DNA of 64,000 nt from positions 124,001 through 188,000 of the forward strand of contig NZ_JAIQZE010000004.1 of NCBI RefSeq assembly GCF_020164595.1. The letters run 5' to 3'. The position numbers and the translations under genes are program-made. Position 1 is the stretch's first letter. The number at the start of each line of letters is the position of its first letter. The DNA comes from Psychroflexus longus. Its GTDB lineage: Bacteria > Bacteroidota > Bacteroidia > Flavobacteriales > Flavobacteriaceae. Shown one piece after another: positions 1-64,000 of this stretch. The notes beneath the pieces are model-generated. The model had not been told where the DNA came from. It saw nothing but the letters and a program-made list of their open reading frames with translations, and did no database searches.

Positions 1-861
1 GATGCGTATGCATCTGCAATGCAACAATGTGAGGATGAGGGGATGACGTTTATTCATCCTTTCAACGATCCAAAAGTGATTGAAGGACAAGCCACTGTAG
101 GTTTGGAAATCTTAAATCAATCTGGTGATGATAAAATCGATTTTGTATTTCTGCCAGTAGGAGGAGGAGGTTTGGCTTCTGGCTTGTCCTCTGTTTTTAA
201 AGAATTGTCGCCAAGTACCAAGATTATAGGCGTGGAGCCCAAAGGTGCCCCGTCGATGTCTAATTCGATGAAAAATGACAAAAACATAGCTTTAGGTACG
301 ATTGAAAATTTTGTTGATGGTGCTGCAGTAAAGCGCGTTGGAGATTTAACTTTTTTGATAGCTAAAGAGAATCTTCATGACATGATTACTGTCGATGAAG
401 GACATATTTGTCAAACGATTCTTGACCTTTATAATAAAGAAGCCATCGTGGCCGAGCCCGCTGCTGCATTGAGTATTGCAGCTTTGGAGCACTATGCTGA
501 AGACATCAAAGGAAAAAATGTAGTCTGCATCATCAGTGGTAGCAATAACGATATTACAAGAACTGCTGAAATTAAAGAACGAGCGATGCTTTATGCCAAC
601 CTGAAGCATTATTTTATTGTGAAGTTTCCACAAAGAGCCGGAGCTCTACGGCAATTTGTGGTTGAGATTTTAGGACCAACAGATGACATTACTTATTTCC
701 AGTATACCAAGAAAACCAACAGAGAGAATGGGGCTGCTGTGGTAGGATTGGAGCTTAAATCTCAATCGGATTTTGACCCACTTGTCAAAAGAATGAAAGA
801 CAACAAGTTTTATGGAGACTATTTGAATAACAAACCAGATTTGTTTCAATTCTTGGTTTAA
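1..861 (+). CDS. ilvA: Threonine dehydratase (biosynthetic), 3' part
   Basis: This PLP enzyme deaminates threonine to 2-oxobutanoate, the first step of isoleucine synthesis. The reading frame is open from base 1, so the gene starts before the window; 286 C-terminal residues are visible. The glycine-rich phosphate-binding loop (PVGGGGLASG) and the SGSNND loop of fold-type II PLP enzymes are present, while the catalytic Lys lies upstream of the window. The last ~90 residues form one ACT-like regulatory region, so this is the short (~420 aa) form. Isoleucine feedback is expected for the family but not shown here. Identification is firm. Confidence 0.95.
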   Translation, partial: DAYASAMQQCEDEGMTFIHPFNDPKVIEGQATVGLEILNQSGDDKIDFVFLPVGGGGLASGLSSVFKELSPSTKIIGVEPKGAPSMSNSMKNDKNIALGTIENFVDGAAVKRVGDLTFLIAKENLHDMITVDEGHICQTILDLYNKEAIVAEPAAALSIAALEHYAEDIKGKNVVCIISGSNNDITRTAEIKERAMLYANLKHYFIVKFPQRAGALRQFVVEILGPTDDITYFQYTKKTNRENGAAVVGLELKSQSDFDPLVKRMKDNKFYGDYLNNKPDLFQFLV

Positions 862-1222
862 CTTAAAATAATTCATCAATTAATTGAATTTAAGCTTGTT
901 ATATGAATTATTAAATTATATTTGAATATGATTATAACTCAAAATATTGTTGTTTTAAGCATCCAGCCCACTAGGATGTATCGCCGCCTTTAGTTTTTAC
1001 TTCTAAAAACAAACTAGCGTCTCACAACAATTTTATTTATTTTGAAAATACCAAATTCATATTTCGACTTTTTAAATTATATCAATCATCTATCTGATAT
1101 AATCTTTTGCATTTCAATTCTTCGCCGCCCTTAGGGGCTATGTCACTCTATAGAACTTAGATGAGTTCGGTTCTCTTCTCAAAAATTTCACTTTTTTCTT
1201 TAAACTATTAAAATCCAGGGCA
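862..1222. other. 361-bp leader between ilvA and the arginine operon
   Basis: No protein gene longer than a few codons is seen. The region holds a small hairpin (CATCC 960-964 pairing with GGATG 974-978) and a five-codon ORF with tandem Arg codons. A 15-base motif occurs twice with small differences (979-993 and 1120-1134, both containing CGCCGCC). The clustered GC-rich islands stand out against AT-rich surroundings. The promoter of the arg operon should lie here, but I could not assign a clean TAnnTTTG box. Confidence 0.5.
976..993 (+). promoter_or_regulatory. Candidate arginine leader mini-ORF (MYRRL)
   Basis: ATG TAT CGC CGC CTT TAG encodes Met-Tyr-Arg-Arg-Leu and stops. Its start codon is inside the 3' arm of the 960-978 hairpin. 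Two adjacent CGC codons are notable in an AT-rich genome and just upstream of an arginine operon, so ribosome pausing on arginine shortage could control downstream structure. The ORF is very short and may be chance; no mutually exclusive terminator pair was identified. Confidence 0.25.
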
Positions 1223-1843
1223 ATGAAGATTGTTATTGCTGATGAAACTCATGCGATTTACGCCGAAACCATTTGTGCTACCATTGAGGAAGCTGCAAAA
1301 GTTAGGGGAACGGGTATTGCCCGGCGCCAGCCAGATTATATCATTTCTAAGATGGAAAAAGGCAATGCTGTTATTGCTTTGGAAGGCGAAAAATTTGCTG
1401 GATTTTGCTACATCGAAGCCTGGAGTCATAACAAATTTGTGGCGAATTCAGGGTTGATTGTTCATCCAGATTATCGGGATCAGGGTTTAGCCAAAAAGAT
1501 AAAAAAGAAAATTTTTGATCACTCCAGGCAAAAATTCCCAGATGCTAAAATCTTTAGTATTACGACTGGACTCGCTGTGATGAAAATGAATAGTGACTTG
1601 GGGTATCGACCTGTAACCTTTTCAGAATTAACAGATGATCAGTCGTTTTGGAATGGTTGCCAAACTTGCAAAAACTATGATGTTTTGCAACGAACCAATC
1701 AAAAAATGTGTTTCTGCACAGGGATGTTATACGATTCAAATCAAAAGAAAGAGTCTTCTGGCAAAAGAAAGCCATTTGATCAAAAAATCTGGAAACGTTT
1801 AAAAAACATAAAGTTGTCAATTTTAAAAAAGACCAAATCATGA
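1223..1843 (+). CDS. GNAT acyltransferase, probable N-acylglutamate synthase
   Basis: This 206-residue GNAT-fold protein is the first gene of the arginine operon and overlaps argG by ATGA. The acyl-CoA pyrophosphate loop is visible as RDQGLAKK (residues ~85-92). The C-terminal part carries four cysteines (146, 149, 163, 165; a CxxC and a CxC) that could bind metal or form disulfides. No classical argA or argJ is in the cluster, and divergent GNATs beside argG in Bacteroidetes are thought to supply N-acetyl- or N-succinylglutamate. I infer this acts as ArgA, acylating glutamate. The C-terminus is Lys-rich. Fold assignment is strong; substrate is inferred from context. Confidence 0.75.
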   Translation: MKIVIADETHAIYAETICATIEEAAKVRGTGIARRQPDYIISKMEKGNAVIALEGEKFAGFCYIEAWSHNKFVANSGLIVHPDYRDQGLAKKIKKKIFDHSRQKFPDAKIFSITTGLAVMKMNSDLGYRPVTFSELTDDQSFWNGCQTCKNYDVLQRTNQKMCFCTGMLYDSNQKKESSGKRKPFDQKIWKRLKNIKLSILKKTKS

Positions 1844-3024
1844 AAAAATTAGTTTTAGCCTATAGTGGAGGTTTAGACACGTCATACTGCGCTTTGAGTT
1901 TATCTAAAGCTGGATACGATGTTCATGCTGTAAGTGTTAATACAGGAGGATTTTCTTCAGAAGACATCAAAGAAATTGAAGTAAAAGCACTTAAAATGGG
2001 AGTTTTATCTTACCATAATATCGATGCTGTAGAATCATATTACGACAAAGTTATTAAGTATCTGATATACGGGAATGTCTTAAAAAACAATACCTATCCT
2101 TTATCTGTGAGTGCAGAACGAATTATCCAGGCGGTAGAAATTATTAAATATGCTAAAAGTGTTGGTGCTCAATACATTGCTCATGGTAGTACTGGTGCGG
2201 GTAATGATCAGGTTCGGTTCGATATGATTTTTCAAACCTTAGCGCCAGAAATCGAAATCATTACACCCATTAGAGATCAAAAGTTATCTAGACAAGAAGA
2301 AATTGATTATTTAAAATCTCATCAAGTCGACATGTCATGGGATAAAGCAAAATACTCTATCAACAAAGGTTTATGGGGAACCAGTGTAGGAGGTGAGGAA
2401 ACTTTGACGTCTCACAAGGCTTTGCCTAAAGCTGCTTATCCATCTCAATTAAAGAAAAAAGGAAAAGAAAAGCTTGAACTCACATTTGCGAAAGGTGAAG
2501 TGGTTGCGGTGAATGGTGAAAAGTATGACAAGGTCTCTCTCATTAAAAAAGTGGAAGAGATAGCTTCTGCATTTGCTATTGGTCGAGACATTCATGTTGG
2601 AGACACGATTGTTGGCATCAAAGGGCGTGTGGGTTTTGAAGCTGCTGCAGCTCTGACTATCATAAAGGCACATCATTTACTAGAAAAACACACGCTCACC
2701 AAATGGCAGCTTCAGCATAAAGAGTTTCTATCTAATTATTATGGTATGCATTTGCACGAAGGTTTATACCTCGAACCTGTGATGAGAGATATTGAAGCTT
2801 TTTTGGAAAGCAGCCAAAAAAATGTATCTGGAAAAGTTACACTTGAACTCAAGCCATACCATTTTACCTTAGAAGGGGTGACATCAGATCACGATCTTAT
2901 GAATGCTAAATTCGGAAGTTATGGCGAAATTAATTCGGGATGGACGGCACAGGAGGCCAAAGGGTTTATCAAACTCTTCGCCAATTCGACGAAAATTTTT
3001 CATCAAGTAAACTCAGAATTATGA
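1840..3024 (+). CDS. argG: Argininosuccinate synthase
   Basis: It ligates citrulline and aspartate with ATP to form argininosuccinate, the penultimate step of arginine synthesis. The ATP-pyrophosphatase P-loop SGGLDTS is at residues 9-15, and a second family motif (AHGSTGAGNDQVRFD) lies near residue 110. Length, 394 aa, is normal. It overlaps the GNAT gene and argC by 4 bp (ATGA) on each side, pointing to translational coupling in one operon. Placement of argG early is typical of Bacteroidetes arg operons. Confidence 0.97.
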   Translation: MKKLVLAYSGGLDTSYCALSLSKAGYDVHAVSVNTGGFSSEDIKEIEVKALKMGVLSYHNIDAVESYYDKVIKYLIYGNVLKNNTYPLSVSAERIIQAVEIIKYAKSVGAQYIAHGSTGAGNDQVRFDMIFQTLAPEIEIITPIRDQKLSRQEEIDYLKSHQVDMSWDKAKYSINKGLWGTSVGGEETLTSHKALPKAAYPSQLKKKGKEKLELTFAKGEVVAVNGEKYDKVSLIKKVEEIASAFAIGRDIHVGDTIVGIKGRVGFEAAAALTIIKAHHLLEKHTLTKWQLQHKEFLSNYYGMHLHEGLYLEPVMRDIEAFLESSQKNVSGKVTLELKPYHFTLEGVTSDHDLMNAKFGSYGEINSGWTAQEAKGFIKLFANSTKIFHQVNSEL

Positions 3025-3998
3025 TACAAGTTGGAATTATAGGAGGAGCAGGGTATACCGCTGGAGAGCTGATTAGATTGTTATTGAATCATCCACAGGC
3101 TCATTTGGATTTCATTTTCAGTACCTCTAATGCAGGGAATTTTGTTCATCAAGTTCATCAGGATTTAGTTGGAACCACAGACTTGAAATTTTCTTCTGAA
3201 ATAAATTCAGAAATAGATGTTGTGTTTTTATGTTTAGGTCATGGAAATTCTAAAGCCTTTTTAGAAAAGAATAAATTTTCTGATCAAACTAAAATCATCG
3301 ACCTCAGCAATGACTTTAGACTAAAAACTTCCGCCAAATTTCAAGGTAAAACTTTTGTATATGGTCTTCCAGAAGTCAATAAAACAGCTATCAAATCAGC
3401 TAATTTTATTGCCAATCCAGGATGTTTTGCATCGGCTATTCAGCTTGCATTATTGCCTCTCGCTAAAGCACATCTTTTGCAAAAAGATGTTCATGTGAAT
3501 GCGGTGACGGGAGCCACAGGTGCAGGAACATCGCCATCAGCCACAACCCATTTTGCCTGGAGAGACAATAATTTTTCGTCCTACAAAGTGTTTTCACATC
3601 AACATCTGGATGAAATCTCAGAAATCTTGATAGCACTTCAAAGTCAATTCAATCACGACATCAATTTCATTCCAAACCGAGGAAATTTTTCAAGAGGAAT
3701 TTTCGCCTCTTGTTACACACATTTTGAAGGAACTCTGCAAGAAGCCAAGATGATTTATGAAAAATTTTATGATGATGCATGTTTTACAATTGTATTAGAT
3801 CAGGAAATTCACCTAAAACAAGTGGTGAATACAAACAACTGTTTACTGCATCTCCAAAAGCACAAAGACAAACTTTTAATTACTTCCGTTCTAGATAATC
3901 TTTTGAAAGGGGCTTCCGGTCAAGCCATTCAGAATATGAATCTGATGTTTGGTCTTGATGAGGCAATGGGATTGAAACTAAAAGCAAATTATTTTTAA
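3021..3998 (+). CDS. argC: N-acyl-gamma-glutamyl-phosphate reductase
   Basis: It reduces acyl-glutamyl phosphate to the semialdehyde with NADPH. I place the start at 3021, where ATG overlaps the argG stop (ATGA). This gives 325 residues beginning MIQVGIIGGAGYTAG, with the Rossmann glycine motif at the extreme N-terminus; an upstream in-frame extension from 2940 would lie inside argG and precede this motif. The catalytic Cys is C135 in NPGCFASA. Context suggests the acyl group may be succinyl rather than acetyl. Confidence 0.96.
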   Translation: MIQVGIIGGAGYTAGELIRLLLNHPQAHLDFIFSTSNAGNFVHQVHQDLVGTTDLKFSSEINSEIDVVFLCLGHGNSKAFLEKNKFSDQTKIIDLSNDFRLKTSAKFQGKTFVYGLPEVNKTAIKSANFIANPGCFASAIQLALLPLAKAHLLQKDVHVNAVTGATGAGTSPSATTHFAWRDNNFSSYKVFSHQHLDEISEILIALQSQFNHDINFIPNRGNFSRGIFASCYTHFEGTLQEAKMIYEKFYDDACFTIVLDQEIHLKQVVNTNNCLLHLQKHKDKLLITSVLDNLLKGASGQAIQNMNLMFGLDEAMGLKLKANYF

Positions 3999-4009
3999 AA
4001 TTCAAAATT

Positions 4010-5152
4010 ATGAGTCTATTTGACGTTTATCCCTTGTATGATGTCACGCCTGTAAAAGCTAAAGACGTTCATGTTTATGATGACCAAGGTGTGGAGTATT
4101 TGGATTTATACGGCGGTCATGCAGTTATTTCTATTGGGCATTCTCATCCGGAATATGTAAAAGGACTTTCGGGTCAGTTGCAAAATATCGGATTTTATAG
4201 CAATGCTGTTCAAAATCCTTTGCAAGTGCAACTTGCAGAGAAACTAGAGGAAGTTTCAAAATGCAAAGATTATCAATTATTTCTATGTAGTTCTGGAGCT
4301 GAAGCCAATGAGAATGCTTTAAAACTGGCTTCGTTTCATACAAAAAAGCATAGAGTGTTAGCCTTCAAAAACTCGTTTCATGGGAGGACATCAGCAGCAG
4401 TTGCTGCTACCGATAATCAAAAAATTATTTCTCCATTAAATGCTCAACAGCAAGTTGATTTTGTTGAATTGGGTGACCTTGAAACTGTAGAATCTATTTT
4501 AAAACAGAACGAAACCTGTGCTGTTATCCTGGAAACCATTCAAGGAGTTGGAGGTTTGGATGAAGCTTGTCTTGGTTTTCATCAAGGTTTAGAATTATTA
4601 TGCAATAAGTATAATACTTGCCTTATTGCCGATGAAGTGCAGTCCGGCTTTGGTAGGTCTGGTGATTTTTTTGCATTTCAAAAGTATGGGATACAGCCAG
4701 ATATTATTTCTATGGCTAAAGGTATGGGGAATGGGTTTCCAGTAGGAGGCATTTTGATTCATCCCAAAATCAAAGCCTCTTTTGGATTGCTGGGAACTAC
4801 TTTTGGTGGGAATCATTTGGCTTGTCAGGCAGTCTTATCGGTTTTGAAAGTCATTGAAAATGAAAACCTTAAGGCTAATGCTAGAGAATTGTCAGCTTAT
4901 TTTAAAAAAAAGGCAACATCAATTTCTGGTCTAAAATTTTTTAAGGGCAGAGGACTCATGTTAGGTCTGGAATTTGACTTTCCAGTAACTGAACTGAGAA
5001 AAAATCTACTCTTCAATCAACGTATGTTCACTGGAAGTTCTAAAAACCCGAATCTTATCAGAATTCTGCCACCTTTAACTATTCAAAAATTACATTTAGA
5101 TCGCTTTTTTGAGGCTCTTCAAGTGGAATTGAATCATCTCAATATCAATTAA
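4010..5152 (+). CDS. argD: Acyl-ornithine aminotransferase (class III)
   Basis: This PLP aminotransferase converts N-acyl-glutamate semialdehyde to N-acyl-ornithine using glutamate. The 380-residue protein shows the class III signature: DEVQSGFGRSG with Asp208, the PLP-binding Lys237 in SMAKGMGNG, and SSGAEANENALK for the phosphate site. It sits 11 bp after argC. Ornithine aminotransferase itself is related, but the operon context makes the arginine biosynthetic role clear. Confidence 0.95.
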   Translation: MSLFDVYPLYDVTPVKAKDVHVYDDQGVEYLDLYGGHAVISIGHSHPEYVKGLSGQLQNIGFYSNAVQNPLQVQLAEKLEEVSKCKDYQLFLCSSGAEANENALKLASFHTKKHRVLAFKNSFHGRTSAAVAATDNQKIISPLNAQQQVDFVELGDLETVESILKQNETCAVILETIQGVGGLDEACLGFHQGLELLCNKYNTCLIADEVQSGFGRSGDFFAFQKYGIQPDIISMAKGMGNGFPVGGILIHPKIKASFGLLGTTFGGNHLACQAVLSVLKVIENENLKANARELSAYFKKKATSISGLKFFKGRGLMLGLEFDFPVTELRKNLLFNQRMFTGSSKNPNLIRILPPLTIQKLHLDRFFEALQVELNHLNIN

Positions 5153-5185
5153 ACGCCTATTAAATTCCTGTTTACTAAAAAAATA

Positions 5186-6121
5186 ATGAAGAAATATACA
5201 AGCATACACGACATTAAAAATTTAAACGAAGCTATTGAATCTGCTAAACAATTAAAGCAAAAGCCATTTCAATATGAAGCATTAGGAAGGCATAAAACCT
5301 TGGTGATGTTGTTTTTTAATTCCAGTTTGAGAACGCGTTTAAGTACTGAAAAGGCGGCTAAAAATTTAGGGATGGATGTTATGGTATTGAACGTAAACGA
5401 TGCCTGGCAACTCGAATTTGAAGATGGGATGGTGATGGACACAAAAACATCTGAACATGTGAAAGATGCGGCAGAGGTGATTTCTCAGTACGCTGATGTG
5501 ATTGCTGTGAGAGCTTTTCCTGGCTTGAAAAACAAGCAAGAAGATGAAGCAGAATTGGTTTTGAAAAGCTTTGTAAAATACTCTACTGTACCGGTCATTA
5601 ACATGGAAAGTTCGACGGCGCATCCTTTACAGGCCTTGACAGATGCTATAACTATTTCAGAATTTAAAGAAAAAGTAAAGCCCAAAGTGGTATTGTCCTG
5701 GGCTCCTCATCCTAAAGCATTGCCCCAGGCCGTGCCAAACTCATTTGTGCAAATGATGCAGTTGATGCAAGCAGATTTTAGGATCACTCATCCAGAAGGT
5801 TATGAACTCAACCCTAAGATTACCAAAAACACGCCGATTTATTACGATCAGGAAGAAGCGGTCAAAGATGCTGATTTTGTTTACGTTAAAAATTGGAGTA
5901 GTTACAAGGACTATGGAAAAATATTGAGTCAGGATAAAAATTGGATGATGACCAGAGGCAAATTAGATAAGACGAAATTCATGCATTGTTTGCCCGTTCG
6001 ACGAAATGTGGTGGCAGAAGATGCAGTTCTGGATAGTGAAAATTCGTTGATCATCCCTCAGGCCCACAACCGAACTTTTGCCGCTCAATGGGTCTTGAAA
6101 CAAATTCTGGAACAGATTTAA
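5186..6121 (+). CDS. argF': N-succinyl/N-acetylornithine carbamoyltransferase
   Basis: It carbamoylates an acylated ornithine, the step replacing classical ornithine carbamoyltransferase in Bacteroidetes and Xanthomonadales. The carbamoyl-phosphate site reads SSLRTR (47-51 region) rather than STRTR, and HCLPVRRN near the C-terminus is the family motif. It closely resembles the Bacteroides fragilis enzyme by recall. The residue that separates acetyl from succinyl specificity (Glu92 in the Xanthomonas AOTCase, Pro90 in the Bacteroides SOTCase) aligns with Ser89 here. The missing Glu argues for N-succinylornithine, although this is inference. Confidence 0.93.
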   Translation: MKKYTSIHDIKNLNEAIESAKQLKQKPFQYEALGRHKTLVMLFFNSSLRTRLSTEKAAKNLGMDVMVLNVNDAWQLEFEDGMVMDTKTSEHVKDAAEVISQYADVIAVRAFPGLKNKQEDEAELVLKSFVKYSTVPVINMESSTAHPLQALTDAITISEFKEKVKPKVVLSWAPHPKALPQAVPNSFVQMMQLMQADFRITHPEGYELNPKITKNTPIYYDQEEAVKDADFVYVKNWSSYKDYGKILSQDKNWMMTRGKLDKTKFMHCLPVRRNVVAEDAVLDSENSLIIPQAHNRTFAAQWVLKQILEQI

Positions 6122-6159
6122 ATCTGGTTCCGAATAAACTTTAATAAGATCATTACAAA

Positions 6160-6936
6160 ATGGAAACGCTAAAAATCATTAAAATAGGAGGGAACATCAT
6201 CAATGATACTGGGGCTCTGCAGCAGTTTATCGAAGGTTTCTCAAAATTAAAAGGTTTAAAAATCCTGGTTCATGGTGGAGGAAATTCAGCTACAGAAACT
6301 TCTCAGCGACTTGGATTAGAAGTGAAAAAAGTAGAGGGTCGTCGTATTACAGATCAGGAGACGTTGGATGTGATTACAATGATTTATGCGGGTAAACTCA
6401 ATAAAACGATAGTAGCTCAACTTCAAGCTAACGACTGTGATGCCTTTGGCTTGTCTGGTGCAGATGGAAATCTTATCCAGTCTGTTAAACGTCCAGTGAC
6501 TTCAATCGATTATGGATTTGCAGGTGATATTGTTCAGGTTAATACCTCACTAATCGAAACTTTACTGAAGGAAGCAATTACTCCAGTGTTTTGTGCGTTG
6601 ACCCACAATAAGCAGGGTCAATTGCTCAATACCAATGCAGATACTATCGCTTCAGAATTAGCGATAGCATTTGCTTCAACTTATTCAGTAGAACTCTTTT
6701 ATTGTTTTGAAAGAAATGGGGTTTTAGCTGATATTTCCAATGATAATTCTGTTATAGATGCATTGGATTCTCAGGCTTATCAAACACTTTTTCAGCAAGG
6801 TAAAATTGCTGATGGCATGGTGCCGAAGCTCGACAATTGCTTTAGTGCTTTAAGAAAAAAAGTTACTAAAGTTTGTATCGGAAAACCCGAAATGATTTTT
6901 GATTCGAATTCAATTCACACAATACTTCAATTATGA
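6160..6936 (+). CDS. argB: N-acylglutamate kinase
   Basis: It phosphorylates N-acetyl- or N-succinylglutamate. The amino-acid-kinase fold is marked by KIGGNIIND (residues 8-16) and the LVHGGGNSATE loop. At 258 residues it is the compact, arginine-insensitive type: the N-terminal helix that mediates hexamerisation and feedback inhibition in longer NAGKs is absent. If so, feedback would have to act elsewhere. It ends in an ATGA overlap with argE. Confidence 0.94.
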   Translation: METLKIIKIGGNIINDTGALQQFIEGFSKLKGLKILVHGGGNSATETSQRLGLEVKKVEGRRITDQETLDVITMIYAGKLNKTIVAQLQANDCDAFGLSGADGNLIQSVKRPVTSIDYGFAGDIVQVNTSLIETLLKEAITPVFCALTHNKQGQLLNTNADTIASELAIAFASTYSVELFYCFERNGVLADISNDNSVIDALDSQAYQTLFQQGKIADGMVPKLDNCFSALRKKVTKVCIGKPEMIFDSNSIHTILQL

Positions 6937-8012
6937 TCAAAGAACTGACACAAGACGCCATAGAACTTTTGAAGAGTCTTATTGAAACACCTTCTTTTTC
7001 AACCGAGGAAGACCAAACTGCAGCATTGATTGAACACTGGATGACTTCTCATGCTATTGAATTTAAGCGCCGAAAAAATAATGTCTGGTCTAATAGCAAA
7101 TATTTTGACAAGAGTAAGCCTACGCTATTATTAAACTCACATCACGATACTGTTCAGCCTAATAAAGGCTATACCAAAGACCCCTTTAAAGCGAGTGTGG
7201 AAGACGGAAAGCTTTATGGTCTTGGAAGCAATGATGCCGGCGGATGTCTGGTTTCACTTTTAGCTACCTTCACCTATTTCTATGCTAAAGAAAATTTAGC
7301 TTATAACCTTGTGTTTGTTGCTTCTGCCGAAGAAGAAAACAGCGGTACAGATGGATTGAATTCTATGCTGGAGCATATCCCGAAAATCGACGTGGCCATC
7401 GTTGGAGAGCCCACCTTGATGAATCTGGCAATTGCCGAAAAAGGACTTTTAGTTTTTGATGCCACTATAAAAGGTAGGTCCGGGCATGCAGCACATCCCA
7501 ATGACGATAATCCCATTTATAAAGCAATTCCAGTTCTGCAGTGGTTCAAAGATTTCAAATTTGAGAAGTCTTCACCAAGTCTTGGGGATGTAAAAATGAC
7601 GGTAACGCAAATTAATGCAGGCGTTCAGCATAATGCTATCCCTTCAGAAGTGAATCTGGTAGTTGATGTTCGGGTGACTGATGCTTATTACAATGAGGAG
7701 ATTGTAAAACTACTTCAGGAAAAATCACCTTGTGATGCGATTACTCCTCGAAGTACTCGGTTAAATTCTTCGGGGATCTCAAAAGATCACGCTTTGGTTC
7801 AGGCAGGGTTGAGTTTAGGAATGAAAACTTATGGATCGCCGACACTTTCGGATCAGGCGTGTTTATCGTGTCCATCGGTGAAATTGGGACCTGGAGACAG
7901 CAACCGCTCTCATTCTGCTGATGAATTCATTTATGTTGAAGAATTAGAACAAGGAATAGAAAAGTACATAAAGCTGCTTGACAAGGTTTTAAATAAGATA
8001 ACGACTTTTTGA
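6933..8012 (+). CDS. argE: N-acyl-ornithine/citrulline deacylase (M20 family)
   Basis: This zinc-dependent M20 amidohydrolase removes the acyl group late in the pathway. Metal ligands and catalytic residues can be read: H70-x-D72 in SHHDTV, D101 in SNDAGG, the EE pair at 133-134 in SAEEEN, and the C-terminal SHSADEF histidine. Because the upstream transcarbamylase uses acyl-ornithine, the substrate is probably acyl-citrulline. It is coupled to argB by ATGA and followed 56 bp later by argH. Confidence 0.93.
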   Translation: MIKELTQDAIELLKSLIETPSFSTEEDQTAALIEHWMTSHAIEFKRRKNNVWSNSKYFDKSKPTLLLNSHHDTVQPNKGYTKDPFKASVEDGKLYGLGSNDAGGCLVSLLATFTYFYAKENLAYNLVFVASAEEENSGTDGLNSMLEHIPKIDVAIVGEPTLMNLAIAEKGLLVFDATIKGRSGHAAHPNDDNPIYKAIPVLQWFKDFKFEKSSPSLGDVKMTVTQINAGVQHNAIPSEVNLVVDVRVTDAYYNEEIVKLLQEKSPCDAITPRSTRLNSSGISKDHALVQAGLSLGMKTYGSPTLSDQACLSCPSVKLGPGDSNRSHSADEFIYVEELEQGIEKYIKLLDKVLNKITTF

Positions 8013-8068
8013 AGCATAATAGATATTAATAACGAAGTCAAAAACTTTTGCTTTCAAAAAATAAAAGT

Positions 8069-9343
8069 ATGAAACTCTGGGATAAAGGATTAGACATCGA
8101 TAAAAAAATTGAACAATTTACGGTTGGAAACGATCGTGAAATTGACATTCACATTGCCAAATATGACATTCAGGCTTCTGTAGCTCACGCCAAAATGCTG
8201 GAAAGTGTGGGGTTAATTTCGAAAGATGAACTTCAACTTTTGCAGCAACAATTCAAAGTGATGGCGGAGCAGGTCAAAAATGGCGAGTTCAAAATTGAGT
8301 CTCAATTTGAAGATGTACATTCCAAAATCGAATTTGAACTGATTCAAAAGTTAGGAGATGTTGGTCGAAAAATTCACACCGCAAGATCTCGAAACGATCA
8401 GGTTTTGGTGGCGTTGCATTTGTATTATCGGGAACAACTTCAGCAGATCAAAACATTGAGCAATGAGTTTTTTAAAACCTTACTCAATTTAGCCGAAAAA
8501 TACAAAGACAAAGTCCTTCCAGGCTACACCCATTTGCAAGTAGCGATGCCTTCCTCGTTTGGCTTATGGTTTTCGGCCTATGCAGAACAACTTATCGATG
8601 ATATGTATATGCTGGACGCTGCTATTAAGACGGTAGATCAGAATCCGCTGGGCTCTGCAGCAGGTTATGGAAGTTCATTCGCTATCAATCGAAATATTAC
8701 TACTCGGGAATTGGGGTTCTCTACTTTAAAGTACAATGTAGTGGCGGCCCAAATGAGCCGGGGTAAAAGTGAACGAACCATTGCTTCGGTTTTAGGAAGC
8801 ATTTGCAATACCTTATCTCGATTCGCCATGGATATTTGCTTGTATACCAGTCAGAATTTTGACTTTATCTGTTTTCCAGATCAGTTAACCACAGGAAGCA
8901 GCATCATGCCTCACAAAAAGAATCCGGATGTGTTTGAATTAATAAGAGGGAAGTCCAATAAAATTCAGGCACTGCACTTAGAAATGCTGTTGATTACCAA
9001 TAATTTACCAAGCGGCTATCACCGGGATTATCAGCTTTTGAAGGAGAATATGATTTCAGGTATCCAGGAATGCACTTCTATTTTGGAAATCTTCAACTAT
9101 TCCATTAAGCAAATACAGGTTAAAACTGTAGATATCAGAGATCCAAAATATTTGTACATGTATTCTGTAGACCAGATCAATGCTTTGGTCGAACAGGGGA
9201 TAAGCTTTAGGGAAGCTTATCAAAAAATCAGCGAGCAAGTGCAATCTGGAACATACAAATCAGGACAATCCAAGCCTCATACGCACTCAGGAAGTATGGG
9301 TAATTTATGTCTGGAAGACATCAGGAAAAAGTTTCCAAACTAA
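8069..9343 (+). CDS. argH: Argininosuccinate lyase
   Basis: It splits argininosuccinate into arginine and fumarate. The fumarase/aspartase signature GSSIMPHKKNPD is present, as is TARSRNDQV. I chose ATG at 8069, giving 424 residues starting MKLWDKGLD. A TTG seven codons upstream (8048) is possible, but the extra residues look like untranslated sequence. The C-terminus is somewhat shorter than the E. coli enzyme, as is usual in Bacteroidetes. It is the last gene of the operon and is followed at once by a terminator. Confidence 0.95.
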   Translation: MKLWDKGLDIDKKIEQFTVGNDREIDIHIAKYDIQASVAHAKMLESVGLISKDELQLLQQQFKVMAEQVKNGEFKIESQFEDVHSKIEFELIQKLGDVGRKIHTARSRNDQVLVALHLYYREQLQQIKTLSNEFFKTLLNLAEKYKDKVLPGYTHLQVAMPSSFGLWFSAYAEQLIDDMYMLDAAIKTVDQNPLGSAAGYGSSFAINRNITTRELGFSTLKYNVVAAQMSRGKSERTIASVLGSICNTLSRFAMDICLYTSQNFDFICFPDQLTTGSSIMPHKKNPDVFELIRGKSNKIQALHLEMLLITNNLPSGYHRDYQLLKENMISGIQECTSILEIFNYSIKQIQVKTVDIRDPKYLYMYSVDQINALVEQGISFREAYQKISEQVQSGTYKSGQSKPHTHSGSMGNLCLEDIRKKFPN

Positions 9344-9374
9344 AACAGAGTATTTCTAAGAAATGCTCTGTTTT
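9342..9374 (+). terminator. Intrinsic terminator of the arginine operon
   Basis: A nearly perfect 16-bp inverted repeat (9342-9357 against 9359-9374, one G-T wobble) overlaps the argH stop codon and ends in TTTT. The A-rich left arm would also let it work on the opposite strand. Confidence 0.85.
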
Positions 9375-9484
9375 ATGTGTTAATAAAAAAGTCTAATCCT
9401 AATAAGGGTTAAATTCCCAAACGTAAAAGGGAAATCTTAAGGACATTTTTACCTAACTCAATGGCAATACCCTGGTTGATTTCT

Positions 9485-10600
9485 CTAGATAATTGTCGAT
9501 TGGCCAATGTGGATGTTGGAAAAATTACGATTAGAGTCTTCAGGGTTACTGATGAAATCCGCTATAAAATCACCAACTTTTTCAGTGGTAATGCGCTCAT
9601 GCTTCACACCAAGATCTGGAGTGGTAATACCTAATTTTAAAGACCTTTCTACAGCTTCTTTAACAGTTTCTGCTTCTTCAAACAATCCAAAATGTTCTAA
9701 AAGCATTGCTGCAGACAAGATAGCAGCAATAGGATTGGCAATGCCTTGTCCAGTTGCTTGTGGATATGAGCCATGTATGGGCTCAAACAGAGCATAATTT
9801 TTACCGATGGAAGCCGAAGGCAATAAACCAATAGACCCGCCGATGACACTCGCTTCATCGCTAATGATATCTCCAAACATATTTTCCGTTAGGATGACAT
9901 CAAACTGTCTAGGATTTAATATCATTTGCATGGCTGCATTGTCGACGTATAGAAAGTCAAGAGAAACTTCAGGATAAGATTTAGCCAATTCAGTTACCTT
10001 TTTTCTCCAAAGTCGAGACGTATCCAGAACGTTAGCTTTATCAATCAAGGTTACTTTTTTCCGTCTTCCCATCGCTGCTTTGAAGGCGAGATGTGCAATT
10101 CGCTCTATTTCTTCCGCAGAATATTCACAAAGATCCGAAGCATAACTTCCATCTTCTTTAGTTTCTTTTTTCCCAAAATAAATGCCACCAGTCAATTCTC
10201 TGTAGATGCTAATGTCCACTCCTTTTATAAGATGCCTTTTCAAAGGAGAATGATCGAGAAGGGCTTCAAACGCTTTCACTGGCCTTACGTTGGCAAACAA
10301 TTCCAGTTCTTTCCTCATCTTCAGTAAACCCTGTTCTGGCCTTACACTTCCCTCCGCATTATCGTACTTGGGATGACCTATAGCACCAAACAAAATGGCA
10401 TCACTGGTTTTGCAAAGTTCCAAAGTTTCATCGGGTAGAGGACTTCCTGCTTTATCTATAGCCACCGCACCAATGTCAGCCTGCTTATAAGTAAATTTAT
10501 GATCAAATTCCAGTGCAATAGCATTCAAGGCTTTTATAGCTTGAGTCGTCACTTCAGGTCCAATTCCATCTCCTGGCAATACTGCAATTTTCAATTCCAT
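9485..10600 (-). CDS. leuB: 3-isopropylmalate dehydrogenase
   Basis: It oxidatively decarboxylates 3-isopropylmalate in leucine synthesis. The 371-residue protein starts MELKIAVLPGDGIGPEV and shows family motifs ELTGGIYFG and NMFGDIISDEAS (Mg/substrate Asp residues). It has a tail of roughly a dozen residues beyond the usual end. It is the last gene of leuA-C-D-B; the 125-bp gap to leuD, in an otherwise tight operon, is occupied by a structured repeat. Confidence 0.96.
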   Translation of the reverse strand: MELKIAVLPGDGIGPEVTTQAIKALNAIALEFDHKFTYKQADIGAVAIDKAGSPLPDETLELCKTSDAILFGAIGHPKYDNAEGSVRPEQGLLKMRKELELFANVRPVKAFEALLDHSPLKRHLIKGVDISIYRELTGGIYFGKKETKEDGSYASDLCEYSAEEIERIAHLAFKAAMGRRKKVTLIDKANVLDTSRLWRKKVTELAKSYPEVSLDFLYVDNAAMQMILNPRQFDVILTENMFGDIISDEASVIGGSIGLLPSASIGKNYALFEPIHGSYPQATGQGIANPIAAILSAAMLLEHFGLFEEAETVKEAVERSLKLGITTPDLGVKHERITTEKVGDFIADFISNPEDSNRNFSNIHIGQSTII

Positions 10601-10630
10601 GTCTTTATAGTTATGATATATAATTATTTT

Positions 10631-10740
10631 TGGGCGTTCCCCCCTAATGCTTTGGGGGGGGGCGCGCCTTCACTACTCGCTTTTTTTCTTCAGAAAAAGA
10701 AAAAAAAAGAGCTCAAACAAACCGTTCAATCGCTAACGCG
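10631..10740 (+). repeat. GGGCGTT...TAACGCG intergenic palindromic repeat
   Basis: The ~110-bp element begins GGGCGTT and ends TAACGCG (imperfect terminal inverted repeats). Inside is a C6/G8 hairpin (10638-10660) followed by an oligo-T/oligo-A hairpin around CTTCAG (10681-10710). From memory this matches a family of structured intergenic repeats scattered in many Bacteroidetes genomes, of REP/MITE type. G-runs of this kind are foreign to the AT-rich surroundings. It lies in the leuD-leuB gap and its last 15 bp are inside leuD. Confidence 0.7.
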
Positions 10741-11331
10741 TGCTAATTCATTTCTATTTTCGAACAGTTCAATTTCAGCCCTTTTACTCACAAGAAAATC
10801 TATGTCATCGTAGCCATTCATAAGGCAAGTTTTTTTGTAGTTATCGATTTCAAAAAACTCATGACCTTCAAATGATGGTGAAGCTATATATTGATTTTCA
10901 AGACTCACTTCTATTTGAGTTTCTGGGTGTTCTTCAACAGTTTTTAGAAGTTTTTTTAAAAATTCAGGACTGACTTGCACAGGTAAAACCCCATTATTAA
11001 GAGCATTTCCCTTAAAAATATCTGCAAAAAAACTAGATACAATTACTTTAAAACCATAGTCACTAAGAGCCCAGGCAGCGTGTTCTCTACTCGAACCGCA
11101 ACCAAAATTGTGACCAGCGATTAATATTTTTCCACTATAGGTAGAGTCATTTAATACAAAATCTTTGTCCTTACTTCCATCCTTATGATATCTCCAATCT
11201 TTAAACAGATGTTCGCCAAAACCTTCTCTATCCGTAGCTTTTAGAAATCGCGCAGGTATAATTTGATCTGTATCTATATTTTCAACAGGCAAAGGGACCG
11301 CTCGAGAATTTATGCTTATAAATTTTTCCAT
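10726..11331 (-). CDS. leuD: 3-isopropylmalate dehydratase, small subunit
   Basis: It pairs with LeuC to isomerise 2- to 3-isopropylmalate. The 201-residue swivel-domain protein has the expected [13 protein letters not shown] motif. One base separates it from leuC. The last five residues (ARVSD) and the stop codon are encoded by the end of the palindromic repeat, so the insertion has probably rewritten the C-terminus. The family's conserved core ends well before this tail. Confidence 0.95.
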
Positions 11332-11332
11332 A

Positions 11333-12715
11333 CTAATTCAAATGTGTAGTAATATCAATTATTTTTCCTTCTATGGCAGTAGCTGCAGCAAGTAGTGGAC
11401 TTGCTAAAAGTGTTCTAGACCCTTGACCTTGTCGTCCTTCAAAGTTTCTATTGGATGTAGAAACACAATATTCGCCAGCTGGGATTTTGTCATCGTTCAT
11501 GGCTAAGCAGGCGCTACAGCCAGGTTGACGTAACTCAAATCCGGCTTCAGTGAAAATAGTTTTTAGACCTTCAGCTTCAATTTGTTGCTCCACTTGTCTG
11601 CTTCCTGGTACTAGCCATGCGGTTACATTTTTAGCTTTTTTCTTGCCTTTTATGTATTCAGCAGCCACTCTAAAATCTTCTATTCTTGAATTGGTACAAC
11701 TTCCGATAAACACATAATTGATGGGTTTATGAATCAAAGATTCTCCTTTTTTGAAATCCATATATTTCAGTGATTTCTCGAGTGAAGAATCATTTTGATC
11801 AGGTATAAAACCGTTTATTTTTATTCCCATTCCAGGATTAGTTCCAAACGTAATCATGGGTTCAATATCTTCAGCATCAAACGTATATTCCTTGTCAAAT
11901 TTAGCATCTGAATCTGTAGGCAAACTTTTCCAATTGTCTAGTTGGTTTTCCCATTCCTGTCCTTTTGGAGCAAATTTTCTGCCTTTCACATAGTCAAAAG
12001 TTGTCTCATCCGGAGCGATGATTCCACCACGTGCTCCCATCTCAATACTCATGTTGCAAACGGTCATCCTTCCCTCCATGGACATGTTTTCAAAAACATC
12101 CCCTGCATATTCACAGAAGTAACCAGTTCCAGCATTGGTACCGATTTGAGATATAATATATAGAATCACATCTTTGGGAAGTACCCCTTTTTTGAGTTTA
12201 CCATTGACCTTTATTCGCATACTTTTTGGTTTGGTTAACAACAAACATTGACTAGCAAAAACCTGAGCTACCTGACTAGTACCAATCCCAAAAGCTATAC
12301 TTCCGAATGCTCCATGGGTAGACGTGTGAGAATCCCCACAAACAATTGACATACCTGGTTGCGTTATGCCTAATTCTGGAGCCATAACGTGAACGATTCC
12401 ATTGTATTTATGCCCTAATTCGTATAACTGAATTCCATGTTTTTCGCAATTTTCAGATAGTTGAGATAACTGCTTTCTGGACAATTCATCTTTTATAGGC
12501 AGGTGTTGGTCTTTGGTAGGCGTATTATGGTCTGCTGTTGCTAAGACTTGCTGAGGTCTGAAAATCGGTAACCCCCTTTTTTCCAGTTCATTGAAAGCCT
12601 GAGGACTGGTGACCTCATGTATTAAATGTTTGTCGATGTATAAGATTTGCGGACCATCTTCAATCGTATGAACCACGTGAGCATCCCATACCTTATCAAA
12701 TAATGTTTTACTCAT
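11333..12715 (-). CDS. leuC: 3-isopropylmalate dehydratase, large subunit
   Basis: This aconitase-superfamily enzyme carries a 4Fe-4S cluster. The cluster ligands are visible as GSCTNSR and PGCSAC, and the [13 protein letters not shown] substrate motif is present. The length of 460 residues is normal. It sits between leuA (10-bp gap) and leuD (1-bp gap), so LeuC and LeuD are made together. Confidence 0.97.
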
Positions 12716-12725
12716 AAATTTTTGC

Positions 12726-13901
12726 TTAAGCAGATTTTATTTCTCTGTACACCTTACTGGTCTCAACGATTTGATGAATGTCACTATCATTGACATCTTT
12801 GCATTTATCAGCAAAATTCAGGAAATTAAGATATACTTCATCCAATTGTAATTTAGTTAGATCATAACCTGCATTTTTAGCTTTGTAAGCCAAAGCGGCT
12901 CTGCCACTTCTTGCAGTAAGCACAATAGCCGATTCTGTAACGCCAACATCAGCTGGGTCTATAATTTCGTAGGTATCTCTTCTTTTGATGACACCGTCCT
13001 GATGAATTCCAGAACTGTGCGCAAAGGCATTAGCTCCAACAATAGCCTTATTGGGTTGAGGAGAAATCCCCATGTGCTTTGTAATCAACTGGCTCATATG
13101 GAACAAACGTTTTGTATTGATATTAGTGTCACAATCTAGATAAGGATGTTGTTTCAAAATCATGACAACTTCTTCTAAAGCTGTATTTCCTGCGCGCTCA
13201 CCAATTCCATTAATAGTACATTCTACTTGTCCAGCACCATTAATGATAGCTTCTATTGAATTCGCTGTGGCTAGTCCAAGATCGTTATGACAGTGACAAG
13301 AAATTGTCGCTTTATCTATATCTTTTACATTATCCTTAAGATATTTAATTTTAGCCCCATATTCACTTGGTAAACAGTATCCAGTAGTATCAGGAATATT
13401 CAAAACTGTAGCGCCAGCTTTTATGGCAACCTCGCAGACTTTAGCTAAGTAAGCATTATCGGTTCGACCTGCATCCTCAGCGTAAAATTCTACATCTTCC
13501 ACAAAGGTTTTGGCATATGAAACTGCATCAAAAGCACGTACCAGGATTTCTTCCCGATTCGATTTAAATTTATATTTGATATGAGAATCCGAAGTACCGA
13601 TACCAGTATGAATTCTTGGTTTTCGAGCGTAAGTAAGTGCTTCAGCAGCTACTTTTATATCGTTTCTAACCGCTCTGCTTAGTCCACATACAGCTGCACT
13701 TTTCACAATTTTTGAAATTCCTACAACAGAATTGAAATCTCCCGGACTGGAGACTGGAAACCCTGCTTCGATGACATCTACACCCAGCTCATCAAGTTCT
13801 CTGGCGATGATGAGCTTTTGCTCGGTATTCAATTTACAGCCTGGAACTTGTTCACCATCTCTTAAAGATGTATCGAAAATATCAATTTTTTGATGTGACA
13901 T
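12726..13901 (-). CDS. leuA: 2-isopropylmalate synthase, short form
   Basis: It condenses acetyl-CoA with 2-oxoisovalerate, the committed step to leucine. The TIM barrel begins [13 protein letters not shown] and contains the metal-binding [16 protein letters not shown] start it at ATG 13901 (MSHQKIDIF, 391 aa); an in-frame extension to 13940 adds 13 residues with no family similarity. At 391 residues the C-terminal leucine-binding regulatory domain of ~510-residue LeuA proteins is missing. Homocitrate or citramalate synthase are alternatives by sequence alone, but leuCDB neighbours settle the call. Confidence 0.93.
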
Positions 13902-13908
13902 ATTAAAT

Positions 13909-13989
13909 TTATTTATATGTTTCCACTTCAAAACTACCAAGGCTTTTAGCTTTTGAATAACGACTTTCTGAAGGTTTTACGATGTTCAA
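13909..13989 (-). other. Possible 26-codon upstream ORF before leuA
   Basis: A TTG-initiated frame encodes [18 protein letters not shown] and ends TFEVE-like then a stop, 7 bp before the leuA ATG. It has only two Leu codons counting the start, so it is not a classical leucine attenuator. A weak promoter-like pair (TTTG, then TAATTTAA about 21 bp on) lies upstream. It may be a coupling ORF or chance. Confidence 0.2.
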
Positions 13990-14046
13990 GATTAAATTAT
14001 TTATTTAAAAAACTGATAATCAAATATTTAAAATGAAATTTCATCG

Positions 14047-15597
14047 ATGATTAGAGATCAAAAAGACAATTTATTTTCGTTGATTAAGTCTTTAACTAAA
14101 TCAGAAAAGCGTCAATTCAAACTTTATGTAGGACGAATTGAAGGTAATGTGGATGCCAAATTTTTGAATTTATTTAATTTTTTGGATAAGGCTCCACGCT
14201 ATAGTGAAAAAGAAATTTTGAATACAGGTTTTGTAAAAAAACAACAACTTCCCAATGTAAAGGCACATCTCTACAAGCAAATTTTAATTAGCTTAAAGTT
14301 GAATCCTTTACATCAAAATATACGCTCTCAAATAAGGGAACAAACAGAATTTGCTACTATCCTTTATCACAAAGGACTTTATAAGCAAAGCTTAAAGATT
14401 CTCGATAAGGTCAAGGAAATTGCTTTTACCCACGAAGAAAAAAATTTGGTGTATGAAATTGTAGAATTAGAAAAACTTATTGAGTCTCAGTATATAACCA
14501 GAAGTATAGAGAGTAGGGCAGACGACTTAATAGATCAGTCCAATGCAATAAGCGAACTCAACGTTATTGCTAGCAAACTTTCTAATCTTTCTTTGAAATT
14601 GTACAGCATTATACTTAAGTCTGGTTATGTAAAAAGCAATCAGGAAAAAAATGAAATTCTTGAGTATTTTGATTCTAATTTACCAGATTTCAACATTAAG
14701 GACCTCGGTTTCAGAGAAAAGCTTTGGCTATATAATTCTTACTTATGGCTTAATTTTTTAGTTCAGGATTTTAGCAACTGCTATAAATATTCCAAAAAAT
14801 GGGTTGAATTGTTCACAGACCATCCCAGGATGATTTCCTTAAATCCTGTTTGGTATCTTAAAGGGAATCAATATTTATTGGAGTCATTGTTTTACATACA
14901 AGATCATAAGCGTTTTGAATCCACCATGGAATCTTTGGAACAAAACATCCAAAGCAAATCTTTCCCGAAAGATGATAACATCGAAGGTTTAGTATTTCTT
15001 TATCTCAATACAGATAAGTTGAACTTATGTTTTATGAGAGGCCTTTTTCATGATGGATTGGAGCTAGTGGATGGTATTTTGAAAGGTATAAAACGCTTTA
15101 GAGACAGGATAGATGAACATCACATTATGGTATTTTACTATAAAATAGCCAGTTTATACTTCTGTGTAGGAAATAATAAAGAATGCATTAAATATTTGAA
15201 ACTCATCATTAATAATAAATCTCTTACTATGAGAGAAGACTTGATGTGCTTTTCCAGGATTTTAAATCTTTTCGCCCATTATGATGCAGGAATGGATTAT
15301 CATTTTGATACTCATCTTCGGAGTACCTACAAGTTTCTTTTGAAAATGAATGAATTGAATGAAGTCCAGACAGAAATCATCAATTTCATGAAGGCTTTGC
15401 CAGATGTTTTTCCTCATGATGTTAAGTCAGCTTTTAAAGAAATTTTAGAAAAGCTCAAAAAGTATGAAGACGATCCCTACGAACGCAGAGCCTTTTTATA
15501 CCTGGATATCATTTCCTGGCTGGAAAGTAAAATTAATAATATTCCAGTAGATCAGGTGATCCGAAATAAATTTTTAGAAAAAAATGAAAAAGCTTAG
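14047..15597 (+). CDS. Conserved Bacteroidetes helical-repeat protein
   Basis: I do not recognise a characterised family. The 516-residue protein has no signal peptide or membrane segment, and is Lys/Glu/Leu-rich and almost entirely predicted helical, with TPR-like spacing through the middle (roughly 110-440). It starts with a conserved-looking block, MIRDQKDNLFSLIKSLTKSE, reminiscent of proteins annotated only as hypothetical in Flavobacteriia. It is transcribed away from leuA with 145 bp between and converges on the Lrp gene. A cytoplasmic scaffold role is plausible but unproven. Confidence 0.7.
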   Translation: MIRDQKDNLFSLIKSLTKSEKRQFKLYVGRIEGNVDAKFLNLFNFLDKAPRYSEKEILNTGFVKKQQLPNVKAHLYKQILISLKLNPLHQNIRSQIREQTEFATILYHKGLYKQSLKILDKVKEIAFTHEEKNLVYEIVELEKLIESQYITRSIESRADDLIDQSNAISELNVIASKLSNLSLKLYSIILKSGYVKSNQEKNEILEYFDSNLPDFNIKDLGFREKLWLYNSYLWLNFLVQDFSNCYKYSKKWVELFTDHPRMISLNPVWYLKGNQYLLESLFYIQDHKRFESTMESLEQNIQSKSFPKDDNIEGLVFLYLNTDKLNLCFMRGLFHDGLELVDGILKGIKRFRDRIDEHHIMVFYYKIASLYFCVGNNKECIKYLKLIINNKSLTMREDLMCFSRILNLFAHYDAGMDYHFDTHLRSTYKFLLKMNELNEVQTEIINFMKALPDVFPHDVKSAFKEILEKLKKYEDDPYERRAFLYLDIISWLESKINNIPVDQVIRNKFLEKNEKA

Positions 15598-15611
15598 TTC
15601 CTTTTTAAACT

Positions 15612-16058
15612 CTAAAATTCTATTTCCCTGGTAAAGGTTTGCTCAAGGCAGATAAAGGTCTCCGTTCTGGCTACACCATCAATAGTTTGAATTTTATTAC
15701 TCAAGACTTCGGTAAGGTGTTTATTGTCACGACAAATCACTTTGACCAATAGAGAGAAATTACCAGTCGTATAATTACACTCCACGACTTCTTCGATTTC
15801 AAGTAAAGATTGACTCACAGTTTTGTATATATTGGCTTTGTTGAAATAAATTCCGATAAAGCTCTGCGTTTGATATCCTAATTTATAGGTATCTATAACA
15901 CTCTTAGATCCAGTTATAATCTTCTGTTCCTCAAGCTTTTTCAAACGTAAATGAACTGCTGTAGGACTCATATTGCATTCGTTCCCAATCCATTTTAAGG
16001 AGGCTTTAGCGTCCTTACTTAAAATATTTAAGATTTTTCTGTCCGTTTGGTCTATCAT
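15612..16058 (-). CDS. Lrp/AsnC-family transcriptional regulator
   Basis: The 148-residue protein has the standard N-terminal winged helix (DRKILNILSKDAKASLKWIG, HTH ~residues 20-42) followed by the RAM ligand-binding domain (from ~65). It is divergent from asnB, separated by 118 bp containing a perfect AT-rich palindrome. Lrp/AsnC proteins sense amino acids; asnB is the obvious target, with asparagine as a possible effector. Autoregulation is likely but inferred. Confidence 0.92.
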   Translation of the reverse strand: MIDQTDRKILNILSKDAKASLKWIGNECNMSPTAVHLRLKKLEEQKIITGSKSVIDTYKLGYQTQSFIGIYFNKANIYKTVSQSLLEIEEVVECNYTTGNFSLLVKVICRDNKHLTEVLSNKIQTIDGVARTETFICLEQTFTREIEF

Positions 16059-16081
16059 CTTTATAATTTTTAGTAATACGC

Positions 16082-16106
16082 AATATTAAAATTTATTTTT
16101 AATATT
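16082..16106. promoter_or_regulatory. Palindrome between lrp and asnB, candidate operator
   Basis: Arms AATATTAAAA (16082-16091) and TTTTAATATT (16097-16106) form a perfect 10-bp inverted repeat with a TTTAT spacer. Size, AT-richness and place between the divergent genes fit an Lrp/AsnC binding site. AGTAATA is repeated on both flanks (near 16072 and 16132). Confidence 0.5.
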
Positions 16107-16176
16107 TTAAAGATTTATGTTGATTCACATTAAGTAATATCCCTTATTTGCTTTAAATAATTCAAATAAAGTTATC

Positions 16177-17751
16177 ATGTGTGGAATATTTGTAGCCATC
16201 GAAAGTGCAAAGTCTAGTCAATTTTTAATTGATGAGTTCATGAAGATCAAACATCGTGGACCTGATTCATCAGACTTTAAAGTGATTAAGGAAAACACCT
16301 ATTTTGGGTTTCATCGTTTAGCCATTAACGGCTTAACCCCAATGGGTAATCAACCAATGTACAAAAATGGAGTATGGCTAGTGGCCAACGCAGAGATTTT
16401 TAATTATTTAGAATTAGCTGAAAAATACGGTATCGAATTAGAAACAGGATCTGATTGCGAGATACTTATTGAGCTTTATCAAAAAGTGGGTGAGGAAAAA
16501 ATGCTGGAAGAGATTGATGGGGAATTTGCTTTTGTTTTATACGATGAAACAAAAGATATTTATATCGCAGCAAGGGATCACCTTGGCGTCAGAGGAATGT
16601 ATATAGGTCAGGATGATGCAGAAGTTTATTTTTCTTCAGAAAGTAAAGCTATTGCATTTACTAAGCATTTAGATCAATTTCCTCCAGGACATTACTGGAA
16701 TTCAAAGACAGATAAGATCGCACCTTATTTTATTCATGAATATTCGATTTCAGCTTTAAGTGAAAATGAATATTGCCAAAAAATAAATGAATTACTGACT
16801 ACCTCAGTTGAAAAACGAATGATGAGTGAAAGACCACTTGGATGTCTTTTGAGCGGAGGTTTAGACAGTAGTTTGGTAGCCGGTATTTTATCTCGAAAAT
16901 TAAAAGAAAAAGGAAAACAGCTAGAAACCTTTTCTATTGGTTTGGAAGGAAGTCCTGATATTACTGCCGCTCAAAAGGTAGCTGACCATATCGGTAGCAA
17001 ACACCATAGCATTACTTGTACCGAGCAAGATTTCCTGGATGAATTAGAGCACACCGTGTATATGTTGGGAAGTTACGATGTCACGACGATTCGTGCTTCA
17101 GTTGGACATCAACTAGTCGCTAAATACGTGAGAGATCATTCTGATGTAAAAGTTCTCTTCTCCGGAGAAACTGCCGATGAATTTGGGTCTTACCTATACT
17201 TCCAAAATGCACCAGATTCTGAAAGTTTTCAACAAGAATCCATAAGATTGCTTAAAGATATTCAGTTTTTTGACATGAAACGTGGAGATCGTTCCATTTC
17301 CAACGCTGGGTTAGAAGCGAGAGTTCCATTTGCTGATAAGGCCTTCGTCAAATTCTTCATGTCGATTCCAGCAGAACTCAGAATGTTCTCTGATCAAAAA
17401 ATAGAAAAATATCTGATTAGAAAAGCCTTTGAAGGTGAAGACTTGATTCCAATTGAAGTGTTATGGAGACGTAAAAACGGATTTTCTGATAGTGTGAGTA
17501 GCAAGAAAAAATCCTGGAGTGAAGTCATCAAAGATCATGTTGAAACCTTGGTTTCTGATGAGGAATTTGAGGCTAAAAAATTCGACTTTACACCAGAACC
17601 ACCTTCAAAAGAGGCTTACTTTTATCTTAAAACTTTTGAAAAAACTTATGGTTCTCACTTTCAGTTGACACCTTACCAATGGTTACCAAAATGGTGTGGC
17701 GATGTTAAAGATCCATCTGCCAGAGTACTTGAAATTTATCAAGCCGATTAG
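16177..17751 (+). CDS. asnB: Asparagine synthase (glutamine-hydrolysing)
   Basis: It makes asparagine from aspartate, glutamine and ATP. Cys2 (MCGIF) is the class II amidotransferase nucleophile, with HRGPDS at 26-31, and the synthetase P-loop SGGLDSS is at 226-232. At 524 residues it is close to the E. coli enzyme. The usual NGEIYN glutaminase motif reads NAEIFN (71-76), a mild change at a conserved loop. It is divergent from the Lrp/AsnC gene and ends at a bidirectional terminator. Confidence 0.95.
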   Translation: MCGIFVAIESAKSSQFLIDEFMKIKHRGPDSSDFKVIKENTYFGFHRLAINGLTPMGNQPMYKNGVWLVANAEIFNYLELAEKYGIELETGSDCEILIELYQKVGEEKMLEEIDGEFAFVLYDETKDIYIAARDHLGVRGMYIGQDDAEVYFSSESKAIAFTKHLDQFPPGHYWNSKTDKIAPYFIHEYSISALSENEYCQKINELLTTSVEKRMMSERPLGCLLSGGLDSSLVAGILSRKLKEKGKQLETFSIGLEGSPDITAAQKVADHIGSKHHSITCTEQDFLDELEHTVYMLGSYDVTTIRASVGHQLVAKYVRDHSDVKVLFSGETADEFGSYLYFQNAPDSESFQQESIRLLKDIQFFDMKRGDRSISNAGLEARVPFADKAFVKFFMSIPAELRMFSDQKIEKYLIRKAFEGEDLIPIEVLWRRKNGFSDSVSSKKKSWSEVIKDHVETLVSDEEFEAKKFDFTPEPPSKEAYFYLKTFEKTYGSHFQLTPYQWLPKWCGDVKDPSARVLEIYQAD

Positions 17752-17773
17752 CCCTTTACAATTTCATCTTTTG

Positions 17774-17804
17774 AAAACAGCCTGTTATTGAAGCAGGTTG
17801 TTTT
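17774..17804. terminator. Bidirectional terminator after asnB
   Basis: AAAACAGCCTG pairs with CAGGTTGTTTT (one G-T wobble) around a 9-base loop and is followed by a T-run. A-rich and T-rich flanks let it serve both asnB and the convergent flavoprotein gene, whose stop is 2 bp away. Confidence 0.8.
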
Positions 17805-17805
17805 T

Positions 17806-19401
17806 TTAGTTTGAAAGCTTGCTAGCCTTCTTCAATAAAGCTTTTGCAACAGCTTCAGCACAGCGTTCACCATCAATCGCTGCCGAAACTATGCCACCTG
17901 CATAACCTGCACCTTCTCCGCATGGATATAAACCAGATAACTCCGGATGTTCCAGTGAATCATCATTTCTTGGAATTCGGACAGGAGAAGAGGTACGAGA
18001 TTCTGGTGCTAAAATTACCGCATCTGGATGATCAAAACCCTTCATTTTTTGAGTGAATTTTTTGAAGCCCTCGCGTAATCGTTTGGTCATGGCTTTTGGA
18101 AAAATGGCATCCATTTCTACAGAAGTCGTTCCCGGCTGATAGGAGTTTTTGGGGATAGAAACCGATTTACGTTTAGCAATAAAATCCTGAAGTCGTTGAG
18201 CAGGCACATTTTGAGTTTCACCTGCCAGTAGCCAGCATTTCTTTTCTATAGCTTCCTGAAATTTCAATCCCCGTATAGCTCCAAATTGTTGAAAATCAAC
18301 TAATTCCTCGTCATCGACAGTTACGACAATCCCTGAATTGGCATAAGGGTTATTTCGCTTGGAAGGCGACCAGCCATTGGTTACGACTTCACCTGGAGTG
18401 GTAGCGCAGGGCGCTATGATACCACCCGGACACATGCAAAATGAGTACACGCCTTTGTTATCCACTTGTTCTACAAGACTATAAGCAGAAGGCGGAAGAT
18501 ACTTACCTCGATCTGATTTTTTATACAGAATTTCATCAATTAAAGCTTGAGGATGCTCCACACGAACGCCCATCGCAAAGGTTTTGAACTCAATTTTTAT
18601 TTTTCTGTCATATAATAGATAGAAAATATCTCTAGCCGAATGTCCTGTTGCTAAAATACAAGCTTCAGCTAAAATTTCTTTTTCATCATTCACTTGAATT
18701 CCTTTGAACTGATTTTCTTCGATAAGAAAGTCAGTTAGCTTGGTTTCAAAATGAATTTCACCACCACATTCGATGATTTTATCCCGCATTTTGGTGATGA
18801 TATCCGGTAATTTATTGGTTCCAATATGAGGGTGAGCATCCACTAAAATGTCTTCACTTGCACCATGTTCTACGAATGTGAGTAATATTTCTTTGATTGT
18901 TTTTTTATTGCCGGAACGCGTGTAAAGTTTCCCATCAGAATAGGTGCCGGCTCCGCCTTCACCAAAGCAATAATTGGACTCAGGATTCACTAAATGTTCT
19001 TTATTGAGCTTAGCTAGATCTCTTCGTCTGGATCTCACGTCTTTTCCACGTTCGATCACGATAGGTTTTAAGCCCTTTTCCAGAAGCTTTAAAGCGGCAA
19101 AAAGTCCTGCTGGTCCGCTCCCCACAACTAAAACTTTTGGATTTTCATCAGAAACTTGATGGTATTCTTTTTTAGTAGGAGTTGGCCAAATTACTGATTC
19201 ATCTTTAAGGAAATAAGCAATTCTCAACTGGTATTTAATTTGTTTGGCCCTGGCATCAATCGATCGTTTCTGGATTTTGAATTCCGAAAGCTGATTTTTA
19301 GAAATACAAATGTGTTTGGCTAAAGCTTTTTTTAGTTCTTCAGGATGACGAGCTACTTCAGGAGTAACTCTTATATCGGTATAATGTGGTGTTGATGACA
19401 T
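17806..19401 (-). CDS. FAD-dependent oxidoreductase, COG2509 type
   Basis: This 531-residue cytoplasmic flavoprotein belongs to the uncharacterised FAD-dependent protein family COG2509. A short N-terminal domain (1-85) precedes the dinucleotide-binding motif VVGSGPAGLFAALKLLEKG (~91-109). A second family motif with GEGGAGTYSDGKL lies around 147-160, and the C-terminus has YPCGEGAGYAGGI for FAD. Substrate is unknown. A TAnnTTTG box lies just upstream. It is monocistronic. Confidence 0.88.
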   Translation of the reverse strand: MSSTPHYTDIRVTPEVARHPEELKKALAKHICISKNQLSEFKIQKRSIDARAKQIKYQLRIAYFLKDESVIWPTPTKKEYHQVSDENPKVLVVGSGPAGLFAALKLLEKGLKPIVIERGKDVRSRRRDLAKLNKEHLVNPESNYCFGEGGAGTYSDGKLYTRSGNKKTIKEILLTFVEHGASEDILVDAHPHIGTNKLPDIITKMRDKIIECGGEIHFETKLTDFLIEENQFKGIQVNDEKEILAEACILATGHSARDIFYLLYDRKIKIEFKTFAMGVRVEHPQALIDEILYKKSDRGKYLPPSAYSLVEQVDNKGVYSFCMCPGGIIAPCATTPGEVVTNGWSPSKRNNPYANSGIVVTVDDEELVDFQQFGAIRGLKFQEAIEKKCWLLAGETQNVPAQRLQDFIAKRKSVSIPKNSYQPGTTSVEMDAIFPKAMTKRLREGFKKFTQKMKGFDHPDAVILAPESRTSSPVRIPRNDDSLEHPELSGLYPCGEGAGYAGGIVSAAIDGERCAEAVAKALLKKASKLSN

Positions 19402-19417
19402 GAGATCAAATATGTTG

Positions 19418-19425
19418 CAAATGTA
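19418..19425 (-). promoter_or_regulatory. -7 box TACATTTG upstream of the flavoprotein gene
   Basis: TACATTTG on the minus strand matches the Bacteroidetes -7 consensus TAnnTTTG and lies 17 bp before the start codon. A clear -33 element was not seen. Confidence 0.4.
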
Positions 19426-19473
19426 GCTAATTCATTACTGAAATAGTATTCTGAATTAGGTTGCTAAACTAAA

Positions 19474-19498
19474 AATGCCCTCTTTGGTAGAGGGCATT
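19474..19498 (-). terminator. Terminator downstream of the DJ-1-like gene
   Basis: AATGCCCTCT and AGAGGGCATT form a perfect 10-bp stem with a five-base loop, followed on the minus strand by a T-rich tail. It lies 29 bp beyond the DJ-1-like stop codon. Confidence 0.85.
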
Positions 19499-19526
19499 AA
19501 GAATAATATCGAAATTGATTTTGAGA

Positions 19527-20210
19527 TTAATTGAGATGTTTGACTAATAGCTCAGCTACTTTCTCTGAAGATCCGGGATTTTGACCTGTGATTAAATTTC
19601 CATCTTCTACAGCGTAAGCTTGCCAATCTTCAATTTTAGAGTAGACACCTCCATTTTCAATTAGCATGTCTTCGAGTAAGAAAGGCACCACTTCTGTCAA
19701 TTGGACTGCATCTTCTTCCTGATTGGTAAAGCCAGTGACTTTTTTACCTTTCACAAGTGGTTCTCCATCTGTGTTTTTTGGATGTTTTAGCACTGCTGGA
19801 GCATGACATACAAAAGCAGTTGGTTTTTTGCTGGCATTGAAATCTTCAATAAGCTTTATAGAAGTTTTGTCTTCTACAAGATCCCAAAGGACTCCGTGAC
19901 CACCAGGATAGAATACTGCATCGTAGTCAGATTCTTTGACATCCTCCAATTTGTGAGTGTTTGCTAATAAAGTTTGAGTTTCTTTGTCCATATCAAAACG
20001 TTCAGTCGCTTTGGTTTGAGCATCTTCAGTTTCAGAATTGGGATCAATTGGTGGTTGACCTCCTTTTGGTGAAGCAAGAGTGATATCAAAACCTTCATCT
20101 TTTAATTTGTAATAAGGCGCAACGAATTCTTCAATCCAGAATCCTGTTTTGTTGCCTGTATCTCCTAGTTTATCGTTACTTGTAATAACAAAAAGTATCT
20201 TTTTCATCAT
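19527..20210 (-). CDS. DJ-1/PfpI family protein (Hsp31-like)
   Basis: The 227-residue class I glutamine-amidotransferase-fold protein has the nucleophile Cys135 in FVCHAPAVL with His136 beside it. Proteins of this subfamily act as glyoxalase III/deglycase or stress chaperones; some are annotated only as type 1 glutamine amidotransferase domain proteins. The order of motifs (PGGHG at 102-106, Cys nucleophile, TGQNP near the end) fits the HchA/YhbO branch. No signal peptide. It is monocistronic with its own terminator. Confidence 0.88.
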   Translation of the reverse strand: MMKKILFVITSNDKLGDTGNKTGFWIEEFVAPYYKLKDEGFDITLASPKGGQPPIDPNSETEDAQTKATERFDMDKETQTLLANTHKLEDVKESDYDAVFYPGGHGVLWDLVEDKTSIKLIEDFNASKKPTAFVCHAPAVLKHPKNTDGEPLVKGKKVTGFTNQEEDAVQLTEVVPFLLEDMLIENGGVYSKIEDWQAYAVEDGNLITGQNPGSSEKVAELLVKHLN

Positions 20211-20286
20211 GAATTATTTTTAAACAAATTTATAGCTTTAGATACATCTTAAATTCCTTTTAAGTAAAGCTTAGACTTAAAAAATG

Positions 20287-20433
20287 TTAATCCCTCGTTG
20301 AGGGTTTTATTCTCAGATCTTCTGGTCGAAATCCTAAGGTAATTGCTTTGCCAATCTCGTGGTTTTGCCTCGAAGTAATAAATTCTAAAGGCATTAAGTT
20401 AGCAGCATCAAATTCAGAAAAAAAATGAATCAT
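20287..20433 (-). CDS. Hypothetical 48-residue protein or gene remnant
   Basis: A 48-codon ATG-started frame fills half of the 298-bp gap between divergent genes. It reads MIHFFSEFDAANLMPLEF at the start, and its C-terminal half contains ITLGFRPEDLRI, which resembles the TOBE region of sugar-type ABC ATPases. Codon use looks coding. It could be a small orphan protein or the decayed end of an ABC ATPase; evidence is weak. Confidence 0.3.
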   Translation of the reverse strand: MIHFFSEFDAANLMPLEFITSRQNHEIGKAITLGFRPEDLRIKPSTRD

Positions 20434-20453
20434 AGATATTTATGAAATTAATA

Positions 20454-20482
20454 TTGATCTTGGGCGGGCTTGCTTATTTTTG
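20454..20482 (+). promoter_or_regulatory. Promoter of the DUF1456 gene
   Basis: TTG (20454-20456) and TATTTTTG (20475-20482) are 18 bp apart and match the flavobacterial TTG-N17/23-TAnnTTTG consensus. The start codon is 27 bp downstream. Confidence 0.55.
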
Positions 20483-20508
20483 AATTTAATTATTTTAAGA
20501 CTTAGCTT

Positions 20509-20970
20509 ATGACCAATAATGATGTTATACGAAGATTGCGTTACACTTTTGAATACACCGATTCCAAAATGATTTCTTTTTTCAAATTAGGAGGAGTTGA
20601 TGTGACTAGGGCAGAGGTAAGTGGTTGGCTAAAGTCTGATGAAGATGAAGCTTTTGTGGAGTTGGAGGATAAAATGCTGGCGGTGTTTTTGAATGGACTT
20701 ATCATTAATCATCGTGGAAAAAAAGAAGGACCTCAACCTGAAACTGAGACGTATTTAAACAATAATGATGTGCTTAAAAAGCTCAAAATCGCTTACGAAC
20801 TCAAATCTGAAGATATCATTGAATTATTTCAATTGGCTGGAAAAAAAGTGAGTAAACATGAACTGAGTTCTTTTATGCGTCGTCCCACACAGCCACAGTA
20901 TAGAGAATTAATGGATCAATATCTGAGAAATTTCCTTTACGGACTTCAGTTAAAACAGAAATCTAAATAA
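20509..20970 (+). CDS. DUF1456 protein (YehS-like)
   Basis: The 153-residue cytoplasmic protein consists of two copies of the DUF1456 unit (residues ~3-66 and ~78-142), each opening NNDV(I/L)(R/K)(R/K)L. The two halves share the pattern of S-(K/E)-(M/D)-I and a late GL motif, indicating an internal duplication. E. coli YehS has the same layout and no established function. A good promoter precedes it. Confidence 0.88.
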   Translation: MTNNDVIRRLRYTFEYTDSKMISFFKLGGVDVTRAEVSGWLKSDEDEAFVELEDKMLAVFLNGLIINHRGKKEGPQPETETYLNNNDVLKKLKIAYELKSEDIIELFQLAGKKVSKHELSSFMRRPTQPQYRELMDQYLRNFLYGLQLKQKSK

Positions 20971-21016
20971 GGTATTCTGATTTTAATTCAGATTAAAATC
21001 AAGCGATAAGTTGAGT

Positions 21017-21523
21017 CTAGTTTTTAAATGCACTTACTGTCACCAATAACTGACCGACGTGACGCTGACTATGTTCCGCGGCATGAAACAAAACGCCAAG
21101 TAGAGTAGAGGGCATTTCTTTTCTACCAACACTTCTGTAATCTGTCAGTTTTTGAATTTCAATACCTTTAAAATAAAGTAAGGCTTCGTCAATTTTAGTT
21201 TCCAGATGAAACAATAAATCTTCCAGTTGGATATCCTGATTTGGTTTTCCTTCTTGTTTTAAATACTCAAATTGAATTTCTGAAAGTGATTTCTGATCGG
21301 CGTAAGTCAACATTCTATCGATCACACCAGCGATATGCTGAAGATGAAATCCAACGTTTGCCCGACCATGAGGCATTTCCCATAGCAAACTCTCATCAAA
21401 ATCTTTGGTGTACATTCGAGCTTCAAGACGGGTTTGAAGCAAAGCATGCGCTGCAGGTTGTAACAAGGCAGGAATGCCATCAACTGGACCTCTTAACCAA
21501 TATTCTGGTACAGAACTAGCCAT
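21017..21523 (-). CDS. DinB family protein
   Basis: The 168-residue protein is a four-helix DinB/YfiT-type metalloprotein. The three-histidine metal set is visible: HLQH (about residue 60), HAAEH near 145 and QRHVGQ near 152. Family members act as thiol-dependent transferases or bind divalent metal without known activity. It overlaps the upstream VF530-like gene by 8 bp, so the two are co-translated. Confidence 0.85.
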
Positions 21524-21743
21524 TGATTTCCTTTTGAAATTTTATATACAATGCTTCCACTTTTGTTCTGGCCCAAGGGGTTTTTCGAAGAAATTTTAGA
21601 CTAGATTTAATGGATGGGTTATCTTTAAAACAGCGAATGTTAATTCGTTCTCCAAGTCCTTCCCATCCATAAAAAGCTTCCAAATCAATTAAGATTTGCT
21701 CCAAAGTCATACCGTGTAAGGGGTTATTCTTTTGAGTTTCCAC
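21516..21743 (-). CDS. VF530-like DNA-binding protein (DUF2132)
   Basis: The 75-residue protein matches the DUF2132/VF530 family: [13 protein letters not shown] at the start, [14 protein letters not shown] in the middle and [13 protein letters not shown] near the end. The Vibrio fischeri prototype has a novel fold reported to bind DNA; its role is unknown. It lies between rhlE (11-bp gap) and dinB (8-bp overlap), in the same direction. Confidence 0.88.
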
Positions 21744-21754
21744 AGATCGTTATT

Positions 21755-23038
21755 TTAGCGTCTTGGCTTGCTGGTATTTTGTCTGGAATTATTTGATCTA
21801 GCACTACTTGGTTTGTTACTAGATGATCTGGAGTTTCCAGAACGCGAGCTAGATTGTGGTTTTCTACCCCGTTGTTGAGGATTGAAGGGTTTCGTAGAGG
21901 CATTAGGATCTGGTTCAAATCCTTCCAAAATATCCATCGGAATTTTATTTCCAATCAACTTTTCGATATCTTTCAAGAATACAGTCTCATCTGCACTTAC
22001 CAATGAAACAGCAAGTCCACTAGCTCCAGCTCTTCCAGTTCTCCCAATTCTGTGCACGTAGTCTTCAGAAACGTTAGGCAATTCGAAGTTGACAACGTAA
22101 GGCAATAGAGGGATATCAAGTCCACGAGAGGCAATGTCTGTGGCGACAAGCACTTTTACGCTTCCATCTTTAAATCCAGCCAAAGCTTTGGTTCTGGCCC
22201 CTTGGCTTTTATTACCATGAATGGCTGCAGCTCCAATTTTTGCAGACTCCAGTTTTTTTGCCAATTTGTTAGCACCGTGTTTGGTTCTAGCAAACACAAG
22301 GACTTGCTCCCAGTTTCCTTCAGAAATCAATTTGATCAACAAGTCTGTTTTTTTCTCTTTAGCCACTCTGTATACCTGCTGTTCAATAGCTTCAACAGTC
22401 GTATTTTCTGGAGTGGATTCTACAGAAACAGGATCTTTCAAGAATTCACTGGAAAGTCTTCTGATCTCTTTAGAGAAGGTAGCCGAAAATAAAAGTGTCT
22501 GTCTTTTCTTAGGAATCAATCCCATGATTTTCTTGATGTCTCTTAAAAATCCCATGTCCAGCATGCGGTCGGCTTCATCAAGCACAAGAATTTCAACTTT
22601 AGACAAGGATAAAAGGCCTTGGTTGTTTAGATCGATAAGACGACCAGGTGTTGCGATCAGTACATCAACTCCATTTCTTAAAGTCGATACTTGTGATTTT
22701 TGATTGACTCCGCCAAAAATAACTGTAGATCGTAAGTCCACAAACCGACTGTAATCTTTTACGTTTTGATGGACCTGAGCGGCCAGTTCACGTGTTGGCG
22801 TCAAAATCAAAGCTCTTACAGGTCGATTTCTTAAAGGTGGAGTTTGAGATAATAGTTGAAGCATTGGCAAGGTAAAACCTGCAGTTTTACCAGTTCCGGT
22901 TTGTGCCGAAGCCAAAACGTCTTTTCCTTCCAAAACGGGAGGAATCGATTTTGCTTGTATAGGTGTTGGTGTTTCGTATCCTTGCGCGCTTACAGCTTTC
23001 ACAAGGTCTTCAGAGAGTCCTAATGACTTAAATGACAT
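21755..23038 (-). CDS. rhlE: DEAD-box RNA helicase, RhlE type
   Basis: This ATP-dependent RNA helicase probably acts in ribosome assembly or cold adaptation. All motifs are present: Q-motif TPTPIQ, Walker [31 protein letters not shown] and [10 protein letters not shown]. The core ends near residue 375 and is followed by a ~50-residue Ser/Arg/Asn-rich basic tail typical of RNA-binding extensions. It heads a three-gene run with the VF530 and DinB genes. Confidence 0.95.
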
Positions 23039-23097
23039 AGAGTGTTTTTTTGAAATGACAGTCTATGGTTATCAGAGGTCATTTCTTTATTAAGCCG

Positions 23098-23105
23098 CAA
23101 AGGTA
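23098..23105 (-). promoter_or_regulatory. -7 box TACCTTTG of rhlE
   Basis: TACCTTTG, continuing as CGGC, is an exact TAnnTTTG match, 59 bp before the rhlE start. It is the best -7 element in the window. The -33 partner is uncertain. Confidence 0.6.
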
Positions 23106-23216
23106 AGCTTTATTCCTTCAATAAGTTTTCAATTGATAAAAGAGAGGCTTCTAACCACATATTCTTGGATTTTTCTTGCTATTTTTCTGAATTTAATCAA
23201 GTTAACTTATTGATGA

Positions 23217-24104
23217 TCAAAAATCTATAAATGAAATCCCAATGCCAATTGTGGTCTGTTTATGGTTGTAATCTATCAAAGTTTCGCCATACCCAGTGAA
23301 TGCCTGGAAGTGAAATCTAAGGTTCGATTTCACAGAATAAAGGTAATTGAGTTCAAAACTTCCTCGGTTTTCACTAAAATTCAGGCTATTTTTTCCAATT
23401 AGATACAGGCTATGTTTGCCTTTATGGTATATGATATTGGCTTCCATTCTTCCCATATAATCACTGATGGCTGGATTATCATCCTTGTCCGGACTCTCAA
23501 TTCTTATCCAGGGTTTTAGGTATAACTGAAAATTATCTTTTTCAAAGGCGGCGTGAAACATCAATCGGTTCCAACTTCTGGACCGGGGTAAATCCCTACC
23601 ATTGGATTGATGGTTGAAAGCAAAACCAGCCATTCTCAAATCCACTCCAAATAAATCGATCTTCATAGGAAAATTGACAATCAGTTCTGGTTCATAATTT
23701 AGCTCTCTGAATGGTCTTGATACGGGATCGTTATACACCTGCCAGTTGGCCAGTTGAGTATAACCAAGCCATAAATCGCCATGTCCAAAAAGAAAAGATT
23801 GCAATAGTTTCGTCTTTAAACTCAGTTGAAATTTTGCCTCCACCTGATCATAATTCTGAGCTTCATCAAAACTATTATCTGGATTTTCACTCTGCGGTAG
23901 CTCATTTGGATCGCTGGACCAGCGTGCTGGTAACACATAAATCGGCTTATAGAAAGTTAGTTTAAAGGTTCCATTCTTATGTTCATCATCCAGTTCCCAA
24001 CGTTCTGACAGTGATTTTTCAATGATTGCATCTTCTCCAAAAATTGATTGTGCCGATAAAAATTGACTAATGAAGGTGAAAATGACAATGCTAATGAATT
24101 TCAT
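23217..24104 (-). CDS. pldA: Outer-membrane phospholipase A
   Basis: This outer-membrane beta-barrel hydrolyses acyl ester bonds of phospholipids. The catalytic set reads H165-x-S167 in FNHQSNGR and N179 in SWNR, as in E. coli OMPLA. I start it at ATG 24104 (MKFISIVIFT), which gives a clean signal peptide ending SAQS near residue 20; the longer frame to 24164 adds 20 residues that would mask it. Length is 295 residues. It ends in Phe, typical of barrels. Confidence 0.92.
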   Translation of the reverse strand: MKFISIVIFTFISQFLSAQSIFGEDAIIEKSLSERWELDDEHKNGTFKLTFYKPIYVLPARWSSDPNELPQSENPDNSFDEAQNYDQVEAKFQLSLKTKLLQSFLFGHGDLWLGYTQLANWQVYNDPVSRPFRELNYEPELIVNFPMKIDLFGVDLRMAGFAFNHQSNGRDLPRSRSWNRLMFHAAFEKDNFQLYLKPWIRIESPDKDDNPAISDYMGRMEANIIYHKGKHSLYLIGKNSLNFSENRGSFELNYLYSVKSNLRFHFQAFTGYGETLIDYNHKQTTIGIGISFIDF

Positions 24105-24122
24105 ATGAGATTTGATTACGTA

Positions 24123-24150
24123 CAAAAATAGACGAAGGTCATCTAAACAA
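24123..24150 (-). promoter_or_regulatory. Promoter of pldA
   Basis: On the minus strand TTG (24150-24148) is followed 17 bp later by TATTTTTG (24130-24123), 19 bp before the chosen start codon. It fits the Bacteroidetes consensus. Confidence 0.5.
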
Positions 24151-24270
24151 GCCGTTTTTAACATTTAAAGTCAAATAATTTCAGAGGTTATCCCAAGATT
24201 TCAAAATCGACAAAGCTCAATATTAAACCATAAAAAACCTTTAATTTTAAATTTTAAAAATAGCAGAAAT

Positions 24271-25737
24271 TTGAATTGGTTTAAAACTTACTTCTATAAA
24301 GTTCTGGGGCCTTTGGGTTTTATTGCAATCCAATTCATGGATCCTCCCAATGACCTTTCCCAAAGTGGTTTTAACCTTCTGGCAATAACATTTTGGATGG
24401 CGATATGGTGGCTGACAGAAACTATTCCTATTTCAGTCACCGCCTTATTGCCAATCGTTCTTTTCCCTTTACTTGAGGTCCTTTCTATCGGAGAAACGAC
24501 ACAGCAATACGGGCACAAATATGTGTTTCTTTACATTGGCGGTTTCATTTTGGCAATTGGAATAGAACGCTGGAATCTCCACAAGAGGATTGCATTACAG
24601 ATTATTAAATTAATTGGATCTAAAGCCTCATACCTTATTTTAGGATTTATGTTAGCCACCGCTTTTTTGTCGATGTGGATTTCCAATACAGCTACCACGG
24701 TGATGATGTTGCCCATCGCTATTGCTATTGCCAACCAAATTCAGAACCAAAATCTTGAAGATTCTCAACGAAGTGACTTGTTTTCTAAAGCGCTGATGCT
24801 CTCTATTGCTTATAGTGCCTCTATCGGCGGTATTGCAACACTTATAGGGACACCCCCAAATCTTGTATTTGCTGGAGTTTTAGAAAATACTTACGGAATT
24901 AGAATCAGCTTTTTTGAGTGGATGAAATTTGGGTTTCCCGTTTCCTTATTTCTATTATTCATTTGCTGGAAGTATTTGACCTCTTTCGCTTTCAAATTAA
25001 ATCAAGTGAAATTCAGTGGTGGTAAAGAAGAAGTACATACCATGCTATCAAAACTTGGAAGACTTTCGTATGAAGAAAAATGGGTGGGCATAGTTTTTAT
25101 GATTGCTGCTTCAGGCTGGATATTTAGAGGTTTATTGGAAACGGTTTTGGTTGGAATCGATGACACAATTATCGCTATAAGCGCTGCAATTCTTTTGTTT
25201 TTGATTCCCGCGAAAAAAGGTAATCGGAAGCTATTAACCTGGGATGAAGCCGTGAAAATTCCATGGGGAATTATTATTCTATTTGGTGGAGGAATGGCTT
25301 TAGCCAAAGGTTTTGTAGAAACTGGTTTGGCCAATTGGATAGCCAGTCAGATCACTATTTTTCAAGGAGTTAGCATCATTGTATTAGTGTTGATAATTAC
25401 TGCAATGGTCAATTTCCTGACAGAAGTGACTTCCAATCTGGCCACCACAGCTATGCTTCTGCCTATTTTGGCCCCCGTTGCTTTGAGTTTTGATGTTCAT
25501 CCGTATATATTGATGATAGCCGTTACACTCTCTGCTTCCTGTGCTTTTATGTTGCCTGTGGCTACGCCGCCAAATGCAATTGTATTTGGCGCTAAGTATT
25601 TAAAAGTCTCAGATATGGCAAAAAACGGTTTCCTACTGAATTTGATTTCTATTTTGATTATTACATTGGTGGTTTATTTCTATATGCCTTATGTTTTTGA
25701 ATTAGAAACTCTTGCATTTCCTGATATTTTGAAATAA
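24271..25737 (+). CDS. DASS-family sodium:anion symporter
   Basis: This 488-residue inner-membrane carrier of the SLC13/DASS family takes up di- or tricarboxylates, possibly sulfate, with Na+. The paired SNT-type signatures are visible: ISNTATTVMMLP (~137-148) and TSNLATTAMLLP (~390-400), plus ATPPNAIVFG near the end. About 11-13 hydrophobic segments. The only usable start is TTG at 24271; no ATG occurs upstream in frame. Substrate cannot be set from sequence. Confidence 0.88.
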   Translation: MNWFKTYFYKVLGPLGFIAIQFMDPPNDLSQSGFNLLAITFWMAIWWLTETIPISVTALLPIVLFPLLEVLSIGETTQQYGHKYVFLYIGGFILAIGIERWNLHKRIALQIIKLIGSKASYLILGFMLATAFLSMWISNTATTVMMLPIAIAIANQIQNQNLEDSQRSDLFSKALMLSIAYSASIGGIATLIGTPPNLVFAGVLENTYGIRISFFEWMKFGFPVSLFLLFICWKYLTSFAFKLNQVKFSGGKEEVHTMLSKLGRLSYEEKWVGIVFMIAASGWIFRGLLETVLVGIDDTIIAISAAILLFLIPAKKGNRKLLTWDEAVKIPWGIIILFGGGMALAKGFVETGLANWIASQITIFQGVSIIVLVLIITAMVNFLTEVTSNLATTAMLLPILAPVALSFDVHPYILMIAVTLSASCAFMLPVATPPNAIVFGAKYLKVSDMAKNGFLLNLISILIITLVVYFYMPYVFELETLAFPDILK

Positions 25738-26087
25738 AATATTTTTTACTTATTCTATTCATACATCGAATAATCGATTATAGAGTCGAATTCCTAATAG
25801 TTTGATTTACAAAAATTCGTTTATGATAGTAGCTATCATTAAGATGTCGAAATTTCTAGAGGAAAAAAAAGAGCACAATGCTCCAGACATAAGAATAACC
25901 CTAGGGAAAGAAATTTGATAGTAGAAAAACAAATTTTTAGATTTCTTGATTTATCTTTATCTTGAGTAGGCAGTTTAGTGAATATGGATTTAAATTGTTC
26001 TAGTAAGTATAGCCTAGTTTAATTATATTTAGTTTCATCTAAATCATAAAGAAAATAACTTTCATCTTACATTTATACTTAGAAATT
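25738..26087. other. 350-bp intergenic region
   Basis: No ORF of note. A perfect inverted repeat ATGATAG-TAG-CTATCAT (25823-25839) and a GAGCA-CAA-TGCTC hairpin (~25870-25883) are present. Neither has a T-tail, so they are not clear terminators. The promoter of the following gene should lie here, but no TAnnTTTG match was found. Confidence 0.4.
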
Positions 26088-26876
26088 ATGAATATCAGAA
26101 CAACTACTATTGCATTTTTATTGATGAGTTTTACACTTTTAGCTCAAACTGATTTGGAAGTTTTAGAACAGTCGCCAAGACATCACGAATGGGTAGAACT
26201 CGATAATGAAGGAAAGACGCTTTATAATTTTGTGGTTTATCCTGAAGTGTCTGAAAAAGCTAAAGTATTTATCGTGATACACGAAAATCGTGGTCTCAAT
26301 GACTGGGCGAGACGCTTTGCTGATGAATTAGCTGAAAAGGGATATATAGCTGTTGCACCAGATTTATTATCGAGCACTTCAGAAAAGATTTCAAAAACCA
26401 GCGACTTCGAAAATTCTGATGCGGCCAGAATAGCACTTTATGATTTGGATCCGAAGCAAGTTACCTCAGATTTAGATGCTGCTTTCGATTATGCTAAATC
26501 TATTGCCGCCGGCACTGGTGAAGTTTCGGTTATTGGGTTTTGTTGGGGCGGTTCTCAAAGTTTCAGGTATGCGACTCATAACTCAAATTTGGAAGAAGCT
26601 TTTGTCTTTTATGGAACTGCTCCAACAGATATGAAAGATCTTGTGAAGATTGAAATCCCTGTATATGGATTTTATGGAGGAAATGATGCCAGAGTTAATT
26701 CCACAATTCCAAAGACAGAGCAACAAATGAACACCTTAGGTAAATTTTATTCCTACAATATTTACGAAGGTGGCGGACATGGTTTTATGAGAAGTGGAGC
26801 TCAACCAGAAGCTTCAGAAGAAAATAAACAGGCTCGGGAAAAGGCCTGGAGAGATTTACTAGAAATTTTGAATTAA
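26088..26876 (+). CDS. Secreted dienelactone hydrolase-family protein
   Basis: The 262-residue alpha/beta hydrolase has the DLH Cys nucleophile, C152 in GFCWGG, acid D200 in GGNDARV and a His in GGGHGF near residue 230. A signal peptide (1-19, ending LLAQ) sends it to the periplasm. The substrate is unknown; family members cleave lactones and esters. A small NTF2-like secreted protein follows 46 bp later. Confidence 0.88.
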   Translation: MNIRTTTIAFLLMSFTLLAQTDLEVLEQSPRHHEWVELDNEGKTLYNFVVYPEVSEKAKVFIVIHENRGLNDWARRFADELAEKGYIAVAPDLLSSTSEKISKTSDFENSDAARIALYDLDPKQVTSDLDAAFDYAKSIAAGTGEVSVIGFCWGGSQSFRYATHNSNLEEAFVFYGTAPTDMKDLVKIEIPVYGFYGGNDARVNSTIPKTEQQMNTLGKFYSYNIYEGGGHGFMRSGAQPEASEENKQAREKAWRDLLEILN

Positions 26877-26922
26877 ATAAAATCCATTTTAAAACAGGAT
26901 ATTATCTACTTAAACTCACATC

Positions 26923-27351
26923 ATGAATAAGATATTTTTATCACTTATTTTAAGTTTAACTTTTTTCACAACTCATGCGCAATCCCCTTCAGAAATTATA
27001 GATTCCTTTTTTGAAGCTTTGAATTCTAAAGATCATGCCAGTTTGGAAAAACTATGCTTGGACAATCTGCAACTTCATAGCATAAAACTCGGTGAGGAAA
27101 ATAGTGTGACAACTCAAACGCTCAATGGTTTTATTAACGGTATAAAATCAATTCCTGAAGAGACTAAAATTTTTGAAAAAATAATATCCAAAGAATCTTT
27201 GCTTACTGAGCATCTGGCCCAATTTACTTTGCCTTATTCCTTTTACGTCAACGACAAATTATCGCATTCTGGAACTAATGTGATCACTCTTTTGAAAACG
27301 AACGAAGGCTGGAAGATCAGTTATATCGCAGATACAAGAAATAAATCCTAG
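26923..27351 (+). CDS. Secreted NTF2/SnoaL-like protein
   Basis: The 142-residue protein has a signal peptide (1-19, THAQS) and an NTF2-like cone fold, suggested by the opening IIDSFFEALNSKDHASLEKL and the closing LLKTNEGWKISYIADTRNK. No catalytic residues can be assigned. It may share a transcript with the dienelactone hydrolase-like gene, and converges on the GH16 gene with a 6-bp gap. Confidence 0.75.
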   Translation: MNKIFLSLILSLTFFTTHAQSPSEIIDSFFEALNSKDHASLEKLCLDNLQLHSIKLGEENSVTTQTLNGFINGIKSIPEETKIFEKIISKESLLTEHLAQFTLPYSFYVNDKLSHSGTNVITLLKTNEGWKISYIADTRNKS

Positions 27352-27357
27352 CAAGGA

Positions 27358-28989
27358 TTATAATTTTATAATTTTATAAGATTGATTATTTGTAGCCCCT
27401 TTAACTTTAAAGAGATAAACACCAGCAGACCAACCGGACATATTGATTCTAGTTCGTCTATCGTTTATACTATACGTATCCTTCAATCGTCCTCGTATTG
27501 TATAAACTTCAAGAGTTTGATTGTCTCTAAATCCTTCATTGATCACCGTTGTAAATTGATTGACTGGATTTGGTGAAATAGTCAATTTGGATTCATCTGT
27601 AACAACTTCTGTACTTAGGTTACTTTCTTGATATACTCTAACGTAGTCTATTTCCATGGCACTTTCTGTAAAGCCAGATTCGATACTCGGCTCAATGGCA
27701 GTATTCAGTAGAATATACTGATCTTTGTCAAATGGCCAGGTATTATCATTTTTTACTGTTGGATTGTAAGTGTAATGTACATCACCATCGACAGAAAACA
27801 CCATCCTATCTTCATACCATTCTAAAGTGTAAGTATGAAATTCAGTTGAAGCTGTTGGTACGATCTGTCCAGCAGTATTAATTGTTCCGCCAAAACTTGA
27901 TGGTGTATGTAATGCGCTCGACACATAATTTTGATAATCTCCCCAGTGTTCCATAATGTCAATTTCACCACAAGCAGGCCATGGAGTTGTTCCAAAACCT
28001 TCATTACTCCAATATGCGCCAGTTTCTGTTATATTTTTACCAAGCATCCAGATCGCTGGCCAGGTTCCAACGCCTGTAGGTAATTTTGCTCTCACTTGCA
28101 CTTTTCCATACGTAAAGGCGAACTTAGAATTTAATCTGGCAGAAGTGTATTGTTTCGTGACACCTTGATCGGTAAACGTTTCTTTTTTTGCTACAAGATA
28201 CATTTTCCCATTTTCAACATATGAATTATCTGTACGGTCTGTATAATGTTGTATTTCACCATTAAACCATGAGCCTCCCTGAGGTAATCTGGTTTGATGA
28301 AACCACTTTTCAGAATTTAAAGGTTGATTGTTTCCAGTGGTGTTGAATTCATCAGACCAGACCAATTGATCATAAACTGGATCATTTGGATTGCCTGGAG
28401 TAGTTGGATCTTCGCCACCATCAAAATAAAAATTATCTATGTAAGCTGTAACTTGGTCGTTATTATTTTCACCATTGACCTGCAAGACCACACGGTTAAA
28501 ATCAATTCTGCTTAGTGGATCTGGTGAGTTACTATTATAGTTGATATACTCATCTGTAGCAAAATCAAACGTAATGGTTTGCCAATTATTAAGTGAAACT
28601 GATTTAATGATTTCGGTCTGAGTTCTCCAAGGCTCACCTTGATTTCTATTCTGAAGTTTTAATGAGATTTGATTCGGCTGATTACCTGTGATACTTGAAC
28701 CCGGAATATAAATCATCAACTCAAACGGAGTGTCTTCTTCTAAAATTATTGGCCTTGAGGTATCAAAATATATGTTGGCATATAAGCCTGTGCCATTATC
28801 TACATATTTTAAGGCTGTTTCTGAAGTGTTTTGAGAAAATGGTAAAGGATTGTCGGCATCTAAAGTCATAACTACATCCTCTGCATTCCATGTTATAGTG
28901 GAATTACCTTCAAAATCGTCTTGCAAAATTTGAGAAAATGAACTAGAACTTATTATAACAAATAATGAAAAAAGTAATATTCTATTCAT
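27358..28989 (-). CDS. GH16 beta-glucanase (laminarinase-like), T9SS-secreted
   Basis: This 543-residue secreted enzyme has a signal peptide (1-19), an N-terminal carbohydrate-binding-like beta-sandwich (~22-190), a Pro/Gly-rich linker and a GH16 catalytic domain (~205-455). The nucleophile/acid motif is E342-x-D344-x-x-E347 (EIDIMEHWG). The last ~75 residues form a type A T9SS sorting domain with LTISPNPV and a terminal Lys-Leu. It probably depolymerises laminarin or a related beta-1,3-glucan from algae. It stands alone, without SusC/D partners in the window. Confidence 0.93.
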   Translation of the reverse strand: MNRILLFSLFVIISSSSFSQILQDDFEGNSTITWNAEDVVMTLDADNPLPFSQNTSETALKYVDNGTGLYANIYFDTSRPIILEEDTPFELMIYIPGSSITGNQPNQISLKLQNRNQGEPWRTQTEIIKSVSLNNWQTITFDFATDEYINYNSNSPDPLSRIDFNRVVLQVNGENNNDQVTAYIDNFYFDGGEDPTTPGNPNDPVYDQLVWSDEFNTTGNNQPLNSEKWFHQTRLPQGGSWFNGEIQHYTDRTDNSYVENGKMYLVAKKETFTDQGVTKQYTSARLNSKFAFTYGKVQVRAKLPTGVGTWPAIWMLGKNITETGAYWSNEGFGTTPWPACGEIDIMEHWGDYQNYVSSALHTPSSFGGTINTAGQIVPTASTEFHTYTLEWYEDRMVFSVDGDVHYTYNPTVKNDNTWPFDKDQYILLNTAIEPSIESGFTESAMEIDYVRVYQESNLSTEVVTDESKLTISPNPVNQFTTVINEGFRDNQTLEVYTIRGRLKDTYSINDRRTRINMSGWSAGVYLFKVKGATNNQSYKIIKL

Positions 28990-29132
28990 AACATATTTTT
29001 TTTTGCAATATAACCTTACTAAAGCTTATAAAATTAAAGGAACTTGTTAAAAGATAGAAGGTGAAAGGTTTATGAAATTTAGAAATTGAAAGGGTTTCAC
29101 TATATTTAATGTCAATTTAAAATTTAAACACT

Positions 29133-31550
29133 ATGAAAAAAATAATTATTTTTTTAGGATTTGTCTTGCCATTTCTTGGATGGAGTCAAGTTGATTTAAC
29201 TTATCAACAACCCCATGAAGATATTATGGAGTTGGCCAATGTCCCAATGACACCCTCTATGAGTATCACGCCAGAGGGAGATAAAGCAGTTTTGATTTAT
29301 CGCAATCAATACAAAACCATCGAAGAATTGTCTGAAGACGAATTGAGACTAGCAGGATTACGAATTAATCCTAAAACCAATATTTCAAGTCGCACCCGAT
29401 TTTATACCGACCTAAAACTTTTTGACCCACAACAAAAGGAGGAGCAAGTCATAAACGGCTTACCCAATAACCCTAAAATATCAAATATCAGCTGGTCGCC
29501 AGAATATAATTACATTGCTTTTACCCACACCACCGATACAGGAAATGAATTATGGGTTATCGATTACAAAAAGAAATCGGCGAATAAGTTAACCTCTGCA
29601 ATAGCTAATGGAAATATGGGAACAACCTTAAGATGGTTTCCAGATGAATCAGCGCTTTTGGTAAAGACTCTACCAAGTGATAGACCCGATTTAATCAACA
29701 CCGGGCTTAAAGTACCAACCGGGCCAACGGTTTCAGTAAACGAAGCGGGAGTAGAAGCGCAAAACAGAACCTACCAGGATCTTTTAACTAACAAAGATGA
29801 TGAGCTTAACTTTGAAGTCTTAGCAACTTCTGAGATCCATAAAGTTGACTTGAAAGGCAACAAAAGTCTTTGGAAGCCTGCAGCAATGTATGGCAGCATG
29901 TACTTTTCTCCTGATGGAAACTACGTCATGCTATCTGAAATCAAAAAGCCTTTCTCCTACATTGTGACTTACGGAAGGTTTCCAACTTCTTACAATATTT
30001 ATAAATCAGATGGAGACTTAGCTTATTTTGTAGCTGATATTCCACTAATTGAAGAACAACCTAAAGGCTTCATGTCTACAAGAACAGGCCCTCGTAATAT
30101 GTCTTGGAGAAACGATCATCCAGCAACTCTGGTCTGGGTAGAAGCTTTGGATGAAGGAGATGCCAACAAAGAAGTAGACTACAGAGATGAGGTTTATCAA
30201 CTTGAAGCTCCTTTTGATGGAGATAAAGACGTATTAGCTAAAACTAAATTACGCTACTCCGGAATTACCTGGGGAGATGACGAAACAGCGATTTTAAGAG
30301 AATACTGGTGGAATACAAGAACTTCTAAAACCAGTATTTTTAATCCTTCACAGCCGGATCAGGCGCATGTAGTGTTCAACGAACGCAACTATCAAAACAC
30401 TTACGACGATCCAGGTGATTTCGTAACTACCAAAAATAAATTTAATGAATCAGTACTTCAGATTTTGAAAGGAAAACTGATTTTGACTGGCGCTGGATAT
30501 TCTGAAGAAGGAAAATATCCTTTTGTTGATGAATATGACCTAAAGTCCAAAAAGACAAAACGTGTTTTTCAGGTGGAAGAATCTGAATATTTAGAGTCTT
30601 TTGTAGATATGATTGATGCTAAAAAAGGACTTATCCTTACTCGACTTGAAAGCAGTAATCAGTATCCAAATTATTACTTCAGAAATTATAAAAAAGGAAA
30701 TTTAGAGCAAATTACAGACTTTCAGAATCCTTTTGAAGCGCTTCAAAATGTTCACAAAGAGATTATTACTTACAAAAGAGATGATGGTTTAGAGCTTTCG
30801 GCTACTTTGTATTTACCTGTAGATTATGAAGAAGGCAAGAAATATCCTATGATCATGTGGGCGTATCCACGTGAATACAAAGACAAGAACTCTGCATCTC
30901 AAGTGACCTCAAGCAGTAAAGAATTCACTTATCCTTACTACGGTTCGCCTATTTACTGGGTGAATAGAGGTTATGTGGTTTTGGATGATACTGCCTTCCC
31001 AATTATTGGCGCAGGAGAGGATCAGCCCAACGACACTTTTGTAGAACAACTTGTTGGTAATGCCAAAGCTGCTATAGATGCTGTGGATGAAATGGGATAT
31101 ATCGATAGAAATAAAGTGGCTGTCGGCGGACATAGCTATGGAGCTTTTATGACTGCCAATTTGTTGTCCCACTCCGATTTGTTTGCAGCTGGAATTGCCA
31201 GGAGCGGTGCTTATAACAGAACCTTAACTCCGTTTGGATTCCAGTCCGAAGAGCGTAATTACTGGGAAGCTCCAAGTCTATACAACACCATGTCTCCATT
31301 TATGAATGCACACAAAATGAAGACACCTTTGTTATTGATTCACGGACAAGCCGATAATAATTCTGGAACTTATCCTATGCAAAGCGAGCGTTATTTCAAT
31401 GCCCTCAAGGGTCTTGGAGCTCCAGCGAGATTAGTGATGTTGCCAAAAGAAAGCCATGGCTATGCTGCCAAGGAAAGCATTATGCACATGTTGTGGGAAC
31501 AAGACCAATGGCTCGAGAAGTACGTTAAAAACAGAGATTTGGAGCAGTAG
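29133..31550 (+). CDS. S9 family serine peptidase (glutamyl endopeptidase-like)
   Basis: The 805-residue exported peptidase has a signal peptide (1-19), a beta-propeller N-terminal half and a C-terminal alpha/beta hydrolase domain. The triad is S668 (GGHSYGAF), D741 (GQADNNSGTYP) and H775 (ESHGY). The arrangement matches the S9D branch related to plant chloroplast glutamyl endopeptidase rather than classical DPP-IV. It probably digests peptides in the periplasm. It is monocistronic with a terminator. Confidence 0.92.
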   Translation: MKKIIIFLGFVLPFLGWSQVDLTYQQPHEDIMELANVPMTPSMSITPEGDKAVLIYRNQYKTIEELSEDELRLAGLRINPKTNISSRTRFYTDLKLFDPQQKEEQVINGLPNNPKISNISWSPEYNYIAFTHTTDTGNELWVIDYKKKSANKLTSAIANGNMGTTLRWFPDESALLVKTLPSDRPDLINTGLKVPTGPTVSVNEAGVEAQNRTYQDLLTNKDDELNFEVLATSEIHKVDLKGNKSLWKPAAMYGSMYFSPDGNYVMLSEIKKPFSYIVTYGRFPTSYNIYKSDGDLAYFVADIPLIEEQPKGFMSTRTGPRNMSWRNDHPATLVWVEALDEGDANKEVDYRDEVYQLEAPFDGDKDVLAKTKLRYSGITWGDDETAILREYWWNTRTSKTSIFNPSQPDQAHVVFNERNYQNTYDDPGDFVTTKNKFNESVLQILKGKLILTGAGYSEEGKYPFVDEYDLKSKKTKRVFQVEESEYLESFVDMIDAKKGLILTRLESSNQYPNYYFRNYKKGNLEQITDFQNPFEALQNVHKEIITYKRDDGLELSATLYLPVDYEEGKKYPMIMWAYPREYKDKNSASQVTSSSKEFTYPYYGSPIYWVNRGYVVLDDTAFPIIGAGEDQPNDTFVEQLVGNAKAAIDAVDEMGYIDRNKVAVGGHSYGAFMTANLLSHSDLFAAGIARSGAYNRTLTPFGFQSEERNYWEAPSLYNTMSPFMNAHKMKTPLLLIHGQADNNSGTYPMQSERYFNALKGLGAPARLVMLPKESHGYAAKESIMHMLWEQDQWLEKYVKNRDLEQ

Positions 31551-31574
31551 AATTTCTTCTGATTTCGATTTTAG

Positions 31575-31610
31575 AAAAGACTGGAAGTTTGTGCTTCTGG
31601 TCTTTTTTGT
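31575..31610 (+). terminator. Terminator after the S9 peptidase gene
   Basis: AAAAGAC/GTCTTTT and an inner GAAG/CTTC pair form a stem interrupted by a 2-base mismatch (31575-31606) and run into TTTTGTTTTTG. Confidence 0.75.
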
Positions 31611-31650
31611 TTTTGTTCATTTAAATATTCAGTAGAATATAGATGACTTT

Positions 31651-31845
31651 CTAATTTTTAGAATCTCGTTTTACAATATATTTTGATAAAAATCCCATGA
31701 TCAATATAGAGAATATGAAATGAAACATGAATGCTTCAAATTGAAATCCATCACCTTTTAAAACATAAAAACCAGTCATAAGCAAAGCATATACAAATGC
31801 TGAAATCCCTGCGAATATCAATCTGGTTTTATTGGTTTTAGTCAT
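31651..31845 (-). CDS. Small two-helix membrane protein
   Basis: The 64-residue protein has a basic N-terminus, two hydrophobic helices (about 9-29 and 37-57) and a basic C-terminus. It resembles the 70-residue protein at 44146-44358: both have K-x-R, then IFA...F/VFA..M.GF.Y..G..F....F.F.F in the same order. Function unknown. Confidence 0.6.
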   Translation of the reverse strand: MTKTNKTRLIFAGISAFVYALLMTGFYVLKGDGFQFEAFMFHFIFSILIMGFLSKYIVKRDSKN

Positions 31846-31989
31846 CTGTTTCCTTTTTCAATCGATTAAATAACTTGAATGGAGCTTCCTTTCACTTGGA
31901 TTTGATTATTGGGAGCTAAAAGTTCATTAGCAAAAATATTTAATGGGAATAATATAAAAATCATGAAAATAATTTGATGTTTTTCAAAC

Positions 31990-32223
31990 TCAATTAGCTA
32001 TGACCAGTTTTTTTAATAACATCCATTTCAACTGAATAAGTTCTCCACTTTGAGAGTCTATTTTTTTGATTCTTGGGGATACCAAAAAGGCAATAGCTCC
32101 AGAGATGGCTGCAATTATTCCTGTATTCAATTCATTAAATAAATAATTGATCGCAAACCATGTTACAATAAAAATGATAAGAAATACCAGTTTTGTAAAA
32201 ATCTGTAATCGAGCTTTTGACAT
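31990..32223 (-). CDS. Small membrane protein
   Basis: The 77-residue protein has two hydrophobic segments (about 10-30 and 35-50) followed by a short cytoplasmic tail containing SPRIKKIDSQSG and QLKW. Similar proteins occur as hypotheticals in Flavobacteriia by memory. No function can be assigned; codon use is like the neighbours. Confidence 0.6.
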   Translation of the reverse strand: MSKARLQIFTKLVFLIIFIVTWFAINYLFNELNTGIIAAISGAIAFLVSPRIKKIDSQSGELIQLKWMLLKKLVIAN

Positions 32224-32505
32224 GGATCTAGTGGTTTGTTGAAAATTAAATATAGATGTTTTATTGGAATTTTGAAAGATATGTGCAGTGACTATAAACT
32301 TGTGGTTTGGAGAAATGTTTTTCTTTAAATTAGATTAAGTGTTTATTGTATAATTGATTTTAATTCTTGTGTTTTATTTTAAACATTCATTTGATTGAAA
32401 CTATTCAAAGTGAACTTACAGCAAAGCTCCCACATAAAATTAGGATAAATATCAAACTATAACTTCTAGCTTAAGGTTAACTTTATCAAATTCAGAATAA
32501 CAATT

Positions 32506-33825
32506 TCATTCAGCTAGTTTTTCTTTTCCAATATGTTTGAGGTAAAAATAGCCGCCAATTCCAGCTATAATTGAAGCTGCGAGTATTCCTATCTTGGCTT
32601 GAGTTTTGTAAAGTTCATTTTCGAAGGCCAACTCTGTTATGAATATAGACATCGTAAAACCGATAGATGCTAAAACTCCGAGGCCAAAGACATGTTTGAA
32701 CGTTACTCCTTCAGGGAGAAAACTTATTTTAAAAAATACCATCAGTTTGGTCAACATCATTATTCCAATTACTTTTCCAGCAAGCAGTCCACAAATCACT
32801 CCCAGAGTTACCGGATTAAAAAAGTTACTAAAAGCTTCCTGATTGATGGTGACACCTGCATTTGCAAAAGCAAAAAGAGGCAGAACAATAAAGTTGACAA
32901 AAGGACTTAATGCCTTTTCAAGCCTGTGTAGTGGAGCGGTAGCGTCTTCTGAAAGCATGGAGAATTTCTCAATATTATCTGCAATATCCTCTTCGCGTTC
33001 TTTTTCTCTAAAAAACGTTTTGATTTTGTAAGATAGTTGTCGGGCTTTCCTTAAGAAAAGCTTGGAGCTTATTTTTTCGTTCGAGGGTATTGTAAAAGCC
33101 ACTAAAATAGCTGCAATCGTAGCATGAACTCCTGAAAGTAAAATGGCAAGCCAGAGGCCGCCAATCCCAAACATGGCATAGAAAATCGTATTTCTGATAC
33201 CCACTTTATTGGCTAAAAACAGAATTAATAAAAATCCGCCAGCTAGTCCCAGATTGAACAAAGATATATCTGAAGTGTAGAAAAAGGCAATAACTAAAAC
33301 CGCTCCCAGGTCATCTACAATGGCAATCGCAGTTAAAAATATTTTTAGTGAGATGGGAACTTTATCTCCCAAGAGATAGATCACGCCAAGGGCAAAGGCA
33401 ATATCCGTGGCCATAGGAATTCCCCATCCTGCCACAGCATCTGTGTGTTGTGTAAGACTGAAATATATCACTGCCGGAACAAGCATGCCGCCAACGGCTG
33501 CAGAGACAGGTAAAATTGATTTTTTGATACTATTAAGCTGACCGTGTAAAAATTCATGTTTCAGTTCTAAACCTATCACGAAAAAGAAAATTGACATCAA
33601 ACCATCATTTATCCAGTGAAGTAAATTTTTCTTAATGACGAAATCTTCAAATCCTATGTATAAATAATTCTTCCAGAAATTATGATATTGATCTGATAAC
33701 GGCGAGTTAGCAATGATTAATGCTAAAAAAGCAGAAGCAATAAGCAGAAATCCAACTGAAGTTTTCTTCTCAATGAAATTCTTGATAGGGAGAACAAGAT
33801 GAGTATCCAGGTTTGATTTTTTCAT
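32506..33825 (-). CDS. nhaA: Na+/H+ antiporter
   Basis: This electrogenic inner-membrane antiporter exports Na+ in exchange for protons. The 439-residue protein carries the ion-binding aspartates in AIVDDLGAV and MATDIAFAL, and the opening of the family (GFLLIASAFLALIIANS). It has a cytoplasmic charged loop (~245-285) longer than in E. coli. It suits a marine organism. It appears monocistronic. Confidence 0.94.
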   Translation of the reverse strand: MKKSNLDTHLVLPIKNFIEKKTSVGFLLIASAFLALIIANSPLSDQYHNFWKNYLYIGFEDFVIKKNLLHWINDGLMSIFFFVIGLELKHEFLHGQLNSIKKSILPVSAAVGGMLVPAVIYFSLTQHTDAVAGWGIPMATDIAFALGVIYLLGDKVPISLKIFLTAIAIVDDLGAVLVIAFFYTSDISLFNLGLAGGFLLILFLANKVGIRNTIFYAMFGIGGLWLAILLSGVHATIAAILVAFTIPSNEKISSKLFLRKARQLSYKIKTFFREKEREEDIADNIEKFSMLSEDATAPLHRLEKALSPFVNFIVLPLFAFANAGVTINQEAFSNFFNPVTLGVICGLLAGKVIGIMMLTKLMVFFKISFLPEGVTFKHVFGLGVLASIGFTMSIFITELAFENELYKTQAKIGILAASIIAGIGGYFYLKHIGKEKLAE

Positions 33826-33986
33826 AAAAAATATCCTTTGACAAGATTTGATGTTGAAAAATCTCCAAGTTAGACACTAAAACTTTAACCAAATATGATA
33901 TAAATTAGTTTTTTTAAGTTTTAGTGTATATCATGATCTAGCTTCAATTTGAAAAAGATCATTGTTTCACCACATGTGGCAGAATT

Positions 33987-34274
33987 TTAATCTCCGGAAA
34001 AAGGAGTCTTTATAATGCCTGCAGCGAGTTCTGCCCAAATCAAAAAGAATAAAAAAAGAATTGTACCTAACAACACAAAGCGGGTTAATTTGAATTTAAA
34101 AATCCTCAATGTAAACTCTATTGCAAGTGTGAGAAGCATTAGTAATGCTGCCATGATAATAAAATCGAAAACACTCCAGTTGACTTCCTTGCTTATTTGC
34201 ATGCCAATGAATGGAATCAGCAAAAGCAAAGGAATACTGAGTAGCGTGATTTGATGTCTTTTGATTGGTATCAT
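33987..34274 (-). CDS. Small three-helix membrane protein
   Basis: The 95-residue protein has three hydrophobic stretches (about 8-27, 33-55 and 63-88). No family recognised. Similar short hypotheticals are common in Flavobacteriia. It lies alone between nhaA and an outer-membrane protein gene on the same strand. Confidence 0.6.
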   Translation of the reverse strand: MIPIKRHQITLLSIPLLLLIPFIGMQISKEVNWSVFDFIIMAALLMLLTLAIEFTLRIFKFKLTRFVLLGTILFLFFLIWAELAAGIIKTPFSGD

Positions 34275-34366
34275 GGCTTTTGGGTGTTTAAGATTAAAAT
34301 AGGTAGTGTTTTTTACTCAATAAACTTAATTTATAAATATTTAAAAATAGGTAACTAAACATGAAT

Positions 34367-35011
34367 TTAAAATTGAATACCCAAACTAAATCCATATGAG
34401 CGATAGACAATACTCATCGGGTCATCGTTGACGCCTTCCAAAATACTTTCATTAAAAATGAAATCATTAAAATCTCCAAATACATTCAAATTTACCACGA
34501 AACCGTCTACTGTTGTGATTGGGAATTGAAGTCCGAGACGAAGATTGGCAAAATTGCTATCTATTTTTTCATCTAATGCAATATTACCAGCTAACATGAA
34601 ATTGAGATTTACGCTTTCATAATCCACAAAATGATATTTCATGACCGTTCCAGCTTTTAGCGCTGTAATACTCTGTTGAACTTGGTGCTGAATACCACCA
34701 ACTGCTCCTAAAGTAAACTTTTTAAAAATGGGGTAGCTGTAGCTGTAAAGAATACCATAGGCAACTTTATTTGTAAGTTCTTCTTGACTTCCATAAATAA
34801 TTTTGCCATTTTCATCTCTGCTTTTGTAATTATATTCAGTCGAGTTCGCCACTGCAAAATCAATATCGACATGTGAAAACCAGCGTTTTTCTAAGGGGAC
34901 TGGATCTGTGCTTTTAGCTATAGCATTTCCAGCGTTGAGAAGGTCTAACGGATTTTGGGAGTGGGCGGAAAGTGCTAGAGCAAGTGTAAGAACGAGAAAT
35001 ATATTTTTCAT
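34367..35011 (-). CDS. Outer-membrane beta-barrel protein
   Basis: The 214-residue protein has a signal peptide (1-18, ALSAHSQ) and alternating polar/hydrophobic strands ending GIQF, with terminal Phe. This is the pattern of a small OmpW/OmpA-like eight-strand barrel. No specific family recognised. It is 12 bp downstream of a cupin gene and probably co-transcribed with it. Confidence 0.72.
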   Translation of the reverse strand: MKNIFLVLTLALALSAHSQNPLDLLNAGNAIAKSTDPVPLEKRWFSHVDIDFAVANSTEYNYKSRDENGKIIYGSQEELTNKVAYGILYSYSYPIFKKFTLGAVGGIQHQVQQSITALKAGTVMKYHFVDYESVNLNFMLAGNIALDEKIDSNFANLRLGLQFPITTVDGFVVNLNVFGDFNDFIFNESILEGVNDDPMSIVYRSYGFSLGIQF

Positions 35012-35023
35012 AAGGATTGATAT

Positions 35024-35389
35024 CTAAATTTCATCCAGTTTTTTCACTGTTAATTCATTTTCAGTATTACCGGTATTCAGAGTAGATTTTGGCTCAAACA
35101 TGAGGACTTTTGCTTCACCAACAGCTGAGGGTTTATGTTGAGCTCCCTTGGGAACTATAATAAATTCTCCCGCATTAATTTCATGAATTTCATTCTCGAG
35201 TTCCATCTTGATCTTTCCTTCTATGACCAGAAATAGTTCATCTTCATCTTCATGCTGATGCATTATAAATTCATCTTTGAATTTGGCAATTTTAACATGT
35301 TGTCCATTGAGCTCTCCTATAATTTTGGGATTCCAGAATTCTGAAAATGAATTGAATTTTTCTTGAAGGTTGACTGGTTTTATTTTCAC
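35024..35389 (-). CDS. Cupin-domain protein
   Basis: The 121-residue small cupin shows motif 1 as HQHEDEDELFLVIEG (metal ligands H-x-H-x(n)-E) and motif 2 as PKGAQHKPSA with the last His. Such proteins are often metal-binding isomerases or sensors. It is 11 bp after the AI-2E gene and 12 bp before a barrel gene, forming a likely three-gene transcript. Confidence 0.85.
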   Translation of the reverse strand: MKIKPVNLQEKFNSFSEFWNPKIIGELNGQHVKIAKFKDEFIMHQHEDEDELFLVIEGKIKMELENEIHEINAGEFIIVPKGAQHKPSAVGEAKVLMFEPKSTLNTGNTENELTVKKLDEI

Positions 35390-35400
35390 AGGAATTGTTA

Positions 35401-36510
35401 TTAATTTCTATTGATTAATTTTTCTTTTAATCGTTTAAAAATATTTTCCTTATTCTTTTTCTTTTCTACAAAATTGTCGTTTCCAATTAATAATCCAAGT
35501 GCTTGTAACTGTTCATATTCTTTGCATACCACTTTTAGCATGGCTGCAAAAGGTAAGAACAGTACCATACCAGCGACTCCCCAAACGCTTGCTCCAATGA
35601 TAAGACTTAGAATGGCAGCAAACGCATTTACATTGACACTACTTCCCACAATTTTAGGATTCAAGAAATTGCCTTCCAGTAATTGAACAAACCAAAACAG
35701 AATGGCTACTGCTAGTGGAACCCATAATTGGTCATGAGACATAAAGGCATATAAAACGGGTATTGTCGCACCAAGAGTTGTACCAATGTATGGGATGATA
35801 GATAAGGATGCTGCTAGAAAACCAAACAAAAAAGGGCTGTCTATTCCAATGATCCAAAGGCCAATACTGTTGAGAGTTCCCAAAATCAAAATCAAAATCA
35901 GCATGCCAGATAAATATTTTTGTCCAACCTGCTGTACACCTTTTAGCATGTTGAAAAACTGATTTTTTTTACCTGCTGGAGAGAATTTCATAAATGCTTT
36001 CACCAAGCCTTTGTTGTAGATCAGGAATAAAAACAGATAAATAAACATGGTAATCAATCCGGTCAAGAAATTGGCGGTACTACTAAAAGTACCTCCCAGA
36101 ACTGCCCCTGCAGAATTTTTTAACCAGGTTGTCAAATCATTAAGCAGCTCATCTTCATTGAGCTGATCAACTAAACTTACGTTCTTATTGATGTAAATAA
36201 TGATGTCGGTGTAAAGATTGGAAAGTTTAGATCCAAAATTATTAATCTCATCGGATAATGCTATGATTTCTGCTGAAAAAAAAGTAAGTCCTCCACCAAT
36301 TACCACTACTAGTACTAAAATTGATATAAATCCAGATAAGATATTTCCCAACCCCCAACCAATCAATTTTTTATGTACTGGATATAAAATAAAGGCTAAA
36401 ATCAACGCTATACCAAGAGGAACTAAAATTGATTTAGCTACCACAAGGAAAGCAATAAAGGTGGCGATGAAAGCCATGGTAAAAAATGAATTTTGAAAGG
36501 ATAATTTCAT
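35401..36510 (-). CDS. AI-2E family (PerM/TqsA-like) membrane protein
   Basis: The 369-residue polytopic membrane protein has the AI-2E/UPF0118 layout: two N-terminal helices, a soluble segment (~75-140), then five or six helices containing PYIGTTLGATIPV and a Lys-rich cytoplasmic tail. Relatives export autoinducer-2 or act as Na+(Li+)/H+ antiporters, so function is open. First of a probable operon with the cupin and barrel genes. Confidence 0.87.
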   Translation of the reverse strand: MKLSFQNSFFTMAFIATFIAFLVVAKSILVPLGIALILAFILYPVHKKLIGWGLGNILSGFISILVLVVVIGGGLTFFSAEIIALSDEINNFGSKLSNLYTDIIIYINKNVSLVDQLNEDELLNDLTTWLKNSAGAVLGGTFSSTANFLTGLITMFIYLFLFLIYNKGLVKAFMKFSPAGKKNQFFNMLKGVQQVGQKYLSGMLILILILGTLNSIGLWIIGIDSPFLFGFLAASLSIIPYIGTTLGATIPVLYAFMSHDQLWVPLAVAILFWFVQLLEGNFLNPKIVGSSVNVNAFAAILSLIIGASVWGVAGMVLFLPFAAMLKVVCKEYEQLQALGLLIGNDNFVEKKKNKENIFKRLKEKLINRN

Positions 36511-36689
36511 GAATTTATTTGCTTTTAAGGACTTTCTATTATTTTAGATCCTATCTCAGGATTAATTTTAGTGAGTAAAATTAGTGATTCTAAATTTATA
36601 CTTTATCCATCTTTTGGGCTTTATAGTATATCATTGTTAAATATTCTAATGGTAAAGAAAAACATGCTCATCTAAATATTTATTGAAAT

Positions 36690-37532
36690 TTATTTCAAAG
36701 GTGGTTGATGGGAAGTCTGAGACTTTTTGCTCATATGTCTAGTATTTTTGTAGTAATCAATAATCCTTGAGCCTTGGTTTTCTACTTTTTGAATCACACC
36801 TTTTTTATCCAGTAAGTAATGCGTCGGGTAGATTTGAGCTTGGAGTGTATTAGTAATCAACTTTTTTTGATTTGGAATTACTTTGTAATTAAACTCTGTC
36901 TTTTCAAGAAATCTTTCAAGCTGAGCCTTCGGATCCAAAGCCAAACTGATAAAAAGAATATCTTTATTATTGTTCTGTTCAACAAATTCATTCAATTCTG
37001 GAAATTCTTCAATACATGCTTTACAGTTGATGAACCAGGTTTTTATAAAAACGTCTTTGCCTTTGATGCTGGCATTGGTATATCGATTACCATCGAGATC
37101 AACAAAGTCAAATTCCGGGAAAGCCTGACCTTCTTGTGAGAAGTGTTTTAGAATTGTGTAAGCTTGAGATTTTATAGTGTTTTTTATACTCTTATTGGCA
37201 GTATCACTTAGTTTGTACAGCCTGTATAGATTTCCTCCATCTTCCGATTTTAATTTCAAAGGAATATAATGACCTGAAGTCAGCTTTTTTAAAGCTTGTT
37301 CTTTGTCAATAGGATCTGTGTTTTCGTCTATACTTTTGAACTCTGAGGCTAGATCCACCTGATTTAAATGATAAGTCCACCAGGTTCTAAAATTAGCTTC
37401 CAGATTTTCTGCTTTAACTTTTGGTTCTAAATTTTCTAAAGAATTCTCATCAACAGGCTTTTTGGAGTTCTCTTTACATGAAAAGATAGCAAAAGCTAGA
37501 ATTGAGTAAAGGACAAGGAGTGTTTTATTCAT
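36690..37532 (-). CDS. TlpA-like thioredoxin-fold lipoprotein
   Basis: The 280-residue lipoprotein has a lipobox ending at C19 (FAIFSC) and a C-terminal thioredoxin/AhpC-TSA domain (~135-260) with active-site C170-x-x-C173 in NCKACIEEF. The N-terminal ~110 residues are unassigned. It is probably a periplasmic disulfide reductase of the TlpA/ResA type, tethered to a membrane. The C-terminal tail is rich in Lys, Ser and His. Monocistronic. Confidence 0.85.
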   Translation of the reverse strand: MNKTLLVLYSILAFAIFSCKENSKKPVDENSLENLEPKVKAENLEANFRTWWTYHLNQVDLASEFKSIDENTDPIDKEQALKKLTSGHYIPLKLKSEDGGNLYRLYKLSDTANKSIKNTIKSQAYTILKHFSQEGQAFPEFDFVDLDGNRYTNASIKGKDVFIKTWFINCKACIEEFPELNEFVEQNNNKDILFISLALDPKAQLERFLEKTEFNYKVIPNQKKLITNTLQAQIYPTHYLLDKKGVIQKVENQGSRIIDYYKNTRHMSKKSQTSHQPPLK

Positions 37533-37704
37533 AAGAGATTATATTTCAGTTCATCTAAAGTATAATTAATTATCAATTTTGCAAGTGAGTTCTGGCTAAG
37601 ACTGGATGGTTTAAATCATGACCTTGTGCTAAGCAATGTAGCGATAAGCAATAATCATAACTGAAACAAATTCAGAATAAATATTTTTGAAATTATAAAA
37701 TAAA

Positions 37705-37734
37705 AAAGGACCTGAGTTTTAAGTCAGATCCTTT
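37705..37734 (-). terminator. Terminator after the OmpA-family gene
   Basis: AAAGGACCTGA (37705-37715) pairs with TCAGATCCTTT (37724-37734) with one mismatch, and the minus-strand continuation is T-rich (TTTTATTTTATAA). It follows the OmpA-family stop by 25 bp. Confidence 0.75.
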
Positions 37735-37759
37735 ATGAATTTATTGTTTTTTAAGCATT

Positions 37760-39715
37760 TTAGCTTTTGGCAAGATCAATAATAACCGTACGGTTGTAAG
37801 TACGCTGCTCTGGAAGTTTATTTCCAAAATGAGCTTTGCTTGTGTCTTCACCAAAGCCTTGCACTTCAAATTTTACATTGGTTGTATTTGAATTGGTGAG
37901 TGCTTTTTCCAGAATGGTTTTCACATTATTTGCACGAGCTAGCGACAATCTTTTATTATTCTCTGCATCACCAATGACATCGGTGTGACCGTGGATGATC
38001 ACTTTGCTGTTTTTAGTGATTTTTGGTGCTACAATATCAGTTAAGTACTTTTCGTACATAGTGACTGCAGTTGCATCATCAAACTCATAAAGAACACTAA
38101 ATCTCATGGCTTCTTCAGGTTGTGCTGGTGACCACAACACAACATTTGTATTGGAGTTTTGTACAATTTGTTCACCATCTTCTGTAGTGCCAATCATTTT
38201 TACTCTGAAATTTCCTTTGGTTTGATTATCTAAGATTGTTTTTCCAGGAATACTTGCCTTATCTTCTGTAAATGGACCATAATTTTTTACCATACCATTT
38301 TCATCTGTAAGCTCAAGTTTCCAGCTAGTGAATGCTTCATCTGCACCATCGGCACTAAAAGTAACATAGCTTTCTTTTGGAGCTTCCTGAACTTTAAATT
38401 GTACTGGTTTCAAAGGGGCGCTAGGTCCGCTTTGGAATTCCATAAGTAAAACAGGAGAATTACTTTCTACAGAAACTCTTCTGTCTTCATCACTTAATAA
38501 ATCCAAATCGAGTGTTCTTCCTTCTTTATCTGAAGTTACTTTTGGTTTGTTTCTACCTTCTACTGCAATTCTTGAAGCATTAATAGAGAAGACCTCAACT
38601 AAGTAAGTTTTGACCGATTGTGCCATTTCTCTTGCATCGTCATTTCCTTTTTCTGATGATCCTACAAGAGTGATTGATGCATTTGGATTTTTGCCCATAC
38701 GGTCACCAAGAATATTCAATACATTATAATACACAGTCATTCCACGTTTATCACGCCCTGACAGGTCAGCCGGTGTTTTTAATAAAAGCTGTTCTTCTTT
38801 GAAATCTTTTACCTCATTCTTTTTTAGTAATGTATAACGACTTGGAATTTTGGTAGATCCTTCATCTATATAGATGTAATTGCTCAAAGGAAAAGTTTCT
38901 GAAACCACACGGTCTGATGGAAGGTTACGTGGAGATTCAATTGTAAATCCTACAATGGGTCTTACGATTTCAACGTCTTCTTCAACTATAGTTTTGCGAC
39001 CCATACCAAACTTAAGCGCAGCGCCAGCTCTTACTGTAGTATTGTTCCAGTTCTCTGATGAACGTGGGTTTTGTCCAAAATAAGGCTGAAAAGCTACAAA
39101 AGGAGAAAGGATAAACTGAGTCTTTTGAGTATTTGAAGATAAAGGAATATCAAATCCTGCTCCTACTTGCATGGATATAATTGTATTTTCTACATCGCTA
39201 AAATCACCATTTATCGCAGGACTAGCCACTTGATTTGCTAAATCTGGATTAGTTCCTTTTTCATAAGTAAATGATTTATCAATATTGAATGCTAATCTTG
39301 GCCCTCCGTAGACATAAAAGCCATTTTTGAACGGAGCAATTCTTACACTTGGCTCTACAGTGATGTAACTCAGATCTGTAGTTAAGTCCATAGGACAGTT
39401 ACAAGGTGAAATCACCTGATCCCATTCGCCTTGGCGATTGTCATATCCAGATTGTAGCATAATTCCCCATACAGAATTTGTAAAATGGTATTCTATAAGT
39501 GGAGCAGCGAAAAGTCCGACTCCATTTCCATCTTTAAAAGCAGCTGGAACGGTTAAACCTGCATTCAGATTCTGAGTAGTTCCGCGGTAAAAATTGAAGT
39601 TGGCACCAGCGGCTACACCAAAATACCAGTTTGGTTTTTCGTATTCAACCTCCTGTGCTGTAGTATGCATTTGGAATCCCAAGGCAACTATAATAAGTAA
39701 AAGTATATTTTTCAT
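37760..39715 (-). CDS. OmpA-family outer-membrane protein
   Basis: I start it at ATG 39715 (MKNILLLIIVALG; 651 aa), which gives a proper signal peptide; a frame 12 residues longer is unlikely. An N-terminal outer-membrane barrel (~25-235) is followed by a diverged OmpA-like unit (~300-420) and a canonical C-terminal OmpA domain (~535-650) with HGHTDVIGDAENNKRLS for peptidoglycan binding. It is 76 bp downstream of the ice-binding lipoprotein gene on the same strand, so the two may be co-expressed. The double OmpA-like layout is uncommon. Confidence 0.9.
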   Translation of the reverse strand: MKNILLLIIVALGFQMHTTAQEVEYEKPNWYFGVAAGANFNFYRGTTQNLNAGLTVPAAFKDGNGVGLFAAPLIEYHFTNSVWGIMLQSGYDNRQGEWDQVISPCNCPMDLTTDLSYITVEPSVRIAPFKNGFYVYGGPRLAFNIDKSFTYEKGTNPDLANQVASPAINGDFSDVENTIISMQVGAGFDIPLSSNTQKTQFILSPFVAFQPYFGQNPRSSENWNNTTVRAGAALKFGMGRKTIVEEDVEIVRPIVGFTIESPRNLPSDRVVSETFPLSNYIYIDEGSTKIPSRYTLLKKNEVKDFKEEQLLLKTPADLSGRDKRGMTVYYNVLNILGDRMGKNPNASITLVGSSEKGNDDAREMAQSVKTYLVEVFSINASRIAVEGRNKPKVTSDKEGRTLDLDLLSDEDRRVSVESNSPVLLMEFQSGPSAPLKPVQFKVQEAPKESYVTFSADGADEAFTSWKLELTDENGMVKNYGPFTEDKASIPGKTILDNQTKGNFRVKMIGTTEDGEQIVQNSNTNVVLWSPAQPEEAMRFSVLYEFDDATAVTMYEKYLTDIVAPKITKNSKVIIHGHTDVIGDAENNKRLSLARANNVKTILEKALTNSNTTNVKFEVQGFGEDTSKAHFGNKLPEQRTYNRTVIIDLAKS

Positions 39716-39729
39716 TTTTTGTGTTATAA

Positions 39730-39752
39730 AGTGCTGTGCAATGCACAGCACT
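39730..39752 (-). promoter_or_regulatory. Hairpin between ice-binding and OmpA genes
   Basis: AGTGCTGTGCA and TGCACAGCACT are perfect 11-bp inverted arms with one base between. The minus-strand continuation TTTATAACAC is only weakly U-rich. It may be a partial terminator or an RNA stability element setting the ratio of the two products. Confidence 0.55.
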
Positions 39753-39791
39753 GTTTATATAATTTTATATTCTATATATCCTTAATCAGGG

Positions 39792-41708
39792 TTACGGCTT
39801 TGTAGCTATGTTAGAGTCTAATTCTACAGATCCAGTTCTAGTCAATAGTCTTCCATCTAGAGATGCGCCGGTATTAAGCGTTACAGATATATCAGCTAAA
39901 ATATTTCCAAAGAAAATTGAATTTGTTCCAAGAGTTGCAGAAGTCCCAACTATCCAGTAGATATTTTTGGCTTGTGCACCTCCGGCAAGGACAATACTTG
40001 TACCAGGATCTGTAACAAGTGTAGATCCCATTTTAAAAATCCACACATCATTGGCAGTACCATTAAGTGTAAGAATTCCCTGTGGGCCTGTGCCAGAAAT
40101 TCCTGTTGAAGTTGAATTCTCATATAATCCTGGAGCAAGTGTTAGTCCGCCAAGTTGACCTGGAAGTGAAATTGCATTCAAAGTTCTAGACTGACCATCG
40201 TTATAAGCAGTTGTCAAATCAATTTTGGCTTGCTCAACAATTGGACTTGCAGTTGTATATAGCGTTCCATCAACGTTGGTTTGATCCAAACCAGTAATTG
40301 TAGCTGTTGGAAAAGAGCCTACATCACCTGTAAGATATGTACTCACACCTGTGTTTGAAATTCCAGAACCACTCAAGACTACAAAATCTCCTGCAGAGTT
40401 AAGATCAATTCCTTGTGGGCCAGCATTCACTTGTGTAAAGTTGGCAGTTATGACTTTGTCAGCATCCATTGTGATAGTTAGTGGATTGTTATTTCCAGTA
40501 GCATCACCACTCCAAGAGCTAAATTCATAACCACTATTGGCATTTGCAGTAAGGATGACATCCGTTCCTTCATCATAATTAAGCTCATCAGGATTTTTGG
40601 TAACTGTACCATTTTGAGCATTTACAGTCAATGTAAATGTATTTATTGGTATCAATGTAAAGTTGGCAGTTATGACTTTATCAGCATCCATTGTGATGGT
40701 TAGTGGATTGTTATTTCCAGTAGCATCACCACTCCAGGAGCTAAATTCATATCCACTATTCGCATTTGCAGTAAGAATGACATCAGTGCCTTCATCATAA
40801 TTAAGTTCATCAGGATTTTTAGAAACTGTGCCGTTTTCTGCATTTACAGTTAATGTAAAGGTATTTACACCTATTAATGTAAAGTTGGCAGTAACAGTTT
40901 TGCTAGCATCCATTGTAACAGGTAAAGGATTATCTGCACCTGTTGCATCACCACTCCAGGATGAAAATTCATAACCCGTATCTGGTGTAGCTGTAAGAAT
41001 TACTTCAGTGCCATTATCATAGGTGACTTGATCTGGAGCTTTACTTACAGTTCCATTCAAAGCATCTACAGTTAAGGTGAAACTAGTTATTTCAAAGTTT
41101 GCCACTAAGGCCATGTTTCCATCAACTTCGAATTCATAGCTAGCGTCAGTTGAAACCTCAACATCGTCTATGGTCCAGTTTGTAAATTCAAAACCAGGAT
41201 TGGGCGTTGCTTCAACAGTAACTAAAGATTCATTGTTGAATAAACCTGCTCCGGTCACAGTTCCACTGGCATCTGGTGAAACAGATAAAGATACTTCAGG
41301 AATTGTTGTGAAACTCCAAGTATAATCCTGCTGTAAAGCATTACCATAAGGATCTTCTATTCCTGTAGTAACGGTACCAGTATAGACTGTAAAAGGTAAA
41401 AGATTTGTTTCAGGTGTAAAAGAGGCTACCATATCTGAGTAGCTTACTGCTCCAGTAAGTGAAGACTCTCCGTTTATTTTATAAGTTTCTGAATTAACGG
41501 TTTTAGGATTTAATTCTCCGTTGAAGGTAACTGAAATCACCTGGTCAAGGGGGACATCTACATCACCATCTACAGGAATCGTTGAGAGAACAATAGGACA
41601 AAGTCCTGCAATTTCTTCCGCATCATCATCTGCGCATCCTGTGACCATAATTGCCATAGTGAACGCAACTGCGAGCGATGGGATTAATTTTAATGTTTTG
41701 AAAAGCAT
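39792..41708 (-). CDS. Ice-binding lipoprotein (DUF3494) with tandem beta repeats
   Basis: The 638-residue surface lipoprotein has a lipobox at C25 (VTGCADDD), a Big_5/SbsA-type Ig domain (~37-135), four InlB-B/Flg_new-like repeats (~136-204, 206-276, 277-350, 351-424) and a C-terminal DUF3494 ice-binding domain (~430-638) with GGLTLAPGLYE and LSGGAQAKNIYW-like motifs. The DUF3494 beta-solenoid binds ice and inhibits recrystallisation. As a lipid-anchored protein with a repeat stalk, it could attach cells to ice rather than act as a secreted antifreeze. OmpA-family gene downstream, AraC gene upstream. Confidence 0.93.
   Translation of the reverse strand: MLFKTLKLIPSLAVAFTMAIMVTGCADDDAEEIAGLCPIVLSTIPVDGDVDVPLDQVISVTFNGELNPKTVNSETYKINGESSLTGAVSYSDMVASFTPETNLLPFTVYTGTVTTGIEDPYGNALQQDYTWSFTTIPEVSLSVSPDASGTVTGAGLFNNESLVTVEATPNPGFEFTNWTIDDVEVSTDASYEFEVDGNMALVANFEITSFTLTVDALNGTVSKAPDQVTYDNGTEVILTATPDTGYEFSSWSGDATGADNPLPVTMDASKTVTANFTLIGVNTFTLTVNAENGTVSKNPDELNYDEGTDVILTANANSGYEFSSWSGDATGNNNPLTITMDADKVITANFTLIPINTFTLTVNAQNGTVTKNPDELNYDEGTDVILTANANSGYEFSSWSGDATGNNNPLTITMDADKVITANFTQVNAGPQGIDLNSAGDFVVLSGSGISNTGVSTYLTGDVGSFPTATITGLDQTNVDGTLYTTASPIVEQAKIDLTTAYNDGQSRTLNAISLPGQLGGLTLAPGLYENSTSTGISGTGPQGILTLNGTANDVWIFKMGSTLVTDPGTSIVLAGGAQAKNIYWIVGTSATLGTNSIFFGNILADISVTLNTGASLDGRLLTRTGSVELDSNIATKP
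40441..40884. repeat. Two 222-bp tandem repeats inside the ice-binding gene
   Basis: Units at 40441-40662 and 40663-40884 encode the third and fourth 74-residue repeats. They are almost identical at DNA level, differing mostly at third positions. A second unit (from 40885) is clearly older. Such a pair allows copy-number change by recombination. Confidence 0.85.
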
Positions 41709-42017
41709 GATATATAATTTTGATTGTTACTGGCTTGACGCCAAAGTGAAATAATTTCCACCTCACAAAATTGACTAAGAATACACCTGTTAATGTTATA
41801 TAATTCACACTTATGGGATTAGTTTTAAAAAGCGTCTGCTTTGTATACTGGTAAAGGGCTTAGAGAATAAAATGAAGGTTTATTTTGATTTTAAGAAGAA
41901 GTAATTATCAAAATATTCTGTAAAATTCTGCACAAATCTATTAAGATGTTCTTGTTTTTAATATCATTTAATGATCACCGAAATAGTTGAGTAAAAATGT
42001 GACTAGACATCAAGCCA
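41709..42017. other. 309-bp region upstream of the ice-binding gene
   Basis: No gene is seen. The promoter of the ice-binding gene must lie here, but no exact TAnnTTTG box was found; CACTTTG about 45 bp upstream of the start is the closest partial match. The AraC gene ends at its far edge. Confidence 0.4.
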
Positions 42018-42578
42018 TTAAATGGGTTCTAATATGCTATTCCTTTGATGCATCATTGATTTATAACAGGAAGGAGAAAGGCCAGTAATTTTTTTGAATT
42101 GCCCAGATAAATGAGCAACACTACTATAGTGGAGAAGGAAAGAGATTTCGGATAGGTTTAGACTACTACTGTGAAATAATTTTTTTACCCGCTCTATCTT
42201 ACTCTCAATGATATATTGCTGGATTGTATTCCCATTGACTTCTGAAAAGATATTTGCTAAATAGGTATAGTCATGTCTTAAATATAAACTGATGTAAACA
42301 GAATAACTCATGACTTGAAGACCGTCTGAATACATTAGCATTTCCTGAATCGTATCTTTTATCTTTTCGACCAAAACTACTTTATTCGAATTATGTAGTT
42401 TTAATCCATAAGGGATTAAGTTATTTTTGAGTCTGTTGTGTTTTTTCTGACTGATCTCACCAGAGAGTTCAACTATTCCATGATCAATAATCCCGAATGG
42501 TATTTTTAACTTCTTTAATTCTGCTTTTACTTGTTCCTCAACAAGTAAACTAACCATGTCTTTTATATATAACTTCAT
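42018..42578 (-). CDS. AraC-family regulator with degenerate HMA-like domain
   Basis: I start it at ATG 42578 (MKLYIKDMVS; 186 aa). The N-terminal ~65 residues are the HMA-like fold seen in a Bacteroidetes AraC group whose members begin roughly KLYIKNMVCxRC. Here both Cys are lost (S10 and V13). The C-terminal ~80 residues are the two-helix AraC DNA-binding domain ending near GLSPSCYKS, with LLHYSSVAHLSGQFKK. Relatives usually accompany heavy-metal efflux genes; a wrecked one lies directly upstream. Its present target is unknown, possibly the neighbouring ice-binding gene. Confidence 0.85.
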   Translation of the reverse strand: MKLYIKDMVSLLVEEQVKAELKKLKIPFGIIDHGIVELSGEISQKKHNRLKNNLIPYGLKLHNSNKVVLVEKIKDTIQEMLMYSDGLQVMSYSVYISLYLRHDYTYLANIFSEVNGNTIQQYIIESKIERVKKLFHSSSLNLSEISFLLHYSSVAHLSGQFKKITGLSPSCYKSMMHQRNSILEPI

Positions 42579-42672
42579 GGTGTTTTTATTTATACTATTA
42601 TACTGTAATTCACAGCACCCCAATCGTGATTAGCTTTAGTATTTGTGTACTTAGTAACAACCCTAGACCGAT

Positions 42673-42718
42673 AAGACTATCATAGGTTTTACATAAGGTA
42701 CCTTATATTATTAGTCTT
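42673..42718. promoter_or_regulatory. Nested inverted repeats upstream of the AraC gene
   Basis: AAGACTA (42673-42679) and TAGTCTT (42712-42718) flank the perfect palindrome ATAAGGTACCTTAT (42693-42706). They lie 95-140 bp upstream of the AraC start and could be its operator, or an old control site of the dead efflux gene. Confidence 0.35.
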
Positions 42719-42839
42719 CTACAGATTTTTTTAAGAATTGTTGAATGTTTAACACAACTATGAATCTTTTCAAATTTTAAATTCAGCTTCAAAACTTAGA
42801 ATCCTTAAGGCTACTTGAATAACAATAGCAAAAACAATG

Positions 42840-43292
42840 CTTCCTCAATCTATTCGAGTAGGCGCTAGTGAAGCCAATGCACTAAAAGCCCAGCTAAGAT
42901 TACTACAAGCTTGGGGATGATCATGCCATAGACAAATGTCCGGACTGTCTGCAGCCATGCCTGTAGATTTTGAAGGTAATGCAGTGGTCGTATCAATAAT
43001 GAAGAAAGCAAAGCTGATGATAAGAACTGTCCAAAGTAATTCTCTAAAGGGATTGTTCTTTAAACTTAATTTCTTCAGTGTCTACTGAAGAAAGTTTTTG
43101 ATTACCAAAGTTAAGTTGTAGGAGGTTGGCTTCTATTTTATCTAATGTGCCTTTATGATAAACAGTCAACTTTCGGTTGGGTATATTAAATTATAGATTT
43201 TTGATTTACTCTAAACCTTCGAGCTTCATCCTGATGAGGTTTTATTCCGATGTGACAGACCATTTTTGAGATTTTGAATACTGTTTTTTAAT
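42840..43292 (-). pseudogene. Cation-efflux (CDF) transporter pseudogene
   Basis: Read with frameshifts, the minus strand gives FKISKMVC, NLIRMKLEGLE, IKNL, then FNIPNRKLTVYHKGTLDKIE, LLWTVLIISFAFFIID and STGMAADS. This is the order of a Bacteroidetes cation transporter with an N-terminal HMA-like domain and the first CDF helix. The start codon is ATT, and there are several in-frame stops (at SE*N, LE*I, NL*F), at least two frameshifts and a deletion after ADS; everything beyond the second helix is lost. It is a long-dead gene, presumably once controlled by the adjacent AraC protein. Confidence 0.75.
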
Positions 43293-43379
43293 AATATATT
43301 ACTGAACTCAGTTTAAGGGATTTTTCAAAAATTTAAAATTAAGATGACTTACAGGCTTAATTTACTTTTTATAAATATC

Positions 43380-43544
43380 TTATTTCCTGAATGTTCTTTC
43401 TGAATATTGTCCAAGCTTGTAGGCTGCTAAAAGTGGTATTAAGGAAAATACTAAATAGTTTTCCGGATCTCCATACTGTAACCATAAAATAAGTAATGTA
43501 GCAGTGAGTATAATAAAAATAATATCAAAAGCTTTCTTTTTCAT
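43380..43544 (-). CDS. 54-residue two-helix membrane protein
   Basis: ATG at 43544 opens a 54-codon frame with helices at about 7-23 and 30-43 separated by QYGDPENY, and a basic tail. It is 11 bp after the 147-residue gene upstream, so it is probably the last gene of the small-membrane-protein operon. Its layout resembles the interrupted gene at 43980-44165. Confidence 0.55.
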   Translation of the reverse strand: MKKKAFDIIFIILTATLLILWLQYGDPENYLVFSLIPLLAAYKLGQYSERTFRK

Positions 43545-43555
43545 AATGAAACAAA

Positions 43556-43999
43556 TTAAGACGTTGAAATTGAATTTACAGTAGATCGTTGATCTATAAA
43601 TTTCGCATGTGAATGTTCTACAAGTATTCGGATAAGACGATTGATGTCGTCTTCGTGAATGTTTCTGAGTTTAATTTTTTTATCGGATCTGCTTTGTAAC
43701 TCTAATTTTATGACGTCTTTTTTAGGAATTGTAGTTTTTATATCTTCAAAAGTGATGGTTTTGCTTTTGAAGGAATTCGTTTTTATAACGATTCCTTTTT
43801 TGTTCCATTGTACGAAATTTTTGTACCAAAAGATTCTGCTCAATATAAATATTTGAATCAAGAACCCAAAAGCGGATATTAGACCATTTTCGTAATTGAA
43901 AATCATGCCGTAGCCTATCAAAATGCATAAAGCTGAAGCTATCAACAATGTTACTCTTACCCAATCTACAGATAGTTTATCAAAGTGTATTCTCTGCAT
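43556..43999 (-). CDS. Membrane-anchored PH-like protein
   Basis: The 147-residue protein has two N-terminal helices (~15-34 and ~38-57) and a soluble C-terminal domain (~65-135) with alternating strands (GIVIKTNSFKSKTITFEDI), resembling bacterial PH-like domains. No family assigned with certainty. Its start overlaps the end of the upstream interrupted gene by 20 bp, and the 54-residue gene follows closely. Confidence 0.6.
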   Translation of the reverse strand: MQRIHFDKLSVDWVRVTLLIASALCILIGYGMIFNYENGLISAFGFLIQIFILSRIFWYKNFVQWNKKGIVIKTNSFKSKTITFEDIKTTIPKKDVIKLELQSRSDKKIKLRNIHEDDINRLIRILVEHSHAKFIDQRSTVNSISTS

Positions 44000-44165
44000 T
44001 TCTTTTGATTGATTTCACTAATTTGATTGTATATCCGATGCTTAATAGTGACATTAGTCCTGAAATCCAATACTGTTGTTTTGGGTAATAGATTAAAACA
44101 CCAATGATTCCAAATACCATTCATAGGAGGTTTGAAAGAACCTTATTATTGAGAAGTGTTTTCAT
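43980..44165 (-). pseudogene. Small membrane protein gene interrupted by in-frame TGA
   Basis: ATG 44165 opens MKTLLNNKVLSNLL, then TGA, then directly ATG and MVFGIIGVLIYYPKQQYW with a second helix, ending at 43980. One TGG-to-TGA change would explain it. Alternatively the second ATG (44120) restarts a 46-residue protein, since TGA and ATG abut. The frame overlaps its neighbours at both ends (44146-44165 and 43980-43999), typical of an intact operon. Its layout is like the 54-residue protein. Confidence 0.5.
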
Positions 44166-44358
44166 TTTTGCCTTTTTCATATTTAAGACTAGTATTCATT
44201 ATGAAACTTAAGAACCATCCTATAAAAAAGAAATTGAAAAAGAATCTTTTAATTTTAAACTCTAATCCCTCAATATAATCAAATCCTGCCATAATTCCAG
44301 CGAAGACACTTCCACCAATTAAGAATGCGATGAATATTCTTTTTGCTTTTGTATTCAT
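44146..44358 (-). CDS. Small two-helix membrane protein
   Basis: The 70-residue protein has helices at about 8-27 and 38-57 and a charged tail. It is the first of four overlapping or closely spaced minus-strand genes encoding small membrane proteins. It resembles the 64-residue protein at 31651-31845. Function unknown. Confidence 0.6.
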   Translation of the reverse strand: MNTKAKRIFIAFLIGGSVFAGIMAGFDYIEGLEFKIKRFFFNFFFIGWFLSFIMNTSLKYEKGKNENTSQ

Positions 44359-44637
44359 CTTTAAGTCTAAGTGAAATTTTTTTATTTGAATCTAAAATTA
44401 AAGATTTCTTTCGACTATTACCTCATAATCTTTAGTTATTCATCTCAAAAAGCTAGATTTATTAGGTTAATGCTAGCCTCAAACAATGTATCTTAAAGCT
44501 TAAAAGTCAGCAGTGGCAAATTCAGTATAATATTGAGATGTATTATGGCTTCACTTCATTGGTAAGGGATTGGTTATTCACAAATTCATGGATATTTTGG
44601 AATACGGTTTTTGAGATCTCAGTAAGTGCTTCGCTAG

Positions 44638-45534
44638 TCAAAAAGCCTGGTGTGAGGTGATTAAGACGTTTGGAAAGCTAATTAATTTCAATAAGGTGTC
44701 GTCTTCTATAATTTGCTCGGACATGTCTTCAAAAAATACATTTTCTTCCTGTTCATAGACATCGATGCCCAGATAGCCGACTTTTTTGTCTTTCAGATTT
44801 TTGATCACATCCTCTGTGTTGATTAATCCGCCACGGCTGGTGTTGATGATCATGACCTGGGTTTTCATCTGAGCAAGGCTATTATCGTTGATTAAATGTT
44901 GAGTGGCCGGCAATAAAGGACAGTGCAGTGAGATAATATCTGAGCCTTTGTAAAGCTCTTCCAGAGTAACGTAAGTGACTCCCGCTTCTTCCAAAGCGCT
45001 TTGTGGGGCGACATCGTAGGCCAAAACTTTACAACCTAATCCCAGCATAATTTTACAAAAGGCTTGACCAATTTTTCCTGTCCCTATGACGCCAACAGTT
45101 TTGTTATAGACATTGAAGCCAATGAGATTATCAAGGGAAAAGTTACCTTCTTTAACGCGGTTATAAGCCTTATGGGTTTTGCGATTGAGTGTTAAAATAA
45201 GAGCCAGAGCGTGTTCTGCGACTGCTTGTGGAGAGTAAGCAGGAACTCTTGTGACTTTTATCCCGTATTGCTCTGCTGCCTCCAGGTCCACATTATTAAA
45301 TCCAGCACAACGCAGGGCAATTAACTTTACTCCGTTGTCGGCCAGTTTCTTTATGACTTCTTCATTGAGTTGATCATTGACGAATACACAAACAGCATCA
45401 AAGTCTTGCGTAAGATTGGAGGTTAACGCATTGAGGTTGGTGTCAAAAAAAGATAAGTCGTAATTGTAATCTTTATTATAGGTTTCGAAATAACGGCGAT
45501 CGTAAGGTTTTGAACTAAAAACGGCAATTTTCAT
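44638..45534 (-). CDS. ldhA: D-lactate dehydrogenase (2-hydroxyacid dehydrogenase), C-terminally frameshifted
   Basis: This NAD-dependent enzyme reduces pyruvate to D-lactate. The Rossmann motif VIGTGKIGQAF (~148-158), NTSRGGLI and catalytic His295 in SHQAF are present. The frame stops right after HQAF because a T-run has five T (44640-44644) where six are needed. Adding one T restores LTSEALTEISKTVFQ and 33 residues in all, ending at 44543, for a normal 331-residue protein. Either the last helix is truly lost or this is a sequencing indel. Other D-2-hydroxyacid substrates are possible. Confidence 0.88.
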   Translation of the reverse strand: MKIAVFSSKPYDRRYFETYNKDYNYDLSFFDTNLNALTSNLTQDFDAVCVFVNDQLNEEVIKKLADNGVKLIALRCAGFNNVDLEAAEQYGIKVTRVPAYSPQAVAEHALALILTLNRKTHKAYNRVKEGNFSLDNLIGFNVYNKTVGVIGTGKIGQAFCKIMLGLGCKVLAYDVAPQSALEEAGVTYVTLEELYKGSDIISLHCPLLPATQHLINDNSLAQMKTQVMIINTSRGGLINTEDVIKNLKDKKVGYLGIDVYEQEENVFFEDMSEQIIEDDTLLKLISFPNVLITSHQAF

Positions 45535-45561
45535 AGGTGTTGTTGTAAAGGTGAGATCATT

Positions 45562-45810
45562 TTATTTGAGATAAAGTTCCTTAAAATATCGGAAAGTACA
45601 ACCCATATGATTGATTTTCCAGAGGTCCTTCTCTTGAATTATATTCTTTGCTTCAAGTCGTTTACCATCAACAAAAATTCTATAAATGAAAGCATACAAA
45701 AATAGAAGCGCCACAAATAACTTTGAATTTATCACATCAACCTTGTTTAACCAGATGGTGAATAGGAGAGGAGCAGAAATCGATATGTAATAAAGGTAGA
45801 TATTTTTCAT
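45562..45810 (-). CDS. Small membrane protein
   Basis: The 82-residue protein (ATG 45810; three residues more if read from 45819) has two hydrophobic segments (~3-22 and ~32-48) and a polar C-terminus with KDLWKINHMGCTFRYFKE. It lies 27 bp upstream of ldhA on the same strand. No family recognised. Confidence 0.55.
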   Translation of the reverse strand: MKNIYLYYISISAPLLFTIWLNKVDVINSKLFVALLFLYAFIYRIFVDGKRLEAKNIIQEKDLWKINHMGCTFRYFKELYLK

Positions 45811-46041
45811 AGTTAACAATTAACTTTCAGATAGGTCACTTACAAAATTAAGTCTTTTAGACCAATTGTATTTTTATTAATGTGTAAGTTCATATTTAGA
45901 CATTTTCCAATCACATTTTTTTAAAAGTTAAAGTTTTTGAATCCTGAATTGCTAATTATTGAAAGCTAATAGTTTATAAAAATCGAGGAGAAATTTTGAA
46001 TTTATGAGGTGATCTTTAGTTCTAAGGCTTATTAAAAAAAC

Positions 46042-46049
46042 TATTTTTG
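46042..46049 (+). promoter_or_regulatory. -7 box TATTTTTG upstream of the DUF4494 gene
   Basis: TATTTTTG fits TAnnTTTG and lies 22 bp before the start codon. No good -33 element was identified. Confidence 0.4.
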
Positions 46050-46071
46050 GCGCTCTTAATAAAATAATGAT

Positions 46072-46569
46072 ATGAGCGTAATTTGGTTTGAATGTAAGGT
46101 GAAATACAGAAAAACACAGGACACCGGAGAGAAGAAAATAAGTACGGATACTTATCTTCTGGATGCGGTTTCTTTTACTGAAGCAGAGGCAAGAATCAAC
46201 GACGAGATGAAAACTCTTACTGAAGAGGAATTCCGAATCATGAACATAAAAGTGGCTAATTTTTCTGAAGTACATCCGTTTGAAAATTCAGACCGCTGGT
46301 TCAAATCCAAAGTTTCTCTCATTGCTCTGGATGAAGAAAGCGGAAAAGAGAGAAAAACAAACATTTACCTGTTAGTTCAGGCGAATGACGTTAAAGAAGC
46401 CTTTGAAAATACCAATCAGGCACTGGAAGGAACTACCGGAGATTATTCGATTCCCTCGATCACAGAATCTCCAATCTTGGATGTGTTTCCCTACTTTACC
46501 GGAGAAGAAGAGCAGTTAGAAAAATTCAAGGTTATAGTATCTTCTGAAACTGAAACTCAGGAGAGTTAA
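46072..46569 (+). CDS. DUF4494 protein
   Basis: The 165-residue soluble protein matches Bacteroidetes family DUF4494: WFECKVKYRKTQDTGEKK at the start, EAEARINDEM, then a second half with WFKSKVSLIALDEESGK that repeats the first strand pattern. This suggests an internal duplication. The tail is acidic. Function unknown. It is monocistronic with a very strong terminator. Confidence 0.85.
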   Translation: MSVIWFECKVKYRKTQDTGEKKISTDTYLLDAVSFTEAEARINDEMKTLTEEEFRIMNIKVANFSEVHPFENSDRWFKSKVSLIALDEESGKERKTNIYLLVQANDVKEAFENTNQALEGTTGDYSIPSITESPILDVFPYFTGEEEQLEKFKVIVSSETETQES

Positions 46570-46595
46570 TTTTAATTGGGTAGATGATCTATATT

Positions 46596-46629
46596 AAAAA
46601 GAGCAACAGAAATTTCTGTTGCTCTTTTT
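46596..46629 (+). terminator. Perfect 34-bp palindromic terminator
   Basis: AAAAAGAGCAACAGAAA is followed immediately by its exact complement TTTCTGTTGCTCTTTTT. It acts after the DUF4494 gene, and its symmetry would work in both directions. Confidence 0.85.
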
Positions 46630-46753
46630 ATGTTCACAACTTTCAGTTAAATAATTAGAAAGACTAAACTTGAGGTTTACACTTTTTTAAACTTGAGAAG
46701 TTCAATCATAAAAAGTGAAAGATTCATCATAATTTTTTTAGAAACTAGCTTGG

Positions 46754-47092
46754 TTAAGAGGGCTTAAAGTGCAGCTCAAGATTGGATAATCCCGGAGGTG
46801 CATCTTCACCTAAATCCAGGTTGATGATGAGGTTGTCTTTTGTAATCGATTTGATCATGAACTTAACGTTTCCTGCAGCTTCCAGTTCTACTGTTCTTCT
46901 TTCAACATCATAAGTCCAGGTTCCGCTGCTGTTGTCATCGTTTGGAGATTTGACCTCGTAAGTGCCATCTGGATTAAATTTCAGATTGAAATCTAGAGTG
47001 TTCGGAACTTCCGTGAGTTCTATGTTTCCCATTTTAGCAAATTCAATCGTCCATTGTTTGCATAGTATGGATTCTAATTTGGAAGGTTTCAA
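46754..47092 (-). CDS. Lipocalin-like protein, 5' end frameshifted
   Basis: The intact frame (112 codons, only a TTG start) has a lipocalin-like pattern: KQWTIEFAKMG, FNPDGTYEV, GTWTYDVERRTVEL. Upstream on the same strand, ATG 47163 starts an A-run with seven A. If it had eight, the frame would give a 20-odd residue signal peptide (ILFFVLTCLPLSISAQS) continuous with this protein. So the gene probably spans 46754-47163 and is frameshifted at its start, by mutation, sequencing error or slippage. Confidence 0.65.
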   Translation of the reverse strand: MKPSKLESILCKQWTIEFAKMGNIELTEVPNTLDFNLKFNPDGTYEVKSPNDDNSSGTWTYDVERRTVELEAAGNVKFMIKSITKDNLIINLDLGEDAPPGLSNLELHFKPS

Positions 47093-47374
47093 GTCGATGC
47101 TTTGAGCAGAAATCGATAATGGAAGGCAAGTCAGTACAAAAAATAGTATCGTGTTTTTTTCATGACTTAAGTTTAGTCATAAACTCATTATTTTGGGATT
47201 TATTTTCTTAATCCTAATTTTAATTTATTCTTTATTTAAATCTTCCTTTTTCATCTTCAGTAGTTTTCCTCACCAAATTGGATGGTTAAGAGTTCTCCTC
47301 ACTTTTAAGCAATATATTGTAAAACCTTTAAGCTAACTAGAGCAAATTCAGTTAAAAAAATACTTCTATATCTA

Positions 47375-49780
47375 TTAGTGAAAACACTGGAAGCTCCCAA
47401 TTGGGCTTCCATCAGGGATAGTAGGTGAGGGGATGACTTCAAATTTTTCTGGCTCTTCCATGAATTGCTCTATGCGGTAATACATTTCTCTGGATAAGGA
47501 GGAGTTATCCTTAATAAATCGAATTTTTAATTGATTTATAGTAGCATTAGCCAGTGCTTTGGTTTGTGGGATGCTTTGCTTACTAGCGGATAAGTTCAGC
47601 AGATGTTTTAAGACATTGAAGTTGATGCTGTTCTGGACTTCAGTCTGATAATTGGATTTGTGTTGTTTTTCGAAGGTGTTTTTTACTAATTCTTCTAACA
47701 CCTCTTCCAAACCCAGATTGGATTTATCTAAAGATTTCTGTTGAATCAATCGGTTAGTGCGTTCTGGATGCAGCAATAAACCTAATGTCATTTCACTGGC
47801 AGTTGCAGCTGCTCCTAAAGCATCGAAACTCACACCAGTATTACTTTTGAAAGACTCACGACTCCTTGAATATCCAAAGGCGCGTGGAGGAAATAAGGGC
47901 AAAATTTGCTCTGGAATGGCTAAAGTTTGAGCATCTAATGTTTTTAAAGTTGCCTCGAGTGCCTTTTTCTGATCTGATGTTGAAAGCACTTCTACAGGCG
48001 TTAGGCTACTTCCTTTGGTCGCGTAATTATAATCTAATCCGCCAATCAACTTCACTGCAGCCTCGGTTTGATAGCGATGAAAAAAATATAAAGGGACAAA
48101 TACATCTTCTAAAACTGAATAGGCATTGCCGGTTTGTATATTATCTAAAGAAAAATTTGAGATCGCTGATTGGCGAAGTTCCAAAATCCGATTTAGTTCT
48201 TCAGAAGCATTTTTACCATTATCCCATAAGTGAGCATACGCATGGGCTCCACCTTGAGGACGAGCATCTGCATCACTGATGAATTGAAACCCATCAGTTT
48301 CGGCTTGTTTAAGAACAGTGTTTAAATATTGCTTTTCAGTTTGAGAATCACTGGCTTCACCGTAACTATAAGCGACAGTGACTTTGTCCCATTCACCTAT
48401 GTTGGTGTCGTAAGCTTCAGAAAAATCGATTTGATTATTTTTTAGCTTTAAATTGGGATGAGGATAATCCATCACGCTTGTCATCCCATTGGCACTAGCT
48501 GCAAAGTTATGGGCAAAACCAAGGGTATGTCCTACTTCGTGAGCCGATAATTGTCGGATTCTCGCTAAAGCCATTTCTAACATAGGCTCGTAATTATCAT
48601 CTGAAGTTTTAAAAGGTTGATTCATTAAAGCCTGAGCAATCATAAAATCCTGACGAATTCTTAAGCTGCCTAAACTCACGTGACCTTTTAAAATTTCGCC
48701 TGTTCGAGGATCTTTGACGCTGGCGCCATAACTCCATCCACGGGTTGAGCGGTGAACCCATTGGATCATATTGTAGCGTAAGTCCATGGGATCTGCTCCT
48801 TCGGGAAGCATCTTGACTTGAAAAGCATTTTTGTAACCAATAGCTTCAAAAGCCTGATCCCACCATCTGGCTCCGTCCAATAAAGCTGACTTTACTGGCT
48901 CTGGAGCTCCTGGGTCGAGATAATAGATAATGGGTTCTTTGGCTTCGCTAATCTCTGCATTTGGAATATTTTTTTCTAAGCGATGACGGGTGATGTAACG
49001 TTTGGTCAACGGCTCGAAAATGGGTGTTGAATAATCCTGATAAGAAATAAAATTAGCCCCACTTCTGGGATCGAATTCTCTTTTTTCATAACCGTCATCT
49101 GGTAATTCTACAAAACTATGATGCTGAATCACACTTAGGTTGGAAGCATCTGGAGCTACAGAGCGAATATTTCTGCCCTCTGGTTGCCCTGTAAAGGTTA
49201 ATAAAGCTTCAAATTCTGAATTTTTAGGAAAGGCTTTGGTGCGTTGCATAGCCAAGGCGCTTTTAGTTTTATCTAATTTGTAAGATCCTTGTCTTTGTTG
49301 CTTCAAACGTCTGGCAACGCCATGAGCATCTTGCATTAAAAATGCTGTGAAATCGATAAGAAAAGCACCTTCACTTTCGTCTTCAATCTCAAAACCAAAC
49401 AAAACCGATTTGGCAAAGGCTTGCTCTACACTTTGGCGTTCTGATTCATTATCGGTGATAGCTCTGTAATCCTGATTGGGTTGCAAGAGAAGTAGCTTGT
49501 TTCCGGCACGTTGAAATTTGACTATGGCTGTACCACCCAGTTGTCCTCTGTCCAAACCAATATCGTTAGAACCTAACCCACTAGTAAGGGAATGCACGTA
49601 AATAAACTCCTGGTCGAGTTGATCAACTTTTAAATAAATTTTGTCTTCTTTTTCAGAATACCAAAAGTCGAAGAAACCTTCCTGTTTAGTTAGTTCTTCT
49701 TTATCTTTTAAGGTTTCAAAGTTCTGAGCAATAGATGAAGTGCTTACGAATATGATGAGAAGAATAGTAAAGGTTTTCAT
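47375..49780 (-). CDS. Secreted zinc metalloprotease (DUF5117/DUF4953)
   Basis: I start at ATG 49780 (MKTFTILLIIFVS; 801 aa), giving a signal peptide ending IAQ at ~19; a frame seven residues longer is less likely. The N-terminal DUF5117 region is followed by the metzincin-type zinc site H414-E-V-G-H418-T-L-G-F-A-H424 and a long C-terminal DUF4953-like part. Such proteins are frequent in marine Bacteroidetes; substrates are unknown. No T9SS C-terminal domain is seen, so it is probably periplasmic. Confidence 0.9.
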   Translation of the reverse strand: MKTFTILLIIFVSTSSIAQNFETLKDKEELTKQEGFFDFWYSEKEDKIYLKVDQLDQEFIYVHSLTSGLGSNDIGLDRGQLGGTAIVKFQRAGNKLLLLQPNQDYRAITDNESERQSVEQAFAKSVLFGFEIEDESEGAFLIDFTAFLMQDAHGVARRLKQQRQGSYKLDKTKSALAMQRTKAFPKNSEFEALLTFTGQPEGRNIRSVAPDASNLSVIQHHSFVELPDDGYEKREFDPRSGANFISYQDYSTPIFEPLTKRYITRHRLEKNIPNAEISEAKEPIIYYLDPGAPEPVKSALLDGARWWDQAFEAIGYKNAFQVKMLPEGADPMDLRYNMIQWVHRSTRGWSYGASVKDPRTGEILKGHVSLGSLRIRQDFMIAQALMNQPFKTSDDNYEPMLEMALARIRQLSAHEVGHTLGFAHNFAASANGMTSVMDYPHPNLKLKNNQIDFSEAYDTNIGEWDKVTVAYSYGEASDSQTEKQYLNTVLKQAETDGFQFISDADARPQGGAHAYAHLWDNGKNASEELNRILELRQSAISNFSLDNIQTGNAYSVLEDVFVPLYFFHRYQTEAAVKLIGGLDYNYATKGSSLTPVEVLSTSDQKKALEATLKTLDAQTLAIPEQILPLFPPRAFGYSRSRESFKSNTGVSFDALGAAATASEMTLGLLLHPERTNRLIQQKSLDKSNLGLEEVLEELVKNTFEKQHKSNYQTEVQNSINFNVLKHLLNLSASKQSIPQTKALANATINQLKIRFIKDNSSLSREMYYRIEQFMEEPEKFEVIPSPTIPDGSPIGSFQCFH

Positions 49781-50132
49781 GTTATATGTTTTAAAAGTCA
49801 AATCTTAATGAATATTAAACCCGAATATAAGGCTTAGTTGAAAAACCGTTAAGAATTTATTTTAAAAATTTGTGATTTACTCGATGTCATAATTCAAGTA
49901 TTTAAATATTAGTTGACGGATTAAAGCCTTGAGAATATAAGATAGCAATTACTCAAAGGTCACTTTTGAAATTTTTAAAGTTTACGTAAACAATTCAAAA
50001 AGTTAAATTGAAAACTCAATATTGATAGTATTATGTGATCAATTTTATTTCCTAAAAGTTTTAATCGAATGATTTTCAGAAAGTTGACAATTGTCATAGA
50101 TTTTATTATAAAATTTGAATATTTTTATAGTT
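49781..50132. other. 352-bp divergent intergenic region
   Basis: The region separates the metalloprotease and ATP-cone genes, which diverge. The chief feature is the palindrome at 50085-50096; AT-rich TATAAAATTTG, a near match to the -7 box, follows at about 50108. No ORF is evident. Confidence 0.5.
50085..50096. promoter_or_regulatory. CRP/FNR-like palindrome TGACAATTGTCA
   Basis: This perfect 12-bp palindrome, read with flanks as TTGAC-AATT-GTCAT, resembles the CRP/FNR dimer site (TTGAT-N4-ATCAA). It lies 37 bp before the ATP-cone start and just before a TATAAAATTTG box, suiting an activator or repressor. Oxygen or redox control is a reasonable guess. Confidence 0.45.
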
Positions 50133-50975
50133 ATGTCAAAGAAAACCTTTCAAATTGTAAAGTCCTCCGGTGAAAAAGCTGATTTTTCGCTTTCAAAATT
50201 GCGAAATAGTTTATTTCGTAGTGGTGCCGACAAATCCACAGTAGATCATATTCTAAATATTGTAAGAGATGAGCTGTATCAGGGCATTTCTACCAAGGAA
50301 ATTTATAATAGAGCCTTTGCCTTATTAAAGAAAAGCGAGCCCATTTACGCTTCTAAATATAAACTCAAAAAAGCGATCTATGAATTGGGACCCACTGGTT
50401 TTCCATTTGAAAAATTTATTGGAGAACTTATGAAGTATAGTGGTTATGAAGTAAAAGTTGGACAAATACTAAAGGGGAAATGCGTATCTCATGAGGTAGA
50501 TGTCATTGCTAGCAAAGATGAGCATAACATTTTGGCAGAGTGTAAATTTCATAATGACAAGGCTTCCGTCTGTAATGTGAAAATCCCATTATATATCCAT
50601 TCTAGATATCGTGATATTGTTGCTGGAGGTAAGGATGACGAAGATGGACCTAAGGAAGCCTGGGTAGTGACCAACACACGCTTTACACTAGATGCTATCA
50701 CTTATGGCAATTGTGTAGGACTTTATTTATTAAGTTGGGATTACCCAAAAGAGAATGCATTAAAAGATCGCATTGATAGATTAGGTTTATACCCCATAAC
50801 TGTCTCGACTTTATTATCCAGCAGAGAAAAACAGTTCTTACTGAGCAGGGATATAGTGCTTTGCCGCCAACTCTTGAATGATAGCTTCTATTTGGATCAT
50901 CTAGGGATTTCAGAAGTAAGAAAAACCAAAATACTCAACGAAATTTCAAGTCTTTGTAAAAATAAATCAAAATGA
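50133..50975 (+). CDS. ATP-cone / PD-(D/E)xK nuclease fusion protein
   Basis: I start at ATG 50133 (MSKKTFQIVK; 280 aa). Residues 1-88 form an ATP-cone, the nucleotide-sensing domain of ribonucleotide reductases and NrdR. Residues ~90-205 resemble an Mrr-type restriction-endonuclease fold with D123 and E136-x-K138 (AECKFH). The C-terminal ~55 residues look like a helix-hairpin-helix module. So it may be a nuclease gated by ATP/dATP level. It overlaps the beta-CASP RNase gene by ATGA, implying a joint function. Confidence 0.85.
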   Translation: MSKKTFQIVKSSGEKADFSLSKLRNSLFRSGADKSTVDHILNIVRDELYQGISTKEIYNRAFALLKKSEPIYASKYKLKKAIYELGPTGFPFEKFIGELMKYSGYEVKVGQILKGKCVSHEVDVIASKDEHNILAECKFHNDKASVCNVKIPLYIHSRYRDIVAGGKDDEDGPKEAWVVTNTRFTLDAITYGNCVGLYLLSWDYPKENALKDRIDRLGLYPITVSTLLSSREKQFLLSRDIVLCRQLLNDSFYLDHLGISEVRKTKILNEISSLCKNKSK

Positions 50976-52342
50976 AATCTGTAAAACTCCATTTCCTTGG
51001 TGGCGCCGGAACTGTCACAGGATCCAAATTTCTACTCGAGACCTCAAGTCTCAATATTTTAGTCGATTGCGGAATGTTCCAAGGGATGAAGTCCTTAAGA
51101 GAACAAAACTGGAATGACCTGGCGTTTCCAGGATCGCAAATTAATTTTGTTTTACTAACCCATGGACATTTAGACCATACGGGTTACTTGCCTCGGTTGG
51201 TGAAACAAGGCTTTCAAGGAAAAATTATAGGAACACTTCCAACTTTAGAGATTGCCAAAATAATTCTTCTGGACAGTGCCAAAATTAGTGAAGAAGAGGC
51301 AGAGCGTGCTAATACTGAAAATTATAGTAAGCATTCTCCAGCTTTACCATTTTATACGATTCAAGATGTGGAAAAAACACTCAAGATGTTTAGCCCGGCT
51401 GAAGATGATGAATGGCAAAAACTTTCAAAAGATATTTTTTATCGATTTAAATACAATGGTCATATCATAGGCGCTACTTTTATAGAGCTTAAAGTTTTTG
51501 AAAAGATTTTTGTCTTTTCCGGAGATGTTGGAAGACAAAAGGATCTATTGCTAAGGTCTCCCGAACGTCCGCAATATGCAGACTATCTATTACTGGAAAG
51601 CACTTATGGTAACAAACTTCATCCAAAAGATAGTGTTTCCGAAAAACTCATCGAACTTATCAATAAAACAATTTATAATAGAGGAACTTTAATCATCCCC
51701 TCTTTTGCAGTAGAACGCCTGCAAACGCTCATGTTTCTTTTATCCAAGCTCTACAACAGGCATAAGATTCCAAATATCCCCATTTTTATAGATAGTCCTA
51801 TGGGTAATAATGTGCTTGGCGTATTTAAACGATTTCCTGAATGGCATAAAATGTCACTTGAAGAATTTTCAGCAATGACAGATCGGATGAAGATTATTAC
51901 TTCCTACAAAGAGACCTGGGAGACTATTAATGACCCACGGCCGAAAATAGTAATCGCAGGAAGTGGTATGGTTACGGGTGGAAGAGTTTTAACGTATCTC
52001 AAGCAACTTGTAGATAAGTCTAACACAACCATATTGCTAGTCGGTTACCAAGCAGAAGGAACAAGGGGCAGGCAATTATTAGAAGGAGCACATGAATTAA
52101 AATTCTATGGAAAATATCATGCGGTTAAGGCTAAAGTTCACCATATTGAAACCTTATCTTCTCATGCTGATCAAAAAGGGATTTTGGAGTGGATCAGCGA
52201 AATTAAAGAACGGCCTCGACACACATTTTTAGTTCACGGGGAGCCTACGGCCTTGCAAACACTCAAGGTAAAAATTCAAGATACTTATTCTTGGGAGGTC
52301 AGTATTCCAAAACTAAATGAGGTCATAGAAATTTCAATCTGA
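50972..52342 (+). CDS. Beta-CASP metallo-beta-lactamase RNase
   Basis: The 456-residue protein has metallo-beta-lactamase motif 2, H64-x-H66-x-D68-H69 (LTHGHLDHTGYLP), the later His in NGHIIGAT and Asp in FSGDVGR. It also has the beta-CASP region and C-terminal RNA-specificity motif (HIETLSSHADQ, FLVHGEP). It resembles CPSF73/YsiH-like ribonucleases. It is translationally coupled to the ATP-cone nuclease gene and converges on the FUSC gene, whose stop is 1 bp away. Confidence 0.92.
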   Translation: MKSVKLHFLGGAGTVTGSKFLLETSSLNILVDCGMFQGMKSLREQNWNDLAFPGSQINFVLLTHGHLDHTGYLPRLVKQGFQGKIIGTLPTLEIAKIILLDSAKISEEEAERANTENYSKHSPALPFYTIQDVEKTLKMFSPAEDDEWQKLSKDIFYRFKYNGHIIGATFIELKVFEKIFVFSGDVGRQKDLLLRSPERPQYADYLLLESTYGNKLHPKDSVSEKLIELINKTIYNRGTLIIPSFAVERLQTLMFLLSKLYNRHKIPNIPIFIDSPMGNNVLGVFKRFPEWHKMSLEEFSAMTDRMKIITSYKETWETINDPRPKIVIAGSGMVTGGRVLTYLKQLVDKSNTTILLVGYQAEGTRGRQLLEGAHELKFYGKYHAVKAKVHHIETLSSHADQKGILEWISEIKERPRHTFLVHGEPTALQTLKVKIQDTYSWEVSIPKLNEVIEISI

Positions 52343-52343
52343 A

Positions 52344-54599
52344 TCATTCAATTCGTAAAATTGTTTGATTATATTTTTTTGTGGAGCGTTTCAAATTGTC
52401 TGATAATGACACCAGCCACCCCAGATGGTTTGAAATCAAATAAGCTTCCTGCAAGGCATGTAAGGTTTCTGTATTAAGTTCTTCATTACCTTGTTTGATG
52501 TTTTCATCTCTAACATGAGCTAATCGCTTGTACTCATTTTCTAATTTTTTCTGAGCTTCATCTGCTTTGATCTTAGTTATGTTATCCTGAGATGGAGTTT
52601 GCTCCAATATATCTAGGGCCTCCTGCAGCGTATTCGAAATTCTTTTAATAAGTATATTAAATTCAACAGAAGCAGGCGTGGTTTGATGTTGAGCAATAAA
52701 GTTTCCAATAGACGCTGTGGCAGAAATCAAGGTCTGGTGAAGTGTCACCATTTCATAAATCAATTGAAATTCTTTTTGCTTGGATTTGGGATCTTGAGTC
52801 AATCTTTGAAAAGCAGCATTGAGTTGGCTAATAGCCAGAAAAGCATCTTTTCTAGCTAAATTATAAGCTAAGGAGTTGTTGCTGGGGTCTTGGTACAAAT
52901 CCTGGGTGGCATGAAGGTAGGTTTTATTTGATTTTAAGGCTTTAATAAGGACCTGTTTTAAATTAAATACCTCCCAGCTTGGTAATAGGCTATAATTAGC
53001 GACGACAGCTATCACAGCGCCTATAAAGGTGTCAATAACTCTAAACTGAATCACCTCTAAAGCTTTAGGATTGATAAAAGAATACACGAATACAATGCTA
53101 ATCGTTATTAGTGCTGCAGCCGACTTATAGTTTTGTTGTAATAAAGCAAAGGCAAAGATCAGAGAGAATAAAGCCAAAACCGCGTATAAAATTTGATTTT
53201 GGGTGAGCAGAACTATACCGACAGCAATAACAGCTCCTATTATGGTGCCTATGATTCGATCTTTTGAGCGTTCTTTGGTCAACCCGTAACTAGGACGCAT
53301 GATCACTATGATCGTAAGTAAAATCCAATACGTGTTTTGAATTTCAAAAAATAGACCCAGGCTATAAGCAAATAACATAGCAAAGCTTAACCTCAAAGAA
53401 TGTCTGAATAGAGTAGAATCTAGACTTAAATTTTGTAAAATTACATTGAACCTATACTCATGAAGCGTCAAAAATTGACTTGCATCTTGACGTTTTATAG
53501 AAACTTTTGAGGCCTCTTTTACATTTGCCATTGTCCTCCTGATGGCCGTTATCTCTTCAAGCAACTGTTCCTGATAATCGTAAAGATTTTTTAAAATCAA
53601 TGCACCTTCTCTGGCCTGTGGTAACTTAAACTTATCAATGTAATTCCTTATAGAATCGTCTGTTTTATCAAGGGCAGTTACCAACTCATTTTTGCTTGGC
53701 AAAGGATCGTGTTGGATCAATACTTCTGATAGACGAATAAGATGTTCCCCCATAACATTATTAAGCTCTTTGGCGGGTTTTAAAAACTCCTTTCTTTCCT
53801 CAAATGTTTTATCGATAGTCTCATAATTCATTTGTTCAGCTTCAATGAGTTCAAAAATTTTGATGGACGATAGGAAAATCAACAATTGTTTCTCTTCATA
53901 TCTTGATCGTCCGGAACGTTTTCTTACGGTTAGCAATGCCTCACGAAGGGTCTCGTGTTTATCGTTGATTTGATTCTGAAGATTAAAGCTTTGTTTCAGG
54001 TGCTTATCCCTATTTTTTGTGTTTGTAAGAAGTTTAGCACGTAGTTTTAAATAATCTCCTGTTAAGTGAAGCGTATCGGACAATAATTGATTTTGATCTT
54101 TTTTAGGAAAAATAATTTGATACAACAACGATACCGATAAGTACCACAAACCACCCACACCCATAAGTGCAACTTGAATCAAAATTTCAAAAGGAGTAGT
54201 CTTGTTTATGGCGAAGGCAATCACTATTGCCAATAAGCCGGAAAAAGATACCAAAGAAGCTCTAAACCCATAAACGGATAGGAGTGATACAGAAAAGGTG
54301 ATAATACCCATTGCGATTAATAATAAAGGTAAAAAGGGTTTTGTAAATAAAATGACAGCCGTAATCAGCATGGTCAAGCCAATACTAATTAAAGTAGCAT
54401 TTACCATACGCTTTCTACTTCCTGGCATATCTCCTGGAGCATTTAGAAAAGCGCCCACCACAATTGGCAAAGCAAATTCAAAATAACCTAAACTATAAAG
54501 AATGACAAATGGAAGAGCAAGTGCCACACCTAAACGCATTCCACGACCGAAATTTGAACTTCTGAAAAATAATTCGAGTTGTTTGATCGTTTCCTTCAA
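52344..54599 (-). CDS. FUSC-family (YccS/YhfK-like) membrane protein
   Basis: The 751-residue inner-membrane protein has two bundles of about six helices (~15-165 and ~390-520). Each is followed by a long helical cytoplasmic region, the YccS plan. FUSC proteins relate to aromatic acid exporters and aluminium-activated malate transporters; substrate unknown. The family motif APGDMPGSRKRM follows helix 2. Long charged coiled-coil-like segments surround residues 190-380 and the C-terminus. It is convergent with the RNase gene. Confidence 0.88.
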   Translation of the reverse strand: MKETIKQLELFFRSSNFGRGMRLGVALALPFVILYSLGYFEFALPIVVGAFLNAPGDMPGSRKRMVNATLISIGLTMLITAVILFTKPFLPLLLIAMGIITFSVSLLSVYGFRASLVSFSGLLAIVIAFAINKTTPFEILIQVALMGVGGLWYLSVSLLYQIIFPKKDQNQLLSDTLHLTGDYLKLRAKLLTNTKNRDKHLKQSFNLQNQINDKHETLREALLTVRKRSGRSRYEEKQLLIFLSSIKIFELIEAEQMNYETIDKTFEERKEFLKPAKELNNVMGEHLIRLSEVLIQHDPLPSKNELVTALDKTDDSIRNYIDKFKLPQAREGALILKNLYDYQEQLLEEITAIRRTMANVKEASKVSIKRQDASQFLTLHEYRFNVILQNLSLDSTLFRHSLRLSFAMLFAYSLGLFFEIQNTYWILLTIIVIMRPSYGLTKERSKDRIIGTIIGAVIAVGIVLLTQNQILYAVLALFSLIFAFALLQQNYKSAAALITISIVFVYSFINPKALEVIQFRVIDTFIGAVIAVVANYSLLPSWEVFNLKQVLIKALKSNKTYLHATQDLYQDPSNNSLAYNLARKDAFLAISQLNAAFQRLTQDPKSKQKEFQLIYEMVTLHQTLISATASIGNFIAQHQTTPASVEFNILIKRISNTLQEALDILEQTPSQDNITKIKADEAQKKLENEYKRLAHVRDENIKQGNEELNTETLHALQEAYLISNHLGWLVSLSDNLKRSTKKYNQTILRIE

Positions 54600-55530
54600 C
54601 CTCTTTTTTCCGTAAAGTTAAATGAATTGATAGGAATACCTTCTGCTTTTCATATATTATGACTACCTGAAATCTTTAGCTGTTCGCTAGGTTTATTTTC
54701 AATATGACTCTTCAATAATAAAGCAGCTTTATGATGTATATAAAGACAAGGATGCTTTTCAACTAATTTTAAAATATTTCGTAAGTCACTATTTATACAG
54801 CTATGACGATTTATCTATGCCATTGGAAAATAGCTTTTAAAAAATAATGGACTTAAGAGATTATCAAGTTGAAATGAGATTAACAAGTTCAAAAAAATAG
54901 TGGTGTACTTTATTCTGATTTTAAAGCATAAGAAATTGAAAAGTATTTAAAACAAAAAAAAACAGAGAAAACTCCATGATTCCTAAAATATAAAGTATGA
55001 ATTATTATTCTAGTGTTGGAGATCTTCTATTTAGTATTTTTTATTAATGGCAAACACAATAGATCTGATTTAATTATTGATTTAATAACTCATGAGTTAA
55101 AAAATAATATTCACACCATAGTTCTCACTCTGAGAGGAGGACTTAATATTTGTTTTTGAATAATTAGAAAAGTTGAATTTCATTTCAAAAAAAGTTAAGG
55201 GTGATTTAGTTATCATCTCTGAATCATTTTTAATCCAAAAATTGACAGATTAGTATTTTTTGAACCTTATCAATTTTTACCTTTTTTTAAAATTAAAAAT
55301 CTTAATGTATTGTTAATATAGCTTATTTATGATTGACTAGTAATAGTTGAAAATATTTATTCGATACCTAATTAATTGTAATTTAAGTTTATAAGCGCTT
55401 TTTTTAATTTATTTAAAATTTAAGGCAAATTTATTAAATATGTCACAATAATGACTATTAGGGTTCTTTTCCGATTATTTAATTTTAAAAAATAATTCAA
55501 TCTTTTAGCATTAAAAATGAAAACTTCAAA
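54600..55530. other. 931-bp gap with possible gene remnants
   Basis: No intact gene is present. On the minus strand, 54650-54814 gives a 54-codon frame without ATG (SDLRNILKLVEKHPCLYI...) preceded in frame by a stop and then FKSYFPMA, looking like an unidentified decayed 3' end. On the plus strand, 55001-55158 gives DLIIDLITHELKNNIHTIV, resembling a histidine-kinase H-box. The rest is very AT-rich. The promoter of the hybrid kinase lies near the right end but was not pinned down. Confidence 0.35.
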
Positions 55531-57708
55531 ATGATAGGAATCATCAAAAATATTCAATTAAGAAAAATTTGGAACAAAGGATATCCTGATTTTACATCTT
55601 GGCTTTCCGAGCATTTAAATGATATAGGAGATGCAATTCATCTTAAACTTAAATTTGTAGCTAAGGAAATTCCTTTAGGTCCATTCTGTGTGGATATTTT
55701 GGCAAAAGATAAAAAGACAGATAAATTTGTAGTTGTTGTAAATCAACTTGAAAGTACAGATTACGAGCATCTCGGTAAATTTATTACTTATGCATCTGTC
55801 TTAAATGCTTCGTCAGTAATATGGATCACTTCAAATTTTAGCGACGAACACAAGAAAGCACTTGATTGGTTGAATGATCATACATCAGATGAGATTAATT
55901 TTTACGGTGTAAAGATTGAAGTTTGGCAAATTGAGAATTCCCAACCCGCTGTAAGATTTAACGTAATAAGTCAACCAAATTCTGCTGTTAGGCAAACCAA
56001 ATCACGGTACAATAATGAGAGTGATACAAAATTGGCTAGCAAAGAATTAGAAGCCTATGAACTTCAAAATTCTTTGGATAAGGCAAATGCTATAGTCAAA
56101 TTAAGTTGTGATGGTCAAATTTTATCTGTAAATAAACTGTTTTGTGACATGTTGGAGTACGAGCCGGATGAATTATTACAGAAGGACTATAGTTTTTTAA
56201 TTCCTGGAATTGAAATGCAAAAGAATTTCAAAAACTGCTTGGAAAAATCTAAAAAGGGAGAAAATCAAAAAGAAGAATTTGTAACAAGGACTAAAGGCGG
56301 TCAAGAAAAGTTTATAGAATCTAGTTTATTTCCTGTTTATAGTAAAGACAACAAGTTTCAGTTTATTTTAAAAATTGCGAATGACATTACAGATAAAATT
56401 AGACACCAAAAGGACTTGGAGCAAAGAAAACAAGAAGCAGAAAAGGCTTTAGTTGCTAAGGATAATTTTTTATGTAACATGAGCCATGAAATCCGAACAC
56501 CGCTAAATGCTATCATTGGTTTTTCGGATCTTTTAAGAAAAGAAGATTTGAATGCTTCGCAATTCGAATATGTGGACACCATTTTAAGAGCCGGGGAAAG
56601 TTTACTCTATATTGTAAATGATATACTAGATCTTTCTAAAATCGAATCCGGTAATTTTTCTCTAGAAAAAAAACTATTCAGTCCAGAAAAGGTACTGGAG
56701 TATGTTTACAATATGCAGAAAGATAAGGCATCCAAAAAGGGTGTCAGTCTTGAAAAAGAAATTAATGGTGTATTGCCGGAATTGGTGCTTGGAGATGAAT
56801 ATAGATTAAGCCAAATTATTATTAACCTAGTTAACAATGCTATAAAATTTACACACGAAGGGTTTGTTAAGATATGTGCATCTGCGGAATTAGTCGCCAA
56901 TAATAAATCTGTTTTATCTATAAAAGTGCAAGACAGTGGTATTGGGATACCGGAGGATAAACAACAAATGATTTTTCAGCGCTTTACTCAAGCAGAGACT
57001 GATACTACAAGAAAGTACGGAGGTACGGGCTTAGGTCTCAATATTGTTAAATTATTAGTAGATAATTTTAATGGATCCCTTAAATTAAAAAGTAAAATAG
57101 GTGAGGGTTCCGTTTTTTCTGTTTCTATTCCATTTGAATTAGAGAAAAAATCAAAAGAAAATAATCAGAGTTCAGATTCTCAATGTAGACACAAACAAAG
57201 TAAAATTTTGATGTTTGAAGATAATCCATTGAATCAAAAGTTAGTACAAAAAATTATAGTCGAACTTGGGCATGAATTGATTGTTGTTTCAAATGGTTAT
57301 GAAGGTGTGGAATGGCTTAAAAACAATGAAAGTGTTGACTTAATTTTGATGGATTTAGTCATGCCTGGCATGGATGGTTTTGAAGCCACTTCCATTATTA
57401 GAGAAAAATTAAAGATTAATACTCCAATAATTGCAATGACGGCTCACTCGTTGAGACAAGAGAAAGCTAAATGCATCGAGTTTGGTATGAATGGCTTTTT
57501 ATCAAAACCTTTCAAACTTGAGGTTCTTGTTAGCAAAGTACAGACTGCTCTTAATAATGAAAAGCAATCTATCAGTATGTCAGATGAATCTGCTGAGAAA
57601 AAACCTGGTAAGCTGCCAGATCTAGAAGATTTGAAATTATTAGGCTCAAGGAAGGATTTATTAAAAAAATATCAGGTGTCTTCATTAATGAAACGTCAAG
57701 AAAATTAA
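55531..57708 (+). CDS. Hybrid histidine kinase with N-terminal pseudo-nuclease domain
   Basis: The 725-residue protein has no membrane segment. Residues 1-150 match the PD-(D/E)xK domain of DUF4268-type proteins (PLGPFCVDILAKD, HLGKFITYAS, VWQIENSQPA). Asp55 is kept, but the usual E-N-Q catalytic triplet reads V70-N71-Q72. Then come PAS (~180-290), HisKA with H319 (MSHEIRTPLN), HATPase (G-boxes DSGIGIP, GGTGLGL) and a REC domain with D608 (~557-680). It may be a sensor that binds nucleic acid or a ligand through a dead nuclease fold. It precedes the exopolysaccharide-like cluster by 248 bp. Confidence 0.9.
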   Translation: MIGIIKNIQLRKIWNKGYPDFTSWLSEHLNDIGDAIHLKLKFVAKEIPLGPFCVDILAKDKKTDKFVVVVNQLESTDYEHLGKFITYASVLNASSVIWITSNFSDEHKKALDWLNDHTSDEINFYGVKIEVWQIENSQPAVRFNVISQPNSAVRQTKSRYNNESDTKLASKELEAYELQNSLDKANAIVKLSCDGQILSVNKLFCDMLEYEPDELLQKDYSFLIPGIEMQKNFKNCLEKSKKGENQKEEFVTRTKGGQEKFIESSLFPVYSKDNKFQFILKIANDITDKIRHQKDLEQRKQEAEKALVAKDNFLCNMSHEIRTPLNAIIGFSDLLRKEDLNASQFEYVDTILRAGESLLYIVNDILDLSKIESGNFSLEKKLFSPEKVLEYVYNMQKDKASKKGVSLEKEINGVLPELVLGDEYRLSQIIINLVNNAIKFTHEGFVKICASAELVANNKSVLSIKVQDSGIGIPEDKQQMIFQRFTQAETDTTRKYGGTGLGLNIVKLLVDNFNGSLKLKSKIGEGSVFSVSIPFELEKKSKENNQSSDSQCRHKQSKILMFEDNPLNQKLVQKIIVELGHELIVVSNGYEGVEWLKNNESVDLILMDLVMPGMDGFEATSIIREKLKINTPIIAMTAHSLRQEKAKCIEFGMNGFLSKPFKLEVLVSKVQTALNNEKQSISMSDESAEKKPGKLPDLEDLKLLGSRKDLLKKYQVSSLMKRQEN

Positions 57709-57956
57709 TAAAATTAAAAAAACTGTATTCTCAACAATGACAATAAAACTATGTTTTACACTAATTACAAATTAAGATGTAGTTATAATTTGATAAATAA
57801 TAAAACATGCTTTTACCCGGTAAATAGAAGCAATGCTTCAAACAGGAGATTCTACTGAATAATTACAATTTGCTTTTAAAGACTTAAAATCGAAAACAGT
57901 AAATATAATTGGGAATTTGAGTGAAGACATAAAATAGAATTAATTATTAAAAGACT

Positions 57957-59024
57957 ATGGAGAAAAGCAATTTTATTGAAACGGTATTAATTCCTTATAT
58001 CATACCGATATTATCAATCTTATTTCTAAGTGTAATCATATTGCTCTTTTTAAACAGGTTGGCTATAATTAATTTTAAAATTTTAGACAAAAAAATAAAA
58101 AGGAAGTTAAATGATTTCTTGCCTGAATTTTTTCTAGCTGGACTTTCTGAAATCGAAAAAGATATTGAAATAGAAAAATTTAAAAGTAATCATAACATAA
58201 GTAGCTATAGGTTTAGGGAGTTGCTAGTTGAGTCACTTATAGAATTAAAAAATAGTTTAAAAGGTGTTGATGAAAGAGAATTTATTAAGATTTATGAAGC
58301 ATTCAATCTAGATAAGCATAGTTATAACCTGTTGAAAAGTTTCTTTATCTTCTATAAGAAAAAAGGAATTTATCAATTTGAAATGATGGATTATAAACCA
58401 GCGGCTAAAGATATTGAACCTTATATACATCATCGAAGTAAAAGATTAAGTGCAAATGCTCTAATAGCTTTCATCATACTGACAGAAAAAGACGTTTCTT
58501 TCCTAATAGACATTAAATATCAGCCTTCATTCGCCAAAGAAATTGAAATACTTGAAATCTGCAAAACAAGAAAATTAAAACGTCCTGACTTACTCAAAAA
58601 TTTCTTGTTTTCAGAAAACGATTTTATTGTAAGAACTGGTCTTCGTTTAGCGGTTTATTATAATGCTTCAGATTTGGAGTCTGAAATTACAAATTGCATA
58701 AATCACAAGAATCCAAGCGTGAGAGAGCTTGCGTATGTAGCTTTGGCTGACTTATTTCTCGAAGATAAAGCAGATGAAATGATTTCTCGCTATGGTGAAG
58801 AAACAGTAAATAATCAAACTCAAATTGTATCAACTCTAAGTAAAATTGGAAAAGAAAATCACCTTGATTTTCTTAAACCCCTTTTATTAAAAAGTAATTA
58901 TAATGAGCTTGAAATTGCAAGAACCATAAATTCTATCAATCCTGAAGCCTTATTTAAAATGGCAAATAATAACAATAGGGTAGAAGATATTAAAAAACAT
59001 ATTAATGAAAATCTACTGAAATGA
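57957..59024 (+). CDS. Membrane-anchored HEAT-repeat protein
   Basis: The 355-residue protein has one N-terminal transmembrane helix (~11-32), a basic juxtamembrane segment (KILDKKIKRKL) and a cytoplasmic helical-repeat region (~90-350) of HEAT type (NPSVRELAYVALADLFLED). It overlaps the glycosyltransferase gene by ATGA and so is probably a subunit or regulator of that synthase, for example a co-polymerase or docking platform. No enzyme motif is seen. Confidence 0.8.
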   Translation: MEKSNFIETVLIPYIIPILSILFLSVIILLFLNRLAIINFKILDKKIKRKLNDFLPEFFLAGLSEIEKDIEIEKFKSNHNISSYRFRELLVESLIELKNSLKGVDEREFIKIYEAFNLDKHSYNLLKSFFIFYKKKGIYQFEMMDYKPAAKDIEPYIHHRSKRLSANALIAFIILTEKDVSFLIDIKYQPSFAKEIEILEICKTRKLKRPDLLKNFLFSENDFIVRTGLRLAVYYNASDLESEITNCINHKNPSVRELAYVALADLFLEDKADEMISRYGEETVNNQTQIVSTLSKIGKENHLDFLKPLLLKSNYNELEIARTINSINPEALFKMANNNNRVEDIKKHINENLLK

Positions 59025-60475
59025 TAGACTATTTCTTCACCTTCGTAACCTGGTTTGAATATTTCGTATTAATATTCATGCTTTCATATGTTTTATTTTA
59101 TTCGCTCTTAGCGGTTTCCTCTTACCTAGCCATTGATAAATTTCAAAGATTAAAATACGATTACCCTAAAGATTTAATGCTCAAATCTAGTCAGGTTCCA
59201 GGTATTTCTGTTGTGATACCGGCTTATAATGAGGGAGATGTTGTTGTCGATAATTTAAAAACATTTCTCTCATTACAATATCCAAAATTTGAAGTTATCG
59301 TCGTCAATGATGGTAGTACAGACGATACTTTGGTAAAACTTATCAATAATTTCGATTTAAAAAAAGTTGATTTTTATTATAAAGAAAAAATTAAAACACA
59401 AGGCGTTCGAGCGCATTATAAATCTACCAACCCTGTATACAACAAACTTTTGGTTGTAGATAAAATAAATGGAGGTTCTAAAGCTGATGCTTCAAATGCT
59501 GGGGTGAATTCATCATGCTATCCAATTTTTCTTTGCACAGATATGGATTGTATCTTGAAAAATGATACTCTTACGAAACTAGTTCTTCCTTTTATGGTAG
59601 AAAAGAAACGAGTTATTGCTACTGGTGCAGGACTTCGAATTTCAAATAATTGTAAGATCAAAGAAGGCACAATAGAAGAAGTGAGATTTCCCAAAAAGAT
59701 GTTTCCAAGATTTCAGGAGTTGGAATATGTTCGCTCCTTTTTATTTGGCAGAATGGCTTGGAGTCGTATGAACGCTCTTCTTTTAGTTTCAGGTGGGTTA
59801 GGCATGTTCGATAAAAAAGTTTTCTTTGAAGCAGGTGGCTATTGGGATAAATCTTTTGGCGAAGATTTTGAACTTATCACAAGAATGCGAAAATTAATGC
59901 ACGATAAAAAAGAAGAATTTGCTATAAGATATATCCCTGAATCTCTATGTTGGACAGAAGTGCCTGATACCACAGATTTATTTATAACTCAAAGGTCACG
60001 TTGGGCTAGAGGCTTAATCCAAACAATAAAAATCCATAGGAATATGTTTTTAAATCCAAAATACGGGATCACTGGCATGTTGGCTTTTCCTTATTTTGTT
60101 TTTTTCGAATTTTTAGTACCAATCCTAGAACTTTTGGGGGTCCTCATAATCATATTTTCTTTGATTTTTTTAGAGTTAAATTATGATTTTGTGCTTTATC
60201 TATTTCTGGCCGTTTTTCTTTTCTTTCAATCCATTACCCTCATTTCCATTTTGATAGATGAGTTTATTTTCAAGAACTATAACAGTTTGAAGGAAATTTT
60301 AATTCTAATCACCATGTCTATGATAGAACCTATAATATACCATCCGATAAATACTTTTGCTTATTTAAGAGGGTATTGGTGTTTTTTCACTAGAAAACAG
60401 CCTAAGTGGGGTGACATGAAGCGTAGAGGGTATTTAGTAAAAATAAATTCGACAGAAAGTGAAAAATATATTTAA
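59021..60475 (+). CDS. Processive family 2 glycosyltransferase (polysaccharide synthase)
   Basis: The 484-residue inner-membrane enzyme has an N-terminal helix (~10-35), a cytoplasmic GT2 domain and four C-terminal helices (~345-440). Catalytic motifs are D174-M-D176, G280-E-D282 and Q324-R-S-R-W328, the QxxRW signature of processive synthases (PNAG, hyaluronan, cellulose). N-terminal VVIPAYNE and VVNDGSTDD bind the sugar nucleotide. It likely polymerises and moves a polysaccharide across the inner membrane. The sugar cannot be predicted. It overlaps the next gene by 17 bp. Confidence 0.9.
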   Translation: MIDYFFTFVTWFEYFVLIFMLSYVLFYSLLAVSSYLAIDKFQRLKYDYPKDLMLKSSQVPGISVVIPAYNEGDVVVDNLKTFLSLQYPKFEVIVVNDGSTDDTLVKLINNFDLKKVDFYYKEKIKTQGVRAHYKSTNPVYNKLLVVDKINGGSKADASNAGVNSSCYPIFLCTDMDCILKNDTLTKLVLPFMVEKKRVIATGAGLRISNNCKIKEGTIEEVRFPKKMFPRFQELEYVRSFLFGRMAWSRMNALLLVSGGLGMFDKKVFFEAGGYWDKSFGEDFELITRMRKLMHDKKEEFAIRYIPESLCWTEVPDTTDLFITQRSRWARGLIQTIKIHRNMFLNPKYGITGMLAFPYFVFFEFLVPILELLGVLIIIFSLIFLELNYDFVLYLFLAVFLFFQSITLISILIDEFIFKNYNSLKEILILITMSMIEPIIYHPINTFAYLRGYWCFFTRKQPKWGDMKRRGYLVKINSTESEKYI

Positions 60476-61721
60476 ATCAAAAATGCTCTGGTTGCTATTC
60501 ATTATGGGTACCAGCGCATTAGGGCAAGACATCAATGTGGATTCACTTCTATATGAAACCATTGATTTGTTGAAAGAAAAAGAATATGAAAAAGTAAAAA
60601 TTAATGCCCAGAAGGCATTGAAAATTGCACCAGATTATCTTGACTTTAATTTAGTCTTGGGAAGAGCACAACAAATGACAGGTGAAGTTGATAAAGCTAG
60701 ACAGAACTTCAAATTAGTAATAGATAAAAATAAAGATTATAAGACTGCTTTTTATTATTTGTTTGATTTAGAATTTCAGGCAGAAAATTACCAAAGTGCC
60801 AAAGAAGTGTGCGAAACAGCAATAACATACTATCCTGAAGAAAAAGACTTTTATTTCAAAAAACTTTCAATATTTCAGTCCCTTGGAGATTTAAAAGGTG
60901 AATTCACTTATATAAAGGAGATTCAACCCAAATTCCCAGATGATAGCGAGCTGAACAGGCGTTTAGTCAACCTTGAACTTCGTTTTGATTTTGATATCGC
61001 TGGATTAAATTACAGTATCACTGCTTTCGATAGGGAAAATTTTGGACCCTGGCATTTGATGAGCTTTCAATATATACGGCAAAGAAAATGGGGGGCGCTA
61101 ATCCCTCGTATAAATTATGCAAATCGTCTTTCTGCTGTTGGCGAAAGTAGAACTGGTCTTCAGTACGAACTGGACTCTTATATTTTCACAGGTATCAACA
61201 ACTATACTTATGTCGGAGGATCTTACAGTAGTGATGACGTTTTTCCAGAATGGAGATTTAGAGCCTCACATTTTAGATTTTTTGATAAAGGCTGGGGAGC
61301 GGATATCGGTGCACGCTATGATCAAACATTTGACGATCGAAACTTTTATACAGCAGCTTTAGGTCTCAATAAATACTTTGGTTCTAACTGGATTTATCTT
61401 AGATCATTTATGATGACCGAAGGTAATAATAAATACTATCCAGCTTTTACGTTGACAACACGTCACTATATAGATACAAGGTTCGATTACATTGGATTGA
61501 TCTTAAGCTATGGAACAAATCCTGACGAACGATCCATTCTTAACCAATTCCAACGCCGCGTTTCTACTGAAGCCTACCGCGTTAACTTAGGATATTTCAG
61601 AATGTTAAATCAAAGATATTTGATAGGTATTCAAGGAGGGTACAACTATCAGGAACTTATACCAGGTCGTTTTCAGAATGAGTATGAATTGTTTTTAAGC
61701 TTACAGTATAAGTTCAACTAG
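60459..61721 (+). CDS. TPR / YaiO-type outer-membrane beta-barrel protein
   Basis: The start is GTG 60459 (MKNIFKSKMLWLLF), giving a signal peptide ending ALGQ at ~23; ATG 60483 is an alternative. Residues ~25-165 are three or four TPRs, and ~175-420 a YaiO-type barrel ending in Phe-Asn. This layout (periplasmic TPR plus outer-membrane barrel) is that of PgaA, BcsC and AlgK/E exporters. With the coupled GT2 synthase it suggests a trans-envelope polysaccharide conduit. Confidence 0.87.
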   Translation: MKNIFKSKMLWLLFIMGTSALGQDINVDSLLYETIDLLKEKEYEKVKINAQKALKIAPDYLDFNLVLGRAQQMTGEVDKARQNFKLVIDKNKDYKTAFYYLFDLEFQAENYQSAKEVCETAITYYPEEKDFYFKKLSIFQSLGDLKGEFTYIKEIQPKFPDDSELNRRLVNLELRFDFDIAGLNYSITAFDRENFGPWHLMSFQYIRQRKWGALIPRINYANRLSAVGESRTGLQYELDSYIFTGINNYTYVGGSYSSDDVFPEWRFRASHFRFFDKGWGADIGARYDQTFDDRNFYTAALGLNKYFGSNWIYLRSFMMTEGNNKYYPAFTLTTRHYIDTRFDYIGLILSYGTNPDERSILNQFQRRVSTEAYRVNLGYFRMLNQRYLIGIQGGYNYQELIPGRFQNEYELFLSLQYKFN

Positions 61722-63917
61722 ATGCAAATACGATTTTTTATAATCTTCATAATTTTTAATGTGACACTCAGTATAAATTCACAGAATATATCAATTTATG
61801 AATTTAATGAGTTTCAACTCACCTTGTTTCATACTAAATCAACTGAGCAACACTCTAATGAACTGAATCATTATTTTTCAGAAGTTTTGGGAAATACCAT
61901 TAAGGTATCTTGTGTTGAAAAAAACAATCAAATTCTTTTAAGTATCAATACCAAAACTTTGAATGAAATCACTTTTGAAATTTATTCTGATAGTAACAAT
62001 ATTAGGATCAGCGGAGGAAGTGGGAAAGCCCTTCAAAGAGGTATAGCTTTTTTTTTAGAAACCATTGGGATTATAAAGATCACTGAAAAAGATTGGTTTC
62101 TTAAAAAGGATAAACAATTAAGTTTTCCTTCTCATTTTTATAAGAAATCTGAACCGGATTTTGTTTACCGTTATTTATACTATCCTGGAAATTTCAATAA
62201 AGACTTTAGAAGCTGGTATCAATTAGATGGAATAGATCAAGATTTTGGTATCTGGGGGCATAGCTATCATAAGTTAATGCCACCAAGCATATATTTTAAA
62301 AAACAACCTGAACTTTTTGCCTTATTTGAGGGCGAAAGAAATTCAGGCTCTATTTGTTATACTAACGGGCGAACTCAAGAGATCTTTAAGGCTGAATTAA
62401 AAAAAATCATTAAGAAGAATCCTCATGCTAAGTTCTTCTCAGTAAGTCAAAATGATGATGAAGTTTATTGTCAATGCAATAGGTGCGAAAAATTGAATAA
62501 AAAACATGGTGAGGATCGTGGTTCACATTATGTCTTTCTCAACGATTTGGCAAAAGAATTTCCCAATCATAATTTGATCTCTTTAGCTTATTTACATACA
62601 TCACAACCTCCAAAAGATTTACATCTTGTACATAATCTTTATATTATTTATTGCCCGATTAATTTGAATCGCGGGATAAGTTTCGCAGAAGATCCGAGAA
62701 GCTCAGACATGAGAGCTACTCTTAAAAATTGGACGGAAGCGACAGAAAACCTCTTTTTCTGGGACTATACGGTTCAGTTTACAGATTATTTTTCAGCTTT
62801 TCCCAATATACATACCTTTCAAAAAAACTATGATTATCTTAAAAAGGAGGGCATTAAAGGTCTGTTTATTCAAGGTTCTGCCGACATTCCTTCTCATTTT
62901 TATGAATTGAGACAATTTCTACTCGTAAATTTATTACAAAACACTGAAATAAATGTTGATGAAAAAACATTGGATTTTATGGAAATGTTTTATGGCAATG
63001 CTGCCAAATATGTTTCTGAATATCTGAACCTTTTTACAAAAAATCAAATTGACAGCAATTCCTATTTGAGTATTTACGATAACCCTGTCAAACAAATTGA
63101 AACCTTTCTTAGTCCTGAACACATGTCCGACTACAATCAAATCATTCTAGGCGCAGAAGAGATTGTTAGAAAAGATAGTAAGGTGTATAGTCGAATTAGG
63201 GATTTGCGTTTATCCTTGGAGTATACCTACTTTCAACAATCTAAATTTTTTGGTAAAGACCAACATGGTATGTTTATTAAGAAAACTAATGACGATGACT
63301 ATGAAATTCGTCAAAACCTTACTAAAAGGGTTGAGGATTTCACTAAACACTTAAATGGAAAGGGAGTTTATGAGATTTCTGAAATGGGGCTGAGTCCTGA
63401 CGAGTATTATCAACGTTGGTTAGAGATTATAAATTATGCAAACATAACTTCAGAAGCCAAAAAATTAAAAATCAATTTATTAACTCAGCCAAGTGAAGAT
63501 TTCAAAGGAAAAGGGGCTTATGGATTAGTCGATGGTGTAAGAGCTTACAAAGATTACAACATAAATTGGGTAGGATGGTACGGAAATGATGCAGAAATTG
63601 AAATTGAACTGGAGGGGCAGCAAGTAAATCAAATAAAAATAAATTTTTTAGAAAATCAAAGACACTGGATTTTTCCTCCTGTTAGTATCAATTTATTCGG
63701 GATTAAAGATGGACAGAAAGTCAAAATGAAAACTTGTCATTTTCCAGAACTTATTGAAAATGAAAACATAAAGATTATTTCTAAGACTTTTAATAACCTC
63801 GATACAAATAATTATAGTAATTTAATACTAGTTATTAACAATCGAAATTTACCAATCTGGCGAAAACGAAAAAATAAAAAAGCCATGTTTATGCTCGACG
63901 AAATAGAAATTTATTAG
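61722..63917 (+). CDS. DUF4838 glycoside hydrolase-like secreted protein
   Basis: The 731-residue protein has a signal peptide (1-20, SINSQ), a hexosaminidase-N-like domain (~25-125), a DUF4838 TIM-barrel-type domain (~140-480; WGHSYHKLMPP, VSQNDDEVYCQCNRCEKL with a CxCxxC motif) and a C-terminal discoidin-like sandwich (~620-731). DUF4838 proteins neighbour alpha-glucuronidase and GH20 folds. It begins on the base after the previous stop. By analogy with PgaB it may trim or modify the exported polysaccharide. Confidence 0.87.
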   Translation: MQIRFFIIFIIFNVTLSINSQNISIYEFNEFQLTLFHTKSTEQHSNELNHYFSEVLGNTIKVSCVEKNNQILLSINTKTLNEITFEIYSDSNNIRISGGSGKALQRGIAFFLETIGIIKITEKDWFLKKDKQLSFPSHFYKKSEPDFVYRYLYYPGNFNKDFRSWYQLDGIDQDFGIWGHSYHKLMPPSIYFKKQPELFALFEGERNSGSICYTNGRTQEIFKAELKKIIKKNPHAKFFSVSQNDDEVYCQCNRCEKLNKKHGEDRGSHYVFLNDLAKEFPNHNLISLAYLHTSQPPKDLHLVHNLYIIYCPINLNRGISFAEDPRSSDMRATLKNWTEATENLFFWDYTVQFTDYFSAFPNIHTFQKNYDYLKKEGIKGLFIQGSADIPSHFYELRQFLLVNLLQNTEINVDEKTLDFMEMFYGNAAKYVSEYLNLFTKNQIDSNSYLSIYDNPVKQIETFLSPEHMSDYNQIILGAEEIVRKDSKVYSRIRDLRLSLEYTYFQQSKFFGKDQHGMFIKKTNDDDYEIRQNLTKRVEDFTKHLNGKGVYEISEMGLSPDEYYQRWLEIINYANITSEAKKLKINLLTQPSEDFKGKGAYGLVDGVRAYKDYNINWVGWYGNDAEIEIELEGQQVNQIKINFLENQRHWIFPPVSINLFGIKDGQKVKMKTCHFPELIENENIKIISKTFNNLDTNNYSNLILVINNRNLPIWRKRKNKKAMFMLDEIEIY

Positions 63918-63919
63918 CT

Positions 63920-64000
63920 ATGAAAACAAAAATTTTAGTTATCGATGATAACAAATTGACTTTAAAAATGATTTGTTTTATTCTTGAAAAGAATGATTAT
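63920..64000 (+). CDS. Response regulator, 5' fragment
   Basis: ATG 63920 follows the DUF4838 stop by 2 bp. The 27 visible residues read MKTKILVIDDNKLTLKMI, the start of a CheY-like receiver with the paired acidic residues; the gene runs out of the window. Its place at the end of the cluster makes it a probable partner of the hybrid kinase, or a c-di-GMP or transcription output. Confidence 0.85.
   Translation, partial: MKTKILVIDDNKLTLKMICFILEKNDY

Follow-up and report, generated by a model that had tools for sequence, protein, structure and literature searches.

The five genes at the end of a 64,000-nt stretch of the Psychroflexus longus genome (hereafter the window) raise the question of whether they encode a synthase-dependent exopolysaccharide system and, if so, how it would be controlled in a genome without c-di-GMP synthesis. 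Excerpts of a 2020 survey of such systems (PMC7112194) name five known polymers and list as parts an inner-membrane synthase, a TPR domain joined to a pore in the outer membrane, and a co-polymerase or regulatory domain whose typical ligand is a cyclic dinucleotide. The window carries the following features:

55531..57708, + strand: upstream hybrid histidine kinase, PAS-HisKA-HATPase-REC (Pfam)
57957..59024, + strand: HEAT-solenoid membrane protein, 355 aa (ORF, hydropathy, AlphaFold, structural matches)
59021..60475, + strand: processive-type family 2 glycosyltransferase (GT2), membrane synthase, 484 aa (Pfam Glycos_transf_2, motifs)
60459..61721, + strand: secreted TPR + YaiO outer-membrane beta-barrel protein, 420 aa (Pfam, TIGR04390)
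61722..63917, + strand: secreted DUF4838 protein, 731 aa (Pfam, AlphaFold)
63920..64000, + strand: stand-alone receiver (response regulator), start only inside the window (Pfam Response_reg)

Anatomy of the five-gene cluster

The ORF coordinates bear out the preliminary description of five consecutive genes that overlap or nearly abut, all on the + strand. The HEAT and GT2 ORFs overlap by 4 nt and the GT2 and TPR-YaiO ORFs by 17 nt; the TPR-YaiO ORF starts with GTG (translation might instead begin at an ATG, codon 9) and is abutted by the DUF4838 ORF. The receiver gene, cut by the window end, is complete on the host contig (window-equivalent 63920-64279, L002:9921-10280; 119 aa). Immediately downstream of the cluster, outside the window, is a second hybrid kinase.

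The second gene had been called a processive GT2 with a QRSRW motif, and both the Pfam match (Glycos_transf_2, 9.9e-16) and the motif residues agree. Among 18 aligned sequences, Q324, R325, R327 and W328 of QRSRW (residues 324-328) are invariant, as are D97-G98, D174xD176 and G280-E281-D282. QxxRW and GED motifs are the hallmark of processive GT2 synthases and, together with hydrophobic segments at both ends of the protein, predict the activity of an inner-membrane polysaccharide synthase. Aligned over 325 residues, the GT2 and the PgaC of E. coli share 25% identity (E=6e-21). Its best NCBIfam model is PgaC_IcaA (TIGR03937), at 119.3 bits against a cut-off of 422.3, and it falls far below the cut-off of every curated NCBIfam synthase model, including CelA/BcsA (TIGR03030; 45.6 bits against 699.1). 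Pfam searches found no PilZ domain on the GT2 or on any of the five proteins, and no match among the five to a PgaB-type polysaccharide deacetylase.

The third protein combines a signal-peptide-like N-terminus, TPR repeats at about residues 37-162 (Pfam) and a YaiO domain at 182-357 (PF19413, 2.2e-39, 135.7 bits against a cut-off of 23.9; TIGR04390, 94.3 bits against 32). A TPR domain and an outer-membrane barrel are thus coupled in one protein, which we propose is the export pore.

By sequence the HEAT call was weak, since the HEAT_2 match (2.9e-5) scored 24.7 bits, below the curated cut-off of 27.7, until the AlphaFold model (pLDDT 95.4; a helix at 4-60, then repeats) matched HEAT/ARM-type solenoids, with alphaRep, importin-alpha and IntS4 as best hits. 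The protein has a helical-repeat solenoid fold, and we rejected an artefact of the sub-threshold Pfam match on the basis of this model and the family profile described below. A homologue from locus L020 passes the curated HEAT model (42.2 bits); in a family search of the structural model (VIA-align), solenoids scored alike and no one family was singled out. The hydropathy peak at residues 14-32 is followed by a K/R-rich stretch, and the positive-inside rule predicts a single N-terminal membrane helix with the repeat domain in the cytoplasm. We propose that the protein is the synthase co-protein and a dock for the receiver. The "HEAT repeat" passage of PMC12419801 was rejected as a precedent; it concerns beta-catenin.

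The fourth protein belongs to the DUF4838 family (PF16126, 2.4e-74, 250.8 bits against a cut-off of 26.6) and also matches NAGLU_N below the cut-off (6.3e-5). It resembles GH20/67/84/89/115-type glycosidases in fold, its AlphaFold model (pLDDT 87.4) matching structures of BT0459, GH115, GH84, GH67 and GH20, and residues 576-731 match discoidin-type (carbohydrate-binding-like) domains. The top hit by Z score (6q63, 21.1) has an rmsd of 12.2 over 510 residues, which reads as domain-wise agreement and not one rigid match; Foldseek TM-scores range from 0.26 to 0.44. The model suggests a glycoside-hydrolase-like TIM barrel with a C-terminal discoidin-type domain, and we propose that the protein is a periplasmic polymer-processing enzyme. 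A literature search in PMC, where the term turned up in one paper, found no biochemically described DUF4838 enzyme.

Conservation of the gene order

Within the genus, 4 of 27 genomes share the five genes and their order (60-88% identical) with differing flanks, so the arrangement reflects more than chance. In comparison with the closest relative, dN/dS for the five genes was 0.05-0.11, with dS near or above 1.

We then considered loci chosen by GT2 similarity alone, taking the best 80 of at least 391 relatives, which is not a census. A HEAT homologue lies directly upstream of GT2 in 77 of these best 80 loci; of the other three, one (L107) has HEAT and GT2 fused and in two the contig starts inside GT2, leaving HEAT present in all 78 testable loci. 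The HEAT profile behind these counts is an iterated one: the starting version, made from 21 Flavobacteriaceae-type loci, brought 62 of the 77 genes below 1e-3, and the other 15 reached this only in the second pass. Overlaps of exactly 1 or 4 nt were seen at 26 of the 77 junctions, while eight apparent overlaps of more than 60 nt stem from over-long ORF starts. L107 is a metagenome assembly in which one indel at the overlapping junction could fuse two genes, and the fusion is possibly an artefact; in L042, HEAT precedes a tandem GT2 pair. By their record titles the best 80 loci span 12 phyla, the source of all phylum assignments here; L039 is labelled Beijerinckiaceae, but its locus is of Chitinophagaceae type and the record may be misbinned.

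YaiO, scored at E<1e-10 within the span searched around GT2, was found in 54 of the best 80 loci (46/54 Bacteroidota-type, 8/18 other diderm or unassigned, 0/8 monoderm). Its absence from monoderms is only weakly specific, as it is also missing from 8 of the 54 Bacteroidota-type and 10 of the 18 other non-monoderm loci. Within 100 genomes of the family, a sequence search gave 22 HEAT matches, every one with GT2 adjacent and 21 with YaiO in the same cluster (in the 22nd, YaiO lies on the opposite strand at a distance of about 10 kb). With the HEAT profile, 47 of the 100 genomes passed E<=0.001, split by a clear gap between full-length matches of at least 115 bits and partial matches of at most 47 bits; this gap led us to reject the idea that the 24 full-length matches are generic HEAT proteins. 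Full-length matches and YaiO barrels occur in precisely the same 24 genomes; nine of these supplied rows of the profile and match by construction, while G030 and G041 supplied none. By the terms of the preliminary description, homologous clusters without GT2 or barrel in most genomes would have refuted its claim; the clusters instead mostly keep both, and the claim was not refuted.

It had also cast HEAT and DUF4838 together as substitutes for the known partners. HEAT stands as a constant neighbour, but DUF4838 is not core and ranks as an accessory enzyme among several: it is present in 14 of the best 80 loci, and a sulfatase-fold protein in 19 (the 800-residue gene was checked by Pfam in five family loci and by profile elsewhere). 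Eight family genomes carry DUF4838 over the cut-off, only three of them beside YaiO, and most DUF4838 genes are located away from the cluster. This GT2 clade is repeatedly accompanied by phosphatase-fold, DUF4838 and HEAT partners; the FastTree tree scores L044 as DUF4838-negative, although the contig stops at that point, and omits L116, where the GT2 frame is broken.

The receiver, the kinases and c-di-GMP

The fifth gene is a response regulator, as described (Response_reg, 8e-28), and Pfam found no DNA-binding or other output domain on it, so the receiver must act by contact. It was found next to the cluster in 63 of the best 80 loci, over 12 phyla, a density that far exceeds the host-genome background (24 receiver domains in 2.95 Mb, or about 0.1 per locus-sized span). 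The hybrid kinase noted just upstream is present, with no Hpt domain found by Pfam, but is not conserved: it occurs in the closest relative (L124) and is absent from L125 and L126, and we rejected it as a core part. We count the receiver gene as core and the upstream kinase as outside it, though this kinase is likely a partner of the system.

Bacteroidota often lack GGDEF proteins. The host genome has no GGDEF domain, and of the 27 cluster-bearing genomes checked 26 likewise have none; among 14 control genomes the same search detects GGDEF in 8. The preliminary description missed what is the most telling point, namely that c-di-GMP synthesis is absent from the host genome. With neither PilZ in the five proteins nor GGDEF in the genome, a cyclic-dinucleotide-binding regulatory domain or co-polymerase has no counterpart here, and we infer that HEAT would take its place as a c-di-GMP-free analogue. 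Outside Bacteroidota c-di-GMP may take part, as the receiver protein also carries GGDEF in L100, L106, L110 and L113.

An exopolysaccharide system might also be at hand in which the receiver and kinases act elsewhere (for example as a phosphate sink or on a distant partner) and HEAT is a structural or stability subunit, like a PgaD without a signal. Consistent with this, 17 of the best 80 loci show no receiver, several DUF4838-type loci with complete flanks among them (in six, L049, L055, L073, L078, L082 and L096, the cluster is at a contig end), while HEAT is in all 78 testable loci; the position of the receiver varies, as most lineages have it ahead of HEAT, the window's genus behind DUF4838 and the nearest relatives of that genus behind YaiO; and no receiver-HEAT fusion was seen among the loci examined. 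The density of receiver genes adjoining the cluster argues against it, and we regard this arrangement as unlikely.

Proposed mechanism and related systems

We think it probable that the five genes form a synthase-dependent exopolysaccharide system in which HEAT and the receiver replace the c-di-GMP co-polymerase. Anatomy and conservation argue well for polymer synthesis and export, as judged from the sequences, and support the earlier comparison with the synthase, co-protein and TPR-barrel exporter of Pga, Bcs and Alg. A cluster that glycosylates a lipid, outer-membrane protein or other acceptor and makes no free polymer, with YaiO as a structural barrel, would suit the modest scores of GT2 against all curated polymer synthases and the 26 of the best 80 loci with no recognised YaiO within the searched span; the invariant QxxRW and GED motifs, the similarity to PgaC, the TPR-plus-barrel anatomy and the exact HEAT-YaiO co-occurrence (24/24 genomes) make it improbable. 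A diverged PNAG or cellulose system with its missing partners elsewhere in the genome is more improbable still: PgaC_IcaA is the best NCBIfam match, but at a score far under its cut-off, PilZ and a deacetylase are absent from the cluster, the recurring partners are others, and a profile search turned up no other full-length synthase of its kind in the host genome.

For the system that we favour, the mechanism builds on directly observed gene content, order, conservation, folds and GGDEF absence, and its steps, above all the gating, are put forward conditionally. GT2 would polymerise an activated sugar and thread the chain through its own membrane helices, while the HEAT protein, tethered by one helix, would act from the cytoplasm to hold or gate the synthase. 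Capturing the chain and passing it through the outer membrane would fall to the secreted TPR-YaiO protein, with the secreted DUF4838 protein trimming or binding the chain en route. A neighbouring hybrid kinase would phosphorylate the receiver, which would bind the HEAT scaffold and switch synthesis, so that receiver and HEAT take the role of the c-di-GMP-binding co-polymerases of the Bcs, Pga, Alg and Pel systems.

More tentatively, and with some doubt, the cluster may represent a widespread and mostly undescribed synthase class (12 phyla by record titles) switched by a phospho-receiver docking on a membrane-tethered HEAT scaffold and not by c-di-GMP, with HEAT fused or translationally coupled to the synthase. 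This class might be the standard for synthase-dependent polymers in Bacteroidota, where the final structure would be set by interchangeable enzymes of the periplasm, glycosidase-like (DUF4838) or sulfatase-fold. If true, this would be a sixth synthase-dependent design with a different control logic, beside the five named in the excerpts of PMC7112194. It would explain regulated matrix polymers in bacteria without c-di-GMP, give DUF4838 a function, account for the TPR-YaiO barrel family beyond E. coli, and allow a direct biochemical test of how a phosphorelay could gate a processive glycosyltransferase.

Among the papers listed in literature searches of PMC, none was seen to describe the cluster. 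The PgaABCD system (E. coli PNAG) is alike in its GT2 synthase, small inner-membrane co-protein, GH-like periplasmic enzyme and TPR-plus-barrel exporter. The cluster differs in having HEAT for PgaD, a YaiO-type for the PgaA-type exporter and DUF4838 for the PgaB deacetylase/hydrolase, as well as a receiver and a host genome without c-di-GMP synthesis. Bcs likewise has a processive GT2, a TPR exporter and a periplasmic glycosidase, but the GT2 of the cluster lacks PilZ and scores poorly against the CelA model. The E. coli yaiO-yaiX-yaiP-yaiS genes also place a YaiO barrel near a GT2, weakly similar to ours (44 bits), and a deacetylase gene, but no HEAT or receiver gene lies within the 9-kb stretch examined, and the two YaiO proteins share the Pfam family alone, with no BLASTP similarity. 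In E. coli K-12, yaiX is interrupted by IS2.

Operon organization and flanking kinases

Five consecutive genes that overlap or nearly abut had been reported in the preliminary description, and this is borne out by the ORF coordinates (57957-63917, with the receiver starting at 63920). The window end falls within the last gene of this tight operon, which is complete on the longer host contig stretch, L002.

Genes of the operon and its flanking kinases (window positions unless L002 is given)
55531-57708, + strand: hybrid kinase upstream of the operon
57957-59024, + strand: HEAT-repeat protein (ORF)
59021-60475, + strand: GT2 glycosyltransferase (ORF)
60459-61721, + strand: TPR-YaiO barrel (ORF)
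61722-63917, + strand: DUF4838 protein (ORF)
From 63920, complete at L002:9921-10280, + strand: stand-alone receiver, 119 residues
L002:10311-12785, beyond the window: downstream hybrid kinase with GAF, PAS, HisKA, HATPase and REC domains

A kinase with REC and Hpt domains next to a stand-alone receiver is the usual phosphorelay layout. The downstream kinase has an Hpt match just under the cut-off (23.5 vs 24.6 bits), while the upstream kinase stops shortly past REC and has no Hpt. We infer that the downstream kinase feeds the operon's receiver. The two flanking kinases are related, and the closest relative (locus L124) likewise has kinases on both sides. L002:14988-18287 encodes a large secreted protein of 1099 aa, repetitive in sequence, whose C-terminal tail resembles a type IX secretion sorting domain and may be one.

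Conservation of the HEAT-GT2 core

Among 27 genomes of the genus, a HEAT profile search (E≤0.001) gave matches in eight, strong in the window's genome (G000), G112, G100 and G102 and weak and partial (19-20.5 bits) in the remaining four. Conservation of gene order, proposed earlier as a check, was found in all four strong genomes, where HEAT-GT2-YaiO-DUF4838-receiver is identical. This patchy presence (4/27) suggests gain and loss of the operon within the genus. The relatives' operon proteins are 60-88% identical to those of the window, with dN/dS of 0.05-0.11 for the operon against the closest relative. Beside its five-gene operon, G100 carries another receiver-HEAT-GT2 locus, a distant one (L127), where the sole YaiO-like match is weak and cut off.

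In 100 genomes of the family, a single-sequence HEAT search matched 22; GT2 adjoins HEAT in all 22 and YaiO lies inside the cluster in 21, so clusters lacking GT2 or the barrel in most genomes, named beforehand as evidence against the system, were not seen. YaiO is present in 24/100: these 22 and two more, G030 and G041, in which GT2 (divided over two ORFs in G041) is preceded by a divergent HEAT gene. A later HEAT profile search, to which nine of the 24 had contributed rows, gave full-length matches of at least 115 bits in exactly these 24 and, anywhere else in the 100 genomes, partial matches of at most 47 bits.

From a GT2-alignment scan of GTDB genomes, the best 80 of at least 391 relatives were kept, chosen blind to neighbouring genes. 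HEAT is directly upstream of GT2 in 77 of these best 80 (first-pass profile scores suffice for 62 of the 77) and fused to it in one (L107); in two the contig begins within GT2. By record titles, the loci, many of them metagenome assemblies, span 12 phyla: Bacteroidota, Balneolota, Bacillota, Pseudomonadota, Myxococcota, Bdellovibrionota, Acidobacteriota, Elusimicrobiota, Gemmatimonadota, Actinomycetota, Spirochaetota and Fidelibacterota. Within ~6 kb, again for the best 80, we found a receiver gene in 63, YaiO in 54, a sulfatase-fold protein in 19 and DUF4838 in 14 (directly after YaiO in 13 of the 14). With 24 receiver domains in the 2.95 Mb of the window's genome, ~0.1 would be expected per span of the size searched. 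YaiO occurs in 46/54 Bacteroidota-type, 8/18 other diderm or unassigned and 0/8 monoderm loci, a distribution that fits an outer-membrane part; the 8/18 shows that loci outside monoderms often lack it as well, or else that distant barrels escape the profile. The L107 reading frame (8570-11419, 949 aa), from a metagenome assembly of Spirochaetales, could reflect either a genuine fusion or an indel introduced in assembly.

Exchangeable periplasmic enzymes

DUF4838, originally counted as a system part, does adjoin YaiO in the window, but in the family only G000, G030 and G041 (3/100) show this arrangement; DUF4838 occurs in 13/100, eight over the cut-off. In the three other strong cases examined (L119-L121), no HEAT, GT2 or YaiO gene is beside it. 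DUF4838 is therefore a recruited enzyme and no marker of the system.

On the GT2 tree, the window groups with three relatives from its genus; the clade around them has ten rows, and the six others carry HEAT-GT2-YaiO-receiver but no DUF4838. DUF4838 presence requires four changes on the tree, one of them spurious, owing to the end of the L044 contig. A different GT2 clade holds F. salmonis (L074), which has both a sulfatase-fold protein and a DUF4838 protein, the latter 45% identical to the window's. Loci of Weeksellaceae and Sphingobacterium encode the sulfatase-fold domain and GT2 as one fused protein (1139-1142 aa); such fusions are single proteins of 1139-1178 aa in L056, L059, L065, L069 and L071. 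Given these distributions, enzymes in the periplasmic slot can be swapped while the HEAT-GT2 core stays fixed. L058:7162-9051, between YaiO and HEAT, weakly matches a polysaccharide deacetylase (20.3 bits against a cut-off of 23.1) and is possibly another periplasmic or surface enzyme of this slot.

Control and polymer

The system probably works like Pga or Bcs. It does not pass the curated tests for either, however, and has no c-di-GMP part; filing it under Pga or Bcs was therefore rejected, and we call it a new form of synthase-dependent exopolysaccharide secretion. That the cluster makes and exports a polymer is quite likely, and that the receiver acts through HEAT to gate the synthase is a tentative proposal; the two combined form the best overall account, which we consider reasonably likely.

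Known systems use a co-polymerase that binds c-di-GMP. A survey gives the ligand as a cyclic dinucleotide (PMC7112194). A genome-wide search found no GGDEF domain in the window's genome. Of 27 cluster-bearing genomes checked, 26 likewise had none and G093 had one such protein, compared with 8/14 control genomes with GGDEF. In four loci outside Bacteroidota (L100, L106, L110 and L113), the cluster's receiver is fused to GGDEF, in three of them also to Hpt, which speaks against simply leaving c-di-GMP out of the picture. The most parsimonious view is that the loci share input from a receiver, to which some lineages have added c-di-GMP.

As to the polymer, the PgaC-like GT2 and the hexosaminidase- or uronidase-like folds give no more than a hint of an amino-sugar or uronic-acid polymer. 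Tandem GT2 pairs follow HEAT in L039, L040, L042, L044 and L089, mostly Chitinophagaceae-type loci, and possibly serve a two-sugar polymer.
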